From: Catenulispora acidiphila DSM 44928
Lineage (GTDB): Bacteria; Actinomycetota; Actinomycetes; Streptomycetales; Catenulisporaceae
Direction: 5' to 3'
Length of the DNA: 64,000 nucleotides
NCBI RefSeq assembly: GCF_000024025.1
Contig: NC_013131.1
Location: forward strand, 2,232,001 to 2,296,000
A model generated the notes under the pieces. The model was not told the DNA's origin, ran no database searches, and saw only the letters and a list, made by a program, of their open reading frames with translations. This document shows positions 1-64,000 of the stretch, piece after piece. A program made the position numbers and the translations under genes. Every line of letters starts with the position of its first letter. Positions within the stretch are counted from its first letter, which is position 1.

Positions 1-292
1 GCCCGACGCCGCAGTGCCCGGCCAGCGAAGTACGCGTGGCATGCAGCGCCTGCGCCGACAAAGCGAGGATGCGTTCGGCATACGGCAGAAGGGATTCCCC
101 AGCCGGCGTCAGGCTCACGCCGGTCGCGGCGCGGTGCAGCAAAGGCTGCCCGGTCCGCCGCTCCAGCTTGCGCAATTGCTGACTGAGCGCGGGCTGCGTC
201 TGGCCGAGGGCTTGCGCGGCGCGGCTGATGCTCCCGGCGCGCACCGCGGTGACGAACGCCCGAAGCAGCCCGGTCTCCAAGTCCTGGACCAT
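1..292 (-). CDS. LysR-family transcriptional regulator, N-terminal part
   Basis: The gene runs off the left edge; only about 97 codons from an ATG at 292 are visible. The translated start carries a classic LysR winged-helix: hydrophobic helix, then S-I-S-R-A-A-Q-A-L with Q-P-A-L-S-Q-Q-L-R-K-L-E, then the wing segment ending in L-T-P-A-G. LysR proteins are DNA-binding activators or repressors with a C-terminal effector domain, which lies outside the window. It is divergent from the PhzF-family gene with a 72-base gap, the usual arrangement for a LysR protein and its target, so control of the next two genes is inferred. The effector is unknown. Confidence 0.9.
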   Translation of the reverse strand, partial: MVQDLETGLLRAFVTAVRAGSISRAAQALGQTQPALSQQLRKLERRTGQPLLHRAATGVSLTPAGESLLPYAERILALSAQALHATRTSLAGHCGVG

Positions 293-364
293 AACGGATT
301 CTTATACCAGGGGGTCGAGAATCGCCAGTTCCTTTGACCTCCAGCCGCGCGTAGCGTCGCGATC

Positions 365-1249
365 ATGCAGTACTTCCACGTCGACGTCTTCTCGTCGCAG
401 CCCTACTCAGGCAACAGCCTCGCCGTGTTCCCCGACGCCACCGCGCTCACCGGCAGCCAGATGGCGCAGATCACCCGCGAACTGAGGCACTTCGAATCGA
501 TCTTCCTGCTCCCAGAGGGTGAGGGCGCGGACGTCCACCGCCGCCAAGCCCGCGTCTTCGACCTCATCGAGGAGCTGGACTTCGCCGGCCATCCCGTCCT
601 CGGCGCGGCATGTGTGCTGCACGAACTGCGCGGCAGCGAGACGCCGGAGACCTTGCCGGAGACCTGGAGCATCACGCTCCCGGCACGCACCGTGCAGATC
701 ACCACGCAGCGCCGAAGCCAAGGCCACTTCTCAGCCGTGCTCGATCAGGGTCAGGCAGAGTTCCGCGAAACGACCGCACCACACGACGTCGCCAGCTGGT
801 TCAGCCTGGACGACAAAGACCTCGACCCCGAACTCCCACCCCAGGTGGTCTCCACCGGCCTGCGCTACCTGATCCTCCCCGTCCGCCCCGGTACGTTGGA
901 ACGAGCCCGGATCGCCATACCAGACCTCGATATCCGCCTCGAGGCACTGGGAGCCCAGTTCGCCTACCTCCTGGACGCGGAAGCCATGGAGGGCCGGCAC
1001 TGGAACAACGACGGCGTCCTCGAAGACGTCGCCACAGGAAGCGCCGCCGGCTGCGTAGCCGCCTATCTGCGCCGCCACGACCGCCTCGGCGACGGCGAGA
1101 CCGCCACACTCCACCAAGGCCGTTTCCTCGACCGCCCCAGCACGATCACCCTCCGAGCCCACGGTTCCGGCACCGACATCTCTTCCGTCGAAGTGGAAGC
1201 CGACGTGGTGTTCGTCGCACGAGGCACGCTCGATCGGATCCCAGCATGA
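365..1249 (+). CDS. PhzF-family isomerase (phenazine biosynthesis-like)
   Basis: A 294-residue protein of the usual PhzF length. The N-terminus (Q-Y-F-H-V-D-V-F then a G-N-S-L-A-V-F motif) and the C-terminal E-D-V-A-T-G-S-A-A-G signature are typical. Glu44 sits where the catalytic glutamate of PhzF (Glu45 in the Pseudomonas enzyme) is found. PhzF proteins are diaminopimelate-epimerase-fold isomerases; only a few act in phenazine synthesis, and no other phenazine gene is present here, so the substrate is unknown. It overlaps the next gene by ATGA (1246-1249), implying translational coupling with an ornithine cyclodeaminase-family enzyme. Confidence 0.9.
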   Translation: MQYFHVDVFSSQPYSGNSLAVFPDATALTGSQMAQITRELRHFESIFLLPEGEGADVHRRQARVFDLIEELDFAGHPVLGAACVLHELRGSETPETLPETWSITLPARTVQITTQRRSQGHFSAVLDQGQAEFRETTAPHDVASWFSLDDKDLDPELPPQVVSTGLRYLILPVRPGTLERARIAIPDLDIRLEALGAQFAYLLDAEAMEGRHWNNDGVLEDVATGSAAGCVAAYLRRHDRLGDGETATLHQGRFLDRPSTITLRAHGSGTDISSVEVEADVVFVARGTLDRIPA

Positions 1250-2298
1250 GCACCGCGTCCAACGTCGGGCTGCCGATATTCGACGCCGCCGAGATCCGCG
1301 CCGCCGTCGGCTTCGAGGACCTGGTCGAACCCGTCGCGCGCGCCTTCGCCGACTACAGCCAGGGTCTCGGCGAGTCGCCGGTCTCGGTGTTCGCTCCCGC
1401 TGGACGGGACGGGGACGTGCACGTCAAATCCGCCTGGCTGCCCGGCTCACCGATCTTCGTCGTCAAAGTAGGCAGCTGGTTCGCCGAACGTGCGCGCCTC
1501 ACCGGCAACGGCGCGAGCGGCATGATCCTGGCTTTCGACGCGCAGACCGGCGATCCGGTCGCCCTACTCCGCGACGACCACCATCTGTCCGACGTACGAA
1601 CCGCAGCCGCCGGCGCGCTCGCCACACGGCTGCTGGCACGCCAAAACAGCAGCACCATCGGCGTGCTCGGCACCGGAGTCCAGGCATACCTCCAAGTCCT
1701 CGAGGCAGCTGCCGAGCGTCCCATCACCTCCGTCCGGATCTGGGGACGGCGAGCCGAACCCGCACAGCGCGTCGCCACCGCCCTACGGCGACGCCTACCC
1801 GGAGTGGACGTCCTAGAGGTACCGACAGCGCGTGAAGCCTGTGCCGGCGTTGACATTTTGATCACAGCCACCGGCAGTACGCAGCCGTTGGTCGAGCCCG
1901 ACTGGCTCGCGCCCGGCACGCACGTGACCTCGATCGGCGCCGACGACGCGGGCAAGGTCGAACTCGCTCCCGGCTGCCTCGCACGCGCCGACCTGGTCGT
2001 CGTGGACAGCCGCCAACTAACCGTCCTGTACGGCGATCTCGCCTACGCGCAGCACGCCGGAGTGCGGCTGAAGGCTCTGCCGACCGAACTCGGCGACCTC
2101 ATCGCCGGACGGACCCCGGGTCGCGCCGCCGATGAGCAGATCACCGTGTGCAAGCTGATCGGCTTGGGCGTGCAGGACCTGGCAGCGGCGAACACCACGC
2201 TGGAGCGCCTGAACAGCGCGGACGCCCCGAACCACTCGGACGATTCCCCCGCTCCCCACCGTCAGCCAGCCAGCGCAGTGGATCTGTCCTGGCGTTGA
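1246..2298 (+). CDS. Ornithine cyclodeaminase / mu-crystallin family protein
   Basis: A 350-residue protein. The start at 1246 is fixed by the ATGA overlap with the upstream stop codon; the open frame extends further upstream only as non-coding shadow. The Rossmann motif G-V-L-G-T-G-V-Q-A is near residue 140, preceded by H-V-K-S-A-W and a K-V-G-S-W-F strand, as in ornithine cyclodeaminase, L-alanine dehydrogenase (AlaDH/archaeal type) and ketimine reductases of this family. These enzymes use NAD(P) on amino acids or cyclic imines. Coupling to a PhzF isomerase suggests joint processing of an amino-acid-like compound, which is inference. The last 30 residues are low in structure and rich in Ser, Pro and His. 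Confidence 0.88.
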   Translation: MSTASNVGLPIFDAAEIRAAVGFEDLVEPVARAFADYSQGLGESPVSVFAPAGRDGDVHVKSAWLPGSPIFVVKVGSWFAERARLTGNGASGMILAFDAQTGDPVALLRDDHHLSDVRTAAAGALATRLLARQNSSTIGVLGTGVQAYLQVLEAAAERPITSVRIWGRRAEPAQRVATALRRRLPGVDVLEVPTAREACAGVDILITATGSTQPLVEPDWLAPGTHVTSIGADDAGKVELAPGCLARADLVVVDSRQLTVLYGDLAYAQHAGVRLKALPTELGDLIAGRTPGRAADEQITVCKLIGLGVQDLAAANTTLERLNSADAPNHSDDSPAPHRQPASAVDLSWR

Positions 2299-2364
2299 CA
2301 TCCGGGCCCGCTCCGTGACTCGATGGTCGGCGATGTTACCGAGAACATTGGGAGACCCCGACCG

Positions 2365-3639
2365 ATGAGCGCGATGAGCGAACAGATCCGCAACTGGGCT
2401 GGCAACGTCCTGTTCAGCCCTGCCCGGAGCCACCATCCGGCCTCGCTCGACGAGGTGCGGCAGACCGTCGCCGCGGCGCGGTCGGCACGCGTGCTCGGCA
2501 CCGGGCACTCGTTCAACCGGATCGCCGACACCGACGGCGACCTCCTCGTCCTCGACGCGATGCCGGCCGAGGTGCGGATCGATCCGGACGCGGGCACGGC
2601 GACCGTCCCGGCGGGCATGCGGCTCGCGGACCTCGCGGCGCAGCTGCACGCCGCCGGGTTCGCGTTGACCGCGCTACCCTCGCTCCCGCACATCTCCCTC
2701 GCCGGCGCCTGCGCGACCGGGACGCACGGCTCGGGCAACGCGAATCAGGGCCTTGCGGCGCTGGTGCGAGGGATGCAGCTCGTCGGGCCCGACGGCGACG
2801 TCGTCGAGCTGAAACGCGGTGAATCGGCGGACTTCGACGGCGCCGTGGTGGCGCTCGGGGCGCTGGGCGTCGTGACCGAGCTGACCGTGGACGTCGTGCC
2901 GACCTTCGACGTCGCACAGTTTGTCTACGAAGGCGTGGCGGTCCCGCAGCTGATCGCAGGGTTCGACGAAGTGTTCTCGGCCGGATACAGCGTCAGTGCC
3001 TTTACCGAGTGGCGAGGCGAGGCATCGGTCTGGGTGAAGGCGGCGCTGGCGCCGGGAGCGTCGGAGGCTTCCCATCCGGAGCCCGGCTGGCTCGGCGGTC
3101 ACCTCGCTGAGCACGCCGCGCACCCGATCCCCGGCATGTCCGCCGAGAACTGCACCGAACAGCTCGGCGTCCCGGGACCGTGGCACGAGCGCCTGCCGCA
3201 CTTCCGTCCCGGCTTCACCCCGAGCAGCGGTGAGGAACTGCAATCAGAGTTCTTCCTTGCTCGCTCGCGAGCCGCCGAGGCGCTGGACGCAGTGCGCGAA
3301 CTCGGTCCGCTCATCGCACCGGTCGTGCAGATCTCCGAGGTGCGGACCGTGGCGGCCGACGCCCTGTGGCTCAGCCCGGCCTACCAGCGCGACAGCGTCA
3401 CGATCCACTTCACCTGGGTCGCCGATCGCGCTGCCGTGGAACCGGCGCTCGCCGCCGTCGAGGCGGCGCTATTGCCGCTCGGCGCGCGTCCGCATTGGGG
3501 GAAGGTGTTCTTGAGCGGGCCGGCGGCGGCGCTTGCGGGGTATGAGCGCGCCGACGACTTCCGGAAACTGCTGGCGCGGCGCGATCCCGAAGGGAAGTTC
3601 CGCAACGAATTCGTGCGGCGGCTGTTCCCCGCCGGCTGA
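2365..3639 (+). CDS. aldO: FAD-linked alditol oxidase (AldO-like)
   Basis: A 424-residue flavoprotein of the D-arabinono-lactone oxidase/alditol oxidase family. The ATG at 2365 follows a GGGAGA ribosome site at 2351-2356; an ATG nine bases later is also possible. The FAD-binding part has G-T-G-H-S-F with His48 at the position of the covalently flavinylated histidine (His46 of Streptomyces AldO). The substrate domain keeps S-E-V-R (the Glu and Arg of the AldO active site) and an H-W-G-K lysine near the C-terminus. Such enzymes oxidise polyols such as xylitol or sorbitol with oxygen, giving H2O2. It is cytoplasmic and not obviously co-transcribed with the upstream pair (66-base gap). Confidence 0.85.
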   Translation: MSAMSEQIRNWAGNVLFSPARSHHPASLDEVRQTVAAARSARVLGTGHSFNRIADTDGDLLVLDAMPAEVRIDPDAGTATVPAGMRLADLAAQLHAAGFALTALPSLPHISLAGACATGTHGSGNANQGLAALVRGMQLVGPDGDVVELKRGESADFDGAVVALGALGVVTELTVDVVPTFDVAQFVYEGVAVPQLIAGFDEVFSAGYSVSAFTEWRGEASVWVKAALAPGASEASHPEPGWLGGHLAEHAAHPIPGMSAENCTEQLGVPGPWHERLPHFRPGFTPSSGEELQSEFFLARSRAAEALDAVRELGPLIAPVVQISEVRTVAADALWLSPAYQRDSVTIHFTWVADRAAVEPALAAVEAALLPLGARPHWGKVFLSGPAAALAGYERADDFRKLLARRDPEGKFRNEFVRRLFPAG

Positions 3640-3749
3640 TCGCGATCCGTCGAGTCGGCTCGGCGTCGGGCTCTCCGGTGGCGCATCCCGCCTGGGGTGG
3701 ACACGATAGAGGTGGCAGTTCGAACGGTGCCTAGTCCTGGGAGGCGATC

Positions 3750-4166
3750 ATGGCCACTGCCAAGGACATCATGCATCCCGGTGCCCAGTGGATCTCCCGC
3801 GAGGAGACGTTGGACCGTGCCGCGCAGCTGATGCGCGAACTCGACGTCGGCGCCCTGCCGGTCAGTGACGAGAACGAGCGGTTGTGCGGCATCATCACCG
3901 ACCGCGACATCGTCGTGAAGTGCGTGGCGCTCAGCCTGGACCCCTCGCACATCCGCTGCGCCGACCTCTGCGAGGGCACGCCCCGCTGGATCGACGCCGG
4001 CGCGGACGTCGGCGAGGTCCTGCACGAGATGGAGAGCCGCCGCATCCGCCGCATGCCGGTGGTCGAGGACAAGCAGCTTGTCGGCATGATCAGCGAGGCC
4101 GACCTGGCGGCGCACCTGAGCGAGCGGCAGTTGGCGGAGTTCGTCGAGCGGATCTGCGCTACGTAG
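3750..4166 (+). CDS. Tandem CBS-domain protein, HRP1-like
   Basis: A 138-residue protein made only of two CBS motifs. The pattern (T-A-K-D-I-M at the N-terminus, G-A-L-P-V, I-I-T-D-R-D-I-V, R-R-M-P-V-V and L-V-G-M-I-S-E-A-D) closely follows mycobacterial hypoxic response protein 1 (Rv2626c) over its whole length. A GGGAGG ribosome site stands at 3739-3744. Stand-alone CBS pairs bind adenosyl nucleotides and act as energy or stress sensors, but the ligand and partner of HRP1 are not settled. It is followed within 30 bases by a strong hairpin shared with the convergent LLM gene. Confidence 0.9.
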   Translation: MATAKDIMHPGAQWISREETLDRAAQLMRELDVGALPVSDENERLCGIITDRDIVVKCVALSLDPSHIRCADLCEGTPRWIDAGADVGEVLHEMESRRIRRMPVVEDKQLVGMISEADLAAHLSERQLAEFVERICAT

Positions 4167-4191
4167 CGCTCTACCGCCCTAGCGCCGTTAT

Positions 4192-4247
4192 GCCGAGACG
4201 GTGTCAGTGCCGACGCAAACTCGCGTCGGCACTGACACCGTCTCGGC
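4192..4247. terminator. Perfect 25-bp hairpin between convergent genes
   Basis: Arms 4192-4216 and 4223-4247 are exact reverse complements over 25 bases with a 6-base AAACTC loop. It lies 25 bases after the CBS gene and 12 bases after the end of the LLM oxidoreductase gene on the other strand, so it can act as a terminator for both. There is no T-tract, which is common for actinobacterial terminators. Confidence 0.85.
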
Positions 4248-4259
4248 GTTCAGTCAGAT

Positions 4260-5138
4260 CTAGCTCTTGCCCAAGCCGAACCGCTCAGCGAATTCCACCA
4301 GCTGAGCGCACTGCTCATCCGGCTCCCCAGCCGGGGCACCGACCACGACGCGCGTGACGCCGTCCGCTGCCATCCGCTCGGCCGCCTCGGGCGACATCTC
4401 CAGCGATCCCATGCGCGTGTGGGCGATCGCGCCGGGGTCGCGCCCGGCTTCTTGCGCCGTCGTTTTCACCAGCTCCCACAACGCCTTGCGGTCCTCGTCG
4501 GTGAGCGAGCCGCCGGGCAGCCAGCCGTCGCCGCGCAGTCCGGCGCGCCGGGCGGCAGCCGCGCTCGAACCGCCGACGTGGATCGGCAACCCGGCTTCCG
4601 TCAGCGGCTTCGGGTAGCTGTAGACGTTGTCCAGGTTGAAGAACTCGCCGTGGAAGACCGCGCCGGCCTCGTCCTCGGCCCACAGCGCGCGCATCACGTC
4701 GATCGCCTCGTCGGTGCGGCGGCCGCGGGTGGCGTAGTCGACGCCGACCGCCGCCGCCTCGCCGGGCAGCGCGCCGACGCCGATGCCGAGCAGCCGCATG
4801 CGACCGCGCGAGAGCACGTCGATGGTCGCCAGGCGCTTCGCCAGGGTGACCGGGTGGTGGTAGGGAAGCAGCAGGATTCCGGTGCCCAGCACCAGATGCT
4901 CGGTGTTGGCGGCGACGAAGGTCAGGATGTCCAGCGGGTCCGGGAACGGGATGTCGGTGGGCAGTTGCCAGCCACCGATCTGCGCTCCCGGGTAGACGGC
5001 GACGTGTTCGGGCACGTACAAGGCTTCAAAGCCCGACTTCTCGGCTTGTTGAGCCACCGTGACCAGGCGGTCCGGGTCGGCGCCGAAGAAGGGCGTGGTG
5101 TAGGAGAGAGCGAAAGTCGGCATCCCATGATTCACCAC
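4260..5138 (-). CDS. LLM-class (F420-dependent type) oxidoreductase
   Basis: A 292-residue luciferase-like TIM-barrel protein. The run L-Y-V-P-E-H-V, the F-V-A-A-N-T-E-H-L-V-L-G-T-G-I-L-L-L-P strand and R-M-R-L-L-G-I-G-V-G are typical of the actinobacterial LLM group (TIGR03619-like) that mostly uses coenzyme F420. Substrate cannot be read from sequence. The GTG at 5138 starts only 7 bases after the methyltransferase stop, so it is the third gene of an operon with the AfsR-like regulator and the methyltransferase; an internal ATG at 5123 is an alternative start. It ends at the strong convergent hairpin. Confidence 0.85.
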   Translation of the reverse strand: MVNHGMPTFALSYTTPFFGADPDRLVTVAQQAEKSGFEALYVPEHVAVYPGAQIGGWQLPTDIPFPDPLDILTFVAANTEHLVLGTGILLLPYHHPVTLAKRLATIDVLSRGRMRLLGIGVGALPGEAAAVGVDYATRGRRTDEAIDVMRALWAEDEAGAVFHGEFFNLDNVYSYPKPLTEAGLPIHVGGSSAAAARRAGLRGDGWLPGGSLTDEDRKALWELVKTTAQEAGRDPGAIAHTRMGSLEMSPEAAERMAADGVTRVVVGAPAGEPDEQCAQLVEFAERFGLGKS

Positions 5139-5145
5139 GCCTACT

Positions 5146-6024
5146 CTAGGCGGGCTTGCGGGCCAATGCGCCGACGAACGGCGCGATCGCGCTGGGGCTC
5201 TCGGCCAGGCTGGGCAACCACACGCGGATGTCCGTCACGCCCGGCGGCTGGATCTCGAGGCCGGCGAGCCAGGGCGTGATCTGCCCGGCCGTGCGCGGCG
5301 TGACCGGCACGCCGGTACGCGTCGCGTAGTCGCGCACCGCCGCCTTCTGCCCCTCGGGCGCGTCTTCGTCGGGACCGCCGTGGGACAGCGCGAGGTAGCT
5401 GCCCGGCACGCAGGGTTCCATGAACGCGCTGATGATGCGCTCGGGGTGGATCGTGTCCGGAATGAAGTGCAGGACCGAGAACAGCAGGACGGCGACCGGC
5501 TTGGTCCAGTCGATCGTGTCGCGCACCAGCGGGTGGTCCAGGACGGCGTCGGGCTCGCGGAGGTCGGCCAGCGCCGCGTGGGCGGTGGCGTTGTCGGCGA
5601 GTAAAGCCCGCGCGTGGGCTATGGCTATCGGATCCAGGTCGATGTAGACGACCGTCGCGTCGGGATCGGCGGCTTGCGCGACCTCGTGGACGTTGCCGAC
5701 CGTGGGGACGCCGGAGCCGAGGTCCAGGAACTGCGTGATCCCGCGCTCGGTCACCAGGTTCTCGACGAGATGCCGCAGGAACGAGCGATTCGCCTGGGCC
5801 GAGGCGGGCAACTTGGGCATCGCCTCGGCGGCACGACGCCCGGCCTCACGGTCCGCTTCGAAGTTCTGTGAGCCGCCGAGCCAGAAGTCATAGATGCGCG
5901 CCGGGCTCGGACGCTCCGGGTCGACCTCGGGCAGGCTCAGCGCCAACTCTGCTGCGTCGATCGAGTCCATGACAGGACATTGTGGCATCTGCGCTGCCGT
6001 GTCGCTTGTCGGTGGACACGTCAT
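5146..6024 (-). CDS. SAM-dependent methyltransferase, DUF574 (Methyltransf_19) family
   Basis: A 292-residue protein with the family's hallmarks: S-P-A-R-I-Y-D-F-W-L-G-G near residue 40, the SAM-binding F-L-D-L-G-S-G-V-P-T near residue 100 and V-V-Y-I-D-L-D-P. This family is strongly expanded in actinomycetes and its substrates are unknown. The ATG at 6024 overlaps the stop of the AfsR-like gene (ATGA, 6021-6024), which favours that start; an ATG at 5970 would remove 18 poorly conserved residues. Operon membership with an AfsR-like regulator and an LLM oxidoreductase suggests a small-molecule modification role, which is inference. Confidence 0.9.
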   Translation of the reverse strand: MTCPPTSDTAAQMPQCPVMDSIDAAELALSLPEVDPERPSPARIYDFWLGGSQNFEADREAGRRAAEAMPKLPASAQANRSFLRHLVENLVTERGITQFLDLGSGVPTVGNVHEVAQAADPDATVVYIDLDPIAIAHARALLADNATAHAALADLREPDAVLDHPLVRDTIDWTKPVAVLLFSVLHFIPDTIHPERIISAFMEPCVPGSYLALSHGGPDEDAPEGQKAAVRDYATRTGVPVTPRTAGQITPWLAGLEIQPPGVTDIRVWLPSLAESPSAIAPFVGALARKPA

Positions 6025-9000
6025 TCAGTGGTCGGGCCGCCTTGCGATTCTGCTTGCTGGAGATGGCTTTGGGCGCGATCGTGCAGGCCAAGACTCGTGT
6101 ACGCCTCGCAACGGGAACGGTGCGCCTGGCTCTGTTCGGCGACGGCGCCGATCTGTTCGGCAATATCGAGGGCTGATTCGCACGCCTCGATCGCGCCCTG
6201 GATATCGCCGCGGGCGGCAAGCATGGTGCCCTGCGCCAGGCGGACTTGCGCCAGCCGTAGCTGGTCGTGCGTTTGCTCGGCGAGGTCGATTGCGTGCCGG
6301 GTTTCTTCGAACGCTGCGTTGCGGTCTCCGAGGTTGATGTGCGCGGTGGCGAGCAGGATGAGGCACTCGATTTCGCTGCGGTGGTCATTGAGTTCGCGGA
6401 ACTGCAGGAGCGCGGTTCGCGTCGATGTCAGGGAACGGTGATAGTCGCCGGCGTGTTCGTAGACGGCGCCGATGTTGTAGCCGAGCACAGCGGTGATGAG
6501 CGGGTCGCCGAGCGCTGCGGTCAGGGTGCGGGCCTCTTGGAAGAAGGCGAGCGCCTCCTGGTCGTGGTCGGCCTGGCGGTGCATTTCGCCCAAGTTGTTG
6601 AGGACGTCGGCGATGGCCGCGAGGTCGTTCTGCTGCCGGGCGATGTCCAGCGCGTGGTGGCCACGGGAGAAGGCTTCGTCCAGGTGGCCTTGCTTGAACG
6701 CGGTGACGGCCCATTGGTCCTCGGCTACTGCCACCCGGGTGTGGTCGCCGAGGCTCTCGTAGAGCGCGGCTGCCGTGCGGAAGGCTTGCAGGGCTTCGTC
6801 GTGGCGTTCGGCGGCGTCGTGGGCGCGTCCGATCTGGAAGTGGGCGTCGGCTTGGCCGTAGCGGTCGTTGGCGGCGTTCCAGATGGCCAGCGCGGCGTTG
6901 GCGGCGTCCACTGCGACGTCGAGTTGGTTGGCGCGGATGAGGAGCCCGGCCTGGTCGGTCAGCAGACACGCGGTGACGGCGTCCGGGTTGCCGCCGGGGA
7001 AGTCGCCTTTCGGGGCGGCGAGCAGTTCATCGATGTGCTCGAGCGCTTGCGGCCAGCGTCCGCGCCGGTCCAGGTGTTGGGCGAGCACGTGCGGGATCAG
7101 CCCGACCTGTATTCCGCGGCCGAGTTGGACCGACCAGGTGGTGACCGCCGCCAGGTTGAGGTGCTCGGTGTCGAGCCAGGTGCGCGCCTGCTCGGTGGTG
7201 TCGAGGTTGACGCCCTCGACCTGAGCGGAGGCTGCGGGGTAGTGCAGTTCGCGGCGGCGAGGCTGGAGCGCGTGATCGGCGCGTGCGGCGGCGGCTTTGT
7301 AGAACGTTATGGCGCGGCCGACTGCCTGGCGGTTATCAAGGTTCTGCTGCTCGTCTCCCTGGACCAGGATGTATTGGCGGAGCAGGTTGTGCAGGCGGTA
7401 GCGGTGCGCGCTCGCGAGGTTCAGGAGCCGGTGGTCCACCAGGGCGTCGAGCCTGATGTCGGTGTCGGCCAGCGCCGCGCCGGACATCGCGGCGGCGGCC
7501 GGCAGGCCGATGTCGGGACCGGGGTGGGCGGCGATGTAGCGGAGCAGGTCCCGCAGTGTGGGGCTGAGGGTTTGGTAGGACATTGCGAAGGCGGTGTGGA
7601 TCGGGCTGGTCAGGGGGTCGTCGGCGAGCGACTGCGAGGTCGTGGACAGGCGCGAGACCAGGTCGCCGACCGTCCAGACCGGTCGGCTGCGCAGGTGGCC
7701 GGCGGCGACCGTGATCGCCAGAGCCAGACCGCCGCAGCACTGGGTGAAGCTGGCGAGGTCATCGTCCTCTGGCAGGGTCCTGTCAGTGATGTGAGACAGG
7801 AGCGCTGTGGCTGCGGAGTCGGGCAGCGGACCGAGGGTGTACTGGCGGTTGCCGGGCGTCCCGGTCAGGCGGCGGCGCGAGGTGATCAGGACGATCGTGC
7901 CGGCTGTCGCGGGGATCAGCAGCTCGATCTGGGCGGTGTCCAGGACATCGTCGAGCAGGATCAGCAGGCGGCGGCCGCTGGTGCGTTTTCGCCATAGCGC
8001 GCCGAGCGCTGGCACGGTGTCGGCGCGGGCCAGTTCGCGGTAGGGCGTGCCGATCGCGTCCAGGAGCTGGGTCAGGGCTTGGCGCTGGTCCAGGGGCGGG
8101 AGGTACGGATCGTGCGAGTGCAGGTTCAGCTGGAGCGCGCCGTCGGGGCAGTGTGAGCGCAGGAGGTGCGCCGCCTGGAGGGCGAGCGTCGTCTTGCCGA
8201 TGCCGGCCAAGCCGTCGATGAGGAAGGTCGCGCCCCGTTTGCCCGGTCGCAGGTCCGCGGCGACGGCAGCGAGGATCGCGGCGAGTTCTTGTTCGCGTCC
8301 TGCGACGTAGGGCGGATCGGGGTCGAGGGTGTCGATGGCGCGGGGCGTGACCGGCTGGGCGGGTGCTGCCGCCGCCGGGTGCTGCGCGGAGCCGTTGAGC
8401 AGGCGCTGGTGGAGCTGGCGGAGTTCGGCGCGGGGGTCCGTGCCTGCCTCGTCGCGAAGGCGGATGCGGACCTCGTGATAGAGCGTCAGGGCATCGCCGG
8501 GACGTCCGGCGCTGTCCAAGGCGATCATCAGCAGCTCGATGACGCGCTGGTCGATCCGGCTGCCCGAAGCCAGCTCGGTCAGCTCGGCGACAGCGTCATC
8601 GGCATTGCCGCCGGTCTGGAGATCCAGCTCGAGGCGCTTGAGCAACGCGGTGCGGCGCTTGTCGGTCAGGACGCGCCGCATGGTCTCGGCCCACGTCCCA
8701 GGCAACCCCGCCAACGGCTCGCCGTTCCACAGCCCCTCGGCCTCGCGCAGCAACTCCCGCGCCGAGTCCGGATCCTGCCCGGCGTGCGCCTGAGCCCGCG
8801 AAACCAAAAGATCGAAATAATGCACGTCGACCTGGTCCGCCGGAACGTCGATGCGATAGCCGGCCTGATTGCTGGCGATGACTTCCGCCTGCTCAGAGGC
8901 CTCCCGCAACCGCCGCCGCAACCGCGAAATGTGCGCCTGCAACGTCGCCCGAAACTGCTCCGGAGGCCGCTCCCACAGCCGATCGGCAAGTGTCTGCGTA

Positions 9001-9122
9001 GAGACGGAATGCCCCCGCTCCATCAGCAGAATCGCCAAGACCCCCTGTTCCTTCGCCGTGCCGGCAGCATGAAAAACATCGTGACTCCGAATGCCGACAG
9101 GCCCGAGCACGGTGTACTGCAT
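6021..9122 (-). CDS. AfsR/SARP-family regulator with NB-ARC and TPR domains
   Basis: A 1033-residue regulator. The ATG at 9122 is preceded by GGGGAG and begins the typical M-Q-Y-T-V-L-G-P-V; 17 upstream codons in frame are unlikely to be used. Order of domains: OmpR-like winged helix (about 1-95), bacterial transcriptional activator (BTAD) domain (about 100-245), NB-ARC ATPase with Walker A G-L-A-G-I-G-K-T-T near residue 305 and a Walker B-like L-L-I-L-L-D-D near 395, then TPR repeats to the C-terminus. AfsR-type proteins activate secondary-metabolism genes after ATP-dependent oligomerisation. It heads an operon with a DUF574 methyltransferase (4-base overlap) and an LLM oxidoreductase. No biosynthetic gene cluster is visible nearby, so the target is unclear. 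Confidence 0.93.
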   Translation of the reverse strand: MQYTVLGPVGIRSHDVFHAAGTAKEQGVLAILLMERGHSVSTQTLADRLWERPPEQFRATLQAHISRLRRRLREASEQAEVIASNQAGYRIDVPADQVDVHYFDLLVSRAQAHAGQDPDSARELLREAEGLWNGEPLAGLPGTWAETMRRVLTDKRRTALLKRLELDLQTGGNADDAVAELTELASGSRIDQRVIELLMIALDSAGRPGDALTLYHEVRIRLRDEAGTDPRAELRQLHQRLLNGSAQHPAAAAPAQPVTPRAIDTLDPDPPYVAGREQELAAILAAVAADLRPGKRGATFLIDGLAGIGKTTLALQAAHLLRSHCPDGALQLNLHSHDPYLPPLDQRQALTQLLDAIGTPYRELARADTVPALGALWRKRTSGRRLLILLDDVLDTAQIELLIPATAGTIVLITSRRRLTGTPGNRQYTLGPLPDSAATALLSHITDRTLPEDDDLASFTQCCGGLALAITVAAGHLRSRPVWTVGDLVSRLSTTSQSLADDPLTSPIHTAFAMSYQTLSPTLRDLLRYIAAHPGPDIGLPAAAAMSGAALADTDIRLDALVDHRLLNLASAHRYRLHNLLRQYILVQGDEQQNLDNRQAVGRAITFYKAAAARADHALQPRRRELHYPAASAQVEGVNLDTTEQARTWLDTEHLNLAAVTTWSVQLGRGIQVGLIPHVLAQHLDRRGRWPQALEHIDELLAAPKGDFPGGNPDAVTACLLTDQAGLLIRANQLDVAVDAANAALAIWNAANDRYGQADAHFQIGRAHDAAERHDEALQAFRTAAALYESLGDHTRVAVAEDQWAVTAFKQGHLDEAFSRGHHALDIARQQNDLAAIADVLNNLGEMHRQADHDQEALAFFQEARTLTAALGDPLITAVLGYNIGAVYEHAGDYHRSLTSTRTALLQFRELNDHRSEIECLILLATAHINLGDRNAAFEETRHAIDLAEQTHDQLRLAQVRLAQGTMLAARGDIQGAIEACESALDIAEQIGAVAEQSQAHRSRCEAYTSLGLHDRAQSHLQQAESQGGPTTE

Positions 9123-9274
9123 AGGTGCTCCCCTCACGCACTGCAGGACGTTGCTCAGCACCCATCGTTGCACTTGAAGTAAGGGGACTCCAGAGCTAAT
9201 TCAAGCCAAACACAGCGATCTAGAAGGACATGACATCGTGCGGCGTCCGCTGAGATATTGGCGGGAATCCCGTA

Positions 9275-9802
9275 TCAGGCTTCTTCGCGGCCGGGTTGCG
9301 GTCGGTCATTCTCTGAGGTGACGCGGTCGAGCTCGACGGAGCATTCCAGGCGTCCGGCCCACGCGATCAAGGCGATCGGACGCGGAAACTTGTCCGCGTC
9401 CTCCCAGCGTTGCACCGATGCCCTGCTGACCCCGAGCAGTAAGGCTAAGTCGCCTTGCGACAGTTTTCGCGCCTTGCGCCTTGTCCACAGCGGCCGCGTC
9501 AGCCGTCGCATTTCGTGACGCTCGAAGGGCTCGCCGTCCTCCGCCTCGACCACTTCTTGGTCCGCGCTTCCGAGCGAGTCCACGACGACCAGGCGGAATC
9601 CCAGTGCGTCCGCCCAGGTGATCAAATGCTTCAAGCTCGGTGTGTCGTAACCCTTTTCCCAGTCCCGAAGGGTTCGCGCCGCGACTCCCAGTGTGTCGCT
9701 GAGTGTTTGTTGTGGAAGGCTGGCAGCATGCCTGGCTGACAGCAGCTGCGACTGCATCTCACCGAGCCGTCGTCGTGCCCCTGCGCTTCCCCGCAGTTCC
9801 AT
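9275..9802 (-). CDS. XRE-type protein with two helix-turn-helix domains
   Basis: A 175-residue protein with a GAGGGG ribosome site before the ATG at 9802. Two Cro/CI-type HTH units are visible in one chain: L-P-Q-Q-T-L-S-D-T-L-G-V-A-A-R-T-L-R-D-W-E-K-G at about residues 28-51 and L-S-Q-G-D-L-A-L-L-L-G-V-S-R-A-S-V-Q-R-W-E at about 113-135. Each is followed by a similar tail (L-I-T-W-A-D-A-L-G-F and L-I-A-W-A-G-R-L-E-C), so the protein looks like an internal duplication. It is a likely DNA-binding repressor. Its target is unknown; the nearest candidates are the divergent peptide/DUF397 genes. Confidence 0.8.
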   Translation of the reverse strand: MELRGSAGARRRLGEMQSQLLSARHAASLPQQTLSDTLGVAARTLRDWEKGYDTPSLKHLITWADALGFRLVVVDSLGSADQEVVEAEDGEPFERHEMRRLTRPLWTRRKARKLSQGDLALLLGVSRASVQRWEDADKFPRPIALIAWAGRLECSVELDRVTSENDRPQPGREEA

Positions 9803-10296
9803 CCGACCCCTCGCATGCCCTCATCGCCGACATGCACTTCGGCCAGCGAAGGCCGCATCGTCAAGCTGATGGCCTGACGTCGGTGTCCGGCAAGTGCCGA
9901 TTTATTCGCTTTGACCCAAAAGAAGCTTTATGACAGCTTCTTTCCCGATCGGCCCTAAAAGAAAACCATATTTGCGTTCGATTTTCTACTTCGGCTAGCA
10001 CGGTGACGGTAGCCGCACGACGCCGGATGCGCGACCCGGGGGCGGCCCGTATCTGAGATGGGGCAGCGCGTCGCCTGATCGCGAGAGGCGCCGCGGTGCT
10101 TGAGGGCACCCAAGATGCTACTAGTGGTAGCTTCACTCGTACAGCACCCCTTATGCATCCAGCCCTGTGTAAAGGCTTGGAAAAGGTTCCTGTCGGGTCT
10201 ACCGGAGGAATTCTGCTACAGCGTATGGTTGGCGCAACCTCAGGTGACGCGGGGCGCCGAGGGTCTTGTCAAACACTGATCCGGACAAGGACATCA
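9803..10296. other. 494-base intergenic region between divergent XRE gene and peptide ORF
   Basis: No convincing coding frame was found. The region is less GC-rich than its surroundings, particularly around 9890-10000. It holds a GCTAC-5-GTAGC palindrome at 10117-10131, a possible operator. Promoters for both divergent transcripts must lie here; no clear -35/-10 pair could be assigned by eye. Confidence 0.5.
10117..10131. promoter_or_regulatory. Palindrome, possible operator
   Basis: GCTAC (10117-10121) and GTAGC (10127-10131) are exact reverse complements separated by TAGTG. It lies in the divergent promoter region of the two-HTH XRE gene and the small peptide ORF. An operator function is inference only. 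Confidence 0.35.
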
Positions 10297-10422
10297 ATGC
10301 CCGAACAGATATTTGCGCTGATCGTGAGCGTCATGCACCTCTGGGGCGCCGCGGCGCACTCTGGCGTCAGCCAATCCTTCATGTTCATCAGCCACATGGT
10401 GATCGGTCTGGTGAACCACTGA
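10297..10422 (+). CDS. Small hydrophobic peptide, 41 residues
   Basis: The reading frame starts at an ATG with AAGG at 10287-10290 as a plausible ribosome site and encodes a 41-residue peptide that is almost wholly apolar or histidine-bearing (I-F-A-L-I-V-S-V-M-H-L-W-G early, F-M-F-I-S-H-M-V-I-G-L-V late). It could form one or two short membrane helices. No family was recognised. The chief support is position: a clear rho-independent terminator begins 19 bases after its stop, so a short transcript ends here and this is the only sensible frame in it. A small RNA with no peptide is the alternative. Confidence 0.5.
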   Translation: MPEQIFALIVSVMHLWGAAAHSGVSQSFMFISHMVIGLVNH

Positions 10423-10440
10423 TCCCTCGCGCCAGTGGAG

Positions 10441-10481
10441 CGGCGCCTCGTTCCGTCCCCGGGCGGCGAGGCGCCGTTTTT
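10441..10481 (+). terminator. Rho-independent terminator
   Basis: Arms CGGCGCCTCG (10441-10450) and CGAGGCGCCG (10467-10476) pair perfectly over 10 bp with a 16-base loop and are followed by five T residues (10477-10481). A true T-tract is uncommon in such GC-rich DNA and makes this one of the clearest terminators in the window. It closes the peptide ORF transcript. Confidence 0.85.
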
Positions 10482-10659
10482 GGTGCTTTTCGGGCGCACA
10501 AGCGGAATGCAAGCCGGCTACAAGCCGAACGCCCAGCGGGGTGGGGAGTCTTGGGGTGTGCGGATCTCGCCGGTCGGCAGTCGTCGGCCGTTCTGCATTC
10601 AGGGCGCCGCGGGCGGGGGTTTGTTCCGCGGCGCGGGGTACTCCACGGGAGGTCGGGCT

Positions 10660-10869
10660 ATGTGTCCGCAGTATGGGTGGTTCAAGTCGAGTTTCAGTAC
10701 CAACTCGAGTACGTGTGTGGAGGTGGCTTTCGTCGAGGGGGTCGACGGGGCTGAGGTGCGGGTGCGGCAGAGTCGGGAGCCTGAGGGGGCGATGTTGGCC
10801 TTCAGTCGGGCGGAGTGGGAGGCGTTCGAGTTGGGCGTGTTCCGGGGTGAGTTCAGTTTGCCCGTGTAA
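10660..10869 (+). CDS. DUF397-domain protein
   Basis: A 69-residue protein starting at the ATG at 10660 behind a GGGAGG ribosome site. The family pattern is plain: W-F-K-S-S-F-S-T-N-S-S-T-C-V-E-V-A at residues 7-23, V-R-V-R-Q-S-R-E-P near 49 and F-S-R-A-E-W-E-A-F near 55. DUF397 proteins are small and specific to actinobacteria, and usually sit beside XRE (HTH_31) regulators of development and antibiotic production. Here the nearest XRE protein is divergent and about 0.9 kb away, with a peptide gene between. It is followed by an NB-ARC/TPR gene after about 160 bases. Confidence 0.92.
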   Translation: MCPQYGWFKSSFSTNSSTCVEVAFVEGVDGAEVRVRQSREPEGAMLAFSRAEWEAFELGVFRGEFSLPV

Positions 10870-11029
10870 GGGCTCTGTGTTCTAAGTGGCGAATGCGGTC
10901 CGGCTTCGGGTGGTCCCCGGCCGGGCCGCGTTTCATGGGGATTTTGCCTCTGGTGTCGCATGCACTGCTGATTACAGTGTTATGGGGGCCGCGTGCAGCG
11001 GCTGGGTCTGCGCCGGAGGGGGAGTCGTC

Positions 11030-13423
11030 GTGGCCGACAGTCAACCGATGAAGCCGGGGGCGAACACCGTGTCGTCCTGGCTGTCCGGGAATGCGCGGGA
11101 GGTGGTCCAGGCCCGCGACATCAGCGGCGGGATCCATATTCATTCCGCGGATCCGAGTCCGTTGCCGCGACCGCGGCAGTTGCCTGCGGAGGTGTCGGCG
11201 TTCGTCGGGCGAAGGCGGGAGTTCGAGCTTCTCCAGAGTTGGGTTCGAGGCGGCGGTGGTGCGGGCTCGGCTGCCGGCGGGTCGGTGCTGATCGTCGGCA
11301 CTGCCGGTGTCGGGAAGACGTCGCTGGCCGTTGGCTTTGCGCATCGCATACGGAATGACTTCCCCGACGGTCAGTTGTTCGTGAACCTGCGCGGTTACGA
11401 CCCGGGACCGCCGCTGTCTTCCGCAGCGGCGTTGGAACGCTTCCTCCGTGCGCTCGGGGTGCCGCCCGGCGCCATTCCGGTCGACCTTGAGGAACGCGCG
11501 GAGCTCTACCGAACGCTGCTGGCCGATCATCGCATCCTGATTGTCTTGGACAACGCCGCGACCGTCGGTCAGGTCCGTCCGCTGCTGCCCGGCGAGCCCG
11601 GATGTCTGGTGCTGGTCACCACTCGCGGCAGGTTGTCCGGGCTGTCCGCGCGCGAGGGGACCCATCGGATCTCGTTGGGGCTGCTGGATCAGGCTGAAGC
11701 TGTGGCGTTGGTGGAGGAAACGACTGCGCCGTATCGTGATCCCGATCCGCCGGAGCAGGTCTCTGAGCTGGTCGCCTTATGTGCCCGGCTGCCATTGGCG
11801 TTGCGGATCGTCGCCGAGAGGGCGGCTGTCAGACCCCATATGCCTCTCCGAGAGCTGATTTCGGATCTGAGGCGAGAATCGTCGTTGTGGGACGCGCTGT
11901 CCGCCGAGGACTCAGCCGATCCTGACGCCGACGCGGTGCGCTCGGTGTTCGCCTGGTCTTACCGCGCGCTGCCGCCGGCGGCGGCCAAGGCGTTCCGACG
12001 CCTCGGGCTGCACCCCGGACCCGAGTTCGGCTCGGGCGCGGCTGCCGCTCTGGTCGGCGACGATCTGAAGCGCACCCGGGGTCTGCTCGACATCCTCGTC
12101 GGTGGTCATCTGCTGGAGCAGGTCGGTCCGGATCGCTACCAGTTCCACGACCTGCTCAGGGCATACGCACTCAGCCAAGTACATAGCGATGAGAGCCCTG
12201 AAGAACGCGCCCTCGTCCTGAACCGCGTCATCAAGTGGTACTTGTACGGAGCCAGTGCCGCAGTGGCCGCCACGCAGACTCTCATCGAGCCGGTAGCTGT
12301 CGAACCACCTGAGGCGACGCTGGAGCTTCCGGCCTTCGACTCCACAACCCAAGCCACGGACTGGTACGCCGCCGAACGAGCCAACCTGATTGCCGCGGTC
12401 CGCGTCGCCGCCGAATCCGGCTTCCACACACTCGCATGGCAGATATCTGCGACGCTCTATCCCATCCAGGACGCCTACGGATCGCTCGACGACTGGATCG
12501 ACACCTCGAGCCAAGGACTGGAATCCGCACTGGCGGCAGGTGACCTCGCGGGACAGGCATCGCTCCTCTACAGCCTCGGCGCGGCTCTTAGCGGCTCCCG
12601 CGAGTTGGAGCAAGCCGAACCGCGCTTGGCGGAAGCAGTCCGGCTCTTCACTGAACTGAACGATCGAAACGGCCTTCTTCGCGCGACCAACGCCCTAGGC
12701 CTGGTTAACCTCCGCCGCCGTCGATTCGACGAGGCGGAATCAATGTTTATAACTTGCATGTCTCTCGCCGAGGAAGGCGAACAGCACGCGTGGCGTGCCA
12801 CGGCGTTGGACAACCTCGGCTCCGCTTACGACGCGATGGGCGGTCGGCCACAGGAGGCAGCCGAACTCTCCCTGGAGGCGCTGCAACAGCTCCGCTCCAT
12901 CGATGCCGACCCGCGTACCCTCGTCGACCCCCTCCTCACGCTGGCACGCATAGCCCGCGATGTAGGCGACCTCGCGCAGGCGGAGGCGCACGTGAACGAG
13001 GCGACGGAGATCATCGGCAGCGGCGTGGTCTTTCGCTCGCTCGCCTTTGCCGTTCTCCTCGAACAAGCCGTTCAAGCCCTGCTTCACGGCCGCCACGACC
13101 AAGCCATGGAGACGTACTTCCGCTGCTTGGCGATGGCGCGGGAAATCGGCGATCGGACGCGCGAAGCGCTTGCGCAGGACGGCATCGGCAGGGTGTTGCA
13201 AGCGACCGACCGCGTTGCCGAAGCTGTCGAGTTCTACAGGGTTGCCGCCACCTCCGGGCACCCCAACGTGTTCGAGAAAGCATCGATTCTTCACCACCTC
13301 GCGGATGCCCTGGAACAGACGGCGCAGGCGGACGCGGCGAACAACGTGCGGCATCAGGCGCTCAAACTCCTGGAGCCCTTCACTGACAAGCGCAGTGCGG
13401 ATCTGCGCAACAGACTGTCGTAG
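11030..13423 (+). CDS. STAND protein: NB-ARC ATPase with C-terminal TPR repeats
   Basis: A 797-residue protein. The GTG at 11030 lies 7 bases after a GGAGGGGG ribosome site; an ATG at 11049 and an upstream ATG at 10982 are alternatives. Residues 1-50 contain no enzyme or DNA-binding domain, only a V-Q-A-R-D-I-S-G-G-I-H-I-H element typical of actinobacterial NB-ARC proteins. The ATPase follows: G-T-A-G-V-G-K-T-S at 90-98, I-L-I-V-L-D-N-A near 170 and a winged-helix part to about 400. TPR-like helices fill the remainder. STAND proteins are signalling switches that oligomerise on ligand binding; the output partner must be in another protein. The 3' end overlaps the convergent PP2C-like frame by 44 bases. 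Confidence 0.9.
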   Translation: MADSQPMKPGANTVSSWLSGNAREVVQARDISGGIHIHSADPSPLPRPRQLPAEVSAFVGRRREFELLQSWVRGGGGAGSAAGGSVLIVGTAGVGKTSLAVGFAHRIRNDFPDGQLFVNLRGYDPGPPLSSAAALERFLRALGVPPGAIPVDLEERAELYRTLLADHRILIVLDNAATVGQVRPLLPGEPGCLVLVTTRGRLSGLSAREGTHRISLGLLDQAEAVALVEETTAPYRDPDPPEQVSELVALCARLPLALRIVAERAAVRPHMPLRELISDLRRESSLWDALSAEDSADPDADAVRSVFAWSYRALPPAAAKAFRRLGLHPGPEFGSGAAAALVGDDLKRTRGLLDILVGGHLLEQVGPDRYQFHDLLRAYALSQVHSDESPEERALVLNRVIKWYLYGASAAVAATQTLIEPVAVEPPEATLELPAFDSTTQATDWYAAERANLIAAVRVAAESGFHTLAWQISATLYPIQDAYGSLDDWIDTSSQGLESALAAGDLAGQASLLYSLGAALSGSRELEQAEPRLAEAVRLFTELNDRNGLLRATNALGLVNLRRRRFDEAESMFITCMSLAEEGEQHAWRATALDNLGSAYDAMGGRPQEAAELSLEALQQLRSIDADPRTLVDPLLTLARIARDVGDLAQAEAHVNEATEIIGSGVVFRSLAFAVLLEQAVQALLHGRHDQAMETYFRCLAMAREIGDRTREALAQDGIGRVLQATDRVAEAVEFYRVAATSGHPNVFEKASILHHLADALEQTAQADAANNVRHQALKLLEPFTDKRSADLRNRLS

Positions 13424-13940
13424 GGACGATCGGCGATATCGCTACTAGGAGCACCTCGCTGGCGGTCAGATGCTCCGCGACGGAGTCAACGGACTCGGAC
13501 ACATGTGGCAGTGGCTCGAACAGAGCGTGACAGGCACCGGTCGCACGGTCCAGCAGCCAGGCGCCGGAGTCGCCGATCCGGAACAGCTGGACGTACGGCC
13601 CGTCCACGTCCGGCTGCACGACGCCGGCGACCAGCGTCGTGACGGACCGCGCGAGCTGCTCGGTGACGTAGTACGCCACGCTCTCGAAATCCAGCGGCCG
13701 GTCTTGCGGGAGCAGGGACAGGAGATGTTCGACGGCGGCGTGGCAGGCCTCTGCGGCGCCGGATTCGCCGTCGGCGACGGCGAAGACCACCGCAGCGGAT
13801 GCCTCGTGGACGGCGACGCGCGCAACGTTTTGGCGCGGCCGGCCGCGGAAGCGGTGACAGGCGCCGCGGCAGGCGTGTGCTTCCAGTCGGTCAGAGTGGC
13901 CGGCGCACGCATCCAGCCGCAGCTCGGCTGCCTCGGACAT
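13380..13940 (-). CDS. PP2C-like phosphatase, apparently truncated at the C-terminus
   Basis: A 186-residue frame with a GGGGAGG ribosome site before the ATG at 13940. The N-terminal half has the PP2C pattern V-V-F-A-V-A-D-G-E-S-G (residues 51-61; the Asp-Gly is the first metal motif) and later L-F-R-I-G-D-S-G-A-W-L-L-D. The chain then reaches a strand, S-E-V-L-L-V-A-I-S, where an intact PP2C would continue into the D-G metal motif, but instead ends in 18 Cys-rich residues read from the opposite strand of the NB-ARC gene. The missing metal aspartate suggests an inactive remnant. It lies upstream on the same strand as nothing else; the Ser/Thr kinase gene is 317 bases behind it. Confidence 0.65.
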   Translation of the reverse strand: MSEAAELRLDACAGHSDRLEAHACRGACHRFRGRPRQNVARVAVHEASAAVVFAVADGESGAAEACHAAVEHLLSLLPQDRPLDFESVAYYVTEQLARSVTTLVAGVVQPDVDGPYVQLFRIGDSGAWLLDRATGACHALFEPLPHVSESVDSVAEHLTASEVLLVAISPIVPTTVCCADPHCACQ

Positions 13941-14257
13941 CCCGATCGCCTCCCCTTCGCCATCGCCAGCCGATCCGCACCCGTCGTGCGGCGCGGGCGT
14001 CGCTGGGCAGAAGGCTAGGGAAGCCGCCAGAGGACCGGTCCTGAGTACGACGTCCTACGCTCGGCCATCAGGGTTCGAGTGCGCTGTGGTGCTCCAAGCC
14101 AGTGCGGCGCAGGACCCCCTGAACTCGGCGGCGGGAAACTCGGCTGGTCCGGTCTGGCCTCAGCGGGGAACCTGGCGGTCTCGCTGCGGTCCACGTCGCC
14201 CGCGCAGGACGTCGGGTTCCCGTCGCCGACTGCGATGCGCCGGCCGGTGGCGCTGCC
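13941..14257. other. 317-base gap between PP2C-like and kinase genes
   Basis: I see no coding frame with family features, no RNA gene and no strong hairpin. It must hold the promoter of the PP2C-like gene unless that gene is transcribed from the kinase promoter. Confidence 0.5.
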
Positions 14258-15982
14258 CTACTTCTGAACCGGGCTCGTGCCGCTCATGCCGAACTGCGGT
14301 GAGCACGACTGACTGTCCTTCTCGTCCGCGTGCCAGACGCAGATCTGCATCGTGTAGCCCTGGTCGGGCAAGAAGTTCGTCTTCTCGGCGAAGTGGGATG
14401 CGCTGAAGGTGTAGGTCATTCCGTCGCTGCGGATCACCTCGGCGACGCACGACTGCTGCAGCGAGGTGTTGAGCACTCCGGCGAGGTTGCCCGAACCGTC
14501 GCTGTCCAGCCAGCCCGAGCACGCCGCGTCGTTGGCCACCCAGGTGGTGTCCGCCTCGGAGTTCGGGACGCGCGCCGGATCGTCGGCGCTGTTGATGCCT
14601 GGGATCGACGAGGCGGTCGGGGTGGGATCGGACTTGCCAGGCCCCTGACTCTTCGTCGAGCTGGGATGAGTACTCGGTGCGGTGGTACCGGCGGGTCGGC
14701 TCGGCGTGCTGGCTCCGCTGCCGTTCTTCGACGACGAGGTCTTGGTGCCCGTCGGCGTCGTGCTTCCGAGGCCGGTCGAGGAGGACCCGGTCGAGGAGGA
14801 CCCGGTCAAGGAGGATCCGGACGAGGTCGGTCCCGGGGCGGTCGTCTGAGACGAACGCGGCGGAGCCGAGGACGATTCGGTCCCGGCGATCGGCACGATG
14901 CCGATTCCCGAGGCGGCAGAAGGCGAATGCGTCGAGGAGTTCCCATGCGACGAGAGCGCTGCGAGCACCCCGGCGACCGCGACACAGAACACTGCGACCG
15001 CTGCCAGCGGTATGAGGACTCGCGTTCGGCGCGACCGTCCAGCCTCGCCGTTGTCGGTCAGCCCTTGCGTGGGACCGGGTTCCGGCTCTGTTGCTACCTC
15101 CAGGTCAGGCGGCAGCACCGTGTCGATCACGCTGACCGGCGTCGCGGCGAAAGCCCGCCGCTTCGCGATGCGCTCCATCACCGGCGCCGACCACGACGGA
15201 CTCACCGCGTCGGCGTGGTCGTGTGCCGCCGTCACCAGCTCCGCAGCCGTCGGACGAGCCGCGGGATCGGCGGCAAGACAGGGTTCGACGACCGCCGCGA
15301 GTGCGGGGTCCAGCGTGCGGATCGTGCTGATGTCAGGCAGCGCGCCGGGAAGACGTGCCGAGGCGGCGTAGATCAGTGTGGCGGCCAGCGAATACAGGTC
15401 GGCCCGCTCGCTGACGTCCCGGTCGCCGGCTTCCTGCTCCGGCGCGGTGAACCCGCGCGTGCCCGAACTCGCGCCGGTGCGCGTCAGCCGGGCCTGGTCG
15501 CCGGCGAGCGCGATGCCGAAGTCGATGAGCTTCACGCCGTCGCGGACCAGCATGATGTTGGCGGGCTTGAGGTCGCGGTGCACGATCCCGGCCTCGTGCA
15601 CGGCCTGTAAGTGCGCGGCGGTCTCGGCCAGCAGCAGCCACAGGGCGTCGGCGGCGAGCGGTCCGAAGGAGCGGACCGCATCCTCCACAGTGAGTCCGGG
15701 TACGTATTCGGTCGCGAACCACGGCTCGGGCGCGGTGCTGTCGCTGGCCAGCAGAGAGGGGGCGACCCCGAAGGGAACGCGGTGCAGGATCGCGACCTCG
15801 CGGTTGAACCGCTCTCCGGAGACCAGGCGCGGCTTGACCCGCTTGACCGCGACGTAGCGTCCTTCGCGGGTGCCGAGATAGACCTCTCCCATGCCGCCGG
15901 CGCCGAGGACGCCGATGACGGTGAACTGGCCGATCTCGCGCGGGTCGCCCGGACCGAGCGGTTCGGCGACGTCAGCGTCCAT
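14258..15982 (-). CDS. Membrane Ser/Thr protein kinase with extracytoplasmic domain
   Basis: A 574-residue kinase. The ATG at 15982 is preceded by ACGGGG; a GTG at 16006 would add eight residues. The kinase domain is complete: G-A-G-G-M-G loop at 27-32, ATP lysine Lys48, H-R-D-L-K-P-A-N at 135-142, D-F-G at 154-156 and A-P-E at 180-182. A single membrane helix spans about 321-343. Outside is a long Ser/Thr/Gly-rich linker (about 345-470) and a C-terminal globular part with four Cys that may be a sensor. Such kinases phosphorylate cytoplasmic targets on Ser/Thr and often signal through FHA proteins; an FHA gene is divergent here. The outer domain was not recognised. Confidence 0.93.
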   Translation of the reverse strand: MDADVAEPLGPGDPREIGQFTVIGVLGAGGMGEVYLGTREGRYVAVKRVKPRLVSGERFNREVAILHRVPFGVAPSLLASDSTAPEPWFATEYVPGLTVEDAVRSFGPLAADALWLLLAETAAHLQAVHEAGIVHRDLKPANIMLVRDGVKLIDFGIALAGDQARLTRTGASSGTRGFTAPEQEAGDRDVSERADLYSLAATLIYAASARLPGALPDISTIRTLDPALAAVVEPCLAADPAARPTAAELVTAAHDHADAVSPSWSAPVMERIAKRRAFAATPVSVIDTVLPPDLEVATEPEPGPTQGLTDNGEAGRSRRTRVLIPLAAVAVFCVAVAGVLAALSSHGNSSTHSPSAASGIGIVPIAGTESSSAPPRSSQTTAPGPTSSGSSLTGSSSTGSSSTGLGSTTPTGTKTSSSKNGSGASTPSRPAGTTAPSTHPSSTKSQGPGKSDPTPTASSIPGINSADDPARVPNSEADTTWVANDAACSGWLDSDGSGNLAGVLNTSLQQSCVAEVIRSDGMTYTFSASHFAEKTNFLPDQGYTMQICVWHADEKDSQSCSPQFGMSGTSPVQK

Positions 15983-15994
15983 CGGCGCCCCGTC

Positions 15995-16016
15995 CGCTGC
16001 GTGCACTCACGCAGCG
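15995..16016. promoter_or_regulatory. Palindrome at the kinase gene start
   Basis: Arms 15995-16003 and 16008-16016 (CGCTGCGTG and its complement) are exact over 9 bp with a 4-base spacer. It lies just upstream of the probable kinase start at 15982, between the divergent kinase and FHA genes. It could be an operator or an mRNA hairpin affecting kinase translation; the choice is open. Confidence 0.4.
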
Positions 16017-16146
16017 TAGGTTAGCGAGCACGGCCGCGCCCGGGCAACGTGACGATGATCGCGTCCGGGCGCCGTGCCGAAGATCCTTGAGGACCGGTCC
16101 TCCGCGCCTGCTCCTACACTTGCGCCAGCTGAACGGAGGCCCCGAC

Positions 16147-16941
16147 ATGCCGAACGCCCACTTCCCCCCGCGCATGCTGCCGCCCGGCAGCCCGTCGGAG
16201 GGCGTCCCTGCGGCGCCCGCGGGCACGATCTTCGTGCTCGGCCCGGAAGGCGGCTACGCGGTCCCGGCACGCAGGTACACGCTCCTGTTCGGGCGCGACC
16301 GCGAGGACGTGCACGTCCCGGTCGGCGTCGACGATCCGACCGTCAGCCGCCGCCACGGCGTCTTCACCTGCACCGGTCCGGACGGCGGCTGGTGGCTCAC
16401 CAACACCGGGCATCTGCCGATCGAGCTGCCCAACGGCGGCCTGATGCTCACCGGCCACCGGCGCGTCGTCGAACCCGGATACACCCCGCTGGTCATCAAC
16501 TCCTCCAAGCAGCGCTCGCACCTCGTTGAGGTACGCCTGGTCGACGACGACGACCTCCACCCGCGCTCCACGACGAAGGCCTCGACCGTCGACCCGGAGA
16601 CCGTGTACGAGCTGTCCCCGGCCGAGCGCCTGGTCCTCACCGCGCTCGCCAGGCGCTACCTGGAGGGGCAGGAGCCGTTCCCGCTACCGCTGACGTGGGA
16701 GGACACCGCGCAGACCGCGAACGCCTCGCCGTACACGACCAAGGCCTGGAACTTCCGCACCGCCGCGAACACCGTCGAGGAGGTGCGCGAACGCCTGCAC
16801 CGCCGCGGTGTACGAGGGCTGATGCGCGACGAGGTGGGGGAGCCGGTCGGTTCGACGCTGAGCGTGAACTTGATCCGCGAGCTGATCAAGACGGTGACGC
16901 TCAGCGCCGAGGACCTGGAACTGCTTGCCGAGCCGGGGTAG
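16147..16941 (+). CDS. FHA-domain protein with C-terminal winged-helix-like region
   Basis: A 264-residue protein starting at the ATG at 16147 behind a GGAGG site; an upstream ATG at 16087 has no ribosome site. Residues 25-120 form an FHA domain: L-L-F-G-R-D-R-E-D, V-G-V-D-D-P-T-V-S-R-R-H-G-V-F (the S-R-R-H core) and a final N-T-G-H-L-P-I-E-L-P-N-G strand. FHA domains bind phosphothreonine. The C-terminal part (about 155-264) is helical with T-T-K-A-W-N-F-R-T-A-A-N-T-V-E-E-V-R-E-R-L, resembling a winged helix. It is divergent from the Ser/Thr kinase (about 165 bases), so it is a likely kinase partner or substrate, by inference. Confidence 0.85.
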   Translation: MPNAHFPPRMLPPGSPSEGVPAAPAGTIFVLGPEGGYAVPARRYTLLFGRDREDVHVPVGVDDPTVSRRHGVFTCTGPDGGWWLTNTGHLPIELPNGGLMLTGHRRVVEPGYTPLVINSSKQRSHLVEVRLVDDDDLHPRSTTKASTVDPETVYELSPAERLVLTALARRYLEGQEPFPLPLTWEDTAQTANASPYTTKAWNFRTAANTVEEVRERLHRRGVRGLMRDEVGEPVGSTLSVNLIRELIKTVTLSAEDLELLAEPG

Positions 16942-16960
16942 CGGCGTCGGCGGTGTCCTG

Positions 16961-17746
16961 CTACGCGTCCGGGTCCCAGTCCTTGAGCTGGTCGAAGACC
17001 CGGTGGTCGCCTTCCATCTGGAAGGTGTCCACAGGAAGTCGGCCGTAGAAGACCAGGACAGCCTCGGCGGCGGTGGAGCGGGCGATGGCGCCGGCCTTCT
17101 CCAAAGTGGCGTCGGATTCGGCGACGCGGGTGGTGTGCGCGCCGTCGGCGTCGAGCCGGAGGCGCCAGGAGCGGCCTTCGGCGACCTGGTGCTCGGCGAT
17201 GATGGGGTCGTGCGGCCACGGGCTGGTCGTGGTGACGCACGTGAACAGGAAGTCGTCGACGCCGTCGAGCGCCACCTCCTCCGGCAGCGGCTGCGGGTCG
17301 CCGGCGGTGAGCTGGGCGTCGTAGGTGTGAACCGCGATCTCCTGCAGCTGGTGCCGGGCGACAGCGCCGCAGGTGTGCGGCGACTCCGGACTGATGTCCC
17401 ACCACGCCCAGCTGCCGCGGTCCGGGCCGGCCTCCCGCAGCTGTTCCAGCAGCTGCCGCGTCGATTCGGCCGACCAGGCCAGCAGGGCTTCGAGCTCCCG
17501 AGGCGCTTCCGGGACGCCGGCGCTGTCCGCGGTGGCCTTGGCCGTGGCGTCAGGTCCCGCGGCGAGGGTGGCGGCCCAGATGTAGCGGTTGTCGCCGAGG
17601 TGCTTGACCAGGTCGAACAGCGTCCACTCGGGGCAGGTCGGCACCTGCGCGTCGAGGCTGGGCGCGGCGGCGACCGCGGCGCGGAACGCGGCCGATCGTT
17701 CGTCGATCAGTCGCAGCACGTCGTGGAACTCGAGAGTTTTTTGCAC
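16961..17746 (-). CDS. Maleylpyruvate-isomerase-family (DinB-fold) protein
   Basis: A 261-residue protein of the mycothiol-dependent maleylpyruvate isomerase family (TIGR03083-like). The N-terminal domain has C-P-E-W-T-L-F-D-L-V-K-H-L-G near residue 38 and, later, Q-E-I-A-V-H-T-Y-D-A-Q-L, which supply the His, Glu and His expected to bind a metal in the DinB fold. The C-terminal domain is the small MDMPI_C type. Family members use mycothiol with various substrates; the true substrate is unknown. The start is a GTG at 17746 with a poor ribosome site. It stands alone, convergent with the FHA gene. Confidence 0.85.
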   Translation of the reverse strand: MQKTLEFHDVLRLIDERSAAFRAAVAAAPSLDAQVPTCPEWTLFDLVKHLGDNRYIWAATLAAGPDATAKATADSAGVPEAPRELEALLAWSAESTRQLLEQLREAGPDRGSWAWWDISPESPHTCGAVARHQLQEIAVHTYDAQLTAGDPQPLPEEVALDGVDDFLFTCVTTTSPWPHDPIIAEHQVAEGRSWRLRLDADGAHTTRVAESDATLEKAGAIARSTAAEAVLVFYGRLPVDTFQMEGDHRVFDQLKDWDPDA

Positions 17747-17933
17747 CCGCGCTGTCTATCATCGAAGGCCGATGGCTGGAAAACCCTTTTCTGGATCTTC
17801 CGCCGAACCCCGCGGAGCAGGCGCCTCCCAGTGACCGTGGAAGTCCGTCTCTGAATAAGTCGCGATTCGATGCAACCCGGCACGGGCTCGAATGCGTGCA
17901 GTTCCCGAGGGAACTCAAGGAGGGGACAGGGAC

Positions 17934-18449
17934 TTGGCGACGACGAGCTTCGACGACGTCTACGCCGCGACCGCGCCACGCCTGATCGGCCAGCTGTACC
18001 TGGTGACCGGCGATCTCGCCGAAGCCCAGGACTGTGTCCAGGAGGCGTACGCGAGGGCGTGGACGAGGTGGGACAAACTCACCCGGAACGACGGGGATCC
18101 GGTCGGGTGGGTGCGGTCCACGGCGTACCGTCTGGCCGTTTCGCGCTGGCGGCACCACACCGCCGGGCTGCGGGCGTTCATGCGGCACGGGGCGCCGGGG
18201 GAGATGGCGCCGCCGTCGGCGGACACGATCGCGGTGCGCGACGCGCTGGCCGAGCTGCCCAAAGGGCTGCGGGCCGCGCTGGTCATGTACTACCTCGGCG
18301 GGATGCAGGTCGCGGAGGTCGCCACAGCGCTGGATCTGCCGCAGGGCACGGTCAAGGCGCGGCTTTCCCGAGGGCGCGCGGCGATGGCCGTCATGCTGAC
18401 CGACACCGCGGACTTCGGCGACGGCGCTGTGGAGGCGGCCCATGTCTGA
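17934..18449 (+). CDS. ECF RNA polymerase sigma factor (SigE/SigM-like group)
   Basis: A 171-residue sigma factor with region 2 (L-Y-L-V-T-G-D-L-A-E-A-Q-D-C-V-Q-E-A-Y-A-R-A-W) and region 4 (L-P-K-G-L-R-A-A-L-V-M-Y-Y-L-G-G, then E-V-A-T-A-L-D-L-P-Q-G-T-V-K-A-R-L-S-R). The chosen start is the TTG at 17934 because a near-perfect AAGGAGGGG lies at 17917-17925, eight bases before it; an in-frame ATG at 17892 lacks a ribosome site. The stop overlaps the next start by 8 bases, so sigma factor and membrane protein are made together. The promoter set controlled by it is unknown. Confidence 0.9.
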   Translation: MATTSFDDVYAATAPRLIGQLYLVTGDLAEAQDCVQEAYARAWTRWDKLTRNDGDPVGWVRSTAYRLAVSRWRHHTAGLRAFMRHGAPGEMAPPSADTIAVRDALAELPKGLRAALVMYYLGGMQVAEVATALDLPQGTVKARLSRGRAAMAVMLTDTADFGDGAVEAAHV

Positions 18450-19836
18450 GCAGAAGAGCGAACGGCTCGGCATCGCTGACGCGGTCGAGCGTACCGACTG
18501 GACCCGATACGCGGGTCAGGCCTCTGATGTGAAGCGGCGCGGGGAGCGCCGCCGGCACCGGCTCCAGGCCGGTGGCGTTCTCGGCACGGCGTTCGCCGTC
18601 GCCGGCGTCGCGGCCGCCGTCCAGGGACTGGGCAGCGGGGTGAAGCACCAGGGGGAGTCGCCGGCGTCGAAGCCCGGTTCCTCCGCGCACGTCACCTCAC
18701 CACCGTCTTTCAGGCAGCGCAACTCCCCGATCCCGACGTTGTCGGGTCCGCCTTCCGCCTCGGACTACCCTTCGTTCCCGGCGACGCTGCCGACGAAGCC
18801 GATCTTCATCGCGGACCCGGGCACGGTCTTGCAGTCGGGCGTGATCGGCGCGGGCTCGGTCTCCGGACACCCGTGGCAGATCTCCTACCGGGTCATTCCG
18901 TCCGGTTCGGCGGCGAACAGCGAGCCGCAGGTGACCGAGGTGGACGTCAGCCTGGACGGCAAGGTCGTCACCTTCGGGGGCGGGGAGGGGACCCACGTGG
19001 CGTGGGGCGGCTATCAGGCCCTGGACCAGTACCTCCAGAACAGCGGCCTGGTGAATCCGATGGTCCTGGCGATGGGCTCACCGGCGGCGAACGTCACCTC
19101 GATCGATCTGCGGTGGAAGGACGGGACGGTCGTCCAGGTCCCGATCCGCACGGTGACCGGGACGCGGCTCGCCTCTTTCGCTTGGAATCCGGCCAATCCG
19201 CCGGACGCCCTGGAACAGGTCAGCGCGGCCGGCGTCTCGAAGATCACGATCACCAACGACGGGACGGCGACCTGGGACCACGGACCGCTGCCGGCACCGA
19301 TCGTCCCGGCCACACCGCCGACGGTCACCACGCCGACCGGCGTGCCCAACCTGTCGCAGACCCCGAAGGTGACGCCACTGTCCTCGGGAATCCTCGGCGA
19401 GGGCACGGTCTCGGGCCGCAAGTGGCAGCTCGCTTACGAGATCATCCCCAGCGGGTCGGCGGCGAACGACTCGAACGAGGTCTACTGCACGGACTCGGCC
19501 GTTGACGCGACGACAGAGCAGGACGGCTGCACCAGCAGCAAACCGTTCGGCACCGGCAAGGTCAACTTCTCATACATGTTCGGCCATCAACAGCTCCCGC
19601 TGGTCATCACCTCCGGCACGGCCGACCCGGGGACGACGTCGATGGGATTGGAGTGGGCTGACGGTTCGAAGGAAGTGAACGCCATGCAGCAGGTCGAGGG
19701 CGTGCCCATGGCAGCCGTGGCGTTCGACCCCAACAAACCTCCGTCATATCTGCTGGAGTTCGGGTCCTATGGCGAGTATCGGATCCCCTTGATCGGCAGC
19801 ATGCGGTACACCTGGACCTTCAACTGGCCTTCGTGA
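18442..19836 (+). CDS. Single-pass membrane protein with duplicated outer domain, sigma-linked
   Basis: A 464-residue protein overlapping the sigma gene by 8 bases. Residues 1-40 are charged and cytoplasmic, a helix at about 41-62 crosses the membrane, and a Ser/Pro linker leads to two similar outer domains (about 120-290 and 305-464). The repeats start with S-G-V-I-G-A-G-S-V-S-G (132 on) and S-G-I-L-G-E-G-T-V-S-G (315 on), each leading to I-P-S-G-S-A-A-N; 18 of 28 residues match. Location and topology suggest an anti-sigma or signal-sensing role, as is usual for the gene behind an ECF sigma factor, but the cytoplasmic part shows no recognised zinc (ZAS) motif. No domain family was recognised. 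Confidence 0.7.
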   Translation: MSEQKSERLGIADAVERTDWTRYAGQASDVKRRGERRRHRLQAGGVLGTAFAVAGVAAAVQGLGSGVKHQGESPASKPGSSAHVTSPPSFRQRNSPIPTLSGPPSASDYPSFPATLPTKPIFIADPGTVLQSGVIGAGSVSGHPWQISYRVIPSGSAANSEPQVTEVDVSLDGKVVTFGGGEGTHVAWGGYQALDQYLQNSGLVNPMVLAMGSPAANVTSIDLRWKDGTVVQVPIRTVTGTRLASFAWNPANPPDALEQVSAAGVSKITITNDGTATWDHGPLPAPIVPATPPTVTTPTGVPNLSQTPKVTPLSSGILGEGTVSGRKWQLAYEIIPSGSAANDSNEVYCTDSAVDATTEQDGCTSSKPFGTGKVNFSYMFGHQQLPLVITSGTADPGTTSMGLEWADGSKEVNAMQQVEGVPMAAVAFDPNKPPSYLLEFGSYGEYRIPLIGSMRYTWTFNWPS

Positions 19837-19852
19837 GACGAGGTCAGGGGGA

Positions 19853-21778
19853 CTAGTCGGCCTCCAGTGCCGTCAGCAGGACCCTGATGACGTCGGCCGC
19901 CGCCTCCCGCTGCCCGGGTCCGAGCAGCAGGAGGCGGTCGGCGTCGGGCGCGGCGGGGCTTATAGGGCCCGCGAGGTCGGCGAGAAGCACGTCGGTGCCG
20001 ACGAGCTTCAGCCCCGTGCGGCTTTCCCACGGGGCGTCCGGCGGACCCGGGACCGTTCCGTATTCCACGGTCTGGATGAGGTTTTCGCAGGCTTCCCGGC
20101 TCAGTGTGTACGGCGCGCTCGCGCTGAACGCGCGCAACGCCTCGAGGAAGTCGGCGGTCGCCTCCGCCGCGTCGCCGGCGAGCCGGGCACCCAGCAGAAC
20201 CCTGATCAGGTCCTGGTCGGTGCCCGAGCCGCGGACTGCGCTGTCTGCGTGGAAGCGGCAGCGCATGAGACCCGAGGAGCGGACATCGAGTCCTGAGAAG
20301 TCGGCCGCACCGTGGAAGCTGGCGCGTCCCTGCTGACCGCCCGAGGTCAGTGCGAAGCTGATCTCCGAGCCGGCGGCGGACTGCTTGGTGCCGAATGTCG
20401 CGTTCGCGAAGGACGTCGTCCCGTAGAACTGCGCGCCGCTGAAGTCTGCGCGGGCCAGGCGACAGCCGGCGGCGTCGAAGTCGATCAACGTGGCGCCGGA
20501 GAGCTGGAGGTCGATGTCCTCCCAGAGCGGTTGCCCGGGACGCTGGCGGGTCCGGTCGGTGAGGAGTCGTTGAGCGGCGCGGCGCGTGCGTAACTCAGCG
20601 AACTGCGAGGGCGCGAGATCGAAGACGTTCGTGGTCACGTCGAACGACAGGGGGGTGCGCAGATACGCGCACACGGTGTCGGCTATCCGTTCCCTGAGAT
20701 CGGGCTCCGCGTCTCCGAGTTCGCCGAGGATCCGCAGACCGGCCAGCCGGACTTCCGGATCGGGATCGGCGAGGTGCAGGTGGTACGGCGACAGGGAGGT
20801 GTCCAGGACGACCAGCGCGTCGCCGCCGTCATCGAGGTCTGCGACCGTCGTCCAGCCCAGCGGCCAGTCCTGTCCTTCGGGCCACTCCTGTCCCTTTTCC
20901 TGGGCGTCCGCGGTCAGCCGCGCGCCGGTCAGGTCCACCGCGGGTTGGATGAGGTGGACCCGACCGCCGAACACGCACCGCTGGAACGACACCGCGCTGC
21001 CGAAGCGCGCCTTCCAGAACCACGCCTCCATGGCGAACGTGGCGTCGGTGAACGACACCCCGTGGTTGAAGCGCGTGCCGTCGCCGCCCTCCTCCCACAT
21101 CTGGTACTCCTCGGTCAGCCCGGCGATCGGCCAGTTCGGATCGTCCTCGTTGAGCTCCTCCCACGCCACGGTGCGCCGGGTCTCGATCTCCTCCCACGCC
21201 TCGTCCTCCTCGTCCAGCGCCTCCTCGCCGCGGCCGAACCAGGCGATGTTCTGGAAGCGGACGCGGGAGAAGTCGGCGTTCGCGCGGAACCTGGCGCGCC
21301 CGAAATCCGCCGCGCGGTGGAAGCGGGCACCGGCGAAGGAGGCGTCGCCTTCGAAGACCGAGCGCTGGAACAGCGCCTGGTCGGCGAAGCGCGTCCCGGC
21401 GAAGACCGAGTCGCCGTACAAGTGGGTGTCGGTGAGGCTGACGGCGCCGAGACGGCAGTCGCCGAAGTCGACGTCGGGGAGGATCGCGCCGTCCAGGTTC
21501 AGATCGAGGCAGTACTCGCAGTCGAAGGCGCAGGAGCCGTCCGCACCGAGCCGGGGAGCGTCAGGATGCTGACGTGCCAGGGCTGCGAGCAGTGCGACGG
21601 CCTGCTGCCCGGCGGGCGCCTGCGCGGCCGGCTCGCGCAGGTAGCGGCACAGGGCGTCGGCGATCGGTTGCCGCTGCTCGGGATGCTCCCCGGCGAGGGC
21701 TTCCAACTCTTGGAGGGCGGCGCGATGGGACTCCCCATCGGCGTCGGCCGGTAGGCGACGTGTCAGCCGAGCGTCCAT
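19853..21778 (-). CDS. Pentapeptide-repeat protein with helical modules
   Basis: A 641-residue protein. Two stretches of pentapeptide repeats (A/D-F/L-x-x pattern, for example A-D-F-G-R-A-R-F-R-A-N-A-D-F and A-D-F-S-G-A-Q-F-Y-G-T-T-S-F) form right-handed beta-helices at about 92-180 and 425-510. Each is preceded by a helical segment with a matching element (I-A-D-A-L-C-R-Y-L-R-E-P near 40 and I-A-D-T-V-C-A-Y-L-R-T-P near 365), so the protein looks like a duplicated helix-plus-helix-coil module. A very acidic insert (E-E-A-L-D-E-E-D-E-A-W-E-E) lies near 190. Pentapeptide proteins include gyrase protectors and scaffolds, but the role here cannot be assigned. No signal peptide is seen. Confidence 0.8.
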   Translation of the reverse strand: MDARLTRRLPADADGESHRAALQELEALAGEHPEQRQPIADALCRYLREPAAQAPAGQQAVALLAALARQHPDAPRLGADGSCAFDCEYCLDLNLDGAILPDVDFGDCRLGAVSLTDTHLYGDSVFAGTRFADQALFQRSVFEGDASFAGARFHRAADFGRARFRANADFSRVRFQNIAWFGRGEEALDEEDEAWEEIETRRTVAWEELNEDDPNWPIAGLTEEYQMWEEGGDGTRFNHGVSFTDATFAMEAWFWKARFGSAVSFQRCVFGGRVHLIQPAVDLTGARLTADAQEKGQEWPEGQDWPLGWTTVADLDDGGDALVVLDTSLSPYHLHLADPDPEVRLAGLRILGELGDAEPDLRERIADTVCAYLRTPLSFDVTTNVFDLAPSQFAELRTRRAAQRLLTDRTRQRPGQPLWEDIDLQLSGATLIDFDAAGCRLARADFSGAQFYGTTSFANATFGTKQSAAGSEISFALTSGGQQGRASFHGAADFSGLDVRSSGLMRCRFHADSAVRGSGTDQDLIRVLLGARLAGDAAEATADFLEALRAFSASAPYTLSREACENLIQTVEYGTVPGPPDAPWESRTGLKLVGTDVLLADLAGPISPAAPDADRLLLLGPGQREAAADVIRVLLTALEAD

Positions 21779-21852
21779 GGACGCACATTACGGATCGCGG
21801 GCCGGCAGCGGCGTCCGTAGAAATACCGACACCAAAGCGTCACCAACAGGAA

Positions 21853-22671
21853 CTAGTCGCGCAGTGCGACCGCCAGCTCGTAGACCGCGTCCGTGGACTC
21901 GGCCGTGGCGGGGTCGCGCAGGAAGATCTGGCGCGGACCGTCGACGGCCTCTTCGTGGTGGTCGCTGAGCCATTGCCGCAGCGACTCGACGCCGAGCGTG
22001 GTCATCATGTTCGCCTTGGGCACGCTGATGAACGCTTCGCGGACGGCGCCCTCCGTGCTCGGCGTCATGTCGGAGTACAGGTCGGCGATGCGGTCGACGT
22101 CGGCGGCGTTGACGGGGCAGCAGAATTCGACCTGTCCCTCGCTGTCGTTGCTGATCTCGCTGTGATAGCGCAGGAACGGCCGGCCAGCCTCGCCGTCGGG
22201 ACGCGGGATGGTCGGGCCGCCGAACAGCATGAACAGCGGGGTCGCGAAGGCGCCGATCTGGTCTGCGGTCAGGGTTTCGCTGGTGCTCAGCAGAGTGCGA
22301 GCGGGGATGGTCCGCACGGACACGTCATACATGGTGGTCTCCTTGCCTGTCAGTTGGTTGATGAGGTAGCCGACCAGCTCCTGCTTCGCCTTCCAGCCCT
22401 GCTCCTGCCCGGCCCAGTAGGCGGCGAGCTCGCCGGCCACCGCGCCCTCCGGCAGATCGACGATCGCCCGGATGCGCGCCAGCGGCATGTCGAGCTGGCG
22501 CAGTTGCCCCACCAGCCGCGCTCGACCGGCTTGGTCCAGCGAGTACCAGCGGTAGCCGCTGTCCGGATCGACGTGCACCGGAGGCAGCAGGTCCAGTTCG
22601 TCGTAGAGCCTCAGCGCTTTCGGCGAAAGGCGGGTCAGACGCGCGAACGCGCCGATGCTGAGCAGGTCCAT
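21853..22671 (-). CDS. MerR-family regulator with GyrI-like effector domain
   Basis: A 272-residue regulator starting at the ATG at 22671 with GGGAG just upstream; the longer frame above it is unsupported. Residues 1-70 form the MerR winged helix (L-S-I-G-A-F-A-R-L-T-R-L-S-P-K-A-L-R-L-Y-D, then S-G-Y-R-W-Y). A helix follows and residues 115-272 resemble a GyrI-like/BmrR-type small-molecule domain beginning Y-D-V-S-V-R-T-I-P-A-R. Such proteins sense hydrophobic drugs or cations and activate efflux. No efflux gene is adjacent; the target is unknown. Confidence 0.88.
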   Translation of the reverse strand: MDLLSIGAFARLTRLSPKALRLYDELDLLPPVHVDPDSGYRWYSLDQAGRARLVGQLRQLDMPLARIRAIVDLPEGAVAGELAAYWAGQEQGWKAKQELVGYLINQLTGKETTMYDVSVRTIPARTLLSTSETLTADQIGAFATPLFMLFGGPTIPRPDGEAGRPFLRYHSEISNDSEGQVEFCCPVNAADVDRIADLYSDMTPSTEGAVREAFISVPKANMMTTLGVESLRQWLSDHHEEAVDGPRQIFLRDPATAESTDAVYELAVALRD

Positions 22672-22771
22672 GGTCGTCTCCCTCGTTCCGGGTGGTGATC
22701 GCCCGGTGGCCACGACTGTGCCGCCGTCCCCAGGGGGAAGGTCAAGCGCGCGCGGCCGAGGGGGTGAACAC

Positions 22772-22817
22772 AGCGCGCCGCGGCGTGACGTCATCTGACG
22801 TCACGCCGCGGCGCGCT
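22772..22817 (-). terminator. Perfect 22-bp inverted repeat after the GH31 gene
   Basis: Arms 22772-22793 and 22796-22817 are exact complements over 22 bases with a 2-base spacer, so the folded RNA would have a small loop and a very stable GC-rich stem. It begins 15 bases after the GH31 stop codon and is read on the minus strand as its terminator. No T-tract is present. Confidence 0.8.
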
Positions 22818-22831
22818 AGGTGTTGCCGGGC

Positions 22832-25800
22832 TCAGCCGCCGAGACTGAACTGCTGTGCGGCGGAGTTGTTGCAGTCGTAGATCTCGAGCAGATCTCCTGC
22901 CTTCTCGGTGTTGTTGGGGTCGTCGAGGCAGCGGCCGGACTGCGGGTTGACCAGCGATCCGTTCGCCTGCGTCGTCCAGTTCTGCGATCCGCTGCCGTTG
23001 CAGTCGAACAGCTGGACGTGGGTGCCGTTGGCGGTGCCGCCGTTGGTCACGTCGAGGCACTTGCCGAAGACGCGGATCGTGCTGTCGCCTGGGGTGTACC
23101 AGCGCTGGGCGTCGCTCTGGTTGCAGCCCCAGAGTTGGACGCTGGTCGCGTAGGACGGATCGGCGTTGGCCACGTCCGCGCACAGCCCGCCGGGTCCCTT
23201 GAGCGGTCCGGGCGGGAGCTTCCAGATCTGCGATGCGGCGTCGGTGCAGTCCTGGAGTTGCAGTTGGACCGCGCCGGGGGTGGTGTTGCCACCGGGGACA
23301 GTGAGACAGCGTCCTGATTGGGGATTGATCAGTTCGCCGTTGCTCTGCGCCGTCCAGTTCTGCGAGCCGGTGGAATTGCAGTCGTAGAGCTGGATGAGCG
23401 TTCCGTTGGCGGTGCCGGCGTTGGCGGCGTCCAGGCACTTGCCGAGGACCTGCAGGGCGCCGCCGGGGGTGTAGGCGACCTGCTGGCCGGCGGTGTGGTT
23501 GCAGGTGTACAGCTGCATCGCGGTGCCGTTGGCGGTGGTGCCGCCGCGGGTGTCCAGGCACAGGCCGGCGTCGCCGACGACCTCGCCGGCGGCCGGGTTG
23601 GCGGTGGCGCTGCCGGTCAGGCTGATCGTGTGCTGCGTGCCGACGGGCAGCGCGGCGGTGGTCACGGTCGTGGTGCGCTCGTTCGGGTTGTAGGCCCACG
23701 CGGTTTCGGGGACCTGCGTGCCGTCGATGGAGACGGCGGTCGGGGCGACGGTGTTGGACAGCCGCAGCGTGTACGAGCGCTGCGTCGCCTCGCCGGTGAA
23801 GCTGCCGCTGTCGGCGCCGATGGTCAGCGTGCGGGAGGCGTTGCTCCAGGAGATCGGGGTCGTGGTGGACTGGCCGCTCTGGTAGCCGTTGCCTTCGCCG
23901 GCGTCCTGGTAGAGCGGGAACGAGCCGTCGGCGCCGGCGGCGACGGAGAGCGTCACCTGGGTCAGCGGCGAGGAGTTGGCGTCGTTCACGTAGTTGGTGC
24001 GGGTCGGCATGATGCCGCCGCTCTTGATCAGGACTGGCATCTGCGACAGCGGGTCGGTGATGGTGACGGTGGTCGGGCCGGTGTAGCTGGTGCCGGTGAA
24101 GTAGTCGGTCCAGGTGCCCGGCGGGATCCACGCGCTGACGGAACCGTTTCCGTTGGCGTCGTCGGGAGTGGTGATCGGGGCGACGAGGACGTTGTCGCCG
24201 TAGAGGTACTCCTGCTTGAAGGTGTACGCCTCGTTGTTCGAGGGATAGTCGAGATACAGAGGCCTGATGATCGGCACGCCGGTGGTGTGCGCCTGGTCGG
24301 CCAGCGTGTAGGTGTACGGGACCAGCGCTTCGCGCAGCCGCAGGAACCGCTCGCTGCTGGCGTCGGCCGCCGCGCCGTAGTTCCACGGCAGCCGGTCGCC
24401 GTGGTCGGAGTGCAGGCGATCGACCGGCTGGAAGGTGCCCAGCTGCACCCAGCGCGCGTACATGTCGTCGGCCAGGTGGTTGCCGTGGAAGCTGCCGATG
24501 TCGTTGCTGACGTTGGTGATCCCGGCTGCCGCCTCGTCCCCGGCGAACTGCGCCTCCAGCGCCATCATGGCCCAGGTGGCCTCGGTGTCGCCGGTGAACT
24601 GCATGGTGTTGCGCCGCTCGGACCACGGGCCGAGGGCGTAGTTGCCGTTGTCGCCGGCCTGCGAGGAGGAGCCGATGCGGCCGAAGGAGAAGCCGCGCAG
24701 GCCGCGGGCGGTGCCGTCCTGGGCGTAGGCCTGGTTGATGAAGTTGCCCGGGGCGACGTGCGGGTCGCCGGCCGTGGAGTTGCCGCAGCCGCCGCAGTAG
24801 TCCAGCCACCACTCGCGGACGCCCTGCTGCTCGAAGGGCTTGTGCAGGTTGAAGTACGCCGCGAGCTGGTTCGGGTTCGACCAGTCGAACTCGTAGTCGC
24901 CGGAGCGCGTGACGTCGGGGGACAGGCCGCCGGCGGTGCTGTTCGCGGCGGCGAACTGCGGGTCGGAGCCGGAGATGGCGGTGTGGATGTTCAAGGACGT
25001 CTCAAGGCCCTGTTGTTTAGTCCAGTTCATGAATCCGGTGGGATCTGGGAACAGGGAGGAGTTCCAGTTCCAGCCGTCCCACTGGTTGGGCGCCTTCCAG
25101 TCGGTATCGACGACCAGCCAGTCCAGCGGCGTGAACGTGCTGCGGAAGGTCGGCAGCAGCGTGTTCTCGTAGTCCGAGGCGCTGTAGGCGTAGTAGCGCG
25201 AATACCAGACGCCGTAAGCCGATTCCGGCAGGAGGTTCGCGCTGCCGGTCAGTGCATTGAGATCGGAAAGACCCTGCTTGTAGTTGGTGCCGTAGCCGAA
25301 GAAGTACCCGTCCTGATACGGCTGGCCGCCGTGGGCGGGACGGTCGGTCACGGTGCCGTTCGCGTTCAGCAGCGCCGAGCGCGAGTCGTCCAGCAGGTAC
25401 CAGCCGTCGCGGTCCAGGATCCCCGGCCGCTCTGTCGCAGTGGCCGGGTTCTGGTTGTCCAGCGAGCCGGACCAGCCGCCGAGGGTGTCGGTGGGGCCGG
25501 CGCCGTAGGCGGTGGTCAGCAGCGCGCTGGAGGCGCCGGGCGCGGGGTAGGCGGCGCCGGAGGCGGTGACGGCCAGGCTGTCGAGGTTCACGTTGGCGCT
25601 GTCGGAGGCGTTCTGCACGACGGTGACCGTGTTGACGCCGGCCTTCAGCGTGACCGGCACGGATACCGTCGACCACGTGTCCCAGGAACCGGTGACTGGC
25701 AGGGAGAGTGTCGGTCCGGACGCACCGTTGACCGTGGTCGACAGGGTGCGGGTGACGTTCTTTCCGTCGCCGCCGGTGGCGTTGGCGTAGCGGACGCTGA

Positions 25801-26455
25801 GTTGGTAGGTCCCGCTGGACGGAACCGCCGAGACATCCTGCTGGACCGCGCTGTGGACCTGGTTGAAGCCGGCGACGAAGCCGGATCCGGTGTGGTTGGC
25901 GTGGTCGTAGGAGGCCGACGCGCCCCAGCTGAGAAGGCCGTCCTCAGCCTCGCACGCCGTGCCGAACGCGCAGTAGGACGGGAACGACGGCGCGGCGGTC
26001 GCGCTGGAGCCCGCGACCGTGATCGAGGTGTTCGCCGCGGTGAACGGTCCGCTGCCCTCCTTGTAGCGCAAGGTGATCGAGCTGGTGGTGATGACGCGGT
26101 ACCCGCCGGAGACCGACGTCGTGTACGAGACCGCGGGGAACGACCGGTTTACAGCGTTGAAAGTCGCGGCATCTTGGAACTGGTTGTCCCCGGCGTACTC
26201 CATGCGGATCAACGTCGGGGTGAGGACTTCGAACCGCGCGCTGCCGTCCAGTACGGGGGTCGAGGCGGCGGTCGCATTCGCTTTTCCGCTGCTGGCAGCC
26301 GTTGCGGCTGTCGCCGCCGCGGGCGAGTACAGGGCTGTACCCGCCAGCGCGAGAAGGCCGACGGCGGCCGCCAGCCGCGCCGACTTTCGGCGGCGGCGTC
26401 GGGCGCCGCGGGGCGGCGGAACGGGGAGGTCTGTGCCGGGAGCGCCTGGTTTCAT
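22832..26455 (-). CDS. Secreted GH31 glycosidase with CBM35-like and two ricin-type modules
   Basis: A 1207-residue exported enzyme. An Arg-rich N-region and hydrophobic core (about 20-50) form the signal peptide. An N-terminal beta domain is interrupted at about 168-298 by a CBM35-like module (C-E-A-E-D-G, N-L-D-S-L-A-V-T). The GH31 barrel carries W-W-L-D-Y with nucleophile Asp552 and F-T-G-D-T-E-A-T-W with acid/base Asp623. Two ricin B-type (CBM13) modules fill about 950-1207. GH31 enzymes act on alpha-glucosides or alpha-xylosides; the precise substrate is not readable. The ATG at 26455 has GGAG ten bases upstream and two AACGTT operator-like boxes 29-50 bases upstream. Confidence 0.92.
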   Translation of the reverse strand: MKPGAPGTDLPVPPPRGARRRRRKSARLAAAVGLLALAGTALYSPAAATAATAASSGKANATAASTPVLDGSARFEVLTPTLIRMEYAGDNQFQDAATFNAVNRSFPAVSYTTSVSGGYRVITTSSITLRYKEGSGPFTAANTSITVAGSSATAAPSFPSYCAFGTACEAEDGLLSWGASASYDHANHTGSGFVAGFNQVHSAVQQDVSAVPSSGTYQLSVRYANATGGDGKNVTRTLSTTVNGASGPTLSLPVTGSWDTWSTVSVPVTLKAGVNTVTVVQNASDSANVNLDSLAVTASGAAYPAPGASSALLTTAYGAGPTDTLGGWSGSLDNQNPATATERPGILDRDGWYLLDDSRSALLNANGTVTDRPAHGGQPYQDGYFFGYGTNYKQGLSDLNALTGSANLLPESAYGVWYSRYYAYSASDYENTLLPTFRSTFTPLDWLVVDTDWKAPNQWDGWNWNSSLFPDPTGFMNWTKQQGLETSLNIHTAISGSDPQFAAANSTAGGLSPDVTRSGDYEFDWSNPNQLAAYFNLHKPFEQQGVREWWLDYCGGCGNSTAGDPHVAPGNFINQAYAQDGTARGLRGFSFGRIGSSSQAGDNGNYALGPWSERRNTMQFTGDTEATWAMMALEAQFAGDEAAAGITNVSNDIGSFHGNHLADDMYARWVQLGTFQPVDRLHSDHGDRLPWNYGAAADASSERFLRLREALVPYTYTLADQAHTTGVPIIRPLYLDYPSNNEAYTFKQEYLYGDNVLVAPITTPDDANGNGSVSAWIPPGTWTDYFTGTSYTGPTTVTITDPLSQMPVLIKSGGIMPTRTNYVNDANSSPLTQVTLSVAAGADGSFPLYQDAGEGNGYQSGQSTTTPISWSNASRTLTIGADSGSFTGEATQRSYTLRLSNTVAPTAVSIDGTQVPETAWAYNPNERTTTVTTAALPVGTQHTISLTGSATANPAAGEVVGDAGLCLDTRGGTTANGTAMQLYTCNHTAGQQVAYTPGGALQVLGKCLDAANAGTANGTLIQLYDCNSTGSQNWTAQSNGELINPQSGRCLTVPGGNTTPGAVQLQLQDCTDAASQIWKLPPGPLKGPGGLCADVANADPSYATSVQLWGCNQSDAQRWYTPGDSTIRVFGKCLDVTNGGTANGTHVQLFDCNGSGSQNWTTQANGSLVNPQSGRCLDDPNNTEKAGDLLEIYDCNNSAAQQFSLGG

Positions 26456-26483
26456 ACCTGCTCAGCTCCATCCGGTGGCTATG

Positions 26484-26505
26484 ACAACGTTGAAGACAAC
26501 GTTGT
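26484..26505. promoter_or_regulatory. Tandem LacI-type operator boxes before GH31
   Basis: ACAACGTTGA (26484-26493) and ACAACGTTGT (26496-26505) are two near-identical palindromes spaced 12 bases centre to centre, about one helical turn. A central CG inside AACGTT is typical of LacI-family operators in actinomycetes. Repression of the GH31 gene by a LacI or ROK protein is inferred; both kinds of regulator are encoded later in the window. Confidence 0.6.
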
Positions 26506-26634
26506 AATAGGCATTTAACAGACAGTCAGCCGATGAGCAAGGCCTGAAATCAGGAGGCTGTCTCAGCTGGCGGAAAGGGTGTGCCGGCGCGGCTGTCAAC
26601 GCCTGAGGTCGGCACGCTGTGACGTCGGCAAGGC

Positions 26635-26706
26635 ACGAATCCGAACCTGAACCCGAACCCGAACCCGAACCCGAACCCGAACCCGAATCCGAATCCGAAG
26701 CGGAAT
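26635..26706. repeat. Hexanucleotide tandem repeat (CCGAAC)n
   Basis: Ten consecutive six-base units fill 26641-26700: seven read CCGAAC or differ by one base, and the last three read CCGAAT, CCGAAT and CCGAAG. Degenerate units flank it on both sides (ACGAAT and CGGAAT). It lies five bases after the end of the aldehyde dehydrogenase gene, between it and the GH31 promoter. A repeat of this kind is unusual in this DNA; length may vary by slippage. Confidence 0.9.
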
Positions 26707-26710
26707 CCGG

Positions 26711-28264
26711 TCAGCGGATGCCCAGCTTGCGGAGGAATCGCAGACCCTTGATCGTCTTGTCGACCTGCTTGGTCCAGTCGGTGTCCGGCGGGTTCGTGAG
26801 CACCTGCTTCTTGAGCACGGCGACGTTCTGCACGTCGGTGTACTTCAGCATGCCGGCGTCGCCGTGGCGGCTGCCGACGCCGGAGGCCTTGAAGCCGCCG
26901 GAGGTGCTCTTCTTCGAGGCGTAGGAGGCGGCCAGCCCGTCGTTGACGTTGATGTTGCCGGCCTCGATGCGGCGGCCGACGGCTTCGGCGGCGCGGCGGT
27001 CGCCGCCCCAGACACTGGCGTTCAGGCCGTATTCGGTGTCGTTGGCCATCGCCACCGCCGCGTCGACCGAGGTGTACGGGTAGATCGCGGTGACCGGGCC
27101 GAAGGTCTCCGTCCTGGCCAGCACCATGTCCGGGGTGACGCCGGTCAGGACGGTCGGCTCGAAGAACGCCGGGCCCAGATCGGGGCGCGGCTTGCCGCCG
27201 GTCAGCACGGTCGCGCCCTTCGCGACGGCGTCCTCGACGTGCGCCTGCACGCGTTCCCGCTGCGGGACCGAGACCAGCGAGCCCATGTCGGGGGAGAAGT
27301 CGTAGGCTCCGGCGACCCGGATCGCTTGGACGGCTTCGACGAAGCGCCGCGTGAACTCGTCCTTGCGGCGCTCGGAGACGTAGATGCGCTCGATGTGCAT
27401 GCACGCCTGGCCGGTGTTCAGGAACGTGGCGGTCACCGTGCCGGCGATCACCTCGTCGAGGTTCGCGTCGTCCAGGACGATCAACGGGTTCTTGCCGCCG
27501 AGTTCGAGGGTGCAGCCGATCAGCTGCTGCCCGGCTTGGGCGCCGATCACCCGGCCGGTCGCGGTCGAGCCGGTGAACATGACGTAGTCGGCGTTCTCGA
27601 TCAGCGCCGCGCCGATATCAGGGCCCTCACCGCAGACGATCTGCACGAGGCCTGCGGGCATGCCTGCTTCGTAGAGCAAGCCGACGCCATAGGCGACGTT
27701 GAGCGTGGATTTGTTGTCCGGCTTCAGCACCACGCCGTTGCCGGCGATCAGCGCGGGCATCGCATCGGACAGGCTGGTCGCGAAGGGGAAGTTCCACGGC
27801 GATATCAGCCCTATGACACCTTTGGGAATCCGGACCTCGGTCGAGGTGGACATCAGCGGCACCACGCCGCCGTGCTTGCGCTCCTTGAGGATCCGCGGCG
27901 CCGCCTTGATGTAGTGGCTGGTGACCATGAGCACGTCGCAGGTCTCTTCGAAAGCCATCCGCCGCGCCTTGCCGGTCTCGACCTGCATCAGATCGGCGAC
28001 GATCAGCCCCTGCTCCAACAGCAGCGCGTGGAACCGCTTCATCACCGCGAGCCGCCGCTTGAGCGGCCAGGAGGCCCAGACCGCCTGGGCCGCTCGGGCC
28101 GCGGCATAAGCGGTCTGGACGTCGGCCGGGTCGGACTGCGGCAGGTCCACGACCTCCTCGCCGGTGTAGACCTCGGTTACCGGATAGGCGCGACCGCTGG
28201 TGGAGACCACCATGCCGGTGAGCTTCGCGAGCAGTTCAGAGGTGACCGAAGGCGGCAGACTCAT
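26711..28264 (-). CDS. gabD2: Succinate-semialdehyde dehydrogenase, GabD2-like
   Basis: A 517-residue aldehyde dehydrogenase, matching the length of mycobacterial GabD2. Motifs: I-S-P-W-N-F-P-F (cofactor site), F-T-G-S-T-A-T-G-R, L-E-L-G-G-K-N with the general-base Glu, and F-L-N-T-G-Q-A-C-M-H with the catalytic Cys, then D-F-S-P-D-M-G-S-L. These enzymes oxidise succinic semialdehyde to succinate with NADP. The ATG at 28264 is taken as start although no ribosome site precedes it; a leaderless transcript or an in-frame start at 28336 are options. A KstR-like box lies 9 bases upstream. Substrate choice within the ALDH family is uncertain. Confidence 0.8.
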   Translation of the reverse strand: MSLPPSVTSELLAKLTGMVVSTSGRAYPVTEVYTGEEVVDLPQSDPADVQTAYAAARAAQAVWASWPLKRRLAVMKRFHALLLEQGLIVADLMQVETGKARRMAFEETCDVLMVTSHYIKAAPRILKERKHGGVVPLMSTSTEVRIPKGVIGLISPWNFPFATSLSDAMPALIAGNGVVLKPDNKSTLNVAYGVGLLYEAGMPAGLVQIVCGEGPDIGAALIENADYVMFTGSTATGRVIGAQAGQQLIGCTLELGGKNPLIVLDDANLDEVIAGTVTATFLNTGQACMHIERIYVSERRKDEFTRRFVEAVQAIRVAGAYDFSPDMGSLVSVPQRERVQAHVEDAVAKGATVLTGGKPRPDLGPAFFEPTVLTGVTPDMVLARTETFGPVTAIYPYTSVDAAVAMANDTEYGLNASVWGGDRRAAEAVGRRIEAGNINVNDGLAASYASKKSTSGGFKASGVGSRHGDAGMLKYTDVQNVAVLKKQVLTNPPDTDWTKQVDKTIKGLRFLRKLGIR

Positions 28265-28272
28265 GGCGGAAC

Positions 28273-28291
28273 TGTAACTCGTTCTAGTTAC
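28273..28291. promoter_or_regulatory. KstR-like/TetR-type operator before the aldehyde dehydrogenase
   Basis: Bases 28273-28286 fit the published KstR consensus TnnAACnnGTTnnA on both strands. An overlapping palindrome pairs GTAACT (28274-28279) with AGTTAC (28286-28291). It sits 9-27 bases before the probable start codon, so a bound TetR-type protein would block transcription. The cognate regulator is not evident in the window. Confidence 0.5.
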
Positions 28292-28360
28292 GATGTCTCC
28301 AGCGATGAAGGGCTGTTCTTCTCGGCTGTTCTTCACTGACCGGACGCCCCGCGCGCTGGC

Positions 28361-28981
28361 TCAGAGCTTCGGGTGGCACGACTGGTCCGCCGCGGCCCTC
28401 TGCCACTCGATGACGGGTCCGTTGACGGTGAATCCGGGGGCGGCGGGGTCAACCACGGGCTGCGGGGGAACGGAGACGCTGATCGTCTCGGTGCCCCAGG
28501 GCCGGTCGACGCGGACGGCGATCGGGAACGGACCGGCAGGGACGGCGGCGCAGTCGGTGATCCGATAGGCGACCTGCATGATCGCGGTCTGACCCGGGTG
28601 CAGATCGAACGGCGGCGGCGTGGCACTAGTGTCCTCGGCCGCCGTCATCCCCTCGGCGTCTCCGGGCCGGACCAGGCTCAGGCCCGGACCGTCCTGGCCG
28701 ACGCCGGTCACGCGGACGGTGGTCCAGCCGGTGTTCTTCACGGGGATCTCGTGCGTGATGATCCTCGGGTGCACCAGGACCGAGCCCGCCAAGCCGGTGT
28801 CCTGGTCGAAGGCGACCTGCGCCCGGACGATGCCGGAGCGGTCGGTCGCGAAGCCTGCCGCCAGGACGGCCACGACCGCCGCGGCAACGGCCACGGCGCG
28901 CCTGCGCTGGCTGCGGTTCAGGGCTCCGGCGTGCGGGTCGAGCTGCTGCCAGACGTCGTCGCTCACCCACTGCTGCTTCAT
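28361..28981 (-). CDS. Single-pass membrane protein, unknown function
   Basis: A 206-residue protein starting at the ATG at 28981, 5 bases after AGGGGGCGG; 16 upstream codons in frame are not needed. Residues 1-28 are polar with an R-R-R stop-transfer-like cluster, a helix at about 29-44 crosses the membrane, and the rest (about 150 residues) is outside and beta-rich, with an Ig-like look (P-V-K-N-T-G-W-T-T-V-R-V, then I-M-Q-V-A-Y-R-I-T-D-C). Two Cys may form a disulfide. No family was recognised. It is divergent from the membrane protein/GntR operon across a palindrome. Confidence 0.7.
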   Translation of the reverse strand: MKQQWVSDDVWQQLDPHAGALNRSQRRRAVAVAAAVVAVLAAGFATDRSGIVRAQVAFDQDTGLAGSVLVHPRIITHEIPVKNTGWTTVRVTGVGQDGPGLSLVRPGDAEGMTAAEDTSATPPPFDLHPGQTAIMQVAYRITDCAAVPAGPFPIAVRVDRPWGTETISVSVPPQPVVDPAAPGFTVNGPVIEWQRAAADQSCHPKL

Positions 28982-29026
28982 GTCCGCCCCCTGTGACGCC
29001 GCCGGCCGAGCCTGTCTCGGCGTGGA

Positions 29027-29052
29027 CAATGTAGCAATGTCTCGCTACATTG
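29027..29052. promoter_or_regulatory. Palindromic operator in divergent promoter
   Basis: CAATGTAGC (29027-29035) and GCTACATTG (29044-29052) are exact reverse complements with an 8-base spacer. The site ends 7 bases before the ATG of the plus-strand membrane gene and lies 46 bases from the divergent gene. A GntR-family gene is the second gene of the plus-strand operon, and YtrA-type GntR proteins commonly autoregulate such sites, so this is its probable operator. Confidence 0.6.
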
Positions 29053-29058
29053 ACCAGC

Positions 29059-29883
29059 ATGTCCTCGTCCTTGTCCGTGTCCCCCTTGCTCGTGATCTTC
29101 GGCCTGAGCGTGGTCGTCCTGCTCGTGGCGACGGCGAACGCCGCGGTCGGCATCGTTCCGCGCCGCCGGGTCGAGGAGTTCGCGCGCCTGCACTCGCTGC
29201 GGGTGACGCCCGGCAACGGGAACCAGATCATCGCCTACCGGGCGACCACCCGGAGGTGGCGAGCCGCCGGGTTCACGCTCGGCGTGCTGGCTCCGGCCGC
29301 CCTCACCCGGTCCTTCTTCGTCGGCTTCGAGTGGGCGCTGGCGGGCTGGTTCGCCGGTGCGGCGGTGGCCGAACTCCGGGTCGCGCACCTGGATCGCGGT
29401 CCGCGGGCGTCGGCTTCGTTGGTGTCGCGTCAGAGCACTGATTACCTGCCGTGGGCCGGGCGCTGGGCCGTGCCGGCCTCGATGGTCTTGTGTCTTCTGA
29501 CAGCTGCGATCTGTGGTGCGCGGCACGGCGCCCACCCCGAAGGCAATCTCGGCGCCGCGGCCCTGTGCACGGTGGTCGGGCTCGGGGTCGGCGCGGTCGC
29601 GCTGGCGGCGATGCGGTACGTCCTGCGCCGTCCGCAGCCGCTGGCCGAGCCGGACCGGATGGCCGCGGACGACGCGATCCGGTCGCGGTCGCTGCACGTC
29701 TTGGCGGCGGCGGGGATGGTGCTGGTCGGCTCGTGCGTCGAAGCGCAGCTCGACGCGGCGGACATCATGCAGCACAACCACGTTACGGGTATCACAGAGG
29801 TCTTGTTCGCCATCGCTTTCCCGATCACCGGGCGGATTCTGGCCTATTGGCCGGCGACCTCGTCCGGCTCGGAAGCCGCATGA
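29059..29883 (+). CDS. Multi-pass membrane protein in operon with GntR regulator
   Basis: A 274-residue protein; the ATG at 29059 is chosen over a TTG three codons earlier, and neither has a ribosome site, so the mRNA may be leaderless. Hydrophobic segments are visible at about residues 9-30, 70-100, 130-150, 160-180, 205-225 and 235-255, giving five or six membrane spans. The N-terminal half has a soluble loop with R-R-R-V-E-E-F-A-R-L-H-S-L-R-V. No family was recognised. Its stop overlaps the GntR start by ATGA, the common membrane-protein/GntR pairing seen in YtrA-type operons. Confidence 0.7.
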   Translation: MSSSLSVSPLLVIFGLSVVVLLVATANAAVGIVPRRRVEEFARLHSLRVTPGNGNQIIAYRATTRRWRAAGFTLGVLAPAALTRSFFVGFEWALAGWFAGAAVAELRVAHLDRGPRASASLVSRQSTDYLPWAGRWAVPASMVLCLLTAAICGARHGAHPEGNLGAAALCTVVGLGVGAVALAAMRYVLRRPQPLAEPDRMAADDAIRSRSLHVLAAAGMVLVGSCVEAQLDAADIMQHNHVTGITEVLFAIAFPITGRILAYWPATSSGSEAA

Positions 29884-30278
29884 TCGTCGAGCTCGACGAC
29901 ACCAGCCCGGTCCCGCCGTACGAGCAGATCCGGGCCCAGGTGGCGGCGATGATCGGCTCCGGCGCGCTGCCCCCGGGCACCCGCCTGCCGCCGATCCGCC
30001 AGCTCGCCGGCGATCTGGGCTTGGCGGTGAACACCGTCGCCCGCGCCTACCGCGAACTGGAGGCCGGGAAGCTGGTCGCCAGCCGCGTGCGCACCGGCAC
30101 GGTCGTCGCACCGCGCACGCCGCACGCACCCGACGACCGCACCGCCGCCGACACCCGCCGCCTCCTGACCGAGGCGGTGCGCTCCTTCGCGGCCACCACG
30201 CGGCGCCTCGGCATCGCCGACCACGACGCGCTCGCCGCGATCACGGCGGAGCTGCGGGGCGAGGCGTCCGGGTCCTGA
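29880..30278 (+). CDS. GntR-family regulator, YtrA-like
   Basis: A 132-residue regulator, start fixed by the ATGA overlap. The winged helix is clear: P-P-Y-E-Q-I-R-A-Q-V-A-A-M-I near the N-terminus, L-P-P-I-R-Q-L-A-G-D-L-G-L-A-V-N-T-V-A-R-A-Y-R-E-L-E at about 40-64. The C-terminal part is short and has no effector domain, as in the YtrA subfamily, which usually represses its own operon. The palindrome at 29027-29052 is its likely site. Confidence 0.88.
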   Translation: MIVELDDTSPVPPYEQIRAQVAAMIGSGALPPGTRLPPIRQLAGDLGLAVNTVARAYRELEAGKLVASRVRTGTVVAPRTPHAPDDRTAADTRRLLTEAVRSFAATTRRLGIADHDALAAITAELRGEASGS

Positions 30279-30427
30279 CATGTGAGCGTCGGCCGGAACG
30301 AGCGGTAGGTGCCATTCCTCTATTGCGCCGGATATCAGCCGATGTCCGGAACCTTCGGATCAACGGCGATCCGTGCCGTAGTGCCACGCTCTCTTGCGCG
30401 GCCACGAGTCGCTCACTAGCTTCGCGG

Positions 30428-30441
30428 TTGCGTCGACGCAA
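30428..30441. promoter_or_regulatory. 14-bp perfect palindrome before the protease gene
   Basis: TTGCGTCGACGCAA is self-complementary over all 14 bases and lies 47 bases before the GTG start of the secreted protease gene. It may be an operator; the regulator is unknown. Confidence 0.45.
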
Positions 30442-30487
30442 GTAAGAACTCTGATTCACTCGGATCTGGCGAATCGAAGGAGCTCGC

Positions 30488-32536
30488 GTGGGAACGACGA
30501 ACACCCGCATGCGTCGCAGACTCAGGATCGTGATATCCCTGGTGGCGACCGTGCTGACCGGCGCTGCTTTCGGCATCACCCCTGCCGCCGCCGGCGCCAC
30601 CAACGCCGCCGCAGCCACCACCGCCGCCTCGCACGCGGCGCCGACCAAGCGCCTGTGCTCCGTGGCCGCGGCGCCGGGGCAGATGGCCTGCCTCGCCTTG
30701 GTGCGCACCGATGTCGCCGGTGTGCGCGCCGACGCGCTCAGTCCCGCGGCCACGCCCGCCGGGTATGGTCCCGGCGATCTGCGCTCGGCCTACAAGCTGA
30801 CCGGCAACGGCAGCGCCAGCGAGACCGTCGCGATCGTCGACGCCTACGACGATCCCAACGCCGAGAGCGACCTGGCCGCCTACCGCAGCCAGTACGGTCT
30901 GGGCGCCTGCACCACGGCGAACGGCTGCTTCCGCAAGGTCAACCAGAGCGGCGGTACCAGCTATCCGGCGCCGAACGCCGGGTGGGCCGGGGAGATCTCG
31001 CTGGACCTGGACATGGTCTCCGCCATCGCGCCCGGCGCGCACATCCTGCTGGTCGAGGCGAACACCGCGAGCATCGGCGACCTCGGCACGTCGGTGAACG
31101 AGGCCGTCGCGCTCGGGGCGAAGTTCGTGTCCAACAGCTACGGCGGCGGTGAGTCCGCCGGCGACACGTCTTACGACGCCGCCTACTTCCACCACCCCGG
31201 CGTCGCGATCACCGTGTCCTCCGGTGACGGTTCCTACGGCGTGGAGTACCCGGCCGCCTCGCAGTACGTCACGGCGGTCGGCGGCACATCGCTGACCACC
31301 TCGTCCAACGCGCGCGGCTGGAGCGAGACCGCTTGGTCCGGAGCCGGCTCCGGCTGCTCCGTCTACGACCCGAAGCCCGCGTGGCAGACCGATACCGGCT
31401 GCCCGCGCCGCACCGTCGCCGACGTCTCCGCCGTCGCCGACCCGGCCACCGGCGTCGCCGCCTACGACACCTACGGCCAGTCCGGCTGGCTCGTCTTCGG
31501 CGGGACCTCGGTCTCCTCGCCGATCATCGCCTCGGTCTACGCGCTCGCGGGCGTCCCGGGTACCGCGGACCTCCCCGCCAAGTACCCGTATCAGCACACG
31601 TATGCGCTGTTCGACGTCACCAGCGGCTCCAACGGCAGCTGCTCGCCGGCGTACCTGTGCACCGCCGGACCCGGCTACGACGGACCGACCGGCTTCGGCA
31701 CGCCCAACAGCTTCGCGGCGTTCGCGCCGACCTCCACCGCCTCGGTCGTGGCGCTGCACGCGCACGCCAACGGCGACTACGTCACCGCCGACGCCGCCGG
31801 CGCCGCTCCGCTGATCGCCAACCAGACCGCGGTCGGTCCGGCGCAGCAGTTCGACCTCATCAGCAATCCGGACGGCAGCGTGAGCCTGCGCGCCCACGCC
31901 AACGCCGAGGTCGTCACCGCCGACAACGGGGGCGCTTCACCGCTGATCAACAACCGCACCGCGATCGGGCCCTGGGAGGAATTCGATCTCGTCCACAACG
32001 CCGACGGCAGCGTCAGCTTCCGGTCGCACGCCAACGGCGACATCGTCAGCGCTGACAACGGCGGCGCCTCACCGTTGATCGCCAACCGGACCGCGATCGG
32101 TCCCTGGGAGTCCTTCGACCTGGTCGCTCCGTCCAGCCTGCCAGTCGTCAGCCTGCGCGCCCACGCCAACAGCGACTTCGTGACCGCCGACAACGCCGGT
32201 GCTTCACCGCTGATCGCCAACCGCACGGCGATCGGTCCATGGGAGTCCTTCGACCTCTCCAACAACGCCGACGGCAGCATCAGCTTCCGCGCGCACGCGA
32301 ACAACGACTTCGTCACCGCCGACAACGGCGGCGCGTCGCCGCTGATCGCCAACCGCACCGCCATCGGCCAGTGGGAGTCGTTCGACGCCGTCTACAACGC
32401 CGACGGCAGCGTGAGCCTACGCGCGCACGCCAACGGCGAGATCGTCACGGCGGACAACGGCGGCGCCGCACCGCTGATCGCGAACCGCTTCACGATCGGC
32501 CAGTGGGAGTCCTTCGACCTGATCTACGACAGCTGA
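30488..32536 (+). CDS. Secreted sedolisin-like (S53) protease with beta-trefoil repeats
   Basis: A 682-residue exported protein. The GTG at 30488 follows AAGGAG by six bases. A signal peptide covers about 1-37. The catalytic domain (about 95-420) has sedolisin features: Glu169 and Asp173 in G-E-I-S-L-D, S-S-G-D-G-S at 244-249 with the oxyanion Asp247, and G-G-T-S-V-S-S-P with Ser341; a C-terminal Asp/Gly calcium-site stretch follows. The usual long S53 prodomain seems short. Residues about 425-682 are six repeats of about 44 residues (A-H-A-N-x-D-x-V-T-A-D-N-G-G-A start), as in fascin-like beta-trefoils, a probable carbohydrate-binding part. The protease likely acts in acid surroundings, by family. 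Confidence 0.85.
   Translation: MGTTNTRMRRRLRIVISLVATVLTGAAFGITPAAAGATNAAAATTAASHAAPTKRLCSVAAAPGQMACLALVRTDVAGVRADALSPAATPAGYGPGDLRSAYKLTGNGSASETVAIVDAYDDPNAESDLAAYRSQYGLGACTTANGCFRKVNQSGGTSYPAPNAGWAGEISLDLDMVSAIAPGAHILLVEANTASIGDLGTSVNEAVALGAKFVSNSYGGGESAGDTSYDAAYFHHPGVAITVSSGDGSYGVEYPAASQYVTAVGGTSLTTSSNARGWSETAWSGAGSGCSVYDPKPAWQTDTGCPRRTVADVSAVADPATGVAAYDTYGQSGWLVFGGTSVSSPIIASVYALAGVPGTADLPAKYPYQHTYALFDVTSGSNGSCSPAYLCTAGPGYDGPTGFGTPNSFAAFAPTSTASVVALHAHANGDYVTADAAGAAPLIANQTAVGPAQQFDLISNPDGSVSLRAHANAEVVTADNGGASPLINNRTAIGPWEEFDLVHNADGSVSFRSHANGDIVSADNGGASPLIANRTAIGPWESFDLVAPSSLPVVSLRAHANSDFVTADNAGASPLIANRTAIGPWESFDLSNNADGSISFRAHANNDFVTADNGGASPLIANRTAIGQWESFDAVYNADGSVSLRAHANGEIVTADNGGAAPLIANRFTIGQWESFDLIYDS
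31750..32530 (+). repeat. Six in-frame coding repeats (beta-trefoil modules)
   Basis: Six units of about 132 bases encode the repeated elements H-A-N-x-x-x-V-T-A-D and P-L-I-A-N-R-T-A-I-G-x-W-E-S-F-D. The units two to six are closely similar at the protein level, which implies recent duplication or gene conversion within the protease gene. Confidence 0.8.
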
Positions 32537-32638
32537 CGGTCCTCTAGCCTGGGAACAGCGGCGCTGCGGGATCTGACGGTCCCGCGGCCCGCTGGCGTGT
32601 TCCCTGCCGCGTCCGTGGAGGCTGGCCGAAAGGCCATC

Positions 32639-32803
32639 GTGCCGAAGGACATCGACGCTCTGGTGGCGCTGAATCGCGATCCCGGTCTCCTGCTTGACGA
32701 TCGGCACGTCGTCCAGTGCCTGCCGACGGATGACAGCTTGGATCTGCTCGCGGACATCCCGAACGGCTACTTCACCGACGATTGGTCCCCGTTCGATGGA
32801 TGA
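32639..32803 (+). CDS. Short hypothetical protein, possibly a gene remnant
   Basis: A 54-codon frame from a GTG at 32639 with AAAGG upstream. The translation looks like real protein (D-I-D-A-L-V-A-L-N-R-D-P-G-L-L-L-D-D, then I-P-N-G-Y-F-T-D-D-W-S-P-F-D-G) but stops abruptly. A second frame shifted by one base begins at 32796 (M-D-E-L-V-T-V-L) and ends at 32879. The two may be pieces of one gene broken by a frameshift. I do not recognise a family. Confidence 0.35.
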   Translation: MPKDIDALVALNRDPGLLLDDRHVVQCLPTDDSLDLLADIPNGYFTDDWSPFDG

Positions 32804-33065
32804 GCTTGTCACGGTGCTGCGAGATTCTCGCGTGCTCGTGCTCGGGTACGCGGAGGACTTCGCAGAGCTCGGGGATTAGCCGACGACTCTGGCCGACCAT
32901 CGCCGACGGCGCTACGGTGCCCCATGGCCGCGTCGGGTGAAGTTGGCCAGACAACTAGGTATTGGCTATACAACTTTGATCCGTTCACCGGGTACGGAAG
33001 TCCCGGCAACTTCACGTCTCCATATTCGTGAGGCGGCCTCACCTGCTGAACGGAAAGGATCCCGT

Positions 33066-34946
33066 ATGACTGCTCGACTCCCTCACCGCGCTGCCAGACG
33101 CAGCCGAACCGTCCTGCTCGCCTCCACTGCCACGCTCGCCTTGGCGGCCGGCGTCTTGTCTGTGACCACCGCTCGTCCCGCGCACGCGACGAGCGCGACC
33201 GCGCCTGCGGCCGTGACCGCCAAGGCGGCTGCGACCAGTGGCAACCTGCTGGTCGACGCCGGAGCCGAGAGCGCGGCGCAGTGCTCGTCCAACGGCTTGG
33301 ACGCCATGACGATGCCGGGGTGGACGATCGTCACCGGCGATCCGAACGCCGTGTGTTACGGCGCCTCGGGCTATCCCGATGCGAACACGCCGGGCTCGTC
33401 CGCGCGCGGGAAGCAGTTCTTTGCCGGCGGGGGGACCGGGAACGGTGACCTGGCGCAGACCGTGAACGTGTCCTCGGCCGCTTCGGCGATCGACGCCGGG
33501 GGAGTGCCCTTCAACCTGTCCGGGTGGCTCGGCGGGTACGCCGGTCAGAACGACCGCGTCGGCATGACCGCGACGTTCCTCAACGCGGCCGGCTCCTCGG
33601 TCGGCACCGCGACCGTCGCGCCGGTGACCAGCACCGATCGGGGCAGCGCCACCAAGTTCCTGCAGCGCTCGGCGACCGGGACGCTGCCGGCGGGGACTCG
33701 CTCGATCAAGGTGGACCTGGGCTTCACCTGGACCGCCGGCGACACCACCGACGGCTACGCCGACGACGTGTCGCTGACCGTCGGGGCGAACGTGCCGACG
33801 GCGCCGCTGACCGCGCCGACGTCCTCCGTGCCGGGCTTCGACCACGTTTTCGTGGTCTACATGGAGAACGAGGACTACTCCGGCATCATCGGCAACACGT
33901 CGCAGGCTCCATACATCAATAGTCTGCTGTCGCAGGGTACGTCGCTGAGCCAGTCCTACGCGATCACGCATCCGTCGGACCCCAACTACGTCGCGCTCGC
34001 CGGCGGCGGTCTGTACGGCCTGCACGACAACAGCATCGGCACCACCACGATCAACGCTCCGCACGTCGGCAACAGCACCGAGGCGGTCGGCAAGACGTGG
34101 AAGACGTACGTCGAGAACGAGAACGGGAACTGCGACTACACCTCGCACGGCTACTACGCCCCGGACGACGTGCCGTTCGCATTCTTCCAGGACTTCAAGG
34201 CCGATGAGTCGCCGACCGGCTACTGCGGGCAGCACGATCAGCCGCTCACCCAGATGACCGCCGACCTGCGCTCGGCCGCGACCACCCCGAACTTCGTGTG
34301 GTTCGAGCCGGACGACTGCGACGACATGGAGTCCTGCGGCGTCACGGCCGGCGACACCTGGCTCAAGACGACGCTGCCGAGCATCTTCAACTCCCCGGCG
34401 TGGACGCAGCAGAAGTCGTTGCTGATCCTCACCTGGGACGAGGGCGCGACCAAGGCTTACGGCCCGAACTATTCCAACCGCATCCCGACCCTGCTGCTGG
34501 GTTCGCAGAACACGGTGAAGGCCGGCTACACCAGCTCGCAGCGCACCGACCAGTACGGGTTGCTGCGCACCGTGGACAAGGCGCTGGGCTTGGCGTCGCT
34601 GACCAACAACGACGCTTACGCGGCGACGGTGAACGACGCCTGGGGTCAGACGACCACCAACAGCCCGACGCTGACGACCTCGACGCCGAGTGTGGCGAAC
34701 GGTTCGTCGGTCACGTTCTCCTACTCGACGCCGCCGGCCGCGAACAGCGCGAAGAACTGGATCGGGATCTACAAGTCGGGCGACACCCCCGGCAGCCAGG
34801 CTTCCACCGCTTGGCAGTACACGCCCGGGACCAGTGGCAGTGCGACGTTCACGGCGAACTATGGCGCGGGGACCTACAAGGTCTACTACTTCAGCAATGA
34901 CGGCTACACGGTTCTTGCCGGGCCGATTTCGCTGACGCTGAGGTAA
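33066..34946 (+). CDS. Secreted phosphoesterase (acid phosphatase-like, PF04185 type)
   Basis: A 626-residue exported protein; the ATG at 33066 follows GGAAAGGA. A signal peptide spans about 1-36 (L-A-A-G-V-L-S-V-T before the A-H-A site). Residues 45-240 are a beta-rich binding domain. The catalytic part starts with F-V-V-Y-M-E-N-E-D-Y-S and keeps H-P-S-D-P-N-Y-V-A-L-A-G-G and L-I-L-T-W-D-E-G, characteristic of the phospholipase C/acid phosphatase superfamily. Residues about 555-626 form a beta-sandwich with N-W-I-G-I-Y seen in secreted phosphatases. Phosphate monoesters or phospholipids are likely substrates. The stop region is tandemly duplicated. Confidence 0.85.
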   Translation: MTARLPHRAARRSRTVLLASTATLALAAGVLSVTTARPAHATSATAPAAVTAKAAATSGNLLVDAGAESAAQCSSNGLDAMTMPGWTIVTGDPNAVCYGASGYPDANTPGSSARGKQFFAGGGTGNGDLAQTVNVSSAASAIDAGGVPFNLSGWLGGYAGQNDRVGMTATFLNAAGSSVGTATVAPVTSTDRGSATKFLQRSATGTLPAGTRSIKVDLGFTWTAGDTTDGYADDVSLTVGANVPTAPLTAPTSSVPGFDHVFVVYMENEDYSGIIGNTSQAPYINSLLSQGTSLSQSYAITHPSDPNYVALAGGGLYGLHDNSIGTTTINAPHVGNSTEAVGKTWKTYVENENGNCDYTSHGYYAPDDVPFAFFQDFKADESPTGYCGQHDQPLTQMTADLRSAATTPNFVWFEPDDCDDMESCGVTAGDTWLKTTLPSIFNSPAWTQQKSLLILTWDEGATKAYGPNYSNRIPTLLLGSQNTVKAGYTSSQRTDQYGLLRTVDKALGLASLTNNDAYAATVNDAWGQTTTNSPTLTTSTPSVANGSSVTFSYSTPPAANSAKNWIGIYKSGDTPGSQASTAWQYTPGTSGSATFTANYGAGTYKVYYFSNDGYTVLAGPISLTLR

Positions 34947-34964
34947 GGCTGACGCTGAGGTAAA
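34931..34964. repeat. 17-base tandem duplication at a stop codon
   Basis: The unit 34931-34947 (encoding the last L-T-L-R and stop) is repeated at 34948-34964 with one base difference. It is a direct tandem duplication immediately after the phosphoesterase gene and creates a second in-frame-looking stop context. It looks like a recent slippage event. Confidence 0.9.
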
Positions 34965-35053
34965 GCGCGTGCGGTACTGGACCGGTCCGGCTCGGAGACG
35001 AGTTCGGGCCGGTCCGGCGCGTTATCGGGGGCGGGATCAGGGAAGCTTGGGGC

Positions 35054-35752
35054 GTGAAGGAAGATTCCGAGAACGCTGGGTCGGTCGCGCCGGTCGCGCC
35101 GGTCGCCCCGGCCGGCTACCGGCGCTCCGCCGGGACGCCTCGTGCCCAGGCGCGGCGCCGTGACCTGCTCGACGCCGTCACCGACGACCTCGCCGCGCAC
35201 GGCTTGGTCGACTTCTCGTTGCGGCGCGCGGCCAAGGCGGCGGGCACGACGCACAAGGTGCTGCTCTATCACTTCGAGGGCGCCGAGGATCTGTTGCGGG
35301 AGGCGGTCGAGCTGCTGCGGGAGCGGCGGTTGACGTCGTCTATGGCGGCGGCGTTCGCGCCGGATCAGGAGCAGACGCTGGCCGGGCGGGTGCGCGCGGT
35401 GTGGCCGGTGCTGACCGGCTCCGGGGAGGGGCAGCGGGCGCTGGACCAGGCGTTGGGGCTGGCGATGTACGACCCGGGGCGGCATGCGGCGCTCGCGGTC
35501 GACGCCGCGGGGCACTTTCTGCCGGCGCTGCGCGACATGTGTCCGCCGCAGTGGAGTGAGCGGCGTAAGGACGAGGTCGCTGAGCTGGTGTTCGCTGCGC
35601 TGCGGGGATTTTTGGTGCAGCGGCGTACCGGCGGCTCGGAGGGTGGCGGTGGCAGCGACGGCGGTGGCGACGGCAACGGTGTCGGCGACGGCGACGAGCC
35701 CGGGTTCGCCGCGCTGCTGCGGATGCTGGAGCACGAGGAAGCCGCCGGCTGA
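35054..35752 (+). CDS. TetR-family regulator
   Basis: A 232-residue protein with a GTG start at 35054. The N-terminal tail repeats V-A-P-V-A-P-V-A-P. The HTH is at about 35-80: A-H-G-L-V-D-F-S-L-R-R-A-A-K-A-A-G-T-T-H-K-V-L-L-Y-H-F. The C-terminal ligand domain ends in a Gly/Asp/Ser-rich linker and short helix. TetR proteins repress until a ligand binds. The downstream alpha/beta hydrolase gene has a palindrome at its promoter and is a likely target. Confidence 0.88.
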   Translation: MKEDSENAGSVAPVAPVAPAGYRRSAGTPRAQARRRDLLDAVTDDLAAHGLVDFSLRRAAKAAGTTHKVLLYHFEGAEDLLREAVELLRERRLTSSMAAAFAPDQEQTLAGRVRAVWPVLTGSGEGQRALDQALGLAMYDPGRHAALAVDAAGHFLPALRDMCPPQWSERRKDEVAELVFAALRGFLVQRRTGGSEGGGGSDGGGDGNGVGDGDEPGFAALLRMLEHEEAAG

Positions 35753-35800
35753 GCGCGGGATGCCTGGTGGGCTGCGCCGGGCTCGGGTGGGCACACTTGC

Positions 35801-35814
35801 GAACCATGTGGTTC
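35801..35814. promoter_or_regulatory. Palindrome before the alpha/beta hydrolase gene
   Basis: GAACC (35801-35805) and GGTTC (35810-35814) are exact complements around ATGT. It lies 46 bases before the hydrolase start and 49 bases after the TetR gene stop, where a repressor site would be expected. TetR binding is inferred. Confidence 0.45.
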
Positions 35815-35859
35815 ACTTTACAGAAGAGGTGCAGCGCCCGGCGGCAGGAGGTACCACCC

Positions 35860-36726
35860 ATGAATGAGATCGAGCTCTCCGCAGGAGTCATCGAGTACGA
35901 GGACCGCGGCGGCCCGGGTCCCACGGTCGTCTTGCTGCACGGGCTGCTCATGGACGAGACGCTGTGGACCGCGGTCGTCGACGAGCTGGCGCCGCGGTTC
36001 CGTTGCGTGGTCCCGGTTCTGCCACTGGGAGCGCACCGCAAGGCGATGAGCCCGGAAGCGGACCTGTCACCCCTCGGAATCGCGGCGCTGGTCGCCGAGT
36101 TCCTGGACGCCCTCGACCTGCGCGACGTCACGCTGGTCGGCAACGACACCGGCGGCATGCTCGTGCAGCTGCTGATGGCCGACGGAAGCAGGGAGCGGAT
36201 CGCCGGCGCGGTCCTGGTCTCGTGCGACGCATTCGACAACTTCCCGCCCGGCCTCACCGGCCGCACCCTGTTCCTCACCGGCAAGCTCTCGCCGGCGCTG
36301 TTCGGCATGTTCATGCAGCAGATGCGCCTGAAGCCCGCACGCCGCATGCCGCTGTCCTTCGGCTGGCTGACCAAGCGCGGCGACGCGACCGTCAAGCGCT
36401 GGCTGCGTCCCATCTGGCGCCAGCCGGAGATCCGCCGCGACACCGTCCGCGTCCTGCGCACCGCCGCAGCCGACCCGCACATCCTCACCGCCGCCGCCGA
36501 GAAGCTGCCGAGCTTCGACCGCCCGACCCTGGTGGTGTGGGCACAAAACGATCGCGTGATGCCGCCGGAACACGGCCGCCGCCTCGCCGACCTCCTCCCC
36601 GCCGCCCGCCTGGTCGAGATCGGGGACACCTACACCCTGATCCCCCTCGACCAGCCGACCCGCCTCGCGACGGAGATCCGCAGCTTCGTCGCCGGGGAAG
36701 TCAAAGCGGCGCGGGCGCGCCACTAG
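35860..36726 (+). CDS. Alpha/beta hydrolase with aspartate nucleophile elbow
   Basis: A 288-residue protein; the ATG at 35860 follows AGGAGGT, so the longer frame upstream is not used. The fold is clear (V-V-L-L-H-G-L-L-M-D-E near residue 25). The nucleophile elbow reads V-G-N-D-T-G-G, an Asp as in haloalkane dehalogenase-like enzymes rather than Ser. The later acid is P-T-L-V-V-W-A-Q-N-D-R-V-M-P. At the place of the catalytic His the sequence is G-D-T-Y-T-L-I-P-L-D-Q-P, with no His. It may be a non-standard hydrolase or a different chemistry. Substrate unknown. Confidence 0.82.
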   Translation: MNEIELSAGVIEYEDRGGPGPTVVLLHGLLMDETLWTAVVDELAPRFRCVVPVLPLGAHRKAMSPEADLSPLGIAALVAEFLDALDLRDVTLVGNDTGGMLVQLLMADGSRERIAGAVLVSCDAFDNFPPGLTGRTLFLTGKLSPALFGMFMQQMRLKPARRMPLSFGWLTKRGDATVKRWLRPIWRQPEIRRDTVRVLRTAAADPHILTAAAEKLPSFDRPTLVVWAQNDRVMPPEHGRRLADLLPAARLVEIGDTYTLIPLDQPTRLATEIRSFVAGEVKAARARH

Positions 36727-36731
36727 GTGTG

Positions 36732-37499
36732 TCAGTAGCCGCGGCTGCGGGTGGGGTCGGACAACCAATCGCTCTCGTCGGAGGCGCCGTCGCCCATGAG
36801 CTTGACGCGCCGCGCCGAGCGGGTGAACAGGGCTTCGCACAGTTTCTCCGGAGACAGCCGGGTGGAGGAGTAGCCCGCAAAGGTGAAGGCGTAGCTGCGG
36901 TAGGCGATCCCGGCTGCTTGGGCGAAGCGGATGACATCGTCCTGTGCGAAGTAGGGCGCCGGGATCCAGCCGAGTTCGCGTGCCTCGGCATCGAGGAACA
37001 CGATGCGTTTCAGATGACGGCCCGCGAGACCGACCGTCGCGATGGCGGCCAGGTGCCGCTCGCACTCACCCGTGCCGAACGGCCGCCGCCCCGCGCGCGC
37101 GACTTCGGCGGCGTCGAAGTCCGGTATCAGCCCGCCCTCGCGGGGAATCCACGTGCCGGTCCTGAGGGAGCCGGCAATCGTGACGCGCCGGCCGTCCCAC
37201 TCCATCGCGCCGGACCGCAGCCAGCGATCGATCGGCCTGGTGCCCACCATGGTCTGCTGCTGCTTCCAAGGCGACGGCGCGACGGGAGTCAGGCGCATCC
37301 CGCGACGGGACCCGGGACCGCCGCCGGTGCCGTCGAGGGCACCGTCCACAGCCTTCACCCGGGTCACCTTCACCTCGGGTATCTGCAATGCCCAGCCGGC
37401 CCGCTTCGGCGCCTCGGCGTCGAGCCGTTGGTGCCGCAGCCGGAGCCGGACGTCGGGCGCCAGGAACGGCCAAAGGAGAGTGGTCGTCAGTTTCGACAT
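36732..37499 (-). CDS. Hypothetical protein, 255 residues
   Basis: A complete frame with no recognised domain. It reads as real protein: balanced composition, a basic N-terminus, M-E-W-D-G-R-R-V-T-I-A-G-S-L-R-T-G-T-W-I-P strands in the middle and a C-terminal part with I-V-F-L-D-A-E-A-R-E-L-G-W and Y-R-S-Y-A-F-T-F-A-G-Y. No signal peptide or membrane segment is evident. It is convergent with the alpha/beta hydrolase gene (5 bases between stop codons) and lies upstream of the tRNA gene on the same strand. Function not assigned. Confidence 0.65.
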   Translation of the reverse strand: MSKLTTTLLWPFLAPDVRLRLRHQRLDAEAPKRAGWALQIPEVKVTRVKAVDGALDGTGGGPGSRRGMRLTPVAPSPWKQQQTMVGTRPIDRWLRSGAMEWDGRRVTIAGSLRTGTWIPREGGLIPDFDAAEVARAGRRPFGTGECERHLAAIATVGLAGRHLKRIVFLDAEARELGWIPAPYFAQDDVIRFAQAAGIAYRSYAFTFAGYSSTRLSPEKLCEALFTRSARRVKLMGDGASDESDWLSDPTRSRGY

Positions 37500-37569
37500 C
37501 AGATCAGGGATCTTACTCCGCTAACGCAAAATTCCCAGCTCAGGAACCTGAGCCGGGACTTGCTACGGG

Positions 37570-37642
37570 TGCGCCGCCAGGGACTTGAACCCCGAACCCG
37601 CGGATTAAGAGTCCGCTGCTCTGCCTATTGAGCTAGCGGCGC
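37570..37642 (-). tRNA. tRNA-Lys (anticodon CTT)
   Basis: Read on the minus strand from 37642, the cloverleaf is complete: 7-bp acceptor stem GCGCCGC/GCGGCGC, 4-bp D stem GCTC/GAGC, 5-bp anticodon stem GCGGA/TCCGC with loop CTCTTAA (anticodon CTT, reading AAG), 5-base variable loop and a T arm with TTCAAGT loop. The total is 73 nt with discriminator A and no encoded CCA. No repeat of its 3' end was noticed that would mark an integrated element. Confidence 0.97.
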
Positions 37643-37785
37643 TTGATCTTGCTGGTGTCGCGTTGACGGGTGAAACATTAGCAGATCTCCGGAGGCGTTG
37701 TTGACCACCTGGCGGGGGTGCGCGGCGGGTGGTTTCGGCGGCTCTGGGGGTGCTCAGGGGGGCTCGGCGGGGTTCGGGGCGGGTG

Positions 37786-38385
37786 TCAGGCCTTGGCGCG
37801 GAAGCAGCCGGTCAGGTGGTCGTCGACCATGCCGGTGGCCTGCATCAGGGCGTAGGCGGAGGTGGGGCCGATGAACTTCACGCCGGCCTTCTTCAGGGCT
37901 TTGGCCATGGCCTTGGATTCGGGGGTTTCGGTGGGGGTTTGGCCGAAGGATGTGGGGCGGCGGTGGGTGGGTGGGGCGAAGTTCCAGAGGTAGGCGTCGA
38001 GGCCTTCGGGGAAGTCGCGGACGATGCGGGCGTTGTGGATCGCGGATTCGATCTTGGCGCGGCTGCGGATGATGCCGGGGTCGGTCAGGAGGAGTTCGAC
38101 GTCGGCGGGGGTGAGGGCGGCGACGGCGTCGATCTGGAAGTCCTTGAAGGCCTTGCGGAAGGCCTCTCGTTTGCGCAGGACCGTGATCCAGGCCAGGCCG
38201 GCTTGGAAGCCCTCCAGGCTCAGGCGCTCGAACATGGCGTCGTCGCCGTGCAGGGTGCGGCCCCACTCCGTGTCGTGGTAGGCCGCGTAGTCGCCGCCGG
38301 TGCCGGCCCAGCCGCAGCGGGGGATGCCGTCTTCGCCAGTCACAAGATCTTGCACGTCGCCCATCGTAGGCGCGGGGTCCGACAA
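37786..38385 (-). CDS. tag: DNA-3-methyladenine glycosylase I
   Basis: A 199-residue protein of normal Tag length. Zinc-site residues are kept: Cys in R-C-G-W-A-G, His in A-Y-H-D-T-E-W-G, and the C-terminal D-D-H-L-T-G-C with His and Cys. The helix-hairpin region includes F-E-R-L-S-L-E-G-F-Q-A-G-L-A-W-I. Tag excises 3-methyladenine from alkylated DNA in base excision repair. The start may be the first ATG of the frame or the ATG at 38364. It is followed on the same strand by the GTPase gene only after 19 bases upstream; co-transcription with it is possible. Confidence 0.93.
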   Translation of the reverse strand: MSDPAPTMGDVQDLVTGEDGIPRCGWAGTGGDYAAYHDTEWGRTLHGDDAMFERLSLEGFQAGLAWITVLRKREAFRKAFKDFQIDAVAALTPADVELLLTDPGIIRSRAKIESAIHNARIVRDFPEGLDAYLWNFAPPTHRRPTSFGQTPTETPESKAMAKALKKAGVKFIGPTSAYALMQATGMVDDHLTGCFRAKA

Positions 38386-38404
38386 GTCCGGGGCGCGCGG
38401 GCTC

Positions 38405-38965
38405 TCACGCCTCCTCGGCGTGCCACTTCACCGCGTGTTCGACCAGGGCGAGCAGGACGGTGACGGTGGAGGTGCGGTCGCGGGCGTCGCAGATCATCAC
38501 CGGGGTGGAGGACGGGATCGCGAGGGCTTCGCGCAGGGCCTCCTGGCTGTAGCTGCGGGCGCCGTCGAACTGGTTCACCGCCACGACGTGGGGCATGCCG
38601 CGGTGCTCGAAGAAGTCGATGGCGGCGAAGGCGTCGGCCAGGCGGCGGACGTCGGCCAGGACCACCGCGCCGACGGCGCCGCGGGCCAACTCCTCCCACA
38701 GGAACCAGAAGCGCTCCTGGCCCGGGGTGCCGAACAGGTACAGGATCAGGTCGTCGGCCAGCGTCAGGCGGCCGAAGTCGAAGGCGACCGTGGTCGCCGT
38801 CTTGCCCGGCACGCCCACCGTGTCGTCGATACCGCGTCCCACCGAGGTCATCTCGGCCTCGGTGGTCAGCGGCTCGATCTCGGACACCGACCCGACCAGC
38901 GTGGTCTTGCCCACGCCGAACCCGCCGGCGACCAGGATCTTGGCCGTTGTCTGCACGATCGTCAT
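38405..38965 (-). CDS. MglA/CvnD-type small GTPase (conservon family)
   Basis: A 186-residue ATP/GTP-binding protein from the ATG at 38965; the longer open frame above is an antisense shadow of boxB. Motifs are I-L-V-A-G-G-F-G-V-G-K-T-T (G1) at about 9-21, L-F-G-T-P-G-Q-E-R-F (G3) and V-A-V-N-Q-F-D (G4). In actinomycetes these GTPases are the last gene of conservons, with a histidine-kinase-like protein, a roadblock protein and a DUF742 protein. None of those partners is nearby, so this one stands alone beside a glycosylase and divergent from boxB. Its partner is unknown. Confidence 0.88.
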   Translation of the reverse strand: MTIVQTTAKILVAGGFGVGKTTLVGSVSEIEPLTTEAEMTSVGRGIDDTVGVPGKTATTVAFDFGRLTLADDLILYLFGTPGQERFWFLWEELARGAVGAVVLADVRRLADAFAAIDFFEHRGMPHVVAVNQFDGARSYSQEALREALAIPSSTPVMICDARDRTSTVTVLLALVEHAVKWHAEEA

Positions 38966-39127
38966 CGCCGCCGCCCCAGTCCCCCCGAACATAAAGATCT
39001 GGAGAATAGTAGTGGACGACGATGTTCGACAGCATATTGGCAGTCGCGCGGCAGAAGTGTAGAACGTTAGCAGGGCCGCGACACACGGTCGCCGCCCGCG
39101 GTTTCGCGCAGCGCAAGGAGGGCCCTC

Positions 39128-40561
39128 ATGCCCGTGCCGATCGACTACAGCGAACGCATCCCCAACAACGTCGGGCTGGCAGGCGACCGGCGTCTGCAGC
39201 GGGCTCTGGAGGGCTGGCAGCCCAAATTCCTGGACTGGTGGCGCGATCTCGGGCCGGCGCTGCCGACGAAGGACGTGTATCTGCGTACTGCGGTCGCCGT
39301 CGGCCGCGACGGCTGGGCGCACTTCGCACACGTCCCGATGGAGCAGTACCGCTGGGGCATATTCCTGGCCGAACGCGATCCGCGGCGCGTCATCGGCTTC
39401 GGACGCCACAAAGGCGAGCCGGCCTGGCAGGAGGTCCCCGGCGAGCACCGCGCCGTGCTCCAGCGTCTGATCGTCATCCAGGGCGACACCGAACCGGCCT
39501 CCGTCGAGCAGCAGCGGATCCTCGGTCGGACCGCGCCGAGCCTGTATGACCTGCGCAACCTGTTCCAGGTCAACGTCGAGGAAGGGCGGCATCTGTGGGC
39601 GATGGTCTACCTGCTGCACGCCTTCTTCGGCCGCGAGGGACGCGAGGAAGCCGACCAGCTGCTGCTCAGGCACTCCGGCGACCACGACAGCCCGCGGATC
39701 CTCGGCGCCTTCAACGAGGCGACCACCGACTGGCTCCAGTTCTTCATGTTCACCTACTTCACCGACCGGGACGGCAAGTACCAGCTCGGCACCCTGAAGG
39801 AATCAGGGTTCGACCCCCTGGCCAGAACCTGCGAGTTCATGCTCAAGGAAGAGGCGCACCACATGTTCGTCGGGACGACCGGCGTGCAGCGCGTGGTGGA
39901 GCGCACCGCCGAGCAGATGGCCGCGCACGACACCGAAGACGTGCTGCCGTACGGCGCCATACCCTTGCCGATCATCCAGCGTTATCTGAACTTTCAACTT
40001 TCCGTATCGTTGGACCTGTTCGGATCGGAGCGGTCGACCAACGCCGGGACGTATTTCAGCGCCGGGGTGAAAGGGCGCTGGCAGGAGACGCGGCGCGACG
40101 ACGACCACGTTCTGATCGGCGCCGAGCGTCCGATGACAGTGGTCGAAGACGGACGACTGACGGCGAAGGCCGTGCCGCTGCTCAATGCCCTGAATCTCGA
40201 CCTGCGCGACGAGTACATCGCCGACTGCGCGCGCGGTGTGAAGCGCTGGAACCAGGTGTTGGCGGAAGCAGGTCTCGCGCAGCGGCTGTCGCTGCCGCAT
40301 GAGGGATTCCATCGCAAGGTCGGCGCCTACGCCGGTCACCACATCAGCCCGGACGGCGAAGTCCTCGACGCCGCGACCTGGCAGGAGCGCTCGAAGGACT
40401 GGCTGCCGACGCCCGAGGACCGCGCGGCGGTCGCCTCGCTGATGCAGCCGGAGTACGAGCCGGGCCGCTTCGCCGCCTGGATCGCCCCGCCGCGCACCGG
40501 CATCAACGAGCAGCCGGTCGAGTTCGACTACGTGCACCTGGCTGAGGAGGGCATCGGATGA
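39128..40561 (+). CDS. boxB: Benzoyl-CoA 2,3-epoxidase, BoxB
   Basis: A 477-residue diiron protein of the normal BoxB length, with AAGGAGGG before the ATG. Iron ligands lie in helices carrying N-V-E-E-G-R-H-L-W near residue 150 and E-F-M-L-K-E-E-A-H-H-M-F near 235; the distal part has S-T-N-A-G-T-Y-F. BoxB adds one oxygen of O2 to benzoyl-CoA to form the 2,3-epoxide, using electrons from BoxA. The ATGA overlap couples it to boxC. No boxA, benzoate-CoA ligase or semialdehyde dehydrogenase of the pathway adjoins. Confidence 0.93.
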   Translation: MPVPIDYSERIPNNVGLAGDRRLQRALEGWQPKFLDWWRDLGPALPTKDVYLRTAVAVGRDGWAHFAHVPMEQYRWGIFLAERDPRRVIGFGRHKGEPAWQEVPGEHRAVLQRLIVIQGDTEPASVEQQRILGRTAPSLYDLRNLFQVNVEEGRHLWAMVYLLHAFFGREGREEADQLLLRHSGDHDSPRILGAFNEATTDWLQFFMFTYFTDRDGKYQLGTLKESGFDPLARTCEFMLKEEAHHMFVGTTGVQRVVERTAEQMAAHDTEDVLPYGAIPLPIIQRYLNFQLSVSLDLFGSERSTNAGTYFSAGVKGRWQETRRDDDHVLIGAERPMTVVEDGRLTAKAVPLLNALNLDLRDEYIADCARGVKRWNQVLAEAGLAQRLSLPHEGFHRKVGAYAGHHISPDGEVLDAATWQERSKDWLPTPEDRAAVASLMQPEYEPGRFAAWIAPPRTGINEQPVEFDYVHLAEEGIG

Positions 40562-42279
40562 CCGGCGGGGAGGTTGATATCGCAACCGATATCGACATCG
40601 ACTTCGACACCGCGCCGGATCAATATCGGCACTGGACGCTGCAGATCGACGGCGCCGTGGCGACGCTCCGGCTGGCCGTCGCCGAGGACGGCGGGCTGCT
40701 GCCGGGGTACGCGTTGAAGCTGAACTCCTACGACCTCGGCGTCGACATCGAGCTCTACGACGCCGTGCAGCGCCTGCGGTTCGAGCATCCCGAGGTCCGC
40801 GCCGTGGTGATGACCGGCGGCTTGGAGCGGATGTTCTGCGCCGGGGCGAACATCAGGATGCTGGCTCAGTCCTCGCACGCGTGGAAGGTGAACTTCTGCA
40901 AGTTCACCAACGAGACGCGGTGCGGCATCGAGGACGCGACTGCGCACTCCGGACAGACGTGGATCGCCGCCGTCAACGGACCGGCGGCCGGCGGCGGATA
41001 CGAGCTGGCGTTGGCGTGCGAGCACATCGTGCTGGTCGACGACGGGTCCACGACCGTGTCGTTGCCGGAGGTGGCGTTGCTGGGCGTCCTGCCGGGGACC
41101 GGAGGGCTGACGCGGCTGACCGACAAGCGGCACGTTCGGCGCGATCGCGCGGACGTCTTCGCGACCAAGACCGAAGGCTTCCGTGGGGCGACCGCACTGG
41201 AGTGGGGACTGGTCGACGCGGTCGCTCCGCCGGCGCGGTTCTCGGCAGAGGTCGCGCGGGTCGCGGACGACGCGGCGCGGCGGTCGCGCCGGGCTCGGGT
41301 GGGGATGGGTGTGGGAGTGGGAGTGGCGAGCGCGGTCGGACCTGAGAAGGGCGTCATGCTGACGCCGTTGGCGCGGGTCGTGGACGAGGACTCGCTGACG
41401 TATCCGTATCTGGCAGTGGAGATCGATCGGTCTGCGCGGCGTGCGGACTTCACCTTGCTCGGTCCGAGCGACGCGCCGCCCGCCGACGTGCACGCTCAGG
41501 GTCCTGATTACTGGCCGCTGGCGCTGACCCGCGCGCTCGACGACGCGATCCTGCGGCTGCGGACGAACGAGCCGGAGATCGGCACGTGGGTAGTGCGGAC
41601 GCGCGGATCGATCGACGCGGTGGCGGCGTACGACGCGCAGCTGACCACGCTGGCCGACGACTGGTTCGTCAACGAGGTACGGCACTACTACAAGCGGACG
41701 CTCAAGCGCTTGGACATGACGAGCCGGAGTCTGGTGGCGGTCATCGATCCGGGGAGCTGCTTCGTCGGACTGCTGCTGGAAACGGCGCTCGCTGCGGACC
41801 GGCAGTACATGCTCGATGGCGTGTATGAGGATGTTGATCCAGACGCCGCGCCCGCAGCTTTGGTGGTGACGGCTTCGAATCTGGCGGCGTGGCCGATGGC
41901 GAACGGTCTGAGCCGCCTGGCGACGCGCTTTTCAGGGCACGAAGGCGGGCTGGAAGCGGCGGCGCATGTGGGGGAACGGCTGAACGCCGACGCGGCGGTG
42001 GAGTTCGGTCTGGTCACCTATGCGCTCGACGATCTGGACTTCGAGGACGAGCTCCGTCTGGCGCTGCAGGAGCGGGCGGCGCTGTCGCCGGATGCGTTGA
42101 CCGGTATGGAGGCGAACCTGCGCTTCCCCGGACCGGAGACGATGGAGACGAAGATCTTCGGTCGGCTGACCGCGTGGCAGAACTGGGTGTTCGTGCGGCC
42201 GAACGCTTCGGGTGCGGACGGTGCGCTGTCGCGGTACGGATCGGGAGTCGTGGCGGAGTTCGATCATCGGCGGGTGTGA
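40558..42279 (+). CDS. boxC: 2,3-epoxybenzoyl-CoA dihydrolase, BoxC
   Basis: A 573-residue crotonase-family protein, larger than simple enoyl-CoA hydratases as expected for BoxC. The N-terminal CoA-binding half has A-V-V-M-T-G-G-L-E-R-M-F-C-A-G-A-N-I and V-N-G-P-A-A-G-G-G-Y-E-L-A-L-A-C-E-H. The C-terminal half is a second, degenerate unit (D-P-G-S-C-F-V-G-L-L-L-E-T-A-L-A-A-D). BoxC opens the epoxide ring with water. It overlaps boxB by four bases. A poorly conserved segment with M-G-V-G-V-G-V-A-S lies near residue 250. Confidence 0.92.
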   Translation: MTGGEVDIATDIDIDFDTAPDQYRHWTLQIDGAVATLRLAVAEDGGLLPGYALKLNSYDLGVDIELYDAVQRLRFEHPEVRAVVMTGGLERMFCAGANIRMLAQSSHAWKVNFCKFTNETRCGIEDATAHSGQTWIAAVNGPAAGGGYELALACEHIVLVDDGSTTVSLPEVALLGVLPGTGGLTRLTDKRHVRRDRADVFATKTEGFRGATALEWGLVDAVAPPARFSAEVARVADDAARRSRRARVGMGVGVGVASAVGPEKGVMLTPLARVVDEDSLTYPYLAVEIDRSARRADFTLLGPSDAPPADVHAQGPDYWPLALTRALDDAILRLRTNEPEIGTWVVRTRGSIDAVAAYDAQLTTLADDWFVNEVRHYYKRTLKRLDMTSRSLVAVIDPGSCFVGLLLETALAADRQYMLDGVYEDVDPDAAPAALVVTASNLAAWPMANGLSRLATRFSGHEGGLEAAAHVGERLNADAAVEFGLVTYALDDLDFEDELRLALQERAALSPDALTGMEANLRFPGPETMETKIFGRLTAWQNWVFVRPNASGADGALSRYGSGVVAEFDHRRV

Positions 42280-42309
42280 CTGAGCGCTGTTATCGAGCAG
42301 TCGAGGCGA

Positions 42310-43155
42310 TTACTCGCCGTTGAGAGCGGCCCATTCCCGTTGTGCCTTCTCGTGCCACTCCGCGTGCCGTGCGTGGAAGACCTCGACCGCCTTCGCGCCG
42401 GTCCAGTCGGCGGGCAGGAGTTCGCGGGGGAGGCGGGGGTCGAGGAAGGGGAAGCGGCGCCATTCGTGGACCAGGCGGGTCTGCGTGCGCAGGGTCGCCG
42501 CGTCGGTGTCGGGCGTCAGGGCGCCGAAGGCGCTGACGAACGCTTCGTATTCGGCTTCCAGGGTGCTGAGATCCCAGGCGCGCGCGACCATCGCGGCCAG
42601 GCTGCCGATGCTGCCGTGCGCCGCGGTGAACGACATCGCGCCCTGATCCAGGTCCAGGTCGCGCAGGACTTCGCGGGCTTCGTCCTCGCGCGCCGGGTCC
42701 GGGTTGATCCAGACGCCGGGGTCCGCGGTGCCGAAGCCGGCCCAGGTGAGGCGGGTTCGGAGGCGGTGGCGCAGGTCGCGGCGGGTTTCGGGGACCGTGA
42801 CCAGGAGCATCAGCCAGCGGCCGTCCCAGGCCGGTGTCGTGCGTCCGAAGCTGAAGATGCGCTCGGCGCCTTCGGTCAGCAGCTGCCGTCCTTCGGGGGT
42901 GAGGGACCAGCGCACGCGGCGGCTCACGCGCTCGGTGGTGATCCAGCCTTCCGCGGAGGTGCGGGCCAGGGCTTGGCGTGCGGCCTTCTCCTCGACGCCG
43001 TCCGCGCTCAGGGCTTCGATGATGGTCGAGGTCCACGTGGGGCGTTCGTGGGGGAGGACGTACTCGCCGAGCAGTGTCATCAGCAGTGAACGCGCACTGA
43101 ACGTGGTGGTCTCGCGACGCCGGGTGACGCGCGGCGATGCCTCGGACCCCTCCAT
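42310..43155 (-). CDS. PaaX-family transcriptional regulator
   Basis: A 281-residue regulator with the PaaX layout: an N-terminal winged helix (A-R-S-L-L-M-T-L-L-G-E-Y-V-L-P, then K-A-A-R-Q-A-L-A-R-T-S-A-E-G-W-I-T), a middle T-P-E-G-R-Q-L-L-T-E-G-A-E-R-I-F segment with W-D-G-R-W-L-M-L-L-V, and the helical C-terminal domain. PaaX senses aryl-CoA thioesters such as phenylacetyl-CoA. Being convergent with boxBC, it probably senses benzoyl-CoA or a product. The start at 43155 faces the APC permease gene. Confidence 0.9.
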   Translation of the reverse strand: MEGSEASPRVTRRRETTTFSARSLLMTLLGEYVLPHERPTWTSTIIEALSADGVEEKAARQALARTSAEGWITTERVSRRVRWSLTPEGRQLLTEGAERIFSFGRTTPAWDGRWLMLLVTVPETRRDLRHRLRTRLTWAGFGTADPGVWINPDPAREDEAREVLRDLDLDQGAMSFTAAHGSIGSLAAMVARAWDLSTLEAEYEAFVSAFGALTPDTDAATLRTQTRLVHEWRRFPFLDPRLPRELLPADWTGAKAVEVFHARHAEWHEKAQREWAALNGE

Positions 43156-43231
43156 GACGCACCACGGTACCGGTGCCGGTCATCCATTCCGTGGCTGACC
43201 AGTCTTGACGCCCGTCACGTCCATCACTTTT

Positions 43232-43263
43232 CATGTTTCGAACACATGGGTCGCTCATGACCC
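43232..43263. promoter_or_regulatory. Two palindromes between PaaX and permease genes
   Basis: CATGT/ACATG arms (43232-43236 and 43244-43248, 7-base spacer) and GGGTC/GACCC arms (43248-43252 and 43259-43263, 6-base spacer) abut in the 140-base divergent promoter region. Either may be an operator for the PaaX-type protein or another regulator. No consensus was assigned. Confidence 0.35.
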
Positions 43264-43295
43264 GTACTCGACGGGTAGGGAGGCGGTAGTCGCGT

Positions 43296-44702
43296 ATGAC
43301 CGAAATCCTGACGCGCACGGCTTCCGCCCCTGCTCCCGGCAAGCCCGCGCTCGCGCGTTCGCTGGGTCTGGTCGGCGCGGTGCTGCTCACGCTGTCGTGC
43401 CTGACTCCGGCGAGCTCGCTGTTCGTGATCGTCCCGGGTCTGTTCGCGACGCAGGGCACCGGTACGGCGCTCACGCTGGCGATCGCCGGTGTGCTGTGCG
43501 TCGGCGTCGCCTTCTGCTACTCCGAGCTCGGGACCTTGATTCCCTCGGCCGGCGGCGAGTACGCGATGGTCGGCTCGCTGCTGGGGCGGGTGTCGGGGTG
43601 GCTGACGTTCTTCCTGGCCGGGGTCGCGGCTTTCATCATTCCGCCGATCATCGCCATCGGGACCGGGGAGTATCTGCACGCGGCGATTCCGGCGCTTCCG
43701 GCCAGCGGGGCTTATAGCGGCGCGTTCGTGATGGCGGTGTCGACGATCATGGGTGTCTTCGATCTGCGCGCCAATGCTTGGATCACCGGGGTGTTCCTGG
43801 TGCTGGAGGTGATCGCCGCCGGCGTGGTGGCGGTGCTCGGGTTCGCGCACACGCATCAGGGCGCCGGCGTGCTGATCCATCCGGTCGTCTCCGATGGGCA
43901 GCACACCGGGGCGCTTCCTTTCGGGACCGTCATGGTCGGGCTGGCTGTCGCTTTGTTTGCCCTGCAGGGTTTCGCGACGGCTGTCTACCTCTCGGAGGAG
44001 ATCCAGGAGCCACGCCGCAATGTTTCGCGGGCGGTGCTGTGGACGCTCGGGCTCGGCGCGGTGGTGGTGATCGTGCCGACCGTCGCCATCACGGTGGGTG
44101 CGGGCAGCGCTGATGCGTTGACCGGGGCGAACTTCGATCTGATCGGGATGGTCAAGGGCTGGAGTGATTCGGCGGTCGGTGCCTTCGTCGCGCTGTGCGT
44201 TGCCGCGGCGATTGTGAACGCGGCGATCGTCATGGTGATTCAGAACTCGCGGATCCTGTTCGCCTCGGCGCGGGACAAGGCGTGGCCGGAGCCGGTGAAC
44301 CGGGCTTTGGGGACGGTGTCCGGGCGGTTCGGGGCGCCGTGGGTCGCGACACTGGCGGTCGGGGCTCCGGGGACGGCGCTGTGCTTCGCGCCGGTCGACA
44401 CGCTGAACGGGATCACCGGGGTCGCGGTGACCGGGCTGTATCTGATCGTCGCGGTCGCGGCGCTGGTCGGGCGGCGCGGGGCGCACCGGGCGAAGAGCGC
44501 GTGGCGGATGCCGTGGTGGCCGGCGGTGCCGATTCTGGTGGTGGGCAGCCTGGTCGGGGTGTTGTTCGAACTCTGGCGTACTCAGCCATCGGACCTGTAC
44601 TGGACGCTCGGGGCGACTGCGGCGGCGGCGCTGTACTGGGTGCTCTACCTGCGGCCGCGGGCTGCGACCCGGTGGCTGATCGACGCCGACCCGGGGCGGT
44701 AG
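43296..44702 (+). CDS. APC-family amino acid/organic-cation permease
   Basis: A 468-residue integral membrane protein with about 12 membrane segments. The first helix begins L-G-L-V-G-A-V-L-L-T-L-S-C-L-T-P-A-S-S-L and helix two ends G-T-L-I-P-S-A-G-G-E-Y, both typical of the APC superfamily; E-E-I-Q-E-P-R-R-N-V-S-R-A marks the loop after TM6. Transport of amino acids or amines coupled to ions is the family role. It is next to the box genes only across the PaaX gene, and is followed by a PucR-type regulator after 75 bases, which may control it. Confidence 0.9.
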   Translation: MTEILTRTASAPAPGKPALARSLGLVGAVLLTLSCLTPASSLFVIVPGLFATQGTGTALTLAIAGVLCVGVAFCYSELGTLIPSAGGEYAMVGSLLGRVSGWLTFFLAGVAAFIIPPIIAIGTGEYLHAAIPALPASGAYSGAFVMAVSTIMGVFDLRANAWITGVFLVLEVIAAGVVAVLGFAHTHQGAGVLIHPVVSDGQHTGALPFGTVMVGLAVALFALQGFATAVYLSEEIQEPRRNVSRAVLWTLGLGAVVVIVPTVAITVGAGSADALTGANFDLIGMVKGWSDSAVGAFVALCVAAAIVNAAIVMVIQNSRILFASARDKAWPEPVNRALGTVSGRFGAPWVATLAVGAPGTALCFAPVDTLNGITGVAVTGLYLIVAVAALVGRRGAHRAKSAWRMPWWPAVPILVVGSLVGVLFELWRTQPSDLYWTLGATAAAALYWVLYLRPRAATRWLIDADPGR

Positions 44703-44777
44703 CCGCCGAATACTGGGAACTCCAGGAACTGGGAAAACCCATTCCGGGAGATAGTCGGCTCGCTACGATGCGTAGCT

Positions 44778-46004
44778 ATGGCGGACGACGATCAGGTGGA
44801 CGCCGGGGCCGAAGCGCTGGCCGCCCGGATGCTCGAGCGCACCGAGGAGTTCGCGGCGGCCGTCACCGCTCGGATCACCGCCCTGGTTCCCGTCTACGCC
44901 GAACGGGTGTCGCCCGCGGACTTGCGCCGCTCCGTCGTCAGCCACTTCCGGGTGATCTTCGACGGGCTGCTGGACCCGGCGCTGGACGGGAACGCGCCGG
45001 CCGACCTGGCGGGGCGCGCGCGTGCGGCCGAGGGCGTGCCGATGTCGGCGGTGTTCGAGGCGTACCAGATCTCGCTGGCCTACATCTGGGAGCACCTGGC
45101 CGAGGCGGCCGAGCGCGACGAGGTCGCGCCGCGGGTCGCGCTGCGTGCCGCCTCCGCGCTGTGGCGGCGGCTGTCGGGGTTCACCGACGTGATGGCGGAC
45201 AGCTACCGCGCGGAGCTCTCGGCGCGCATCCGCAGCGAGGAGCAGCGGCGCTCGGCGCTGATCCAGGCGCTGCTGGAGGGACACCTGTCCGAGCCGCAGG
45301 TGTGGGAGGCCGCCGACGCCCTGCGGCTGCCGCATCAGGGCCCGTACGTGGTGATCGCCGCACGCGTGGCCGGCGCCGGCGAACACGGCCTGACCCGCGG
45401 CATGGAGGAAGGGCTCCAGCGCCAGAGCATCACCTCGGCGTGGCGGCTGCTGCACGACGTCGAGATCGGCCTGGCGAGCCTGCCCCGCCCCGCGGACCAA
45501 CTGGACGTGCTGATCGAGGCGCTGGCAGCCGGCAGCGTGGGCCGCGTCGGCATCAGCCCCCTCTACGACGATCTCACCGGCACCTCCCAAGCCCTGCGCC
45601 TGGCCCGCATCGCCCTGCGCGGCGCCGCCAGCCCCGGCAAGGTGGTGGTCTTCGGCCGCGACTCCCTGTCAGTGGCAGCCGCCAGCGCCCCGGACGTGAT
45701 GGCCCGCCTGTCCCGCGCGATCTTCGCCGGCCTGGACACCATGCCCGCCGAAGACCGAGCCATCCTGCTGGACACCTTCGGCGCCTGGCTCGACCACGGC
45801 GGCTCCGCCGACGAGGCGGCGCGCAAGCTCTATGTGCACCCGAACACGGTGCGATACCGCCTACGCCGCCTGGAGGAGCGCACGGGGCGCACGCTGTCGG
45901 ACCCGCGCCATGTGGCCGAGCTGAGCTTGGCGTTCGAGGTCGATCGGGGACGGGTCGCGCTGCTGGCGGAGGGGGACGGCGAGAGCCGGAGTGGCGGGCG
46001 CTGA
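44778..46004 (+). CDS. PucR/CdaR-type regulator
   Basis: A 408-residue protein with a central region rich in helices (R-S-E-E-Q-R-R-S-A-L-I-Q-A-L-L-E-G) and a GGDEF-like middle part, ending in the PucR HTH: L-D-T-F-G-A-W-L-D-H-G-G-S-A-D-E-A-A-R-K-L-Y and H-P-N-T-V-R-Y-R-L-R-R-L-E-E-R-T-G. These proteins activate catabolic genes, often for nitrogen or amino acid sources. The permease gene just upstream is a natural target; the ligand is unknown. Confidence 0.9.
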   Translation: MADDDQVDAGAEALAARMLERTEEFAAAVTARITALVPVYAERVSPADLRRSVVSHFRVIFDGLLDPALDGNAPADLAGRARAAEGVPMSAVFEAYQISLAYIWEHLAEAAERDEVAPRVALRAASALWRRLSGFTDVMADSYRAELSARIRSEEQRRSALIQALLEGHLSEPQVWEAADALRLPHQGPYVVIAARVAGAGEHGLTRGMEEGLQRQSITSAWRLLHDVEIGLASLPRPADQLDVLIEALAAGSVGRVGISPLYDDLTGTSQALRLARIALRGAASPGKVVVFGRDSLSVAAASAPDVMARLSRAIFAGLDTMPAEDRAILLDTFGAWLDHGGSADEAARKLYVHPNTVRYRLRRLEERTGRTLSDPRHVAELSLAFEVDRGRVALLAEGDGESRSGGR

Positions 46005-46344
46005 GGTCTGATGGGCTGGCGGCGGCAAGCACAAGATCGCGGGCGGTGATGAGCTGCAGGCTCGGCGGGAGGCTGGTCGGAAGGGTTGCGGCGGCACTCA
46101 CTGTGGGTGCGGTGCGGATGCCTGATCAGGCTGGCGGGGGCGAGAGCAAAAATTCTGGTGCCCGCGGTGACTCGGATCGGCGCGCGGTTGTGGACATGAA
46201 ATACCGTCGGCCGCCAGCGCGGCCCGGGATACACACCAACGAACTGCGTCCCCTGCGAGGCCATCAACACCCGCGCGAAGCCGTAGGAAGCTTCTAGAAG
46301 CGCACAAACAAACCGCACCAACCGTGCCAGTCGCACCCAGCCGC
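46005..46344. other. 340-base convergent intergenic region
   Basis: No coding frame with family features was found. It contains overlapping short palindromes near 46288-46300, the clearest CTTCTAGAAG at 46291-46300. The region separates the convergent PucR-type and TetR genes and presumably holds their terminators, though no strong hairpin with T-tract is present. Confidence 0.5.
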
Positions 46345-46965
46345 TCACCCCACCCGCGTTACGTAAGCGCCCGCCCGAGCCGCCGCCGCAGCGGCCGCCG
46401 CCGCGCGCTCGGCGCTCGCTGCGTCCAAGGGGTCGCCGCTGACCAGGAAGCGGTAGTACAGGGGGGCTGAGACGGCACGGATGACTTCGGCTGGGTCGGT
46501 GCCCTCGGGGACTTCGCCTCGGGCTGTGGCTTGTTCCACGCAGGGAGCCCATTCGGTGATGCGGGTGGCGTAGAAGCGGTGGAGGGCGGTGGCGGTGGCG
46601 GGGTGGCCGGCGGCGGCGGTGACGACGGCTTTGAACAGGGCGCCGGAGCGGGGGTCGGTGAGGGTTTTGTGGACCAGGCGGGCGTTGGCTCGGAGGTCGC
46701 CGTCGAGGGTGCCCGTCTCGGTGCGGGGGAGGGATTGCTCGGCCATGTCCAGGAGGAGGTCCGCCACGAGGGCGGCGGGGGTGCCCCAGCGGCGGTAGAC
46801 GGTGGTCTTGCCGATGTCGGCGCGGCGGGCGATGTCGGCGAGGTCCAGGGCGTCGAAGCCGGTTTCGATCAGGGCGTCCTCGGCGGCGCGGAGGGCGGCG
46901 GCGCGGGTGCGGGCGGTGCGGCCGCCGGGGCGGACTGTGCCGGGGGGTGAGGGCTCCTCGGGCAT
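46345..46965 (-). CDS. TetR-family regulator
   Basis: A 206-residue protein with HTH at about residues 22-65: A-L-I-E-T-G-F-D-A-L-D-L-A-D-I-A-R-R-A-D-I-G-K-T-T-V-Y-R-R-W. The C-terminal domain matches the TetR_C_16-like group and ends in an alanine-rich helix. A TAACGG/CCGTTA palindrome lies 44-65 bases upstream of the start. The target gene is not evident; the LacI gene upstream reads in the same direction. Confidence 0.88.
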   Translation of the reverse strand: MPEEPSPPGTVRPGGRTARTRAAALRAAEDALIETGFDALDLADIARRADIGKTTVYRRWGTPAALVADLLLDMAEQSLPRTETGTLDGDLRANARLVHKTLTDPRSGALFKAVVTAAAGHPATATALHRFYATRITEWAPCVEQATARGEVPEGTDPAEVIRAVSAPLYYRFLVSGDPLDAASAERAAAAAAAAARAGAYVTRVG

Positions 46966-47008
46966 GGGGACTCCAGTTCCAGTGATGCGCTGCCTTGGTG
47001 GGGCAGTT

Positions 47009-47030
47009 TAACGGAACCGGGGCACCGTTA
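47009..47030. promoter_or_regulatory. Palindrome upstream of TetR gene
   Basis: TAACGG (47009-47014) and CCGTTA (47025-47030) are exact complements with a 10-base spacer, a plausible TetR autoregulatory site. The right half overlaps a 19-base direct repeat. Confidence 0.4.
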
Positions 47031-47064
47031 GGGAGCCGGGGAGTCGGGGCACCGTCAGGGAGCC
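47019..47064. repeat. 19-base direct repeat
   Basis: Positions 47019-47037 and 47046-47064 are identical except for one base (GGGGCACCGTTAGGGAGCC form). They lie between the LacI gene end and the TetR promoter. Confidence 0.8.
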
Positions 47065-47077
47065 AGCCAGGCGGGTG

Positions 47078-48103
47078 TCAGTGTACTGGCGGTCGTTCGC
47101 CGGACCCGCGCGCGATCAGCGACACCGGGACCGTGACCGTCTCCAGCGGACGTTCCGGCGCCGCCAGACGCGCGGTCATCAGGTTCAGGGCGGCGTGCGC
47201 CATCGCCATGCTGTCCTGGGAGATCACCGTCACCGGCGGGTCGAGCAGGCTCGCCAGCGGGAAGTCGTCGAAGCCGACCAGCGCGGGGCGGCGTTCCGGC
47301 GGTACCTCGGCGGCGAGGTAGGTCAGGACCGCGAAGGTCGTCGTGACGTTCCCCGTGACCAGCGCGGTCGCCGCCGTCTCCGCCGAGAGCACCGCGCGCA
47401 TCGCCACGTCGATGCGGTGCTGCACGGTCTCGCCGGTGTGCACCAGCCCGGTCACCGCGCGGCCGTCGGCGCTCAGACACGCCCGGAACGCCGCCGCGCG
47501 CGCCCGGCCGGTGAAGATCCGCTCGTGGTCGCCGATGTAGGCGATCCGGCTGTGGCCGTGGGCGGCGAGTTGGCGGTAGGCCATGTCGATGCCGGCGGCG
47601 TTGTCCGCCAGAACCGCGTCGGTCTCCGGTCCGGCGACCGGGCGGTCCACCGCGACCACCGCCAAGCCGGTGGCTATCTCGGGCGCCAGATACGAGTGAT
47701 CCGGCCCGATCGGCTCCAGGACCACACCGTCGAACCCGCGCCGCGCCATCGACAGCACCACGGTGCGTTCGCGCTCGACATCGTCCGCCGTGGACGCGGC
47801 GAACACCGTCAGGCCGGAAGCGTAGGCGCCGCGCTCGAATTCGGCGAGCAGGGGGTTGCGGGCGGACATCTCACGGGCCGCCATGCCGATCGTGCGGCTG
47901 GTTCCGCGGCGCAATTGCTGGGCTTGTTCGTCGGGGCGGTAGCCGAGGGTGTCTATCGCCGTCTGGACCCGGCGGGCGAACTCCGGGCCGACCGTCGGAT
48001 CCTGGTTGACCACGCGGGAGACCGTGCTCAGCGCCACGCCGGCCTCGCGAGCGACGTCCACCATCGTCGGGCGTCTGGACCGCCGCCCTGAAGCCTTGGT
48101 CAT
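47078..48103 (-). CDS. LacI-family sugar repressor
   Basis: A 341-residue repressor starting at the ATG at 48103 (an ATG at 48145 is possible). The HTH reads T-M-V-D-V-A-R-E-A-G-V-A-L-S-T-V-S-R-V-V-N and is followed by the hinge and a periplasmic-binding-protein-like sugar domain with F-D-G-V-V-L-E-P-I-G and A-L-V-G-F-D-D-F-P-L-A. It is divergent from the sugar ABC operon and almost certainly represses it through the AACGTT-centred box at 48191-48207. Effector probably a sugar, by family. Confidence 0.92.
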   Translation of the reverse strand: MTKASGRRSRRPTMVDVAREAGVALSTVSRVVNQDPTVGPEFARRVQTAIDTLGYRPDEQAQQLRRGTSRTIGMAAREMSARNPLLAEFERGAYASGLTVFAASTADDVERERTVVLSMARRGFDGVVLEPIGPDHSYLAPEIATGLAVVAVDRPVAGPETDAVLADNAAGIDMAYRQLAAHGHSRIAYIGDHERIFTGRARAAAFRACLSADGRAVTGLVHTGETVQHRIDVAMRAVLSAETAATALVTGNVTTTFAVLTYLAAEVPPERRPALVGFDDFPLASLLDPPVTVISQDSMAMAHAALNLMTARLAAPERPLETVTVPVSLIARGSGERPPVH

Positions 48104-48154
48104 GGAATATCCGTTCCACGGGCTGTCGTGACCTGATCGAGACATTCACAGGGC

Positions 48155-48207
48155 TTGACGATGCCCCGGGCCCCGCGCCTAGATTAACGCGAAAATAACG
48201 TTTTCTC
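48155..48207 (+). promoter_or_regulatory. Promoter and LacI-type operator of the sugar ABC operon
   Basis: TTGACG (48155-48160) and TAGATT (48180-48185) resemble -35 and -10 boxes with a 19-base gap. An imperfect AT-rich palindrome centred on AACGTT at 48191-48207 follows directly, where a LacI protein would block the start of transcription. Confidence 0.6.
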
Positions 48208-48282
48208 AAAGCACGGCGTCTCCCCGTCCCCTCCCTCCACCGTGCGCCCTCGCGGCGGACACCATGTCCCGAAGGAGTCAGG

Positions 48283-49650
48283 ATGTTGTCCACGGGTCTC
48301 CGTATCGCCTGCGCCTGCGCGGCTTCCGCGCTCGCCCTGACCGCCTGCTCGTCGTCGTCCTCAAGCGGCGGCGGCAGCGGCGGTAAAACGCTCAAGGTCG
48401 CCTACGTCAAGTTCGGCAACGAGATCCAGGTCGACGCGCACATGCAGAAGGTGAAGGCGCAGTTCGAGGCCGCGCATCCGGGGGTCACGGTCAAGCTGGA
48501 CCCGATCGCCGCGGCCGAGAACGACTACTACACTAAGATCGACCTGATGATGGGCTCCGGTTCGACCGCGCCCGACGTGGTCTACGAGGACACCTTCCTC
48601 ATCAACTCCGACATCAAGGCCGGCTACCTCGCCCCGCTCGACTCCTACCTGGCGAGCTGGAGCGACTGGTCGCAGTTCCCGGACACGGCCAAGTCCGCCG
48701 CGCGCGGCATCGACGGCAAGACCTACGGCGTCCCGATGGGCACCGACACCCGCGCGCTGTACTACAACAAGGCGATGCTGACCAAGGCCGGCGTCGCGAT
48801 GCCCTGGCAGCCCAAGTCGTGGCAGGACGTCCTCGCGGCCGCTAAAGCGGTCAAGGCCACCTCGCCCGGCGTGACGCCGCTGAACGTCTACGCCGGCAAA
48901 CCCGACGGCGAGGGCAGCACCATGCAGGGCTTTGAGATGCTGCTGTACGGCACCAAGGACACCCTGTACGACAGCGCCAGCAAGAAGTGGACCGCCCCGA
49001 GCAAGGGCTTCACCGACTCCCTGCAGTTCCTCAAGGACGCCTACAGCGGCGGCCTGACCCTCCCGCCGCAGACGGAGCTGGACCCCAACATCCCCAACGT
49101 GGTCAGCGGCCAGATGCTCCCGCAGGGCAAGCTCGCCATCGACCTCGACGGCTCCTGGGTGACCGGTACTTGGGGCACCTCCGGAGCCAAGCCCTGGCCG
49201 CAGTGGAACACCGTGATCGGCGAGGCGGCGATGCCGACGCAGGACGGCTCCGGCAAGGGCACGATCAGCATGTCCGGCGGCTGGACGCTGTCGGTGACCG
49301 CGAAGTCGAAGAACAAGGATCTCGGGGCGCAGTTCGTCGAACTGGCGCTGAACAAGGAGAACTCCGCCTCTTACGACATAGCGGACAGCCAGATCGCGGT
49401 GCGCAACGACGTCGCCGCCGATCCCTCCTACCAGAGCACCAACCCGACCACCGCGTTCTTCACCGGCCTGGTCCCGGTCACGCAGTACCGGCCGGCGTAC
49501 GCCGAGTACCCGAAGATCTCCGACGCGATCCAGGTGGCGATGGAAGCGGTGATCACCGGCCAGTCGTCCCCGGCGGACGCGATGAAGGCGTACACCGCCA
49601 CGCTGAAGGGCATCGTCGGCTCCGACAACGTGGCGGCGGGCGCCAGCTGA
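48283..49650 (+). CDS. Sugar ABC transporter substrate-binding lipoprotein
   Basis: A 455-residue lipoprotein with AAGGAG before the ATG. The signal ends in a lipobox L-T-A-C with Cys22, then a Ser/Gly linker. The mature part has the solute-binding type 1 fold: F-E-A-A-H-P-G-V-T-V, Y-G-V-P-M-G-T-D-T-R-A-L-Y-Y-N-K and W-T-L-S-V-T-A-K-S-K-N. It captures a sugar outside the membrane for the two permeases that follow (stop and next start overlap by one base). Sugar unknown. Confidence 0.93.
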   Translation: MLSTGLRIACACAASALALTACSSSSSSGGGSGGKTLKVAYVKFGNEIQVDAHMQKVKAQFEAAHPGVTVKLDPIAAAENDYYTKIDLMMGSGSTAPDVVYEDTFLINSDIKAGYLAPLDSYLASWSDWSQFPDTAKSAARGIDGKTYGVPMGTDTRALYYNKAMLTKAGVAMPWQPKSWQDVLAAAKAVKATSPGVTPLNVYAGKPDGEGSTMQGFEMLLYGTKDTLYDSASKKWTAPSKGFTDSLQFLKDAYSGGLTLPPQTELDPNIPNVVSGQMLPQGKLAIDLDGSWVTGTWGTSGAKPWPQWNTVIGEAAMPTQDGSGKGTISMSGGWTLSVTAKSKNKDLGAQFVELALNKENSASYDIADSQIAVRNDVAADPSYQSTNPTTAFFTGLVPVTQYRPAYAEYPKISDAIQVAMEAVITGQSSPADAMKAYTATLKGIVGSDNVAAGAS

Positions 49651-50588
49651 TGGCAGCCCGGGCACAACTGGTCGGCGAGGAACTCGCGGGCGCGGCGGGG
49701 CGGACCACCTCCCCCCGCCGCGCCCGCGGCGCCCGCACGACCCGGCACCTGCCGCTCGCGCCGGCGCTGATCATGCTCTTCCTGTTCTTCCTCGGCCCGG
49801 TGCTGTGGAGCGTCTACAGCTCGTTCACCAACGCCGCGCTCACCGGCGACGGCGCCCAGAATCCGCAGTGGGTCGGGCTGGAGAACTTCCGGCGGCTGTT
49901 CTCCGATCCCAACGTCACCAACGGGATCTGGCTCACCGTGGTCTTCGTGCTGGGCTCGGCGGTGATCGGCCAGAACCTGCTGGGGCTGACGATCGCGCTG
50001 CTGATGCGCGGCCGCAGCCGCTGGCTGCGCGGGACCGTCGGCGGGATCGTGGTCTCGGCGTGGGTGCTGCCGGAGGTCGTCAGCGCGCTGATCTGGTACG
50101 CGTTCCTCGGCCAGCACGGGACGCTGAACCAGATCATGAAAGCCTTCGGGATGAGCGGGCAGGACTGGCTCTACAGCAGCCCGATGCTCGCGGTGATCAT
50201 CGCGAACGTCTGGCGCGGCACCGCGTTCTCGATGCTGGTGTACAACGCGGCGCTGGACGACGTGCCCGCCGACGTGCAGGAGGCGGCGGAGCTGGACGGC
50301 GCGACCGGCTGGCGGCGGCTGTGGAACGTGATCCTGCCGCTGATCCGGCCCTCCATCGTGACCAACCTGATGCTGATCACCTTGCAGACGCTGTCGGTGT
50401 TCACGCTGATCTACGTCATGACCGCCGGCGGTCCCGGCTTCGCCAGCTCCACGCTGCCGGTGCTGATGTACCAGCAGGCGTTCAAGTTCTCCGAGGTCGG
50501 CTACGGCACCGCGATCTCGTTGCTGCTGCTGGTGATCGGCGCGGTGTTCTCCTTCATCTATGTGCGCGTGCTGAAACCGGAGGCTTGA
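49650..50588 (+). CDS. Sugar ABC transporter permease, MalF-type
   Basis: A 312-residue protein, start set by the TGATG overlap. Six membrane helices begin with L-A-P-A-L-I-M-L-F-L-F-F-L-G-P-V; the EAA loop reads V-Q-E-A-A-E-L-D-G-A-T-G-W-R-R-L-W-N-V-I-L-P. This loop contacts the ATPase. It pairs with the next permease. The binding-protein family and loop type place it in the CUT1 (oligosaccharide) group. Confidence 0.93.
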   Translation: MAARAQLVGEELAGAAGRTTSPRRARGARTTRHLPLAPALIMLFLFFLGPVLWSVYSSFTNAALTGDGAQNPQWVGLENFRRLFSDPNVTNGIWLTVVFVLGSAVIGQNLLGLTIALLMRGRSRWLRGTVGGIVVSAWVLPEVVSALIWYAFLGQHGTLNQIMKAFGMSGQDWLYSSPMLAVIIANVWRGTAFSMLVYNAALDDVPADVQEAAELDGATGWRRLWNVILPLIRPSIVTNLMLITLQTLSVFTLIYVMTAGGPGFASSTLPVLMYQQAFKFSEVGYGTAISLLLLVIGAVFSFIYVRVLKPEA

Positions 50589-50589
50589 G

Positions 50590-51435
50590 ATGGCGGGGAT
50601 GGGGATCGACACACCGCGCCGCCGCGCCGCCGGACTGGTGTGCACGGGCATCCTGGTGCTGATCGCCGCGGCGTTCCTGGCGCCGCTGGTGTGGCTGGTG
50701 CTCTCGTGCTTCGACAGCTCCGCGCAGACGTCGGTGAAGCTGCCGGAGCATCCGAGCGTCGACAACTTCCGCGCCGTGATGACCACCGACCTGGCGTGGC
50801 GGCCGCTGTGGAACGGGCTGCTGCTGTGCGGCGGGTCGGCGCTGATCACGGTGGTCGTCGCGACGTTGGCGGCGTATCCGCTGTCGCGGTACCAGTCGCG
50901 CTTCCGCAAGCCGTTCCTGTACACGGTGCTGTTCGCGACCGGTCTGCCGATCACCGCGATCATGGTCCCGGTCTACGGGCTGTTCGTGCGGCTGCAGCTG
51001 ATCGACTCGATGCCGGCGACCGCGGTGTTCCTGGCGACCACCTCGCTGCCGTTCGCGATCTGGCTGATCAAGGGCTTCATCGACAACGTGCCGATCAACC
51101 TGGAGGAGGCCTCCTGGGTGGACGGCGCGACGCCGATGGTCGCGCTGCGGCACATCGTGGTGCCGCTGATCGCGCCGGGGATGTCGGTGGTGCTGATCTT
51201 CACGTTCATCCAGGCGTGGGGCAACTTCTTCGTGCCCTTCATCCTGCTGCAGAGCCCTGAGAAGCTGCCGGCGTCGGTCACGGTGTTCACGTTCTTCGGC
51301 CAGTACGGCGCGGTCGCCTACGGGCAGCTGGCGGCGTACTCGGTACTGTATTCGATGCCTGTCGTGGTGCTGTACCTGATCGTCTCGCGGGCGATGGGAG
51401 GCGCTTTCCGGTTCGCCGGCGCGGCGAAGGGGTGA
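50590..51435 (+). CDS. Sugar ABC transporter permease, MalG-type
   Basis: A 281-residue protein starting one base after the previous stop. It has six membrane helices and the EAA loop E-E-A-S-W-V-D-G-A-T-P-M-V-A-L-R-H-I-V-V-P-L-I. No ATPase gene follows; actinomycete CUT1 systems usually share the MsiK-type ATPase encoded elsewhere. The operon ends here and a small membrane protein and ROK gene follow. Confidence 0.93.
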   Translation: MAGMGIDTPRRRAAGLVCTGILVLIAAAFLAPLVWLVLSCFDSSAQTSVKLPEHPSVDNFRAVMTTDLAWRPLWNGLLLCGGSALITVVVATLAAYPLSRYQSRFRKPFLYTVLFATGLPITAIMVPVYGLFVRLQLIDSMPATAVFLATTSLPFAIWLIKGFIDNVPINLEEASWVDGATPMVALRHIVVPLIAPGMSVVLIFTFIQAWGNFFVPFILLQSPEKLPASVTVFTFFGQYGAVAYGQLAAYSVLYSMPVVVLYLIVSRAMGGAFRFAGAAKG

Positions 51436-51524
51436 GGGAGCCGCCCTTCGGCGGGCCCGGCGGCTAGGATCGGCAATTCGAATTGTCGCCGTACCCGGCC
51501 CGTCGGCCCGGGTCCTTCAGTGGA

Positions 51525-51830
51525 GTGAGCAGTACGGACCACCCGGTCCCCGGACCCGACGAAGCCGGCGGCGAGCCAGACCCCGCCGCCTCCCCCTCCC
51601 GTGCGCGGGTGGCCGCGCACGGCTGGCTGCCGTGGGCGGCCGGCGTGGTGCTGGCGGCCTCGCAGCTGCTGGTCCTGCTGCTCGCGCCCGGGCAGTGGCG
51701 CACGCTCGGCGCGGTGGGGTTGGCCGTGGTGACGCTGGCCGGCGTCGGCGGCGCGGTGTTCGGCAGCGAGGGCGAGCGGGACGGCGACGGCGACAGCGGT
51801 GACGGTCGGAGCGACGGCGGCTACGAGTAG
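51525..51830 (+). CDS. Small membrane protein, unknown function
   Basis: A 101-residue protein from a GTG at 51525 with a weak ribosome site (an upstream TTG at 51483 would extend it). A Pro/Asp/Ala-rich head precedes two membrane helices (W-L-P-W-A-A-G-V-V-L-A-A-S and L-G-A-V-G-L-A-V-V-T-L-A-G), and the tail is rich in Asp and Gly. No family recognised. It follows the permease by 89 bases. Confidence 0.55.
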   Translation: MSSTDHPVPGPDEAGGEPDPAASPSRARVAAHGWLPWAAGVVLAASQLLVLLLAPGQWRTLGAVGLAVVTLAGVGGAVFGSEGERDGDGDSGDGRSDGGYE

Positions 51831-51842
51831 CCGGGCAAGCTC

Positions 51843-53018
51843 CTAGCCGGTCCGCTCCCGGATCACCTGCTCCACCGCCACCGCCGCGGCGACCGCCGCC
51901 GCACCGGTCAGCACCGCGCTGTCGCCGAGGGCTGATACCTCCAGCCGGGGCGGGTAGGGCAGCCGTTCCTGGAGACGCAGAGAGACGCGCTCCAAGAGAA
52001 GGTCGCCATTCAGGCCGATGCCACCGCCGAGGATGACCAGCTCCACGTCCGCGACCGCCGCCAGCACTCCTATATAGGCGCTGATGCGGCGGGCGACCTC
52101 GTCGACGATCTCGGTGGCGCGGGGATGGCCGGCTCGGGCTTGGTCGAAGATCAGCTCGGTGGTCAGCGGTGCGGCGTTGGTTGTCAGCTCCGCGGCGTAC
52201 GGGGTCGCGTACTCCACGATCGCGGCGGCGCAGGGGTCGTTCGCGACGAAGGCCTCGGCGTCGAAGGCGGTGTCGAGTTCGCCCGCCGCGCCGGAGTGGC
52301 CGCGGTGCAGGTGGCCGTGCAGGACCAAGCCCGCGCCGACGCCGGTGCCGACCGACAGGAAGGCGAAGCTCTCCGCCGCGGCGCCGGTGCCGTGGGTGTT
52401 CTCGCCGAGGGCGGCGAGGTCGATGTCGTTCTCGACGGTGAAGGGGACGCCGACTGCCGTCTGGAGCTCTTTGGCGATCGCGAATCCGTTGAGGGCTGGG
52501 ATGTTCAGCGCCTGCCAGACCCGGCCGGTGTGCCGGTCCACGACGCCCGGGACGCCGGCCACCGCGTGCCGCACCGTCGCCGCGTCCACCCCGGCGGCGG
52601 CGATGAGCTCCTCGGCGAGGCGGGCCGCCGCGGCGACCATCAGGGGCGCGTCCATGCCGTTCACGTCCACGTCCTGGCGGGCCGCGATCACCGCGCCGGG
52701 ACCGGCGAGCACGCCGCGCAGCATGTGCGCGCCGAGGTCCAGCGCCAGGGCGTGCACGCCGTCGGGCTTGGGACCGAAGAACACCGCGCCGTGCGCCGGA
52801 TCGCGCGCCGTGTCGGGGGACTGCGTCACCAGGCCGGTGGCCAGCAGTTCCTCCAGCAGCACCGAGACCGTCGGCTTGGAGATCCCGGTGAGCCGGGCGA
52901 TCTCGGCGCGGGAGATCGGGTGGCCGCCCTCGATCACCGACCACACCGTCCGGATGTTCATCTCCCGGAGCGTGGCCGCCGTGACACCGGAGGCCGGGCG
53001 CCCTTCGCGGATGCTCAT
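51843..53018 (-). CDS. ROK-family transcriptional repressor
   Basis: A 391-residue protein. The N-terminal HTH reads G-H-P-I-S-R-A-E-I-A-R-L-T-G-I-S-K-P-T-V-S near residue 35. The ROK part has L-D-L-G-A-H, F-L-S-V-G-T-G-V-G-A-G-L-V and G-H-S-G-A-A-G-E-L-D. The Cys-rich zinc motif of many ROK proteins is not seen after this point. ROK repressors sense sugars or sugar phosphates. Being convergent with the sugar ABC operon, it is a second likely sugar regulator of the locus, by inference. Confidence 0.9.
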   Translation of the reverse strand: MSIREGRPASGVTAATLREMNIRTVWSVIEGGHPISRAEIARLTGISKPTVSVLLEELLATGLVTQSPDTARDPAHGAVFFGPKPDGVHALALDLGAHMLRGVLAGPGAVIAARQDVDVNGMDAPLMVAAAARLAEELIAAAGVDAATVRHAVAGVPGVVDRHTGRVWQALNIPALNGFAIAKELQTAVGVPFTVENDIDLAALGENTHGTGAAAESFAFLSVGTGVGAGLVLHGHLHRGHSGAAGELDTAFDAEAFVANDPCAAAIVEYATPYAAELTTNAAPLTTELIFDQARAGHPRATEIVDEVARRISAYIGVLAAVADVELVILGGGIGLNGDLLLERVSLRLQERLPYPPRLEVSALGDSAVLTGAAAVAAAVAVEQVIRERTG

Positions 53019-53159
53019 GGACGCAGAGTACGGCTAGCGCGCGCCGCGACGGCGGCCGACTCCGCCGGCATTGGCGCGGTGTGAGGATGCGCCGAATGCG
53101 CGTGAGAGCTCCGTGAGAACCCCTGGCTACCGCGCCGAACTGGGACTTCGCTGGAAGAC

Positions 53160-53504
53160 GTGGCAACCAGCGTCCCGATCCTGCCCAGCGCCGACTTGGA
53201 GCGCACCCGCGCGTTCTACTGCTTCCTGGGCTTCACCGTCGTGGACGCCGCCGACGAGTACCTTCGCTTGCGCTTCGACGACGCGGAAGTCCACTTCTAC
53301 CCGGCTCCCGAGATCGACCCCGCCGAGAACCCCTCCGGGTGGTACCTCCGGGTCGAGGAACCCGAGGAACTGCGGGAGAAATGGCAGAACGACGGCCTGG
53401 ACTGCCCGGACGTGCCGATCCCAACCGTGTTCGGGCCGACCCTCTTCGCCGTCGCCGATCCGGACGGCGCGCTGCTGCGCGTCGGACCGGCGAACCGGCT
53501 CTGA
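53160..53504 (+). CDS. Glyoxalase/bleomycin-resistance-like (VOC) protein
   Basis: A 114-residue protein with a GTG start at 53160. The fold is marked by V-P-I-L-P-S-A-D-L-E-R-T-R-A-F-Y near the start, Y-L-R-L-R-F-D-D-A-E-V-H-F-Y and F-A-V-A-D-P-D-G-A-L-L-R-V at the end. The pattern is closest to bleomycin-binding proteins, but VOC proteins also include dioxygenases and isomerases, so resistance is only a possibility. Confidence 0.85.
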   Translation: MATSVPILPSADLERTRAFYCFLGFTVVDAADEYLRLRFDDAEVHFYPAPEIDPAENPSGWYLRVEEPEELREKWQNDGLDCPDVPIPTVFGPTLFAVADPDGALLRVGPANRL

Positions 53505-53683
53505 AGGCGCTCGGTCGGAACCCGGTTGATCGTCGTTCGGCGCGGCTTTCACCTTCATGGTCCCCGCCCTTATGCACGCGTGAAGCGCATGATCGCGCGT
53601 GACACTACGCTCGCAATATGCTGCACACCGTCTCGGGCCCGCCGCCCCGGGACTGAGCTGCGAGCCGAGCCAGGGAGGGACCG

Positions 53684-54883
53684 ATGCCGGATTCCGGACG
53701 CCGGTGGCGCGGGCTCGCCGCGGCGCTCGTGGTGCCTCCGCTCCTGACGGCCGTCCTGACGACCCTCACCGAGCGCCTGAACCTGAGCAGCCAGGTCCTC
53801 ATCTACCTGGTCGCGCTGGTCGCGATCTCGCGGCTGTGCGGGATGGTCCCGGCGCTGGTGGCCGCGGTGTGGGCGGCGCTGCTGCTGGACTACTACTTCA
53901 TCTCGCCGGTGCACACCTTCCGCATCGCGGTCGCCAACGACGTGATCGCGTTCTCGGCGTTCGTCATCGTCGCGGTGACCGTCGCCTCGGTGGTCGAGTA
54001 CTCCGGCAAGCAGTTCCGGCGCGCCACGCAGGCCGCCGCCGAGGCGGCGCAGCTGGAGGCGGCAGACCGGATGCGCACCGCGCTGCTCAACGCGGTCTCC
54101 CACGACCTGCGCGCCCCGCTGGCGGCGGCGCGCGCCTCCGTGGACACCCTGCGCGACGAGCGCTTCGAGCTGTCCGAGGCCGAGCGCGGCGAACTGCTCG
54201 GCGCCGCGCACACCTCGCTGGGGAAGCTTTCGCGGCTGGTGGAGGATCTGCTGGACATGTCACGGTTGCAGTCCGGCGCGCTGAAGCCGCATCTGGAGGT
54301 GGTCGCCGTGGACGAGGTGATCCCGCGCGCCATCGACGACGTGCCGGCGGCCGCGGGCCGCGTCACCTACGCCGCGAGCCCCGGCGTCCCGGCGGCGCTG
54401 GCCGACGGCGCACTGCTGGAACGCGTGGTCGCCAACCTCGTCGGCAACGCCGCCAAGCACACCGACTCCCGCATCGAGCTGACCGCCGGCGCCTCCGCCC
54501 CGCGCGGCGCGGACGACGTAGACGGCACAGACGACACAGACGACACAGACGGCGCGGACGCTCCGAACGGTCCGGACCGCGGGCACGCCGCCACCGGCGG
54601 CCAAGCCCAGAACCCCAGCGGCGACAAGGTGGAGATCCGCGTGATCGATCACGGTCCCGGCATCCCGGTCTCCGACCACGAACGCATCTTCCGTCCCTTC
54701 CAGCGGCTCGGGGACCGGGACAACACCGCGGGCGTCGGTCTCGGCCTGGCGCTGGCCCGCGGACTGGTCGAGGCGATGGGCGGCGAGCTGCGTCCGGAGA
54801 CGACGCCCGGCGGCGGGCTGACGATGGTGGTGGCGGTGCCGGCCCGGACGGCGGCCGACCCGGCGGAGGGGGTGGCGCGGTGA
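53684..54883 (+). CDS. Sensor histidine kinase, short KdpD-like
   Basis: A 399-residue kinase with a GGGAGGG ribosome site. The N-terminal DUF4118-type membrane part has hydrophobic segments at about 10-28, 36-70 and 86-105. The histidine box A-V-S-H-D-L-R-A-P-L has His140; N-box (V-V-A-N-L-V-G-N-A-A-K-H), D-H-G-P-G-I-P and G-L-G-L-A-L-A-R-G-L follow. The large N-terminal KdpD and Usp domains of full-length KdpD are absent. A D/T-rich insert with four 9-base DNA repeats (54521-54556) lies between the N- and G-boxes. Its stop overlaps the regulator start. Confidence 0.9.
   Translation: MPDSGRRWRGLAAALVVPPLLTAVLTTLTERLNLSSQVLIYLVALVAISRLCGMVPALVAAVWAALLLDYYFISPVHTFRIAVANDVIAFSAFVIVAVTVASVVEYSGKQFRRATQAAAEAAQLEAADRMRTALLNAVSHDLRAPLAAARASVDTLRDERFELSEAERGELLGAAHTSLGKLSRLVEDLLDMSRLQSGALKPHLEVVAVDEVIPRAIDDVPAAAGRVTYAASPGVPAALADGALLERVVANLVGNAAKHTDSRIELTAGASAPRGADDVDGTDDTDDTDGADAPNGPDRGHAATGGQAQNPSGDKVEIRVIDHGPGIPVSDHERIFRPFQRLGDRDNTAGVGLGLALARGLVEAMGGELRPETTPGGGLTMVVAVPARTAADPAEGVAR
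54521..54556 (+). repeat. Four 9-base tandem repeats in the kinase gene
   Basis: Units GACGGCACA, GACGACACA, GACGACACA and GACGGCGCG lie in frame and encode a D-G-T-D-D-T-type acidic insert in the ATP-binding domain of the histidine kinase. They may vary in number between strains. Confidence 0.8.
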
Positions 54884-55590
54884 AGCGGTTGCTCGTCGTC
54901 GACGATGAGGCGCAGCTGTTGGTGGCGGTCCGCATCAACTTGTCGGCGCGCGGATACGAGGTGAGCGTCGCCCCCGACGGCACCACCGGCCTGGCCGTCG
55001 CCGCGCGCCGTCCCCCGGACCTGGTGGTCCTGGACCTGGGCCTGCCGGACATGGACGGCGTCCAGGTCATCGACGGACTGCGCGGCTGGACCACGGTGCC
55101 GATCCTGGTGCTGTCCGGGCGCACCGAGTCCTGGGACAAGGTCGAGGCGCTGGACGCCGGCGCCGACGACTTCGTCACCAAGCCCTTCGACATGGACGAG
55201 CTGGCCGCGCGGGTCAGATCGCTGCTGCGGCGCGCGGAGCCGGAGAACGCGACCGGGCCGGTCATCCAGGTCGGCCACCACCTCGTCGACCTCGCGGCCC
55301 GCACGGTCAAGCGCGCTCCCGGGGCGCCCTCGGACGTGCCGGAGTCGGTGCGCCTGACCCGCACCGAATGGGCCGTGTTGGAGATGCTGCTGCGCCACCC
55401 CGACCGCCTGGTCTCCAGCAAGCAGCTGCTGGCCCATGTGTGGGGGACCGAGCACGAGCCGGAGGGCAGCTATCTCCGCTTCTACCTCGCGCGGCTGCGG
55501 CAGAAGCTGGAGCCCGAGCCCTCAACTCCGCGCCAGCTGCTGACCGAGCCGGGCATGGGCTACCGCTTCCAGCCGCTGGGCAGCCCGTAG
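54880..55590 (+). CDS. Response regulator, KdpE-like (OmpR family)
   Basis: A 236-residue regulator, GTG start at 54880 overlapping the kinase stop by four bases. The receiver domain has V-V-D-D-E with Asp8/Asp9 and phospho-acceptor Asp52 in L-V-V-L-D-L-G-L-P. The C-terminal winged helix has L-T-R-T-E-W-A-V-L-E-M-L-L and Y-L-R-F-Y-L-A-R-L-R-Q-K-L. Overall layout is that of KdpE. Because a KimA-like potassium transporter follows, potassium control is inferred. Confidence 0.92.
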   Translation: MKRLLVVDDEAQLLVAVRINLSARGYEVSVAPDGTTGLAVAARRPPDLVVLDLGLPDMDGVQVIDGLRGWTTVPILVLSGRTESWDKVEALDAGADDFVTKPFDMDELAARVRSLLRRAEPENATGPVIQVGHHLVDLAARTVKRAPGAPSDVPESVRLTRTEWAVLEMLLRHPDRLVSSKQLLAHVWGTEHEPEGSYLRFYLARLRQKLEPEPSTPRQLLTEPGMGYRFQPLGSP

Positions 55591-55700
55591 GGCATCCGTG
55601 CGTCAAACGTGGTCACCGGATCGTGAGACGTGAGGCGCCCGGGAGAAATAATCACTGAACGATAGTGATTTCGGGGTGCCCCGGCCTTAGGCTCGCGGTC

Positions 55701-58046
55701 GTGCCTAGTGCTTTGGGGATCGTCAAACGGGTCATGGTCGGCCGGCCGATGCATAGCGAGATGCTCGGCGAGACCTTGCTCTCGAAGAAGATCGCGCTGC
55801 CGGTGTTCGCCTCCGACGCCTTGTCGTCGGTCGCCTACGCCACTGAGGAGATCCTGCTTGTCCTATCGGCCGGCGGCCTGGCGCTGCTGCACTTCACGTG
55901 GTGGATCGCGGCGGCGGTCGGACTGCTGATGCTGGTGGTCGTCGCCTCCTACCGGCAGAACGTGCACGCCTACCCCTCCGGCGGCGGCGACTACGAGGTC
56001 GCCACGACCAACCTGGGCCCGAAGGTCGGGCTCACGGTCGCCAGCGCCTTGATGGTGGACTACATCCTCACCGTCGCGGTGTCGGTCTCCTCCGGCGTGG
56101 CGAACCTCGCCTCGGCCTTCCCCGCGCTGAACTCGCACGTCGTGCTGATCGCGGTGGCGGTCATCGCGGTCATCACGCTGCTGAACCTGCGCGGCGTCCG
56201 GGAATCGGGCACGGCGTTCGCGATCCCGACGTACTGCTTCGTCGTCGCGGTCGGCATCATGATCGTGACCGGGCTGATCCGGATCGTGTTCGGCAGCGGC
56301 CTGCACGCCGAGAGCGAGCACTACACGATCTCCAACACCAAGCACTACAGCGGCGTCCTGCTGATCTTCCTGCTGCTGCGCGCCTTCGCCTCCGGCTGCA
56401 CCGCGCTGACCGGCGTCGAGGCGATCAGCAACGGCGTCCCGGCGTTCAAGCCGCCGAAGAGCAAGAACGCCGCGACCACCCTGGCGCTGCTCGGCGGGAT
56501 CGCCGTCGCGATGTTCGCCGGCGTCACCGCGCTGGCCCTGGCCGGCCACGTCCACGCCGCCGGCGCCACGGACCTGGTCGGGCTCCCGGCCGGACAGCAG
56601 CCGCGCACGGTCATCGCGCAGGTGTCGCGCTCGGTGTTCGGCGGCTCCTCGCCGTTCTTCTTCGTCCTGCAGTTCGTCACGGCGCTGATCCTGGTGCTGG
56701 CCGCGAACACCGCCTTCAACGGTTTCCCGGTGCTGGGCTCGATCCTGGCCAAGGACGGCTACCTGCCGCGCCAGCTGCACACCCGCGGCGACCGTCTCGC
56801 GTTCTCCAACGGCATCCTGCTGCTGGCCGGCTTCGCGACGCTGCTGGTGGTGGCGTTCAACGCCTCGCCCACGCGGCTGATCCAGCTGTACATCGTGGGC
56901 GTGTTCGTGTCCTTCGTCTGCTCCCAGACCGGCATGATCCGGCACTGGAACCGGCTGTTGCGCACCACCGGGGACCCCGCTGAGCGCCGGCGCATGATGC
57001 AGTCGCGCGTCATCAACGCCGTCGGCGCCGGCGTCACCGCCGCGGTGCTGGTGATCGTGCTGGTGACGAAGTTCGCCAAGGGCGCCTGGATCGTGGTGCT
57101 GGCGATGCCGATCATCTGGCTGATCATGCGCGCGATCAACCGCCACTACGCCGCGGTCGCCCAGGAGCTGACGCCCTCCGACGAGGCCGCCTTCAGCCTG
57201 CCGGCCAACAACCACGCGATCGTCCTGGTCTCCAAGCTGCACCTGCCGACCCTGCGCGCCATCGGCTACGCCAGCGCCACCCGCCCCAGCACGCTGGAGG
57301 CGGTGACGGTGAACCTGGACGACGCCGAGGTCGAGGTGCTGAAGGCGGAGTGGGAACGCCGCTCGATCCCGGTCCCGCTGACCGTGATCGCCTCGCCCTA
57401 CCGGGAGATCACCCGCCCGATCATCGAGTACGTCAAACGGGTCCGCACCGAGAACCCCGACGACGTGGTGACGGTGTACATCCCGCAGTACGTGCTCGGC
57501 CACTGGTGGGAGCAGGTACTGCACAACCAGTCCGCCCTGCGTCTGAAGAGCCGGCTGCTGTTCCAGCGCCGGGTCGTGGTCGCGGCGGTGCCGTACCAGC
57601 TCCAGTCCGCCACGGCCCGCATAGAGGCGGCCAAGGCGCAGAGCTCGTTCCAGGGGAGTGCCATGACCAAGCCCAAGCCGCCGCGCCAAAGGACCCGGCT
57701 GCAGAAACTGACGGCGGAGACCGACGAGCTGGAGGCCGCCGAGCTGTCCCAGGAGGTCTCGCCGAGCGGCGCCACGCCGATCGCCGACTGCCCGGACCGC
57801 CAGCCGGTGATCCTGGCCGGGACGCTGCGCACGGTGCGGCTGCGGCCGCGGGCCGGAGTGCCGGTGCTGGAGGCCGATCTGTGGGACGGCACCGGGTCGG
57901 TGACCGTCAGCTGGCTCGGCCGGCGCCAGATTCCCGGGATCGCGCCGGGGCGCCGGATCATGGTGCGCGGGCGCATCACGACGACCGGCGGGCAGCGCGC
58001 GGTGTACAACCCGATCTACGAGCTGCGGCCCGGTCCGGCGGACTGA
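55701..58046 (+). CDS. kimA: KimA-like potassium transporter fused to an OB-fold domain
   Basis: A 781-residue protein from a GTG at 55701. The first 650 residues match the KimA/APC potassium uptake family: A-S-D-A-L-S-S-V-A-Y-A-T-E-E-I near residue 40, A-Y-P-S-G-G-G-D-Y-E-V, F-A-S-G-C-T-A-L-T-G-V-E-A-I-S-N and Q-T-G-M-I-R-H-W, with about 12 membrane spans and a soluble C-terminal domain ending A-A-V-P-Y-Q-L. From Met655 on, about 127 residues form a separate OB-fold nucleic-acid-binding-like domain, which other actinomycetes encode as a lone gene. An internal AGGGGAG site and ATG (57663) could also start it separately. Neighbouring KdpDE-like genes suggest potassium control. Confidence 0.82.
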   Translation: MPSALGIVKRVMVGRPMHSEMLGETLLSKKIALPVFASDALSSVAYATEEILLVLSAGGLALLHFTWWIAAAVGLLMLVVVASYRQNVHAYPSGGGDYEVATTNLGPKVGLTVASALMVDYILTVAVSVSSGVANLASAFPALNSHVVLIAVAVIAVITLLNLRGVRESGTAFAIPTYCFVVAVGIMIVTGLIRIVFGSGLHAESEHYTISNTKHYSGVLLIFLLLRAFASGCTALTGVEAISNGVPAFKPPKSKNAATTLALLGGIAVAMFAGVTALALAGHVHAAGATDLVGLPAGQQPRTVIAQVSRSVFGGSSPFFFVLQFVTALILVLAANTAFNGFPVLGSILAKDGYLPRQLHTRGDRLAFSNGILLLAGFATLLVVAFNASPTRLIQLYIVGVFVSFVCSQTGMIRHWNRLLRTTGDPAERRRMMQSRVINAVGAGVTAAVLVIVLVTKFAKGAWIVVLAMPIIWLIMRAINRHYAAVAQELTPSDEAAFSLPANNHAIVLVSKLHLPTLRAIGYASATRPSTLEAVTVNLDDAEVEVLKAEWERRSIPVPLTVIASPYREITRPIIEYVKRVRTENPDDVVTVYIPQYVLGHWWEQVLHNQSALRLKSRLLFQRRVVVAAVPYQLQSATARIEAAKAQSSFQGSAMTKPKPPRQRTRLQKLTAETDELEAAELSQEVSPSGATPIADCPDRQPVILAGTLRTVRLRPRAGVPVLEADLWDGTGSVTVSWLGRRQIPGIAPGRRIMVRGRITTTGGQRAVYNPIYELRPGPAD

Positions 58047-58214
58047 TGCGGTAGGCGGGGCGGCGGGGGCGGCGGCTGGACTGAGGTAGGCGGGCGGCGG
58101 GCGGTCGGTGGCTGCACCGGCGAGGGCCGGACCACCGATCCGGCCGCCACCGCCCCACGAGGACGAACCACCCCCGCGCACCCCCCGCCGCGCGTTTACC
58201 GGGCCCGCCAGCGG

Positions 58215-59234
58215 TTATCCGGCACGACGTGTGGACTGATACAGAACACTGCGAACGTCCCGAGTCCGCCGCACCAGCCCGGCCCGGTGCAGGATCTGCA
58301 AGTGGTACGACACCGTTGACGGGCTCAGCCGCAGTCGGCCCGCCACCTCGCCGGTCGTCGCCGGGTCCGCCACGGCGTCCAGGATCCGGGCGCGGGTCCG
58401 GCCGATGAGCTCCTCCGGCCGCGCCGCCTCCGGCCGGCGTCCCGGCGGCCGGCGCGCGACCGGATAGACACACATGGCGGCGCGGCGCTCCGGATACGGC
58501 CACGGCGCCGGGTTGCCCGGACCGTAGGCGGCGTAGCCGGGGATGTCGCACGGCGGAACCGGATCGATGACCGTCGCGGCGCGCGTGACGAACACGCTCG
58601 GTACGAACGTGATCCCCGGCTCGCGGACGTCCACGTCGAAGCGTCCGTGCACGCGCACCGCGCCGTCGTGCCAGTCGATCTGCGGATCGAGGGAGTCGAT
58701 CGCCGCGGCGAAGCCGTGCCTGCCGGCTGTCTGCAGGCGATCGGCGATGTCGGCTTCTATTCGTGCCCTGATGCGCGACCACCTCGGCGCGAGGACGTGA
58801 AGCCAGACCTGCTCCAGTTCCGTCGCCAGTTGCTCGGCGGTCTTCTGCTCGTCGGCGTCGGTGAGCTGTCGGGGCAGCGCGCGCCCGACGGTGTTGGCGA
58901 GGTTGCCGGCGGCGGCCAGGCTCAGCTCACCGGCGACCCGCCAGGTCGGTGTGGTCGCGACGGCGTGCAGCTCCTCAGAGGGCTGATTCTCGAAGCGCGG
59001 CGGCGGGGGTGTGACAAAGTCCGGGATGTAGTGCCCCGCGCCGCGATCCACCCGGACCAGCGCCGACAGCACGTCCAGGCGCCGGTTCGCCAACGTCTGG
59101 CGCAGCGGGGCGCGCAGCGGCGGCGCGAGTGTCCCGACCCGCGCGGCGATCAGCAGGTTGACCGTCTCGGTGACCGGCGACATCGCGAACCGCGAGTGCG
59201 CCAGACCGTCTGAGCCCAGCTGGATCCTGATCAT
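58215..59234 (-). CDS. ArsR-like winged-helix regulator with long N-terminal part
   Basis: A 339-residue protein from the ATG at 59234. The C-terminal 80 residues hold a winged helix of the ArsR type: I-L-D-A-V-A-D-P-A-T-T-G-E-V-A-G-R-L-R-L-S-P-S-T-V-S-Y-H-L-Q-I-L-H-R-A-G. The N-terminal 240 residues resemble a group of actinobacterial regulators with a D-x-L-S-A-L-V segment and no recognised ligand site. DNA binding is likely; target unknown, perhaps the divergent esterase gene across an 83-base gap. Confidence 0.8.
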   Translation of the reverse strand: MIRIQLGSDGLAHSRFAMSPVTETVNLLIAARVGTLAPPLRAPLRQTLANRRLDVLSALVRVDRGAGHYIPDFVTPPPPRFENQPSEELHAVATTPTWRVAGELSLAAAGNLANTVGRALPRQLTDADEQKTAEQLATELEQVWLHVLAPRWSRIRARIEADIADRLQTAGRHGFAAAIDSLDPQIDWHDGAVRVHGRFDVDVREPGITFVPSVFVTRAATVIDPVPPCDIPGYAAYGPGNPAPWPYPERRAAMCVYPVARRPPGRRPEAARPEELIGRTRARILDAVADPATTGEVAGRLRLSPSTVSYHLQILHRAGLVRRTRDVRSVLYQSTRRAG

Positions 59235-59317
59235 CTTCGATCCCGTTCGAATTCGTGGACGCGGCCCGTGCCGTCCCCGTTCCTTGGAGGACGAGACGGC
59301 ACATACGGGAGGTTGCG

Positions 59318-60721
59318 ATGGCACGGATGCAGCGCGCGGGGATCGCCGCGCTGGCGGCTGCGGCGTTGACGGTGGCGGCCGGGGGGACCGCCGGGGCGGC
59401 GCAGGCACCGCCTGGCGGGACGTTCACCGGGACGCTGAACGGCGCGGCGTACGTCGTCGACGTCCCCGCCGGGTGGAATGGCACGGTACTGCTTTGGAAC
59501 CACGCCTACGAACCTCCTGTGACCACGCCCCAGGATGCCGATGCCGACAACCCCGAGGTGAAAACCTGGCTGCTGGCCCATGGATACGCGCTGGCCGGCA
59601 TCCATTACCCGGACGTCGCCTTTCCGACACCCGGCGCCGTGGGCGACGACCTGGCGCTGCTCTCGTGGTTCCGAAGCCATGTCGGCCGACCGGGCACCAC
59701 GCTGACCTGGGGCATGTCGCTCGGCGGCGAGCTCACGGCGACGCTGGCCGAGCGTGCGGCTCCGGCGTTCGACGGCGCGCTGCCGATGTGCGGGGAGACG
59801 GCGGGTCCGGGCCCTGATTTCAATGCTCTGCTGGACGCCGCGTACACGCTCAACACACTCGTCTGGCCGCAGAAACCGGTCCAGATCGCGCACATCGCCT
59901 CGCCCGCGAGCAACCAAGCGGCGGCTTTGGCGCAGTTGTCGACCGCCTGGCAGTCGGCGGACCCGCGGACCCAGGCGCGGCTGGCGTTGGCGGCTTCGCT
60001 CGCCGACATCCCGGGCTGGGCCGACTCGCTGGCGCCGGAGCCGACGGCGTTGGGGGATCGGATCGACGCGGCGGTGGCGTACTTGTACTACGAGGTGCCG
60101 GAGTTCTTGTGGGGGAGTGGGCGCTCCGACACCGAGGCGTTGCTGGGTGGGAACCCTTCGTGGAACATCGGCGTGGACTATCGCGCGCAGTTTGCGGGGT
60201 CGGCGTCGCGGGATCTGGTGGATCAGGCTTATGCGAAGGCTGGGGGTTCGGAAGCGCTGGATGCGGACCTCGCGGCTCTGAACTCCGGTCAGCGGGTCGC
60301 GCCGGATCCGGGAGCCGCGGCCAAGCTCGCCGTCCAGGGAAGCATCACCGGGCTGGTGGGGATTCCGGTGCTGACGCTGCACGACACCGGCGACGGCATC
60401 GCGCCGGTCGGGAACGAGCGCAGCTACGCCGATGCCGTGGCGCGCGCGGGGCGGTCGCCGCTGCTGCGGCAGGAGTTCGTGGCGCGGGCGAACCACTGTT
60501 TCTTCACCGGGTCGGAGGAGATCACGGCGCTGCAGACGCTGACCGCGCGGGTGAAGACCGGGAGGTGGCCGGACACGTCGGCGGCGGTGCTGAACGCCTC
60601 CGCCGGGACGTTCGGGCTGGACTTCCAGCAGATGTGGAGCTACTTCTCGCCGGGTCCGGCGGCGGTGGCGCCGGCGTTCGTCGACACGCGGCCCGCGCCG
60701 TTCGTCCGCGGGCTGCGTTAG
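59318..60721 (+). CDS. Secreted alpha/beta hydrolase (esterase-like)
   Basis: A 467-residue exported enzyme; GGGAGG precedes the ATG. The signal peptide covers about 1-27. The nucleophile elbow is W-G-M-S-L-G-G-E with Ser, the acid lies in H-D-T-G-D-G-I-A-P and the His in F-V-A-R-A-N-H-C-F-F-T-G. It is not a standard tannase or cutinase by eye; a polyester or aryl ester is possible. It is divergent from the winged-helix regulator. Confidence 0.82.
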   Translation: MARMQRAGIAALAAAALTVAAGGTAGAAQAPPGGTFTGTLNGAAYVVDVPAGWNGTVLLWNHAYEPPVTTPQDADADNPEVKTWLLAHGYALAGIHYPDVAFPTPGAVGDDLALLSWFRSHVGRPGTTLTWGMSLGGELTATLAERAAPAFDGALPMCGETAGPGPDFNALLDAAYTLNTLVWPQKPVQIAHIASPASNQAAALAQLSTAWQSADPRTQARLALAASLADIPGWADSLAPEPTALGDRIDAAVAYLYYEVPEFLWGSGRSDTEALLGGNPSWNIGVDYRAQFAGSASRDLVDQAYAKAGGSEALDADLAALNSGQRVAPDPGAAAKLAVQGSITGLVGIPVLTLHDTGDGIAPVGNERSYADAVARAGRSPLLRQEFVARANHCFFTGSEEITALQTLTARVKTGRWPDTSAAVLNASAGTFGLDFQQMWSYFSPGPAAVAPAFVDTRPAPFVRGLR

Positions 60722-60780
60722 TCAACGTGTTGAAATAAGGGACCGTGGAGGACCTGCGATCCCGGCGCCCGGTGGCGGTC

Positions 60781-60816
60781 GGCTTCGCCTGGTGTGCGGG
60801 GGCACACGGCGGAGCC
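60781..60816. terminator. Imperfect hairpin between convergent genes
   Basis: Outer arms 60781-60789 and 60808-60816 pair with one mismatch, and inner arms 60792-60797 and 60802-60807 pair fully around GGGG. It lies between the esterase gene end and the methyltransferase gene end, where a shared terminator is expected. Confidence 0.6.
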
Positions 60817-60839
60817 GGAGCCGGGTCGCGGTCCTTCAC

Positions 60840-61466
60840 CTATGAGGCTTGGGTTGCCTGAGCTACGACCAATGTGTCGATGGCCGGCTGCGGCGCACGG
60901 TCCGTCTGTCGGTGGACACGCTCGGCGCGCACGATCTTCATATCGACATCGGCCAGGCGCTCCAGCGCTTCGGTGACGCGCTCGGGCGTGTACAAGATGG
61001 CAGGGTTCTGCGGGCCGCCCACGCCGTCGGCGATGTTGGTGACGTCGTGGCCGACGACGACCAGCGTTCCGCCGGGCGCCAGCGCCTTTGCGGCGTTGTG
61101 GAGCACGGCGGTCCGCGGGTCGGCTTCCAGATGGAGGTAGGCGATCACGACCGCGTCGTAGGCGCCGGGCTCGGGCTGGTACTCCAGCACGTCGGCGAGG
61201 ACCCACTCCACTTCCAGGCCGTGCTCCACAGCCTGGGCACGCCCGCGCTCCAGCGCGTTCTCGGCGAAGTCGACGGCGGTGGACCGCCATCCGAGGCCGG
61301 CGAGCCAGAGCGCGTTGCGTCCCTCACCGGCGGCCAGGTCCAGTGCCCGGCCGGCCGGTAGCGGGCCGAGGACCTCGGCCACGAAGCGGTTCGGCGCCCA
61401 GCCCCAGACGGACTGGGACTTGCCGTAGTACTGCTCCCACATGCCGCGGCCCTCGACGGCGGTCAT
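60840..61466 (-). CDS. Class I SAM-dependent methyltransferase
   Basis: A 208-residue methyltransferase with A-L-D-L-A-A-G-E-G-R-N-A-L-W-L (motif I) near residue 43, V-D-F-A-E-N-A (acidic loop) and A-P-G-G-T-L-V-V-V-G-H-D. Such tellurite-resistance-like (TehB) forms occur widely; the substrate is unclear. It begins with an ATGA overlap with the thioredoxin stop (61466), so the two are one operon. Confidence 0.88.
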   Translation of the reverse strand: MTAVEGRGMWEQYYGKSQSVWGWAPNRFVAEVLGPLPAGRALDLAAGEGRNALWLAGLGWRSTAVDFAENALERGRAQAVEHGLEVEWVLADVLEYQPEPGAYDAVVIAYLHLEADPRTAVLHNAAKALAPGGTLVVVGHDVTNIADGVGGPQNPAILYTPERVTEALERLADVDMKIVRAERVHRQTDRAPQPAIDTLVVAQATQAS

Positions 61467-61885
61467 CAGACGGCGGCGCTCTCAGCGTCGGCGGCGGTGC
61501 TGTCGGCGCTCTGAGCCTCAGCCTCGGCGGCCCGCTCAGCCAGCGCCTTGCGCACCTCGTCCATGTCCAGCGCCCGAGCCTGCGCGATCAGGTCCTCCAG
61601 CGCCGACTCCGGCAGCGCGCCCGGGTGCTGGTAGAGGGTGACGCCGTCGCGCACGATCATCAGCGTGGGAATCGAGCGGATGTCGAACGCCATGGCCAAC
61701 TCCTGCTCGGCCTCGGTGTCGACCTTGCCGAACACGATGTCCTCATGCTTGCCGGCGGCCTTCTGGTACACCGGGGCGAAGGACCGACACGGCCCGCACC
61801 ACTCGGCCCAGAAGTCGACGAGCGTGATCCCCTCGCCCTCCACGGTCTCGGCGAAGGTGTCCTTGGTCAGTTCCACGACGGCCAC
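61466..61885 (-). CDS. Thioredoxin
   Basis: A 139-residue protein from a GTG at 61885, eight bases after GAGGAGG; the open frame reaching 62032 has no ribosome site. The fold is plain: L-V-D-F-W-A-E-W-C-G-P-C-R with the C-G-P-C active site, then K-V-D-T-E-A-E-Q-E-L-A and I-R-S-I-P-T-L-M-I. The tail of about 25 Ala/Glu-rich residues is longer than in a plain thioredoxin. It reduces disulfides in the cytoplasm and is coupled to a methyltransferase. Confidence 0.93.
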   Translation of the reverse strand: MAVVELTKDTFAETVEGEGITLVDFWAEWCGPCRSFAPVYQKAAGKHEDIVFGKVDTEAEQELAMAFDIRSIPTLMIVRDGVTLYQHPGALPESALEDLIAQARALDMDEVRKALAERAAEAEAQSADSTAADAESAAV

Positions 61886-62017
61886 TGCCGTTGCCTCCTC
61901 TAAGTCCTCAAAGGGGTCTCGGTCGGATACCCCGCAGGGTATAACCGGCGGGGGTGGGTCGGTATTCCGGCGCGCCGAGGCGCGAGCGGGCGGCAGGATC
62001 AGTCGCGCGGACAAGAA

Positions 62018-62052
62018 GGCCGCGAGCCTCATACGGAATGAGACTCGCGGCC
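62018..62052 (-). terminator. Hairpin terminator of the GH63 gene
   Basis: Arms 62018-62032 and 62038-62052 pair over 15 bases with a single non-Watson-Crick position and a 5-base loop. Read on the minus strand it starts 42 bases after the GH63 stop and is followed by TTCTTGT, giving a modest T-rich run. Confidence 0.8.
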
Positions 62053-62094
62053 GACCTGGTCATTCTGCGGATTCTGTAAATTCTTTGGGCAGTG

Positions 62095-64000
<1,906 letters not shown>

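Follow-up and report, generated by a model that had tools for sequence, protein, structure and literature searches.

A KimA-type potassium transporter fused in frame to an OB-fold domain in Catenulispora

At positions 55701–58046 on the forward strand of the window (the whole 64,000-nucleotide stretch of DNA that we analysed), Catenulispora acidiphila encodes a KimA-type potassium transporter and an OB-fold domain in one uninterrupted reading frame of 781 codons followed by TGA. The fusion is not a chance run-through: the architecture is kept in all ten sampled members of the genus. From comparisons of sequence, gene order and predicted structure, we consider it likely that the OB domain serves K+ uptake of the KimA type as an accessory and probably regulatory subunit.

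Layout of the fusion and identity of its parts

The features of the locus, with the evidence for each in brackets where it is not given below, are as follows.

53684–55590, + strand: two-component genes upstream of the fusion (Pfam; same potassium neighbourhood in related genera)
53684–54883, + strand: DUF4118 histidine kinase (Pfam)
54886–55590, + strand: KdpE-like regulator (Pfam)
55701–58046, + strand: kimA–OB fusion gene, 781 aa (open frame; conservation from residue 2 onward in ten species)
55722–57602, + strand: KimA-type transporter, residues 8–634, with a 12-TM APC/KUP domain and a cytosolic c-di-AMP-type domain
57603–57800, + strand: linker, about residues 635–700 (AlphaFold; in-frame indels only)
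57652–57658, + strand: AGGGGAG, remnant Shine–Dalgarno site of a formerly separate OB gene (genus and sister-genus comparison)
57663–57665, + strand: internal ATG, start codon of the OB gene before the fusion (genus and sister-genus comparison)
57801–58028, + strand: OB-fold domain, about residues 701–776, of the RPA/RecG-wedge/aspartyl-tRNA-synthetase type (PF01336, AlphaFold, structural Z)
37570–37642, − strand: tRNA gene, the sole Rfam match in the window

The GTG at 55701 is the likely translation start, since sequence conservation begins there; a GTG at 55665 is a possible upstream alternative. The AlphaFold model of the full chain has a confident transporter part, with predicted TM helices followed by an α/β cytosolic domain, then a low-confidence stretch and, set apart, an OB barrel. 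The linker begins with a helix (residues 635–653), and the stretch 648–689, which holds a further helix (667–686), has pLDDT values below 50. No NCBIfam model scored above its cut-off, and the Rfam scan of the window found no ydaO-type riboswitch and no RNA other than the tRNA.

Residues 8–634 align with residues 5–605 of KimA from Bacillus subtilis (PDB entry 6s3k; E = 1.5e-129), a K+/H+ symporter of the KUP family for which PDB entries 8b70 and 8b71 are also available, and the alignment spans the whole transporter and the cytosolic domain. In the B. subtilis protein K+ is bound by Asp36, Tyr43, Thr121, Thr230 and Tyr377, Glu233 serves proton coupling, and c-di-AMP is contacted by Arg337, His579, Asn580, Gln581 and Ser582 (PMC6994465, PMC10284832). 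All of these residues are identical in the fusion, as are the further K+/H+ residues Asp117, Tyr118 and Asn237. Judged by this alignment, the N-terminal 634 residues are a KimA-type K+/H+ symporter. The cytosolic domain probably binds c-di-AMP, and a diadenylate cyclase gene is present in the C. acidiphila genome. KimA of B. subtilis is 607 residues long and stops after the cytosolic domain, whereas the fusion continues into the linker and the OB domain; the B. subtilis protein functions without any OB domain (PMC6994465).

The OB domain is more divergent in sequence. Residues 703–765 match PF01336 with an E value of 7.5e-5 in the full protein and 5.2e-6 when the OB part is searched alone; the score of 26.7 bits lies just below the curated cut-off of 27. 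Among 50 relatives, 43 match PF01336 at E values up to 0.01 (the best being 1.2e-7), and three of the 50 members match RecG_wedge, a weak sequence match. With this and the KimA match in one open frame, the claim of the sequence-only reading that a transporter runs in frame into an OB fold holds. The predicted structure is clearer: strands at 702–776 form an OB barrel in the full model, and the OB part folded alone gives a five-stranded barrel with strands at 48–122 (own numbering) and core pLDDT values above 90. It matched the structure of RPA (PDB entry 3e0e; VIA Z of 13.2, r.m.s.d. of 2.1 over 88 residues), with Z values of 12.5 for PolC (3f2c), 12.4 for the RecG wedge (1gm5) and about 11.5 for AspRS. 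These proteins, including the anticodon-binding domain of AspRS, thus share the fold at a sequence identity of 11–22%; their OB folds belong to enzymes that work on nucleic acid, whereas that of the fusion hangs on a membrane transporter. When the OB domain was searched by sequence against the PDB, the sole matches, designed WRAP repeat proteins, were judged spurious.

The OB core of this lineage, fused or separate, is strongly basic (net charge of +5 to +8, pI of about 11.5–11.6), and nucleic-acid binding is plausible for it. In a second type of fusion, described below, the core is near neutral (median net charge of +1), so that nucleic-acid binding is not implied for the family as a whole. 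As the cytosolic domain of KimA sits inside the cell (PMC10284832), the fused OB domain should be cytosolic too.

Retention in the genus and origin from neighbouring genes

The sequence-only reading had allowed for a sequencing error at the junction and had pointed to relatives as the place to look for the fusion. In each of the nine further genomes of the genus that were sampled, it is present as an open full-length frame (88–95% identity). As these genomes were sequenced independently and their linkers differ in length, an error of sequencing or assembly that joined two genes is refuted, and we give it a negligible probability. In a codon alignment of the ten species every indel in the linker is a multiple of three and there is no stop. 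The dN/dS ratio is 0.12–0.25 in all segments (medians of 0.12 for the TM part, 0.17 for the cytosolic domain, 0.23 for the linker and 0.17 for the OB domain), and purifying selection thus acts on the whole chain, the linker and the OB domain included.

Sister genera show where the two parts came from. In these (G010–G012; loci L014–L016) KimA has its own stop and is followed 37, 46 or 60 bp on by a separate OB gene with its own strong Shine–Dalgarno site and ATG, which agrees with the suggestion of the sequence-only reading that the domain is separately encoded elsewhere. The OB gene of L014 is in the frame of kimA and a single TGA is the sole stop between them; the other suggestion, that two neighbouring genes were joined by loss of a stop, fits this arrangement well. 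Since sister genera hold the two genes side by side, and in one case one TGA apart, the most likely origin of the fusion is a single event at the base of the genus.

One TGA also means that little change was required for the fusion, and this favours the main rival to the subunit reading: a neutral read-through, in which a stop was lost and the OB domain retains its former function (on RNA or DNA, for instance) while being simply attached to a transporter. It is likewise in keeping with this rival that the OB core of the fusion is 54–61% identical to the separate OB proteins and equally basic. We nevertheless consider it unlikely, for reasons that lie in the second fusion and the gene neighbourhood described below.

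The sequence-only reading had also proposed that the OB part is made alone from an internal start. The site itself is there: AGGGGAG stands 4 nt before the in-frame ATG at 57663, with a Shine–Dalgarno pairing energy of −8.0 kcal/mol, and a start codon is kept at this place in all ten species (ATG in nine and GTG in one). As a functional feature it fares less well. Among the ten species the Shine–Dalgarno site is clear in five, altered in two and absent in three, so separate production of the OB domain is not conserved; the pairing energy is similar in five further species, weakened to −5.7 in one and at background (−1.7 to −2.1) in three. Sites of equal or greater strength precede 20 of the 198 internal in-frame ATGs of the window (about 10%), and the site alone is thus unremarkable. 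The separate OB genes of the sister genera have far stronger sites (−10.0 to −15.7). Synonymous divergence at the junction is higher, not lower, than elsewhere in the gene (0.84 versus 0.30–0.40), and thus gives no sign of constraint for initiation. The pairing energies, the orthologues and the synonymous rates do not support a dual start as a conserved feature. By comparison with the sister genera, translation of the separate OB gene once began at the internal ATG, and the retention of a start codon in all ten species can be explained as a relic at the divergence of the genus. Internal initiation in C. acidiphila is possible but is not a conserved property, and we regard one gene with two products, the fusion and the OB domain alone, as rather improbable.

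A second, older KimA–OB fusion

C. acidiphila has a second KimA–OB fusion (L002, 1402–3849; genome 8903070–8905514). It has the same order of transporter, cytosolic domain, linker and OB domain, and its OB domain carries the GRR and NPxY signatures of the first, but the two fusions are only 35% identical. In the second type the transport residues are retained, but HDRT stands in place of the c-di-AMP motif HNQS, a change by which this type may have lost or altered c-di-AMP control. It is present throughout the family, the named relatives of the L002 fusion being from Catenulispora, Actinospica and Actinocrinis. Among 395 genomes drawn from the class, 64 have a match to the second type at E values up to 1e-120; in 59 of them the alignment extends through the OB region, and the same holds for 11 genomes outside the class. 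Fused genes make up 69 of the 80 named second-type loci, including those of Kitasatospora, Embleya, Frankiaceae, Pseudonocardia and many Acidimicrobiaceae. TrkA-type genes lie within 3 kb in 27 of the 69 cases, and the neighbours of the second fusion are often two trkA genes. The fusion, described as unexpected in the sequence-only reading, is thus less unusual than was thought, having an ancient counterpart both elsewhere in this genome and in the wider phylum.

The OB tree (99 columns, with weak inner forks) nests the group of the first fusion with separately encoded OB domains from its own order at 100/100 support, apart from the second type. The KimA tree, a quick tree without bootstrap, agrees with it, and the supported branches force at least four label changes; both trees mark the split between the fused lineages with a star. 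As both trees place the fused groups apart, the two fusions are independent: on these trees the KimA–OB fusion arose at least twice in the phylum, with the second type being the older.

Several further KimA-like proteins were noted. Second-type proteins of Streptomyces, Kitasatospora and Streptacidiphilus at nine loci (L055, L058, L061, L131, L132 and L135–L138) are without the OB domain, which was apparently lost; where the older fusion appears to have lost it, in Streptomyces and Streptacidiphilus, the domain is thus dispensable. In members of family f6 (L078, L079, L081 and L106), BLAST aligns the C-terminal tail with the OB region although the OB profile does not detect it, and this tail may be a divergent or decaying OB domain. 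A third KimA-like protein of C. acidiphila (L003, L004; genome 3759405–3761339) has no detectable OB domain and sits on a very long branch. Among the named loci, for which a sampling bias is possible, many genomes with the second fusion are from acidic environments: those of Catenulispora, Actinospica acidithermotolerans, Aciditerrimonas and Pseudonocardia acidicola, and genomes from bog and palsa. KimA of B. subtilis serves K+ uptake at low pH.

The potassium neighbourhood and the role of the OB domain

Separate OB genes stay close to kimA. In all 28 genomes in which both a separate OB gene and kimA were listed, the two share a contig and a strand and are separated by 95 bp to 10.7 kb. The KimA-like proteins of Streptomyces (for example Vnz_27465) are orthologous transporters, 60–62% identical in the sampled Streptomycetaceae-type genomes, but there the OB domain is encoded by a separate gene about 2.4–10.7 kb upstream of kimA on the same strand. 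The locus number of Vnz_27465 directly adjoins that of Vnz_27460, an RCK_C protein (PMC10117811). In L035 the order is a histidine kinase, a KdpE-like regulator, the OB gene, a DUF3159-like membrane protein, two TrkA-type genes, kimA and an RNA methyltransferase-like gene, the last four names being given by resemblance. The same kind of kinase–regulator pair directly precedes the fusion in the window and the separate OB gene in L035; in the window, Pfam found DUF4118, HisKA and HATPase domains in the kinase (53684–54883) and no KdpD or USP domain. A cluster in Mycobacterium tuberculosis was used as a lead.

A search of the C. acidiphila genome (a single contig of 10,467,782 bp) found no separate OB gene of the fusion's family, apart from a weak third match to the OB profile (E = 1.1e-5; L194, genome 9319216–9319482) that lies within a 758-residue open frame.

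These observations weigh against a neutral read-through. The same two families were joined a second time, independently and much earlier; the separate OB genes remain near kimA in every genome where both were listed; and no separate OB copy of the family was found in C. acidiphila. Two independent fusions, a conserved kimA/trkA neighbourhood and the lack of a separate copy are classical signs of a functional partnership, and from them we infer that KimA and the OB domain are partners both physically and functionally. Conserved neighbourhood and fusion are, however, a sign of linkage rather than of mechanism.

In the ancestor of the family the OB domain was a small protein of its own, with its gene next to kimA, and loss of the intervening stop in the ancestor of the genus made a single chain. 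The partly disordered linker of ∼65 residues tethers a basic OB domain to what should be the cytoplasmic side of the symporter. If the OB domain is a subunit of KimA-type uptake, as is most likely, the fusion would fix the ratio of KimA to OB at 1:1 (2:2 in the homodimer). The OB domain would tune transport or tie it to a signal in the cytosol, for which RNA, another nucleic acid or a nucleotide is a speculative candidate, as in the idea of the sequence-only reading that potassium status could be linked to RNA or nucleotide sensing. In a broader and quite doubtful version of the proposal, OB subunits, separate or fused, would be a general regulator of KimA/Trk K+ uptake in Actinomycetota that senses RNA or a nucleotide beside the control by c-di-AMP; K+ import would then follow the nucleic-acid content or the translation state of the cell.

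In the part of the literature that we searched, which covered OB folds in connection with KimA, trkA and fusions, potassium uptake and APC permeases as well as Rv2694c, neither the architecture nor the role of the OB domain is described, and OB-fold proteins beside potassium genes are annotated as nucleic-acid-binding without an assigned role. The two independent KimA fusions and the kimA/trkA neighbourhood yield an easily tested prediction, namely that the OB protein is a subunit or a regulator of potassium uptake. If this is true, a gene that is widespread in Actinomycetota but lacks annotation would be explained, and the control of K+ would gain a second input besides c-di-AMP.
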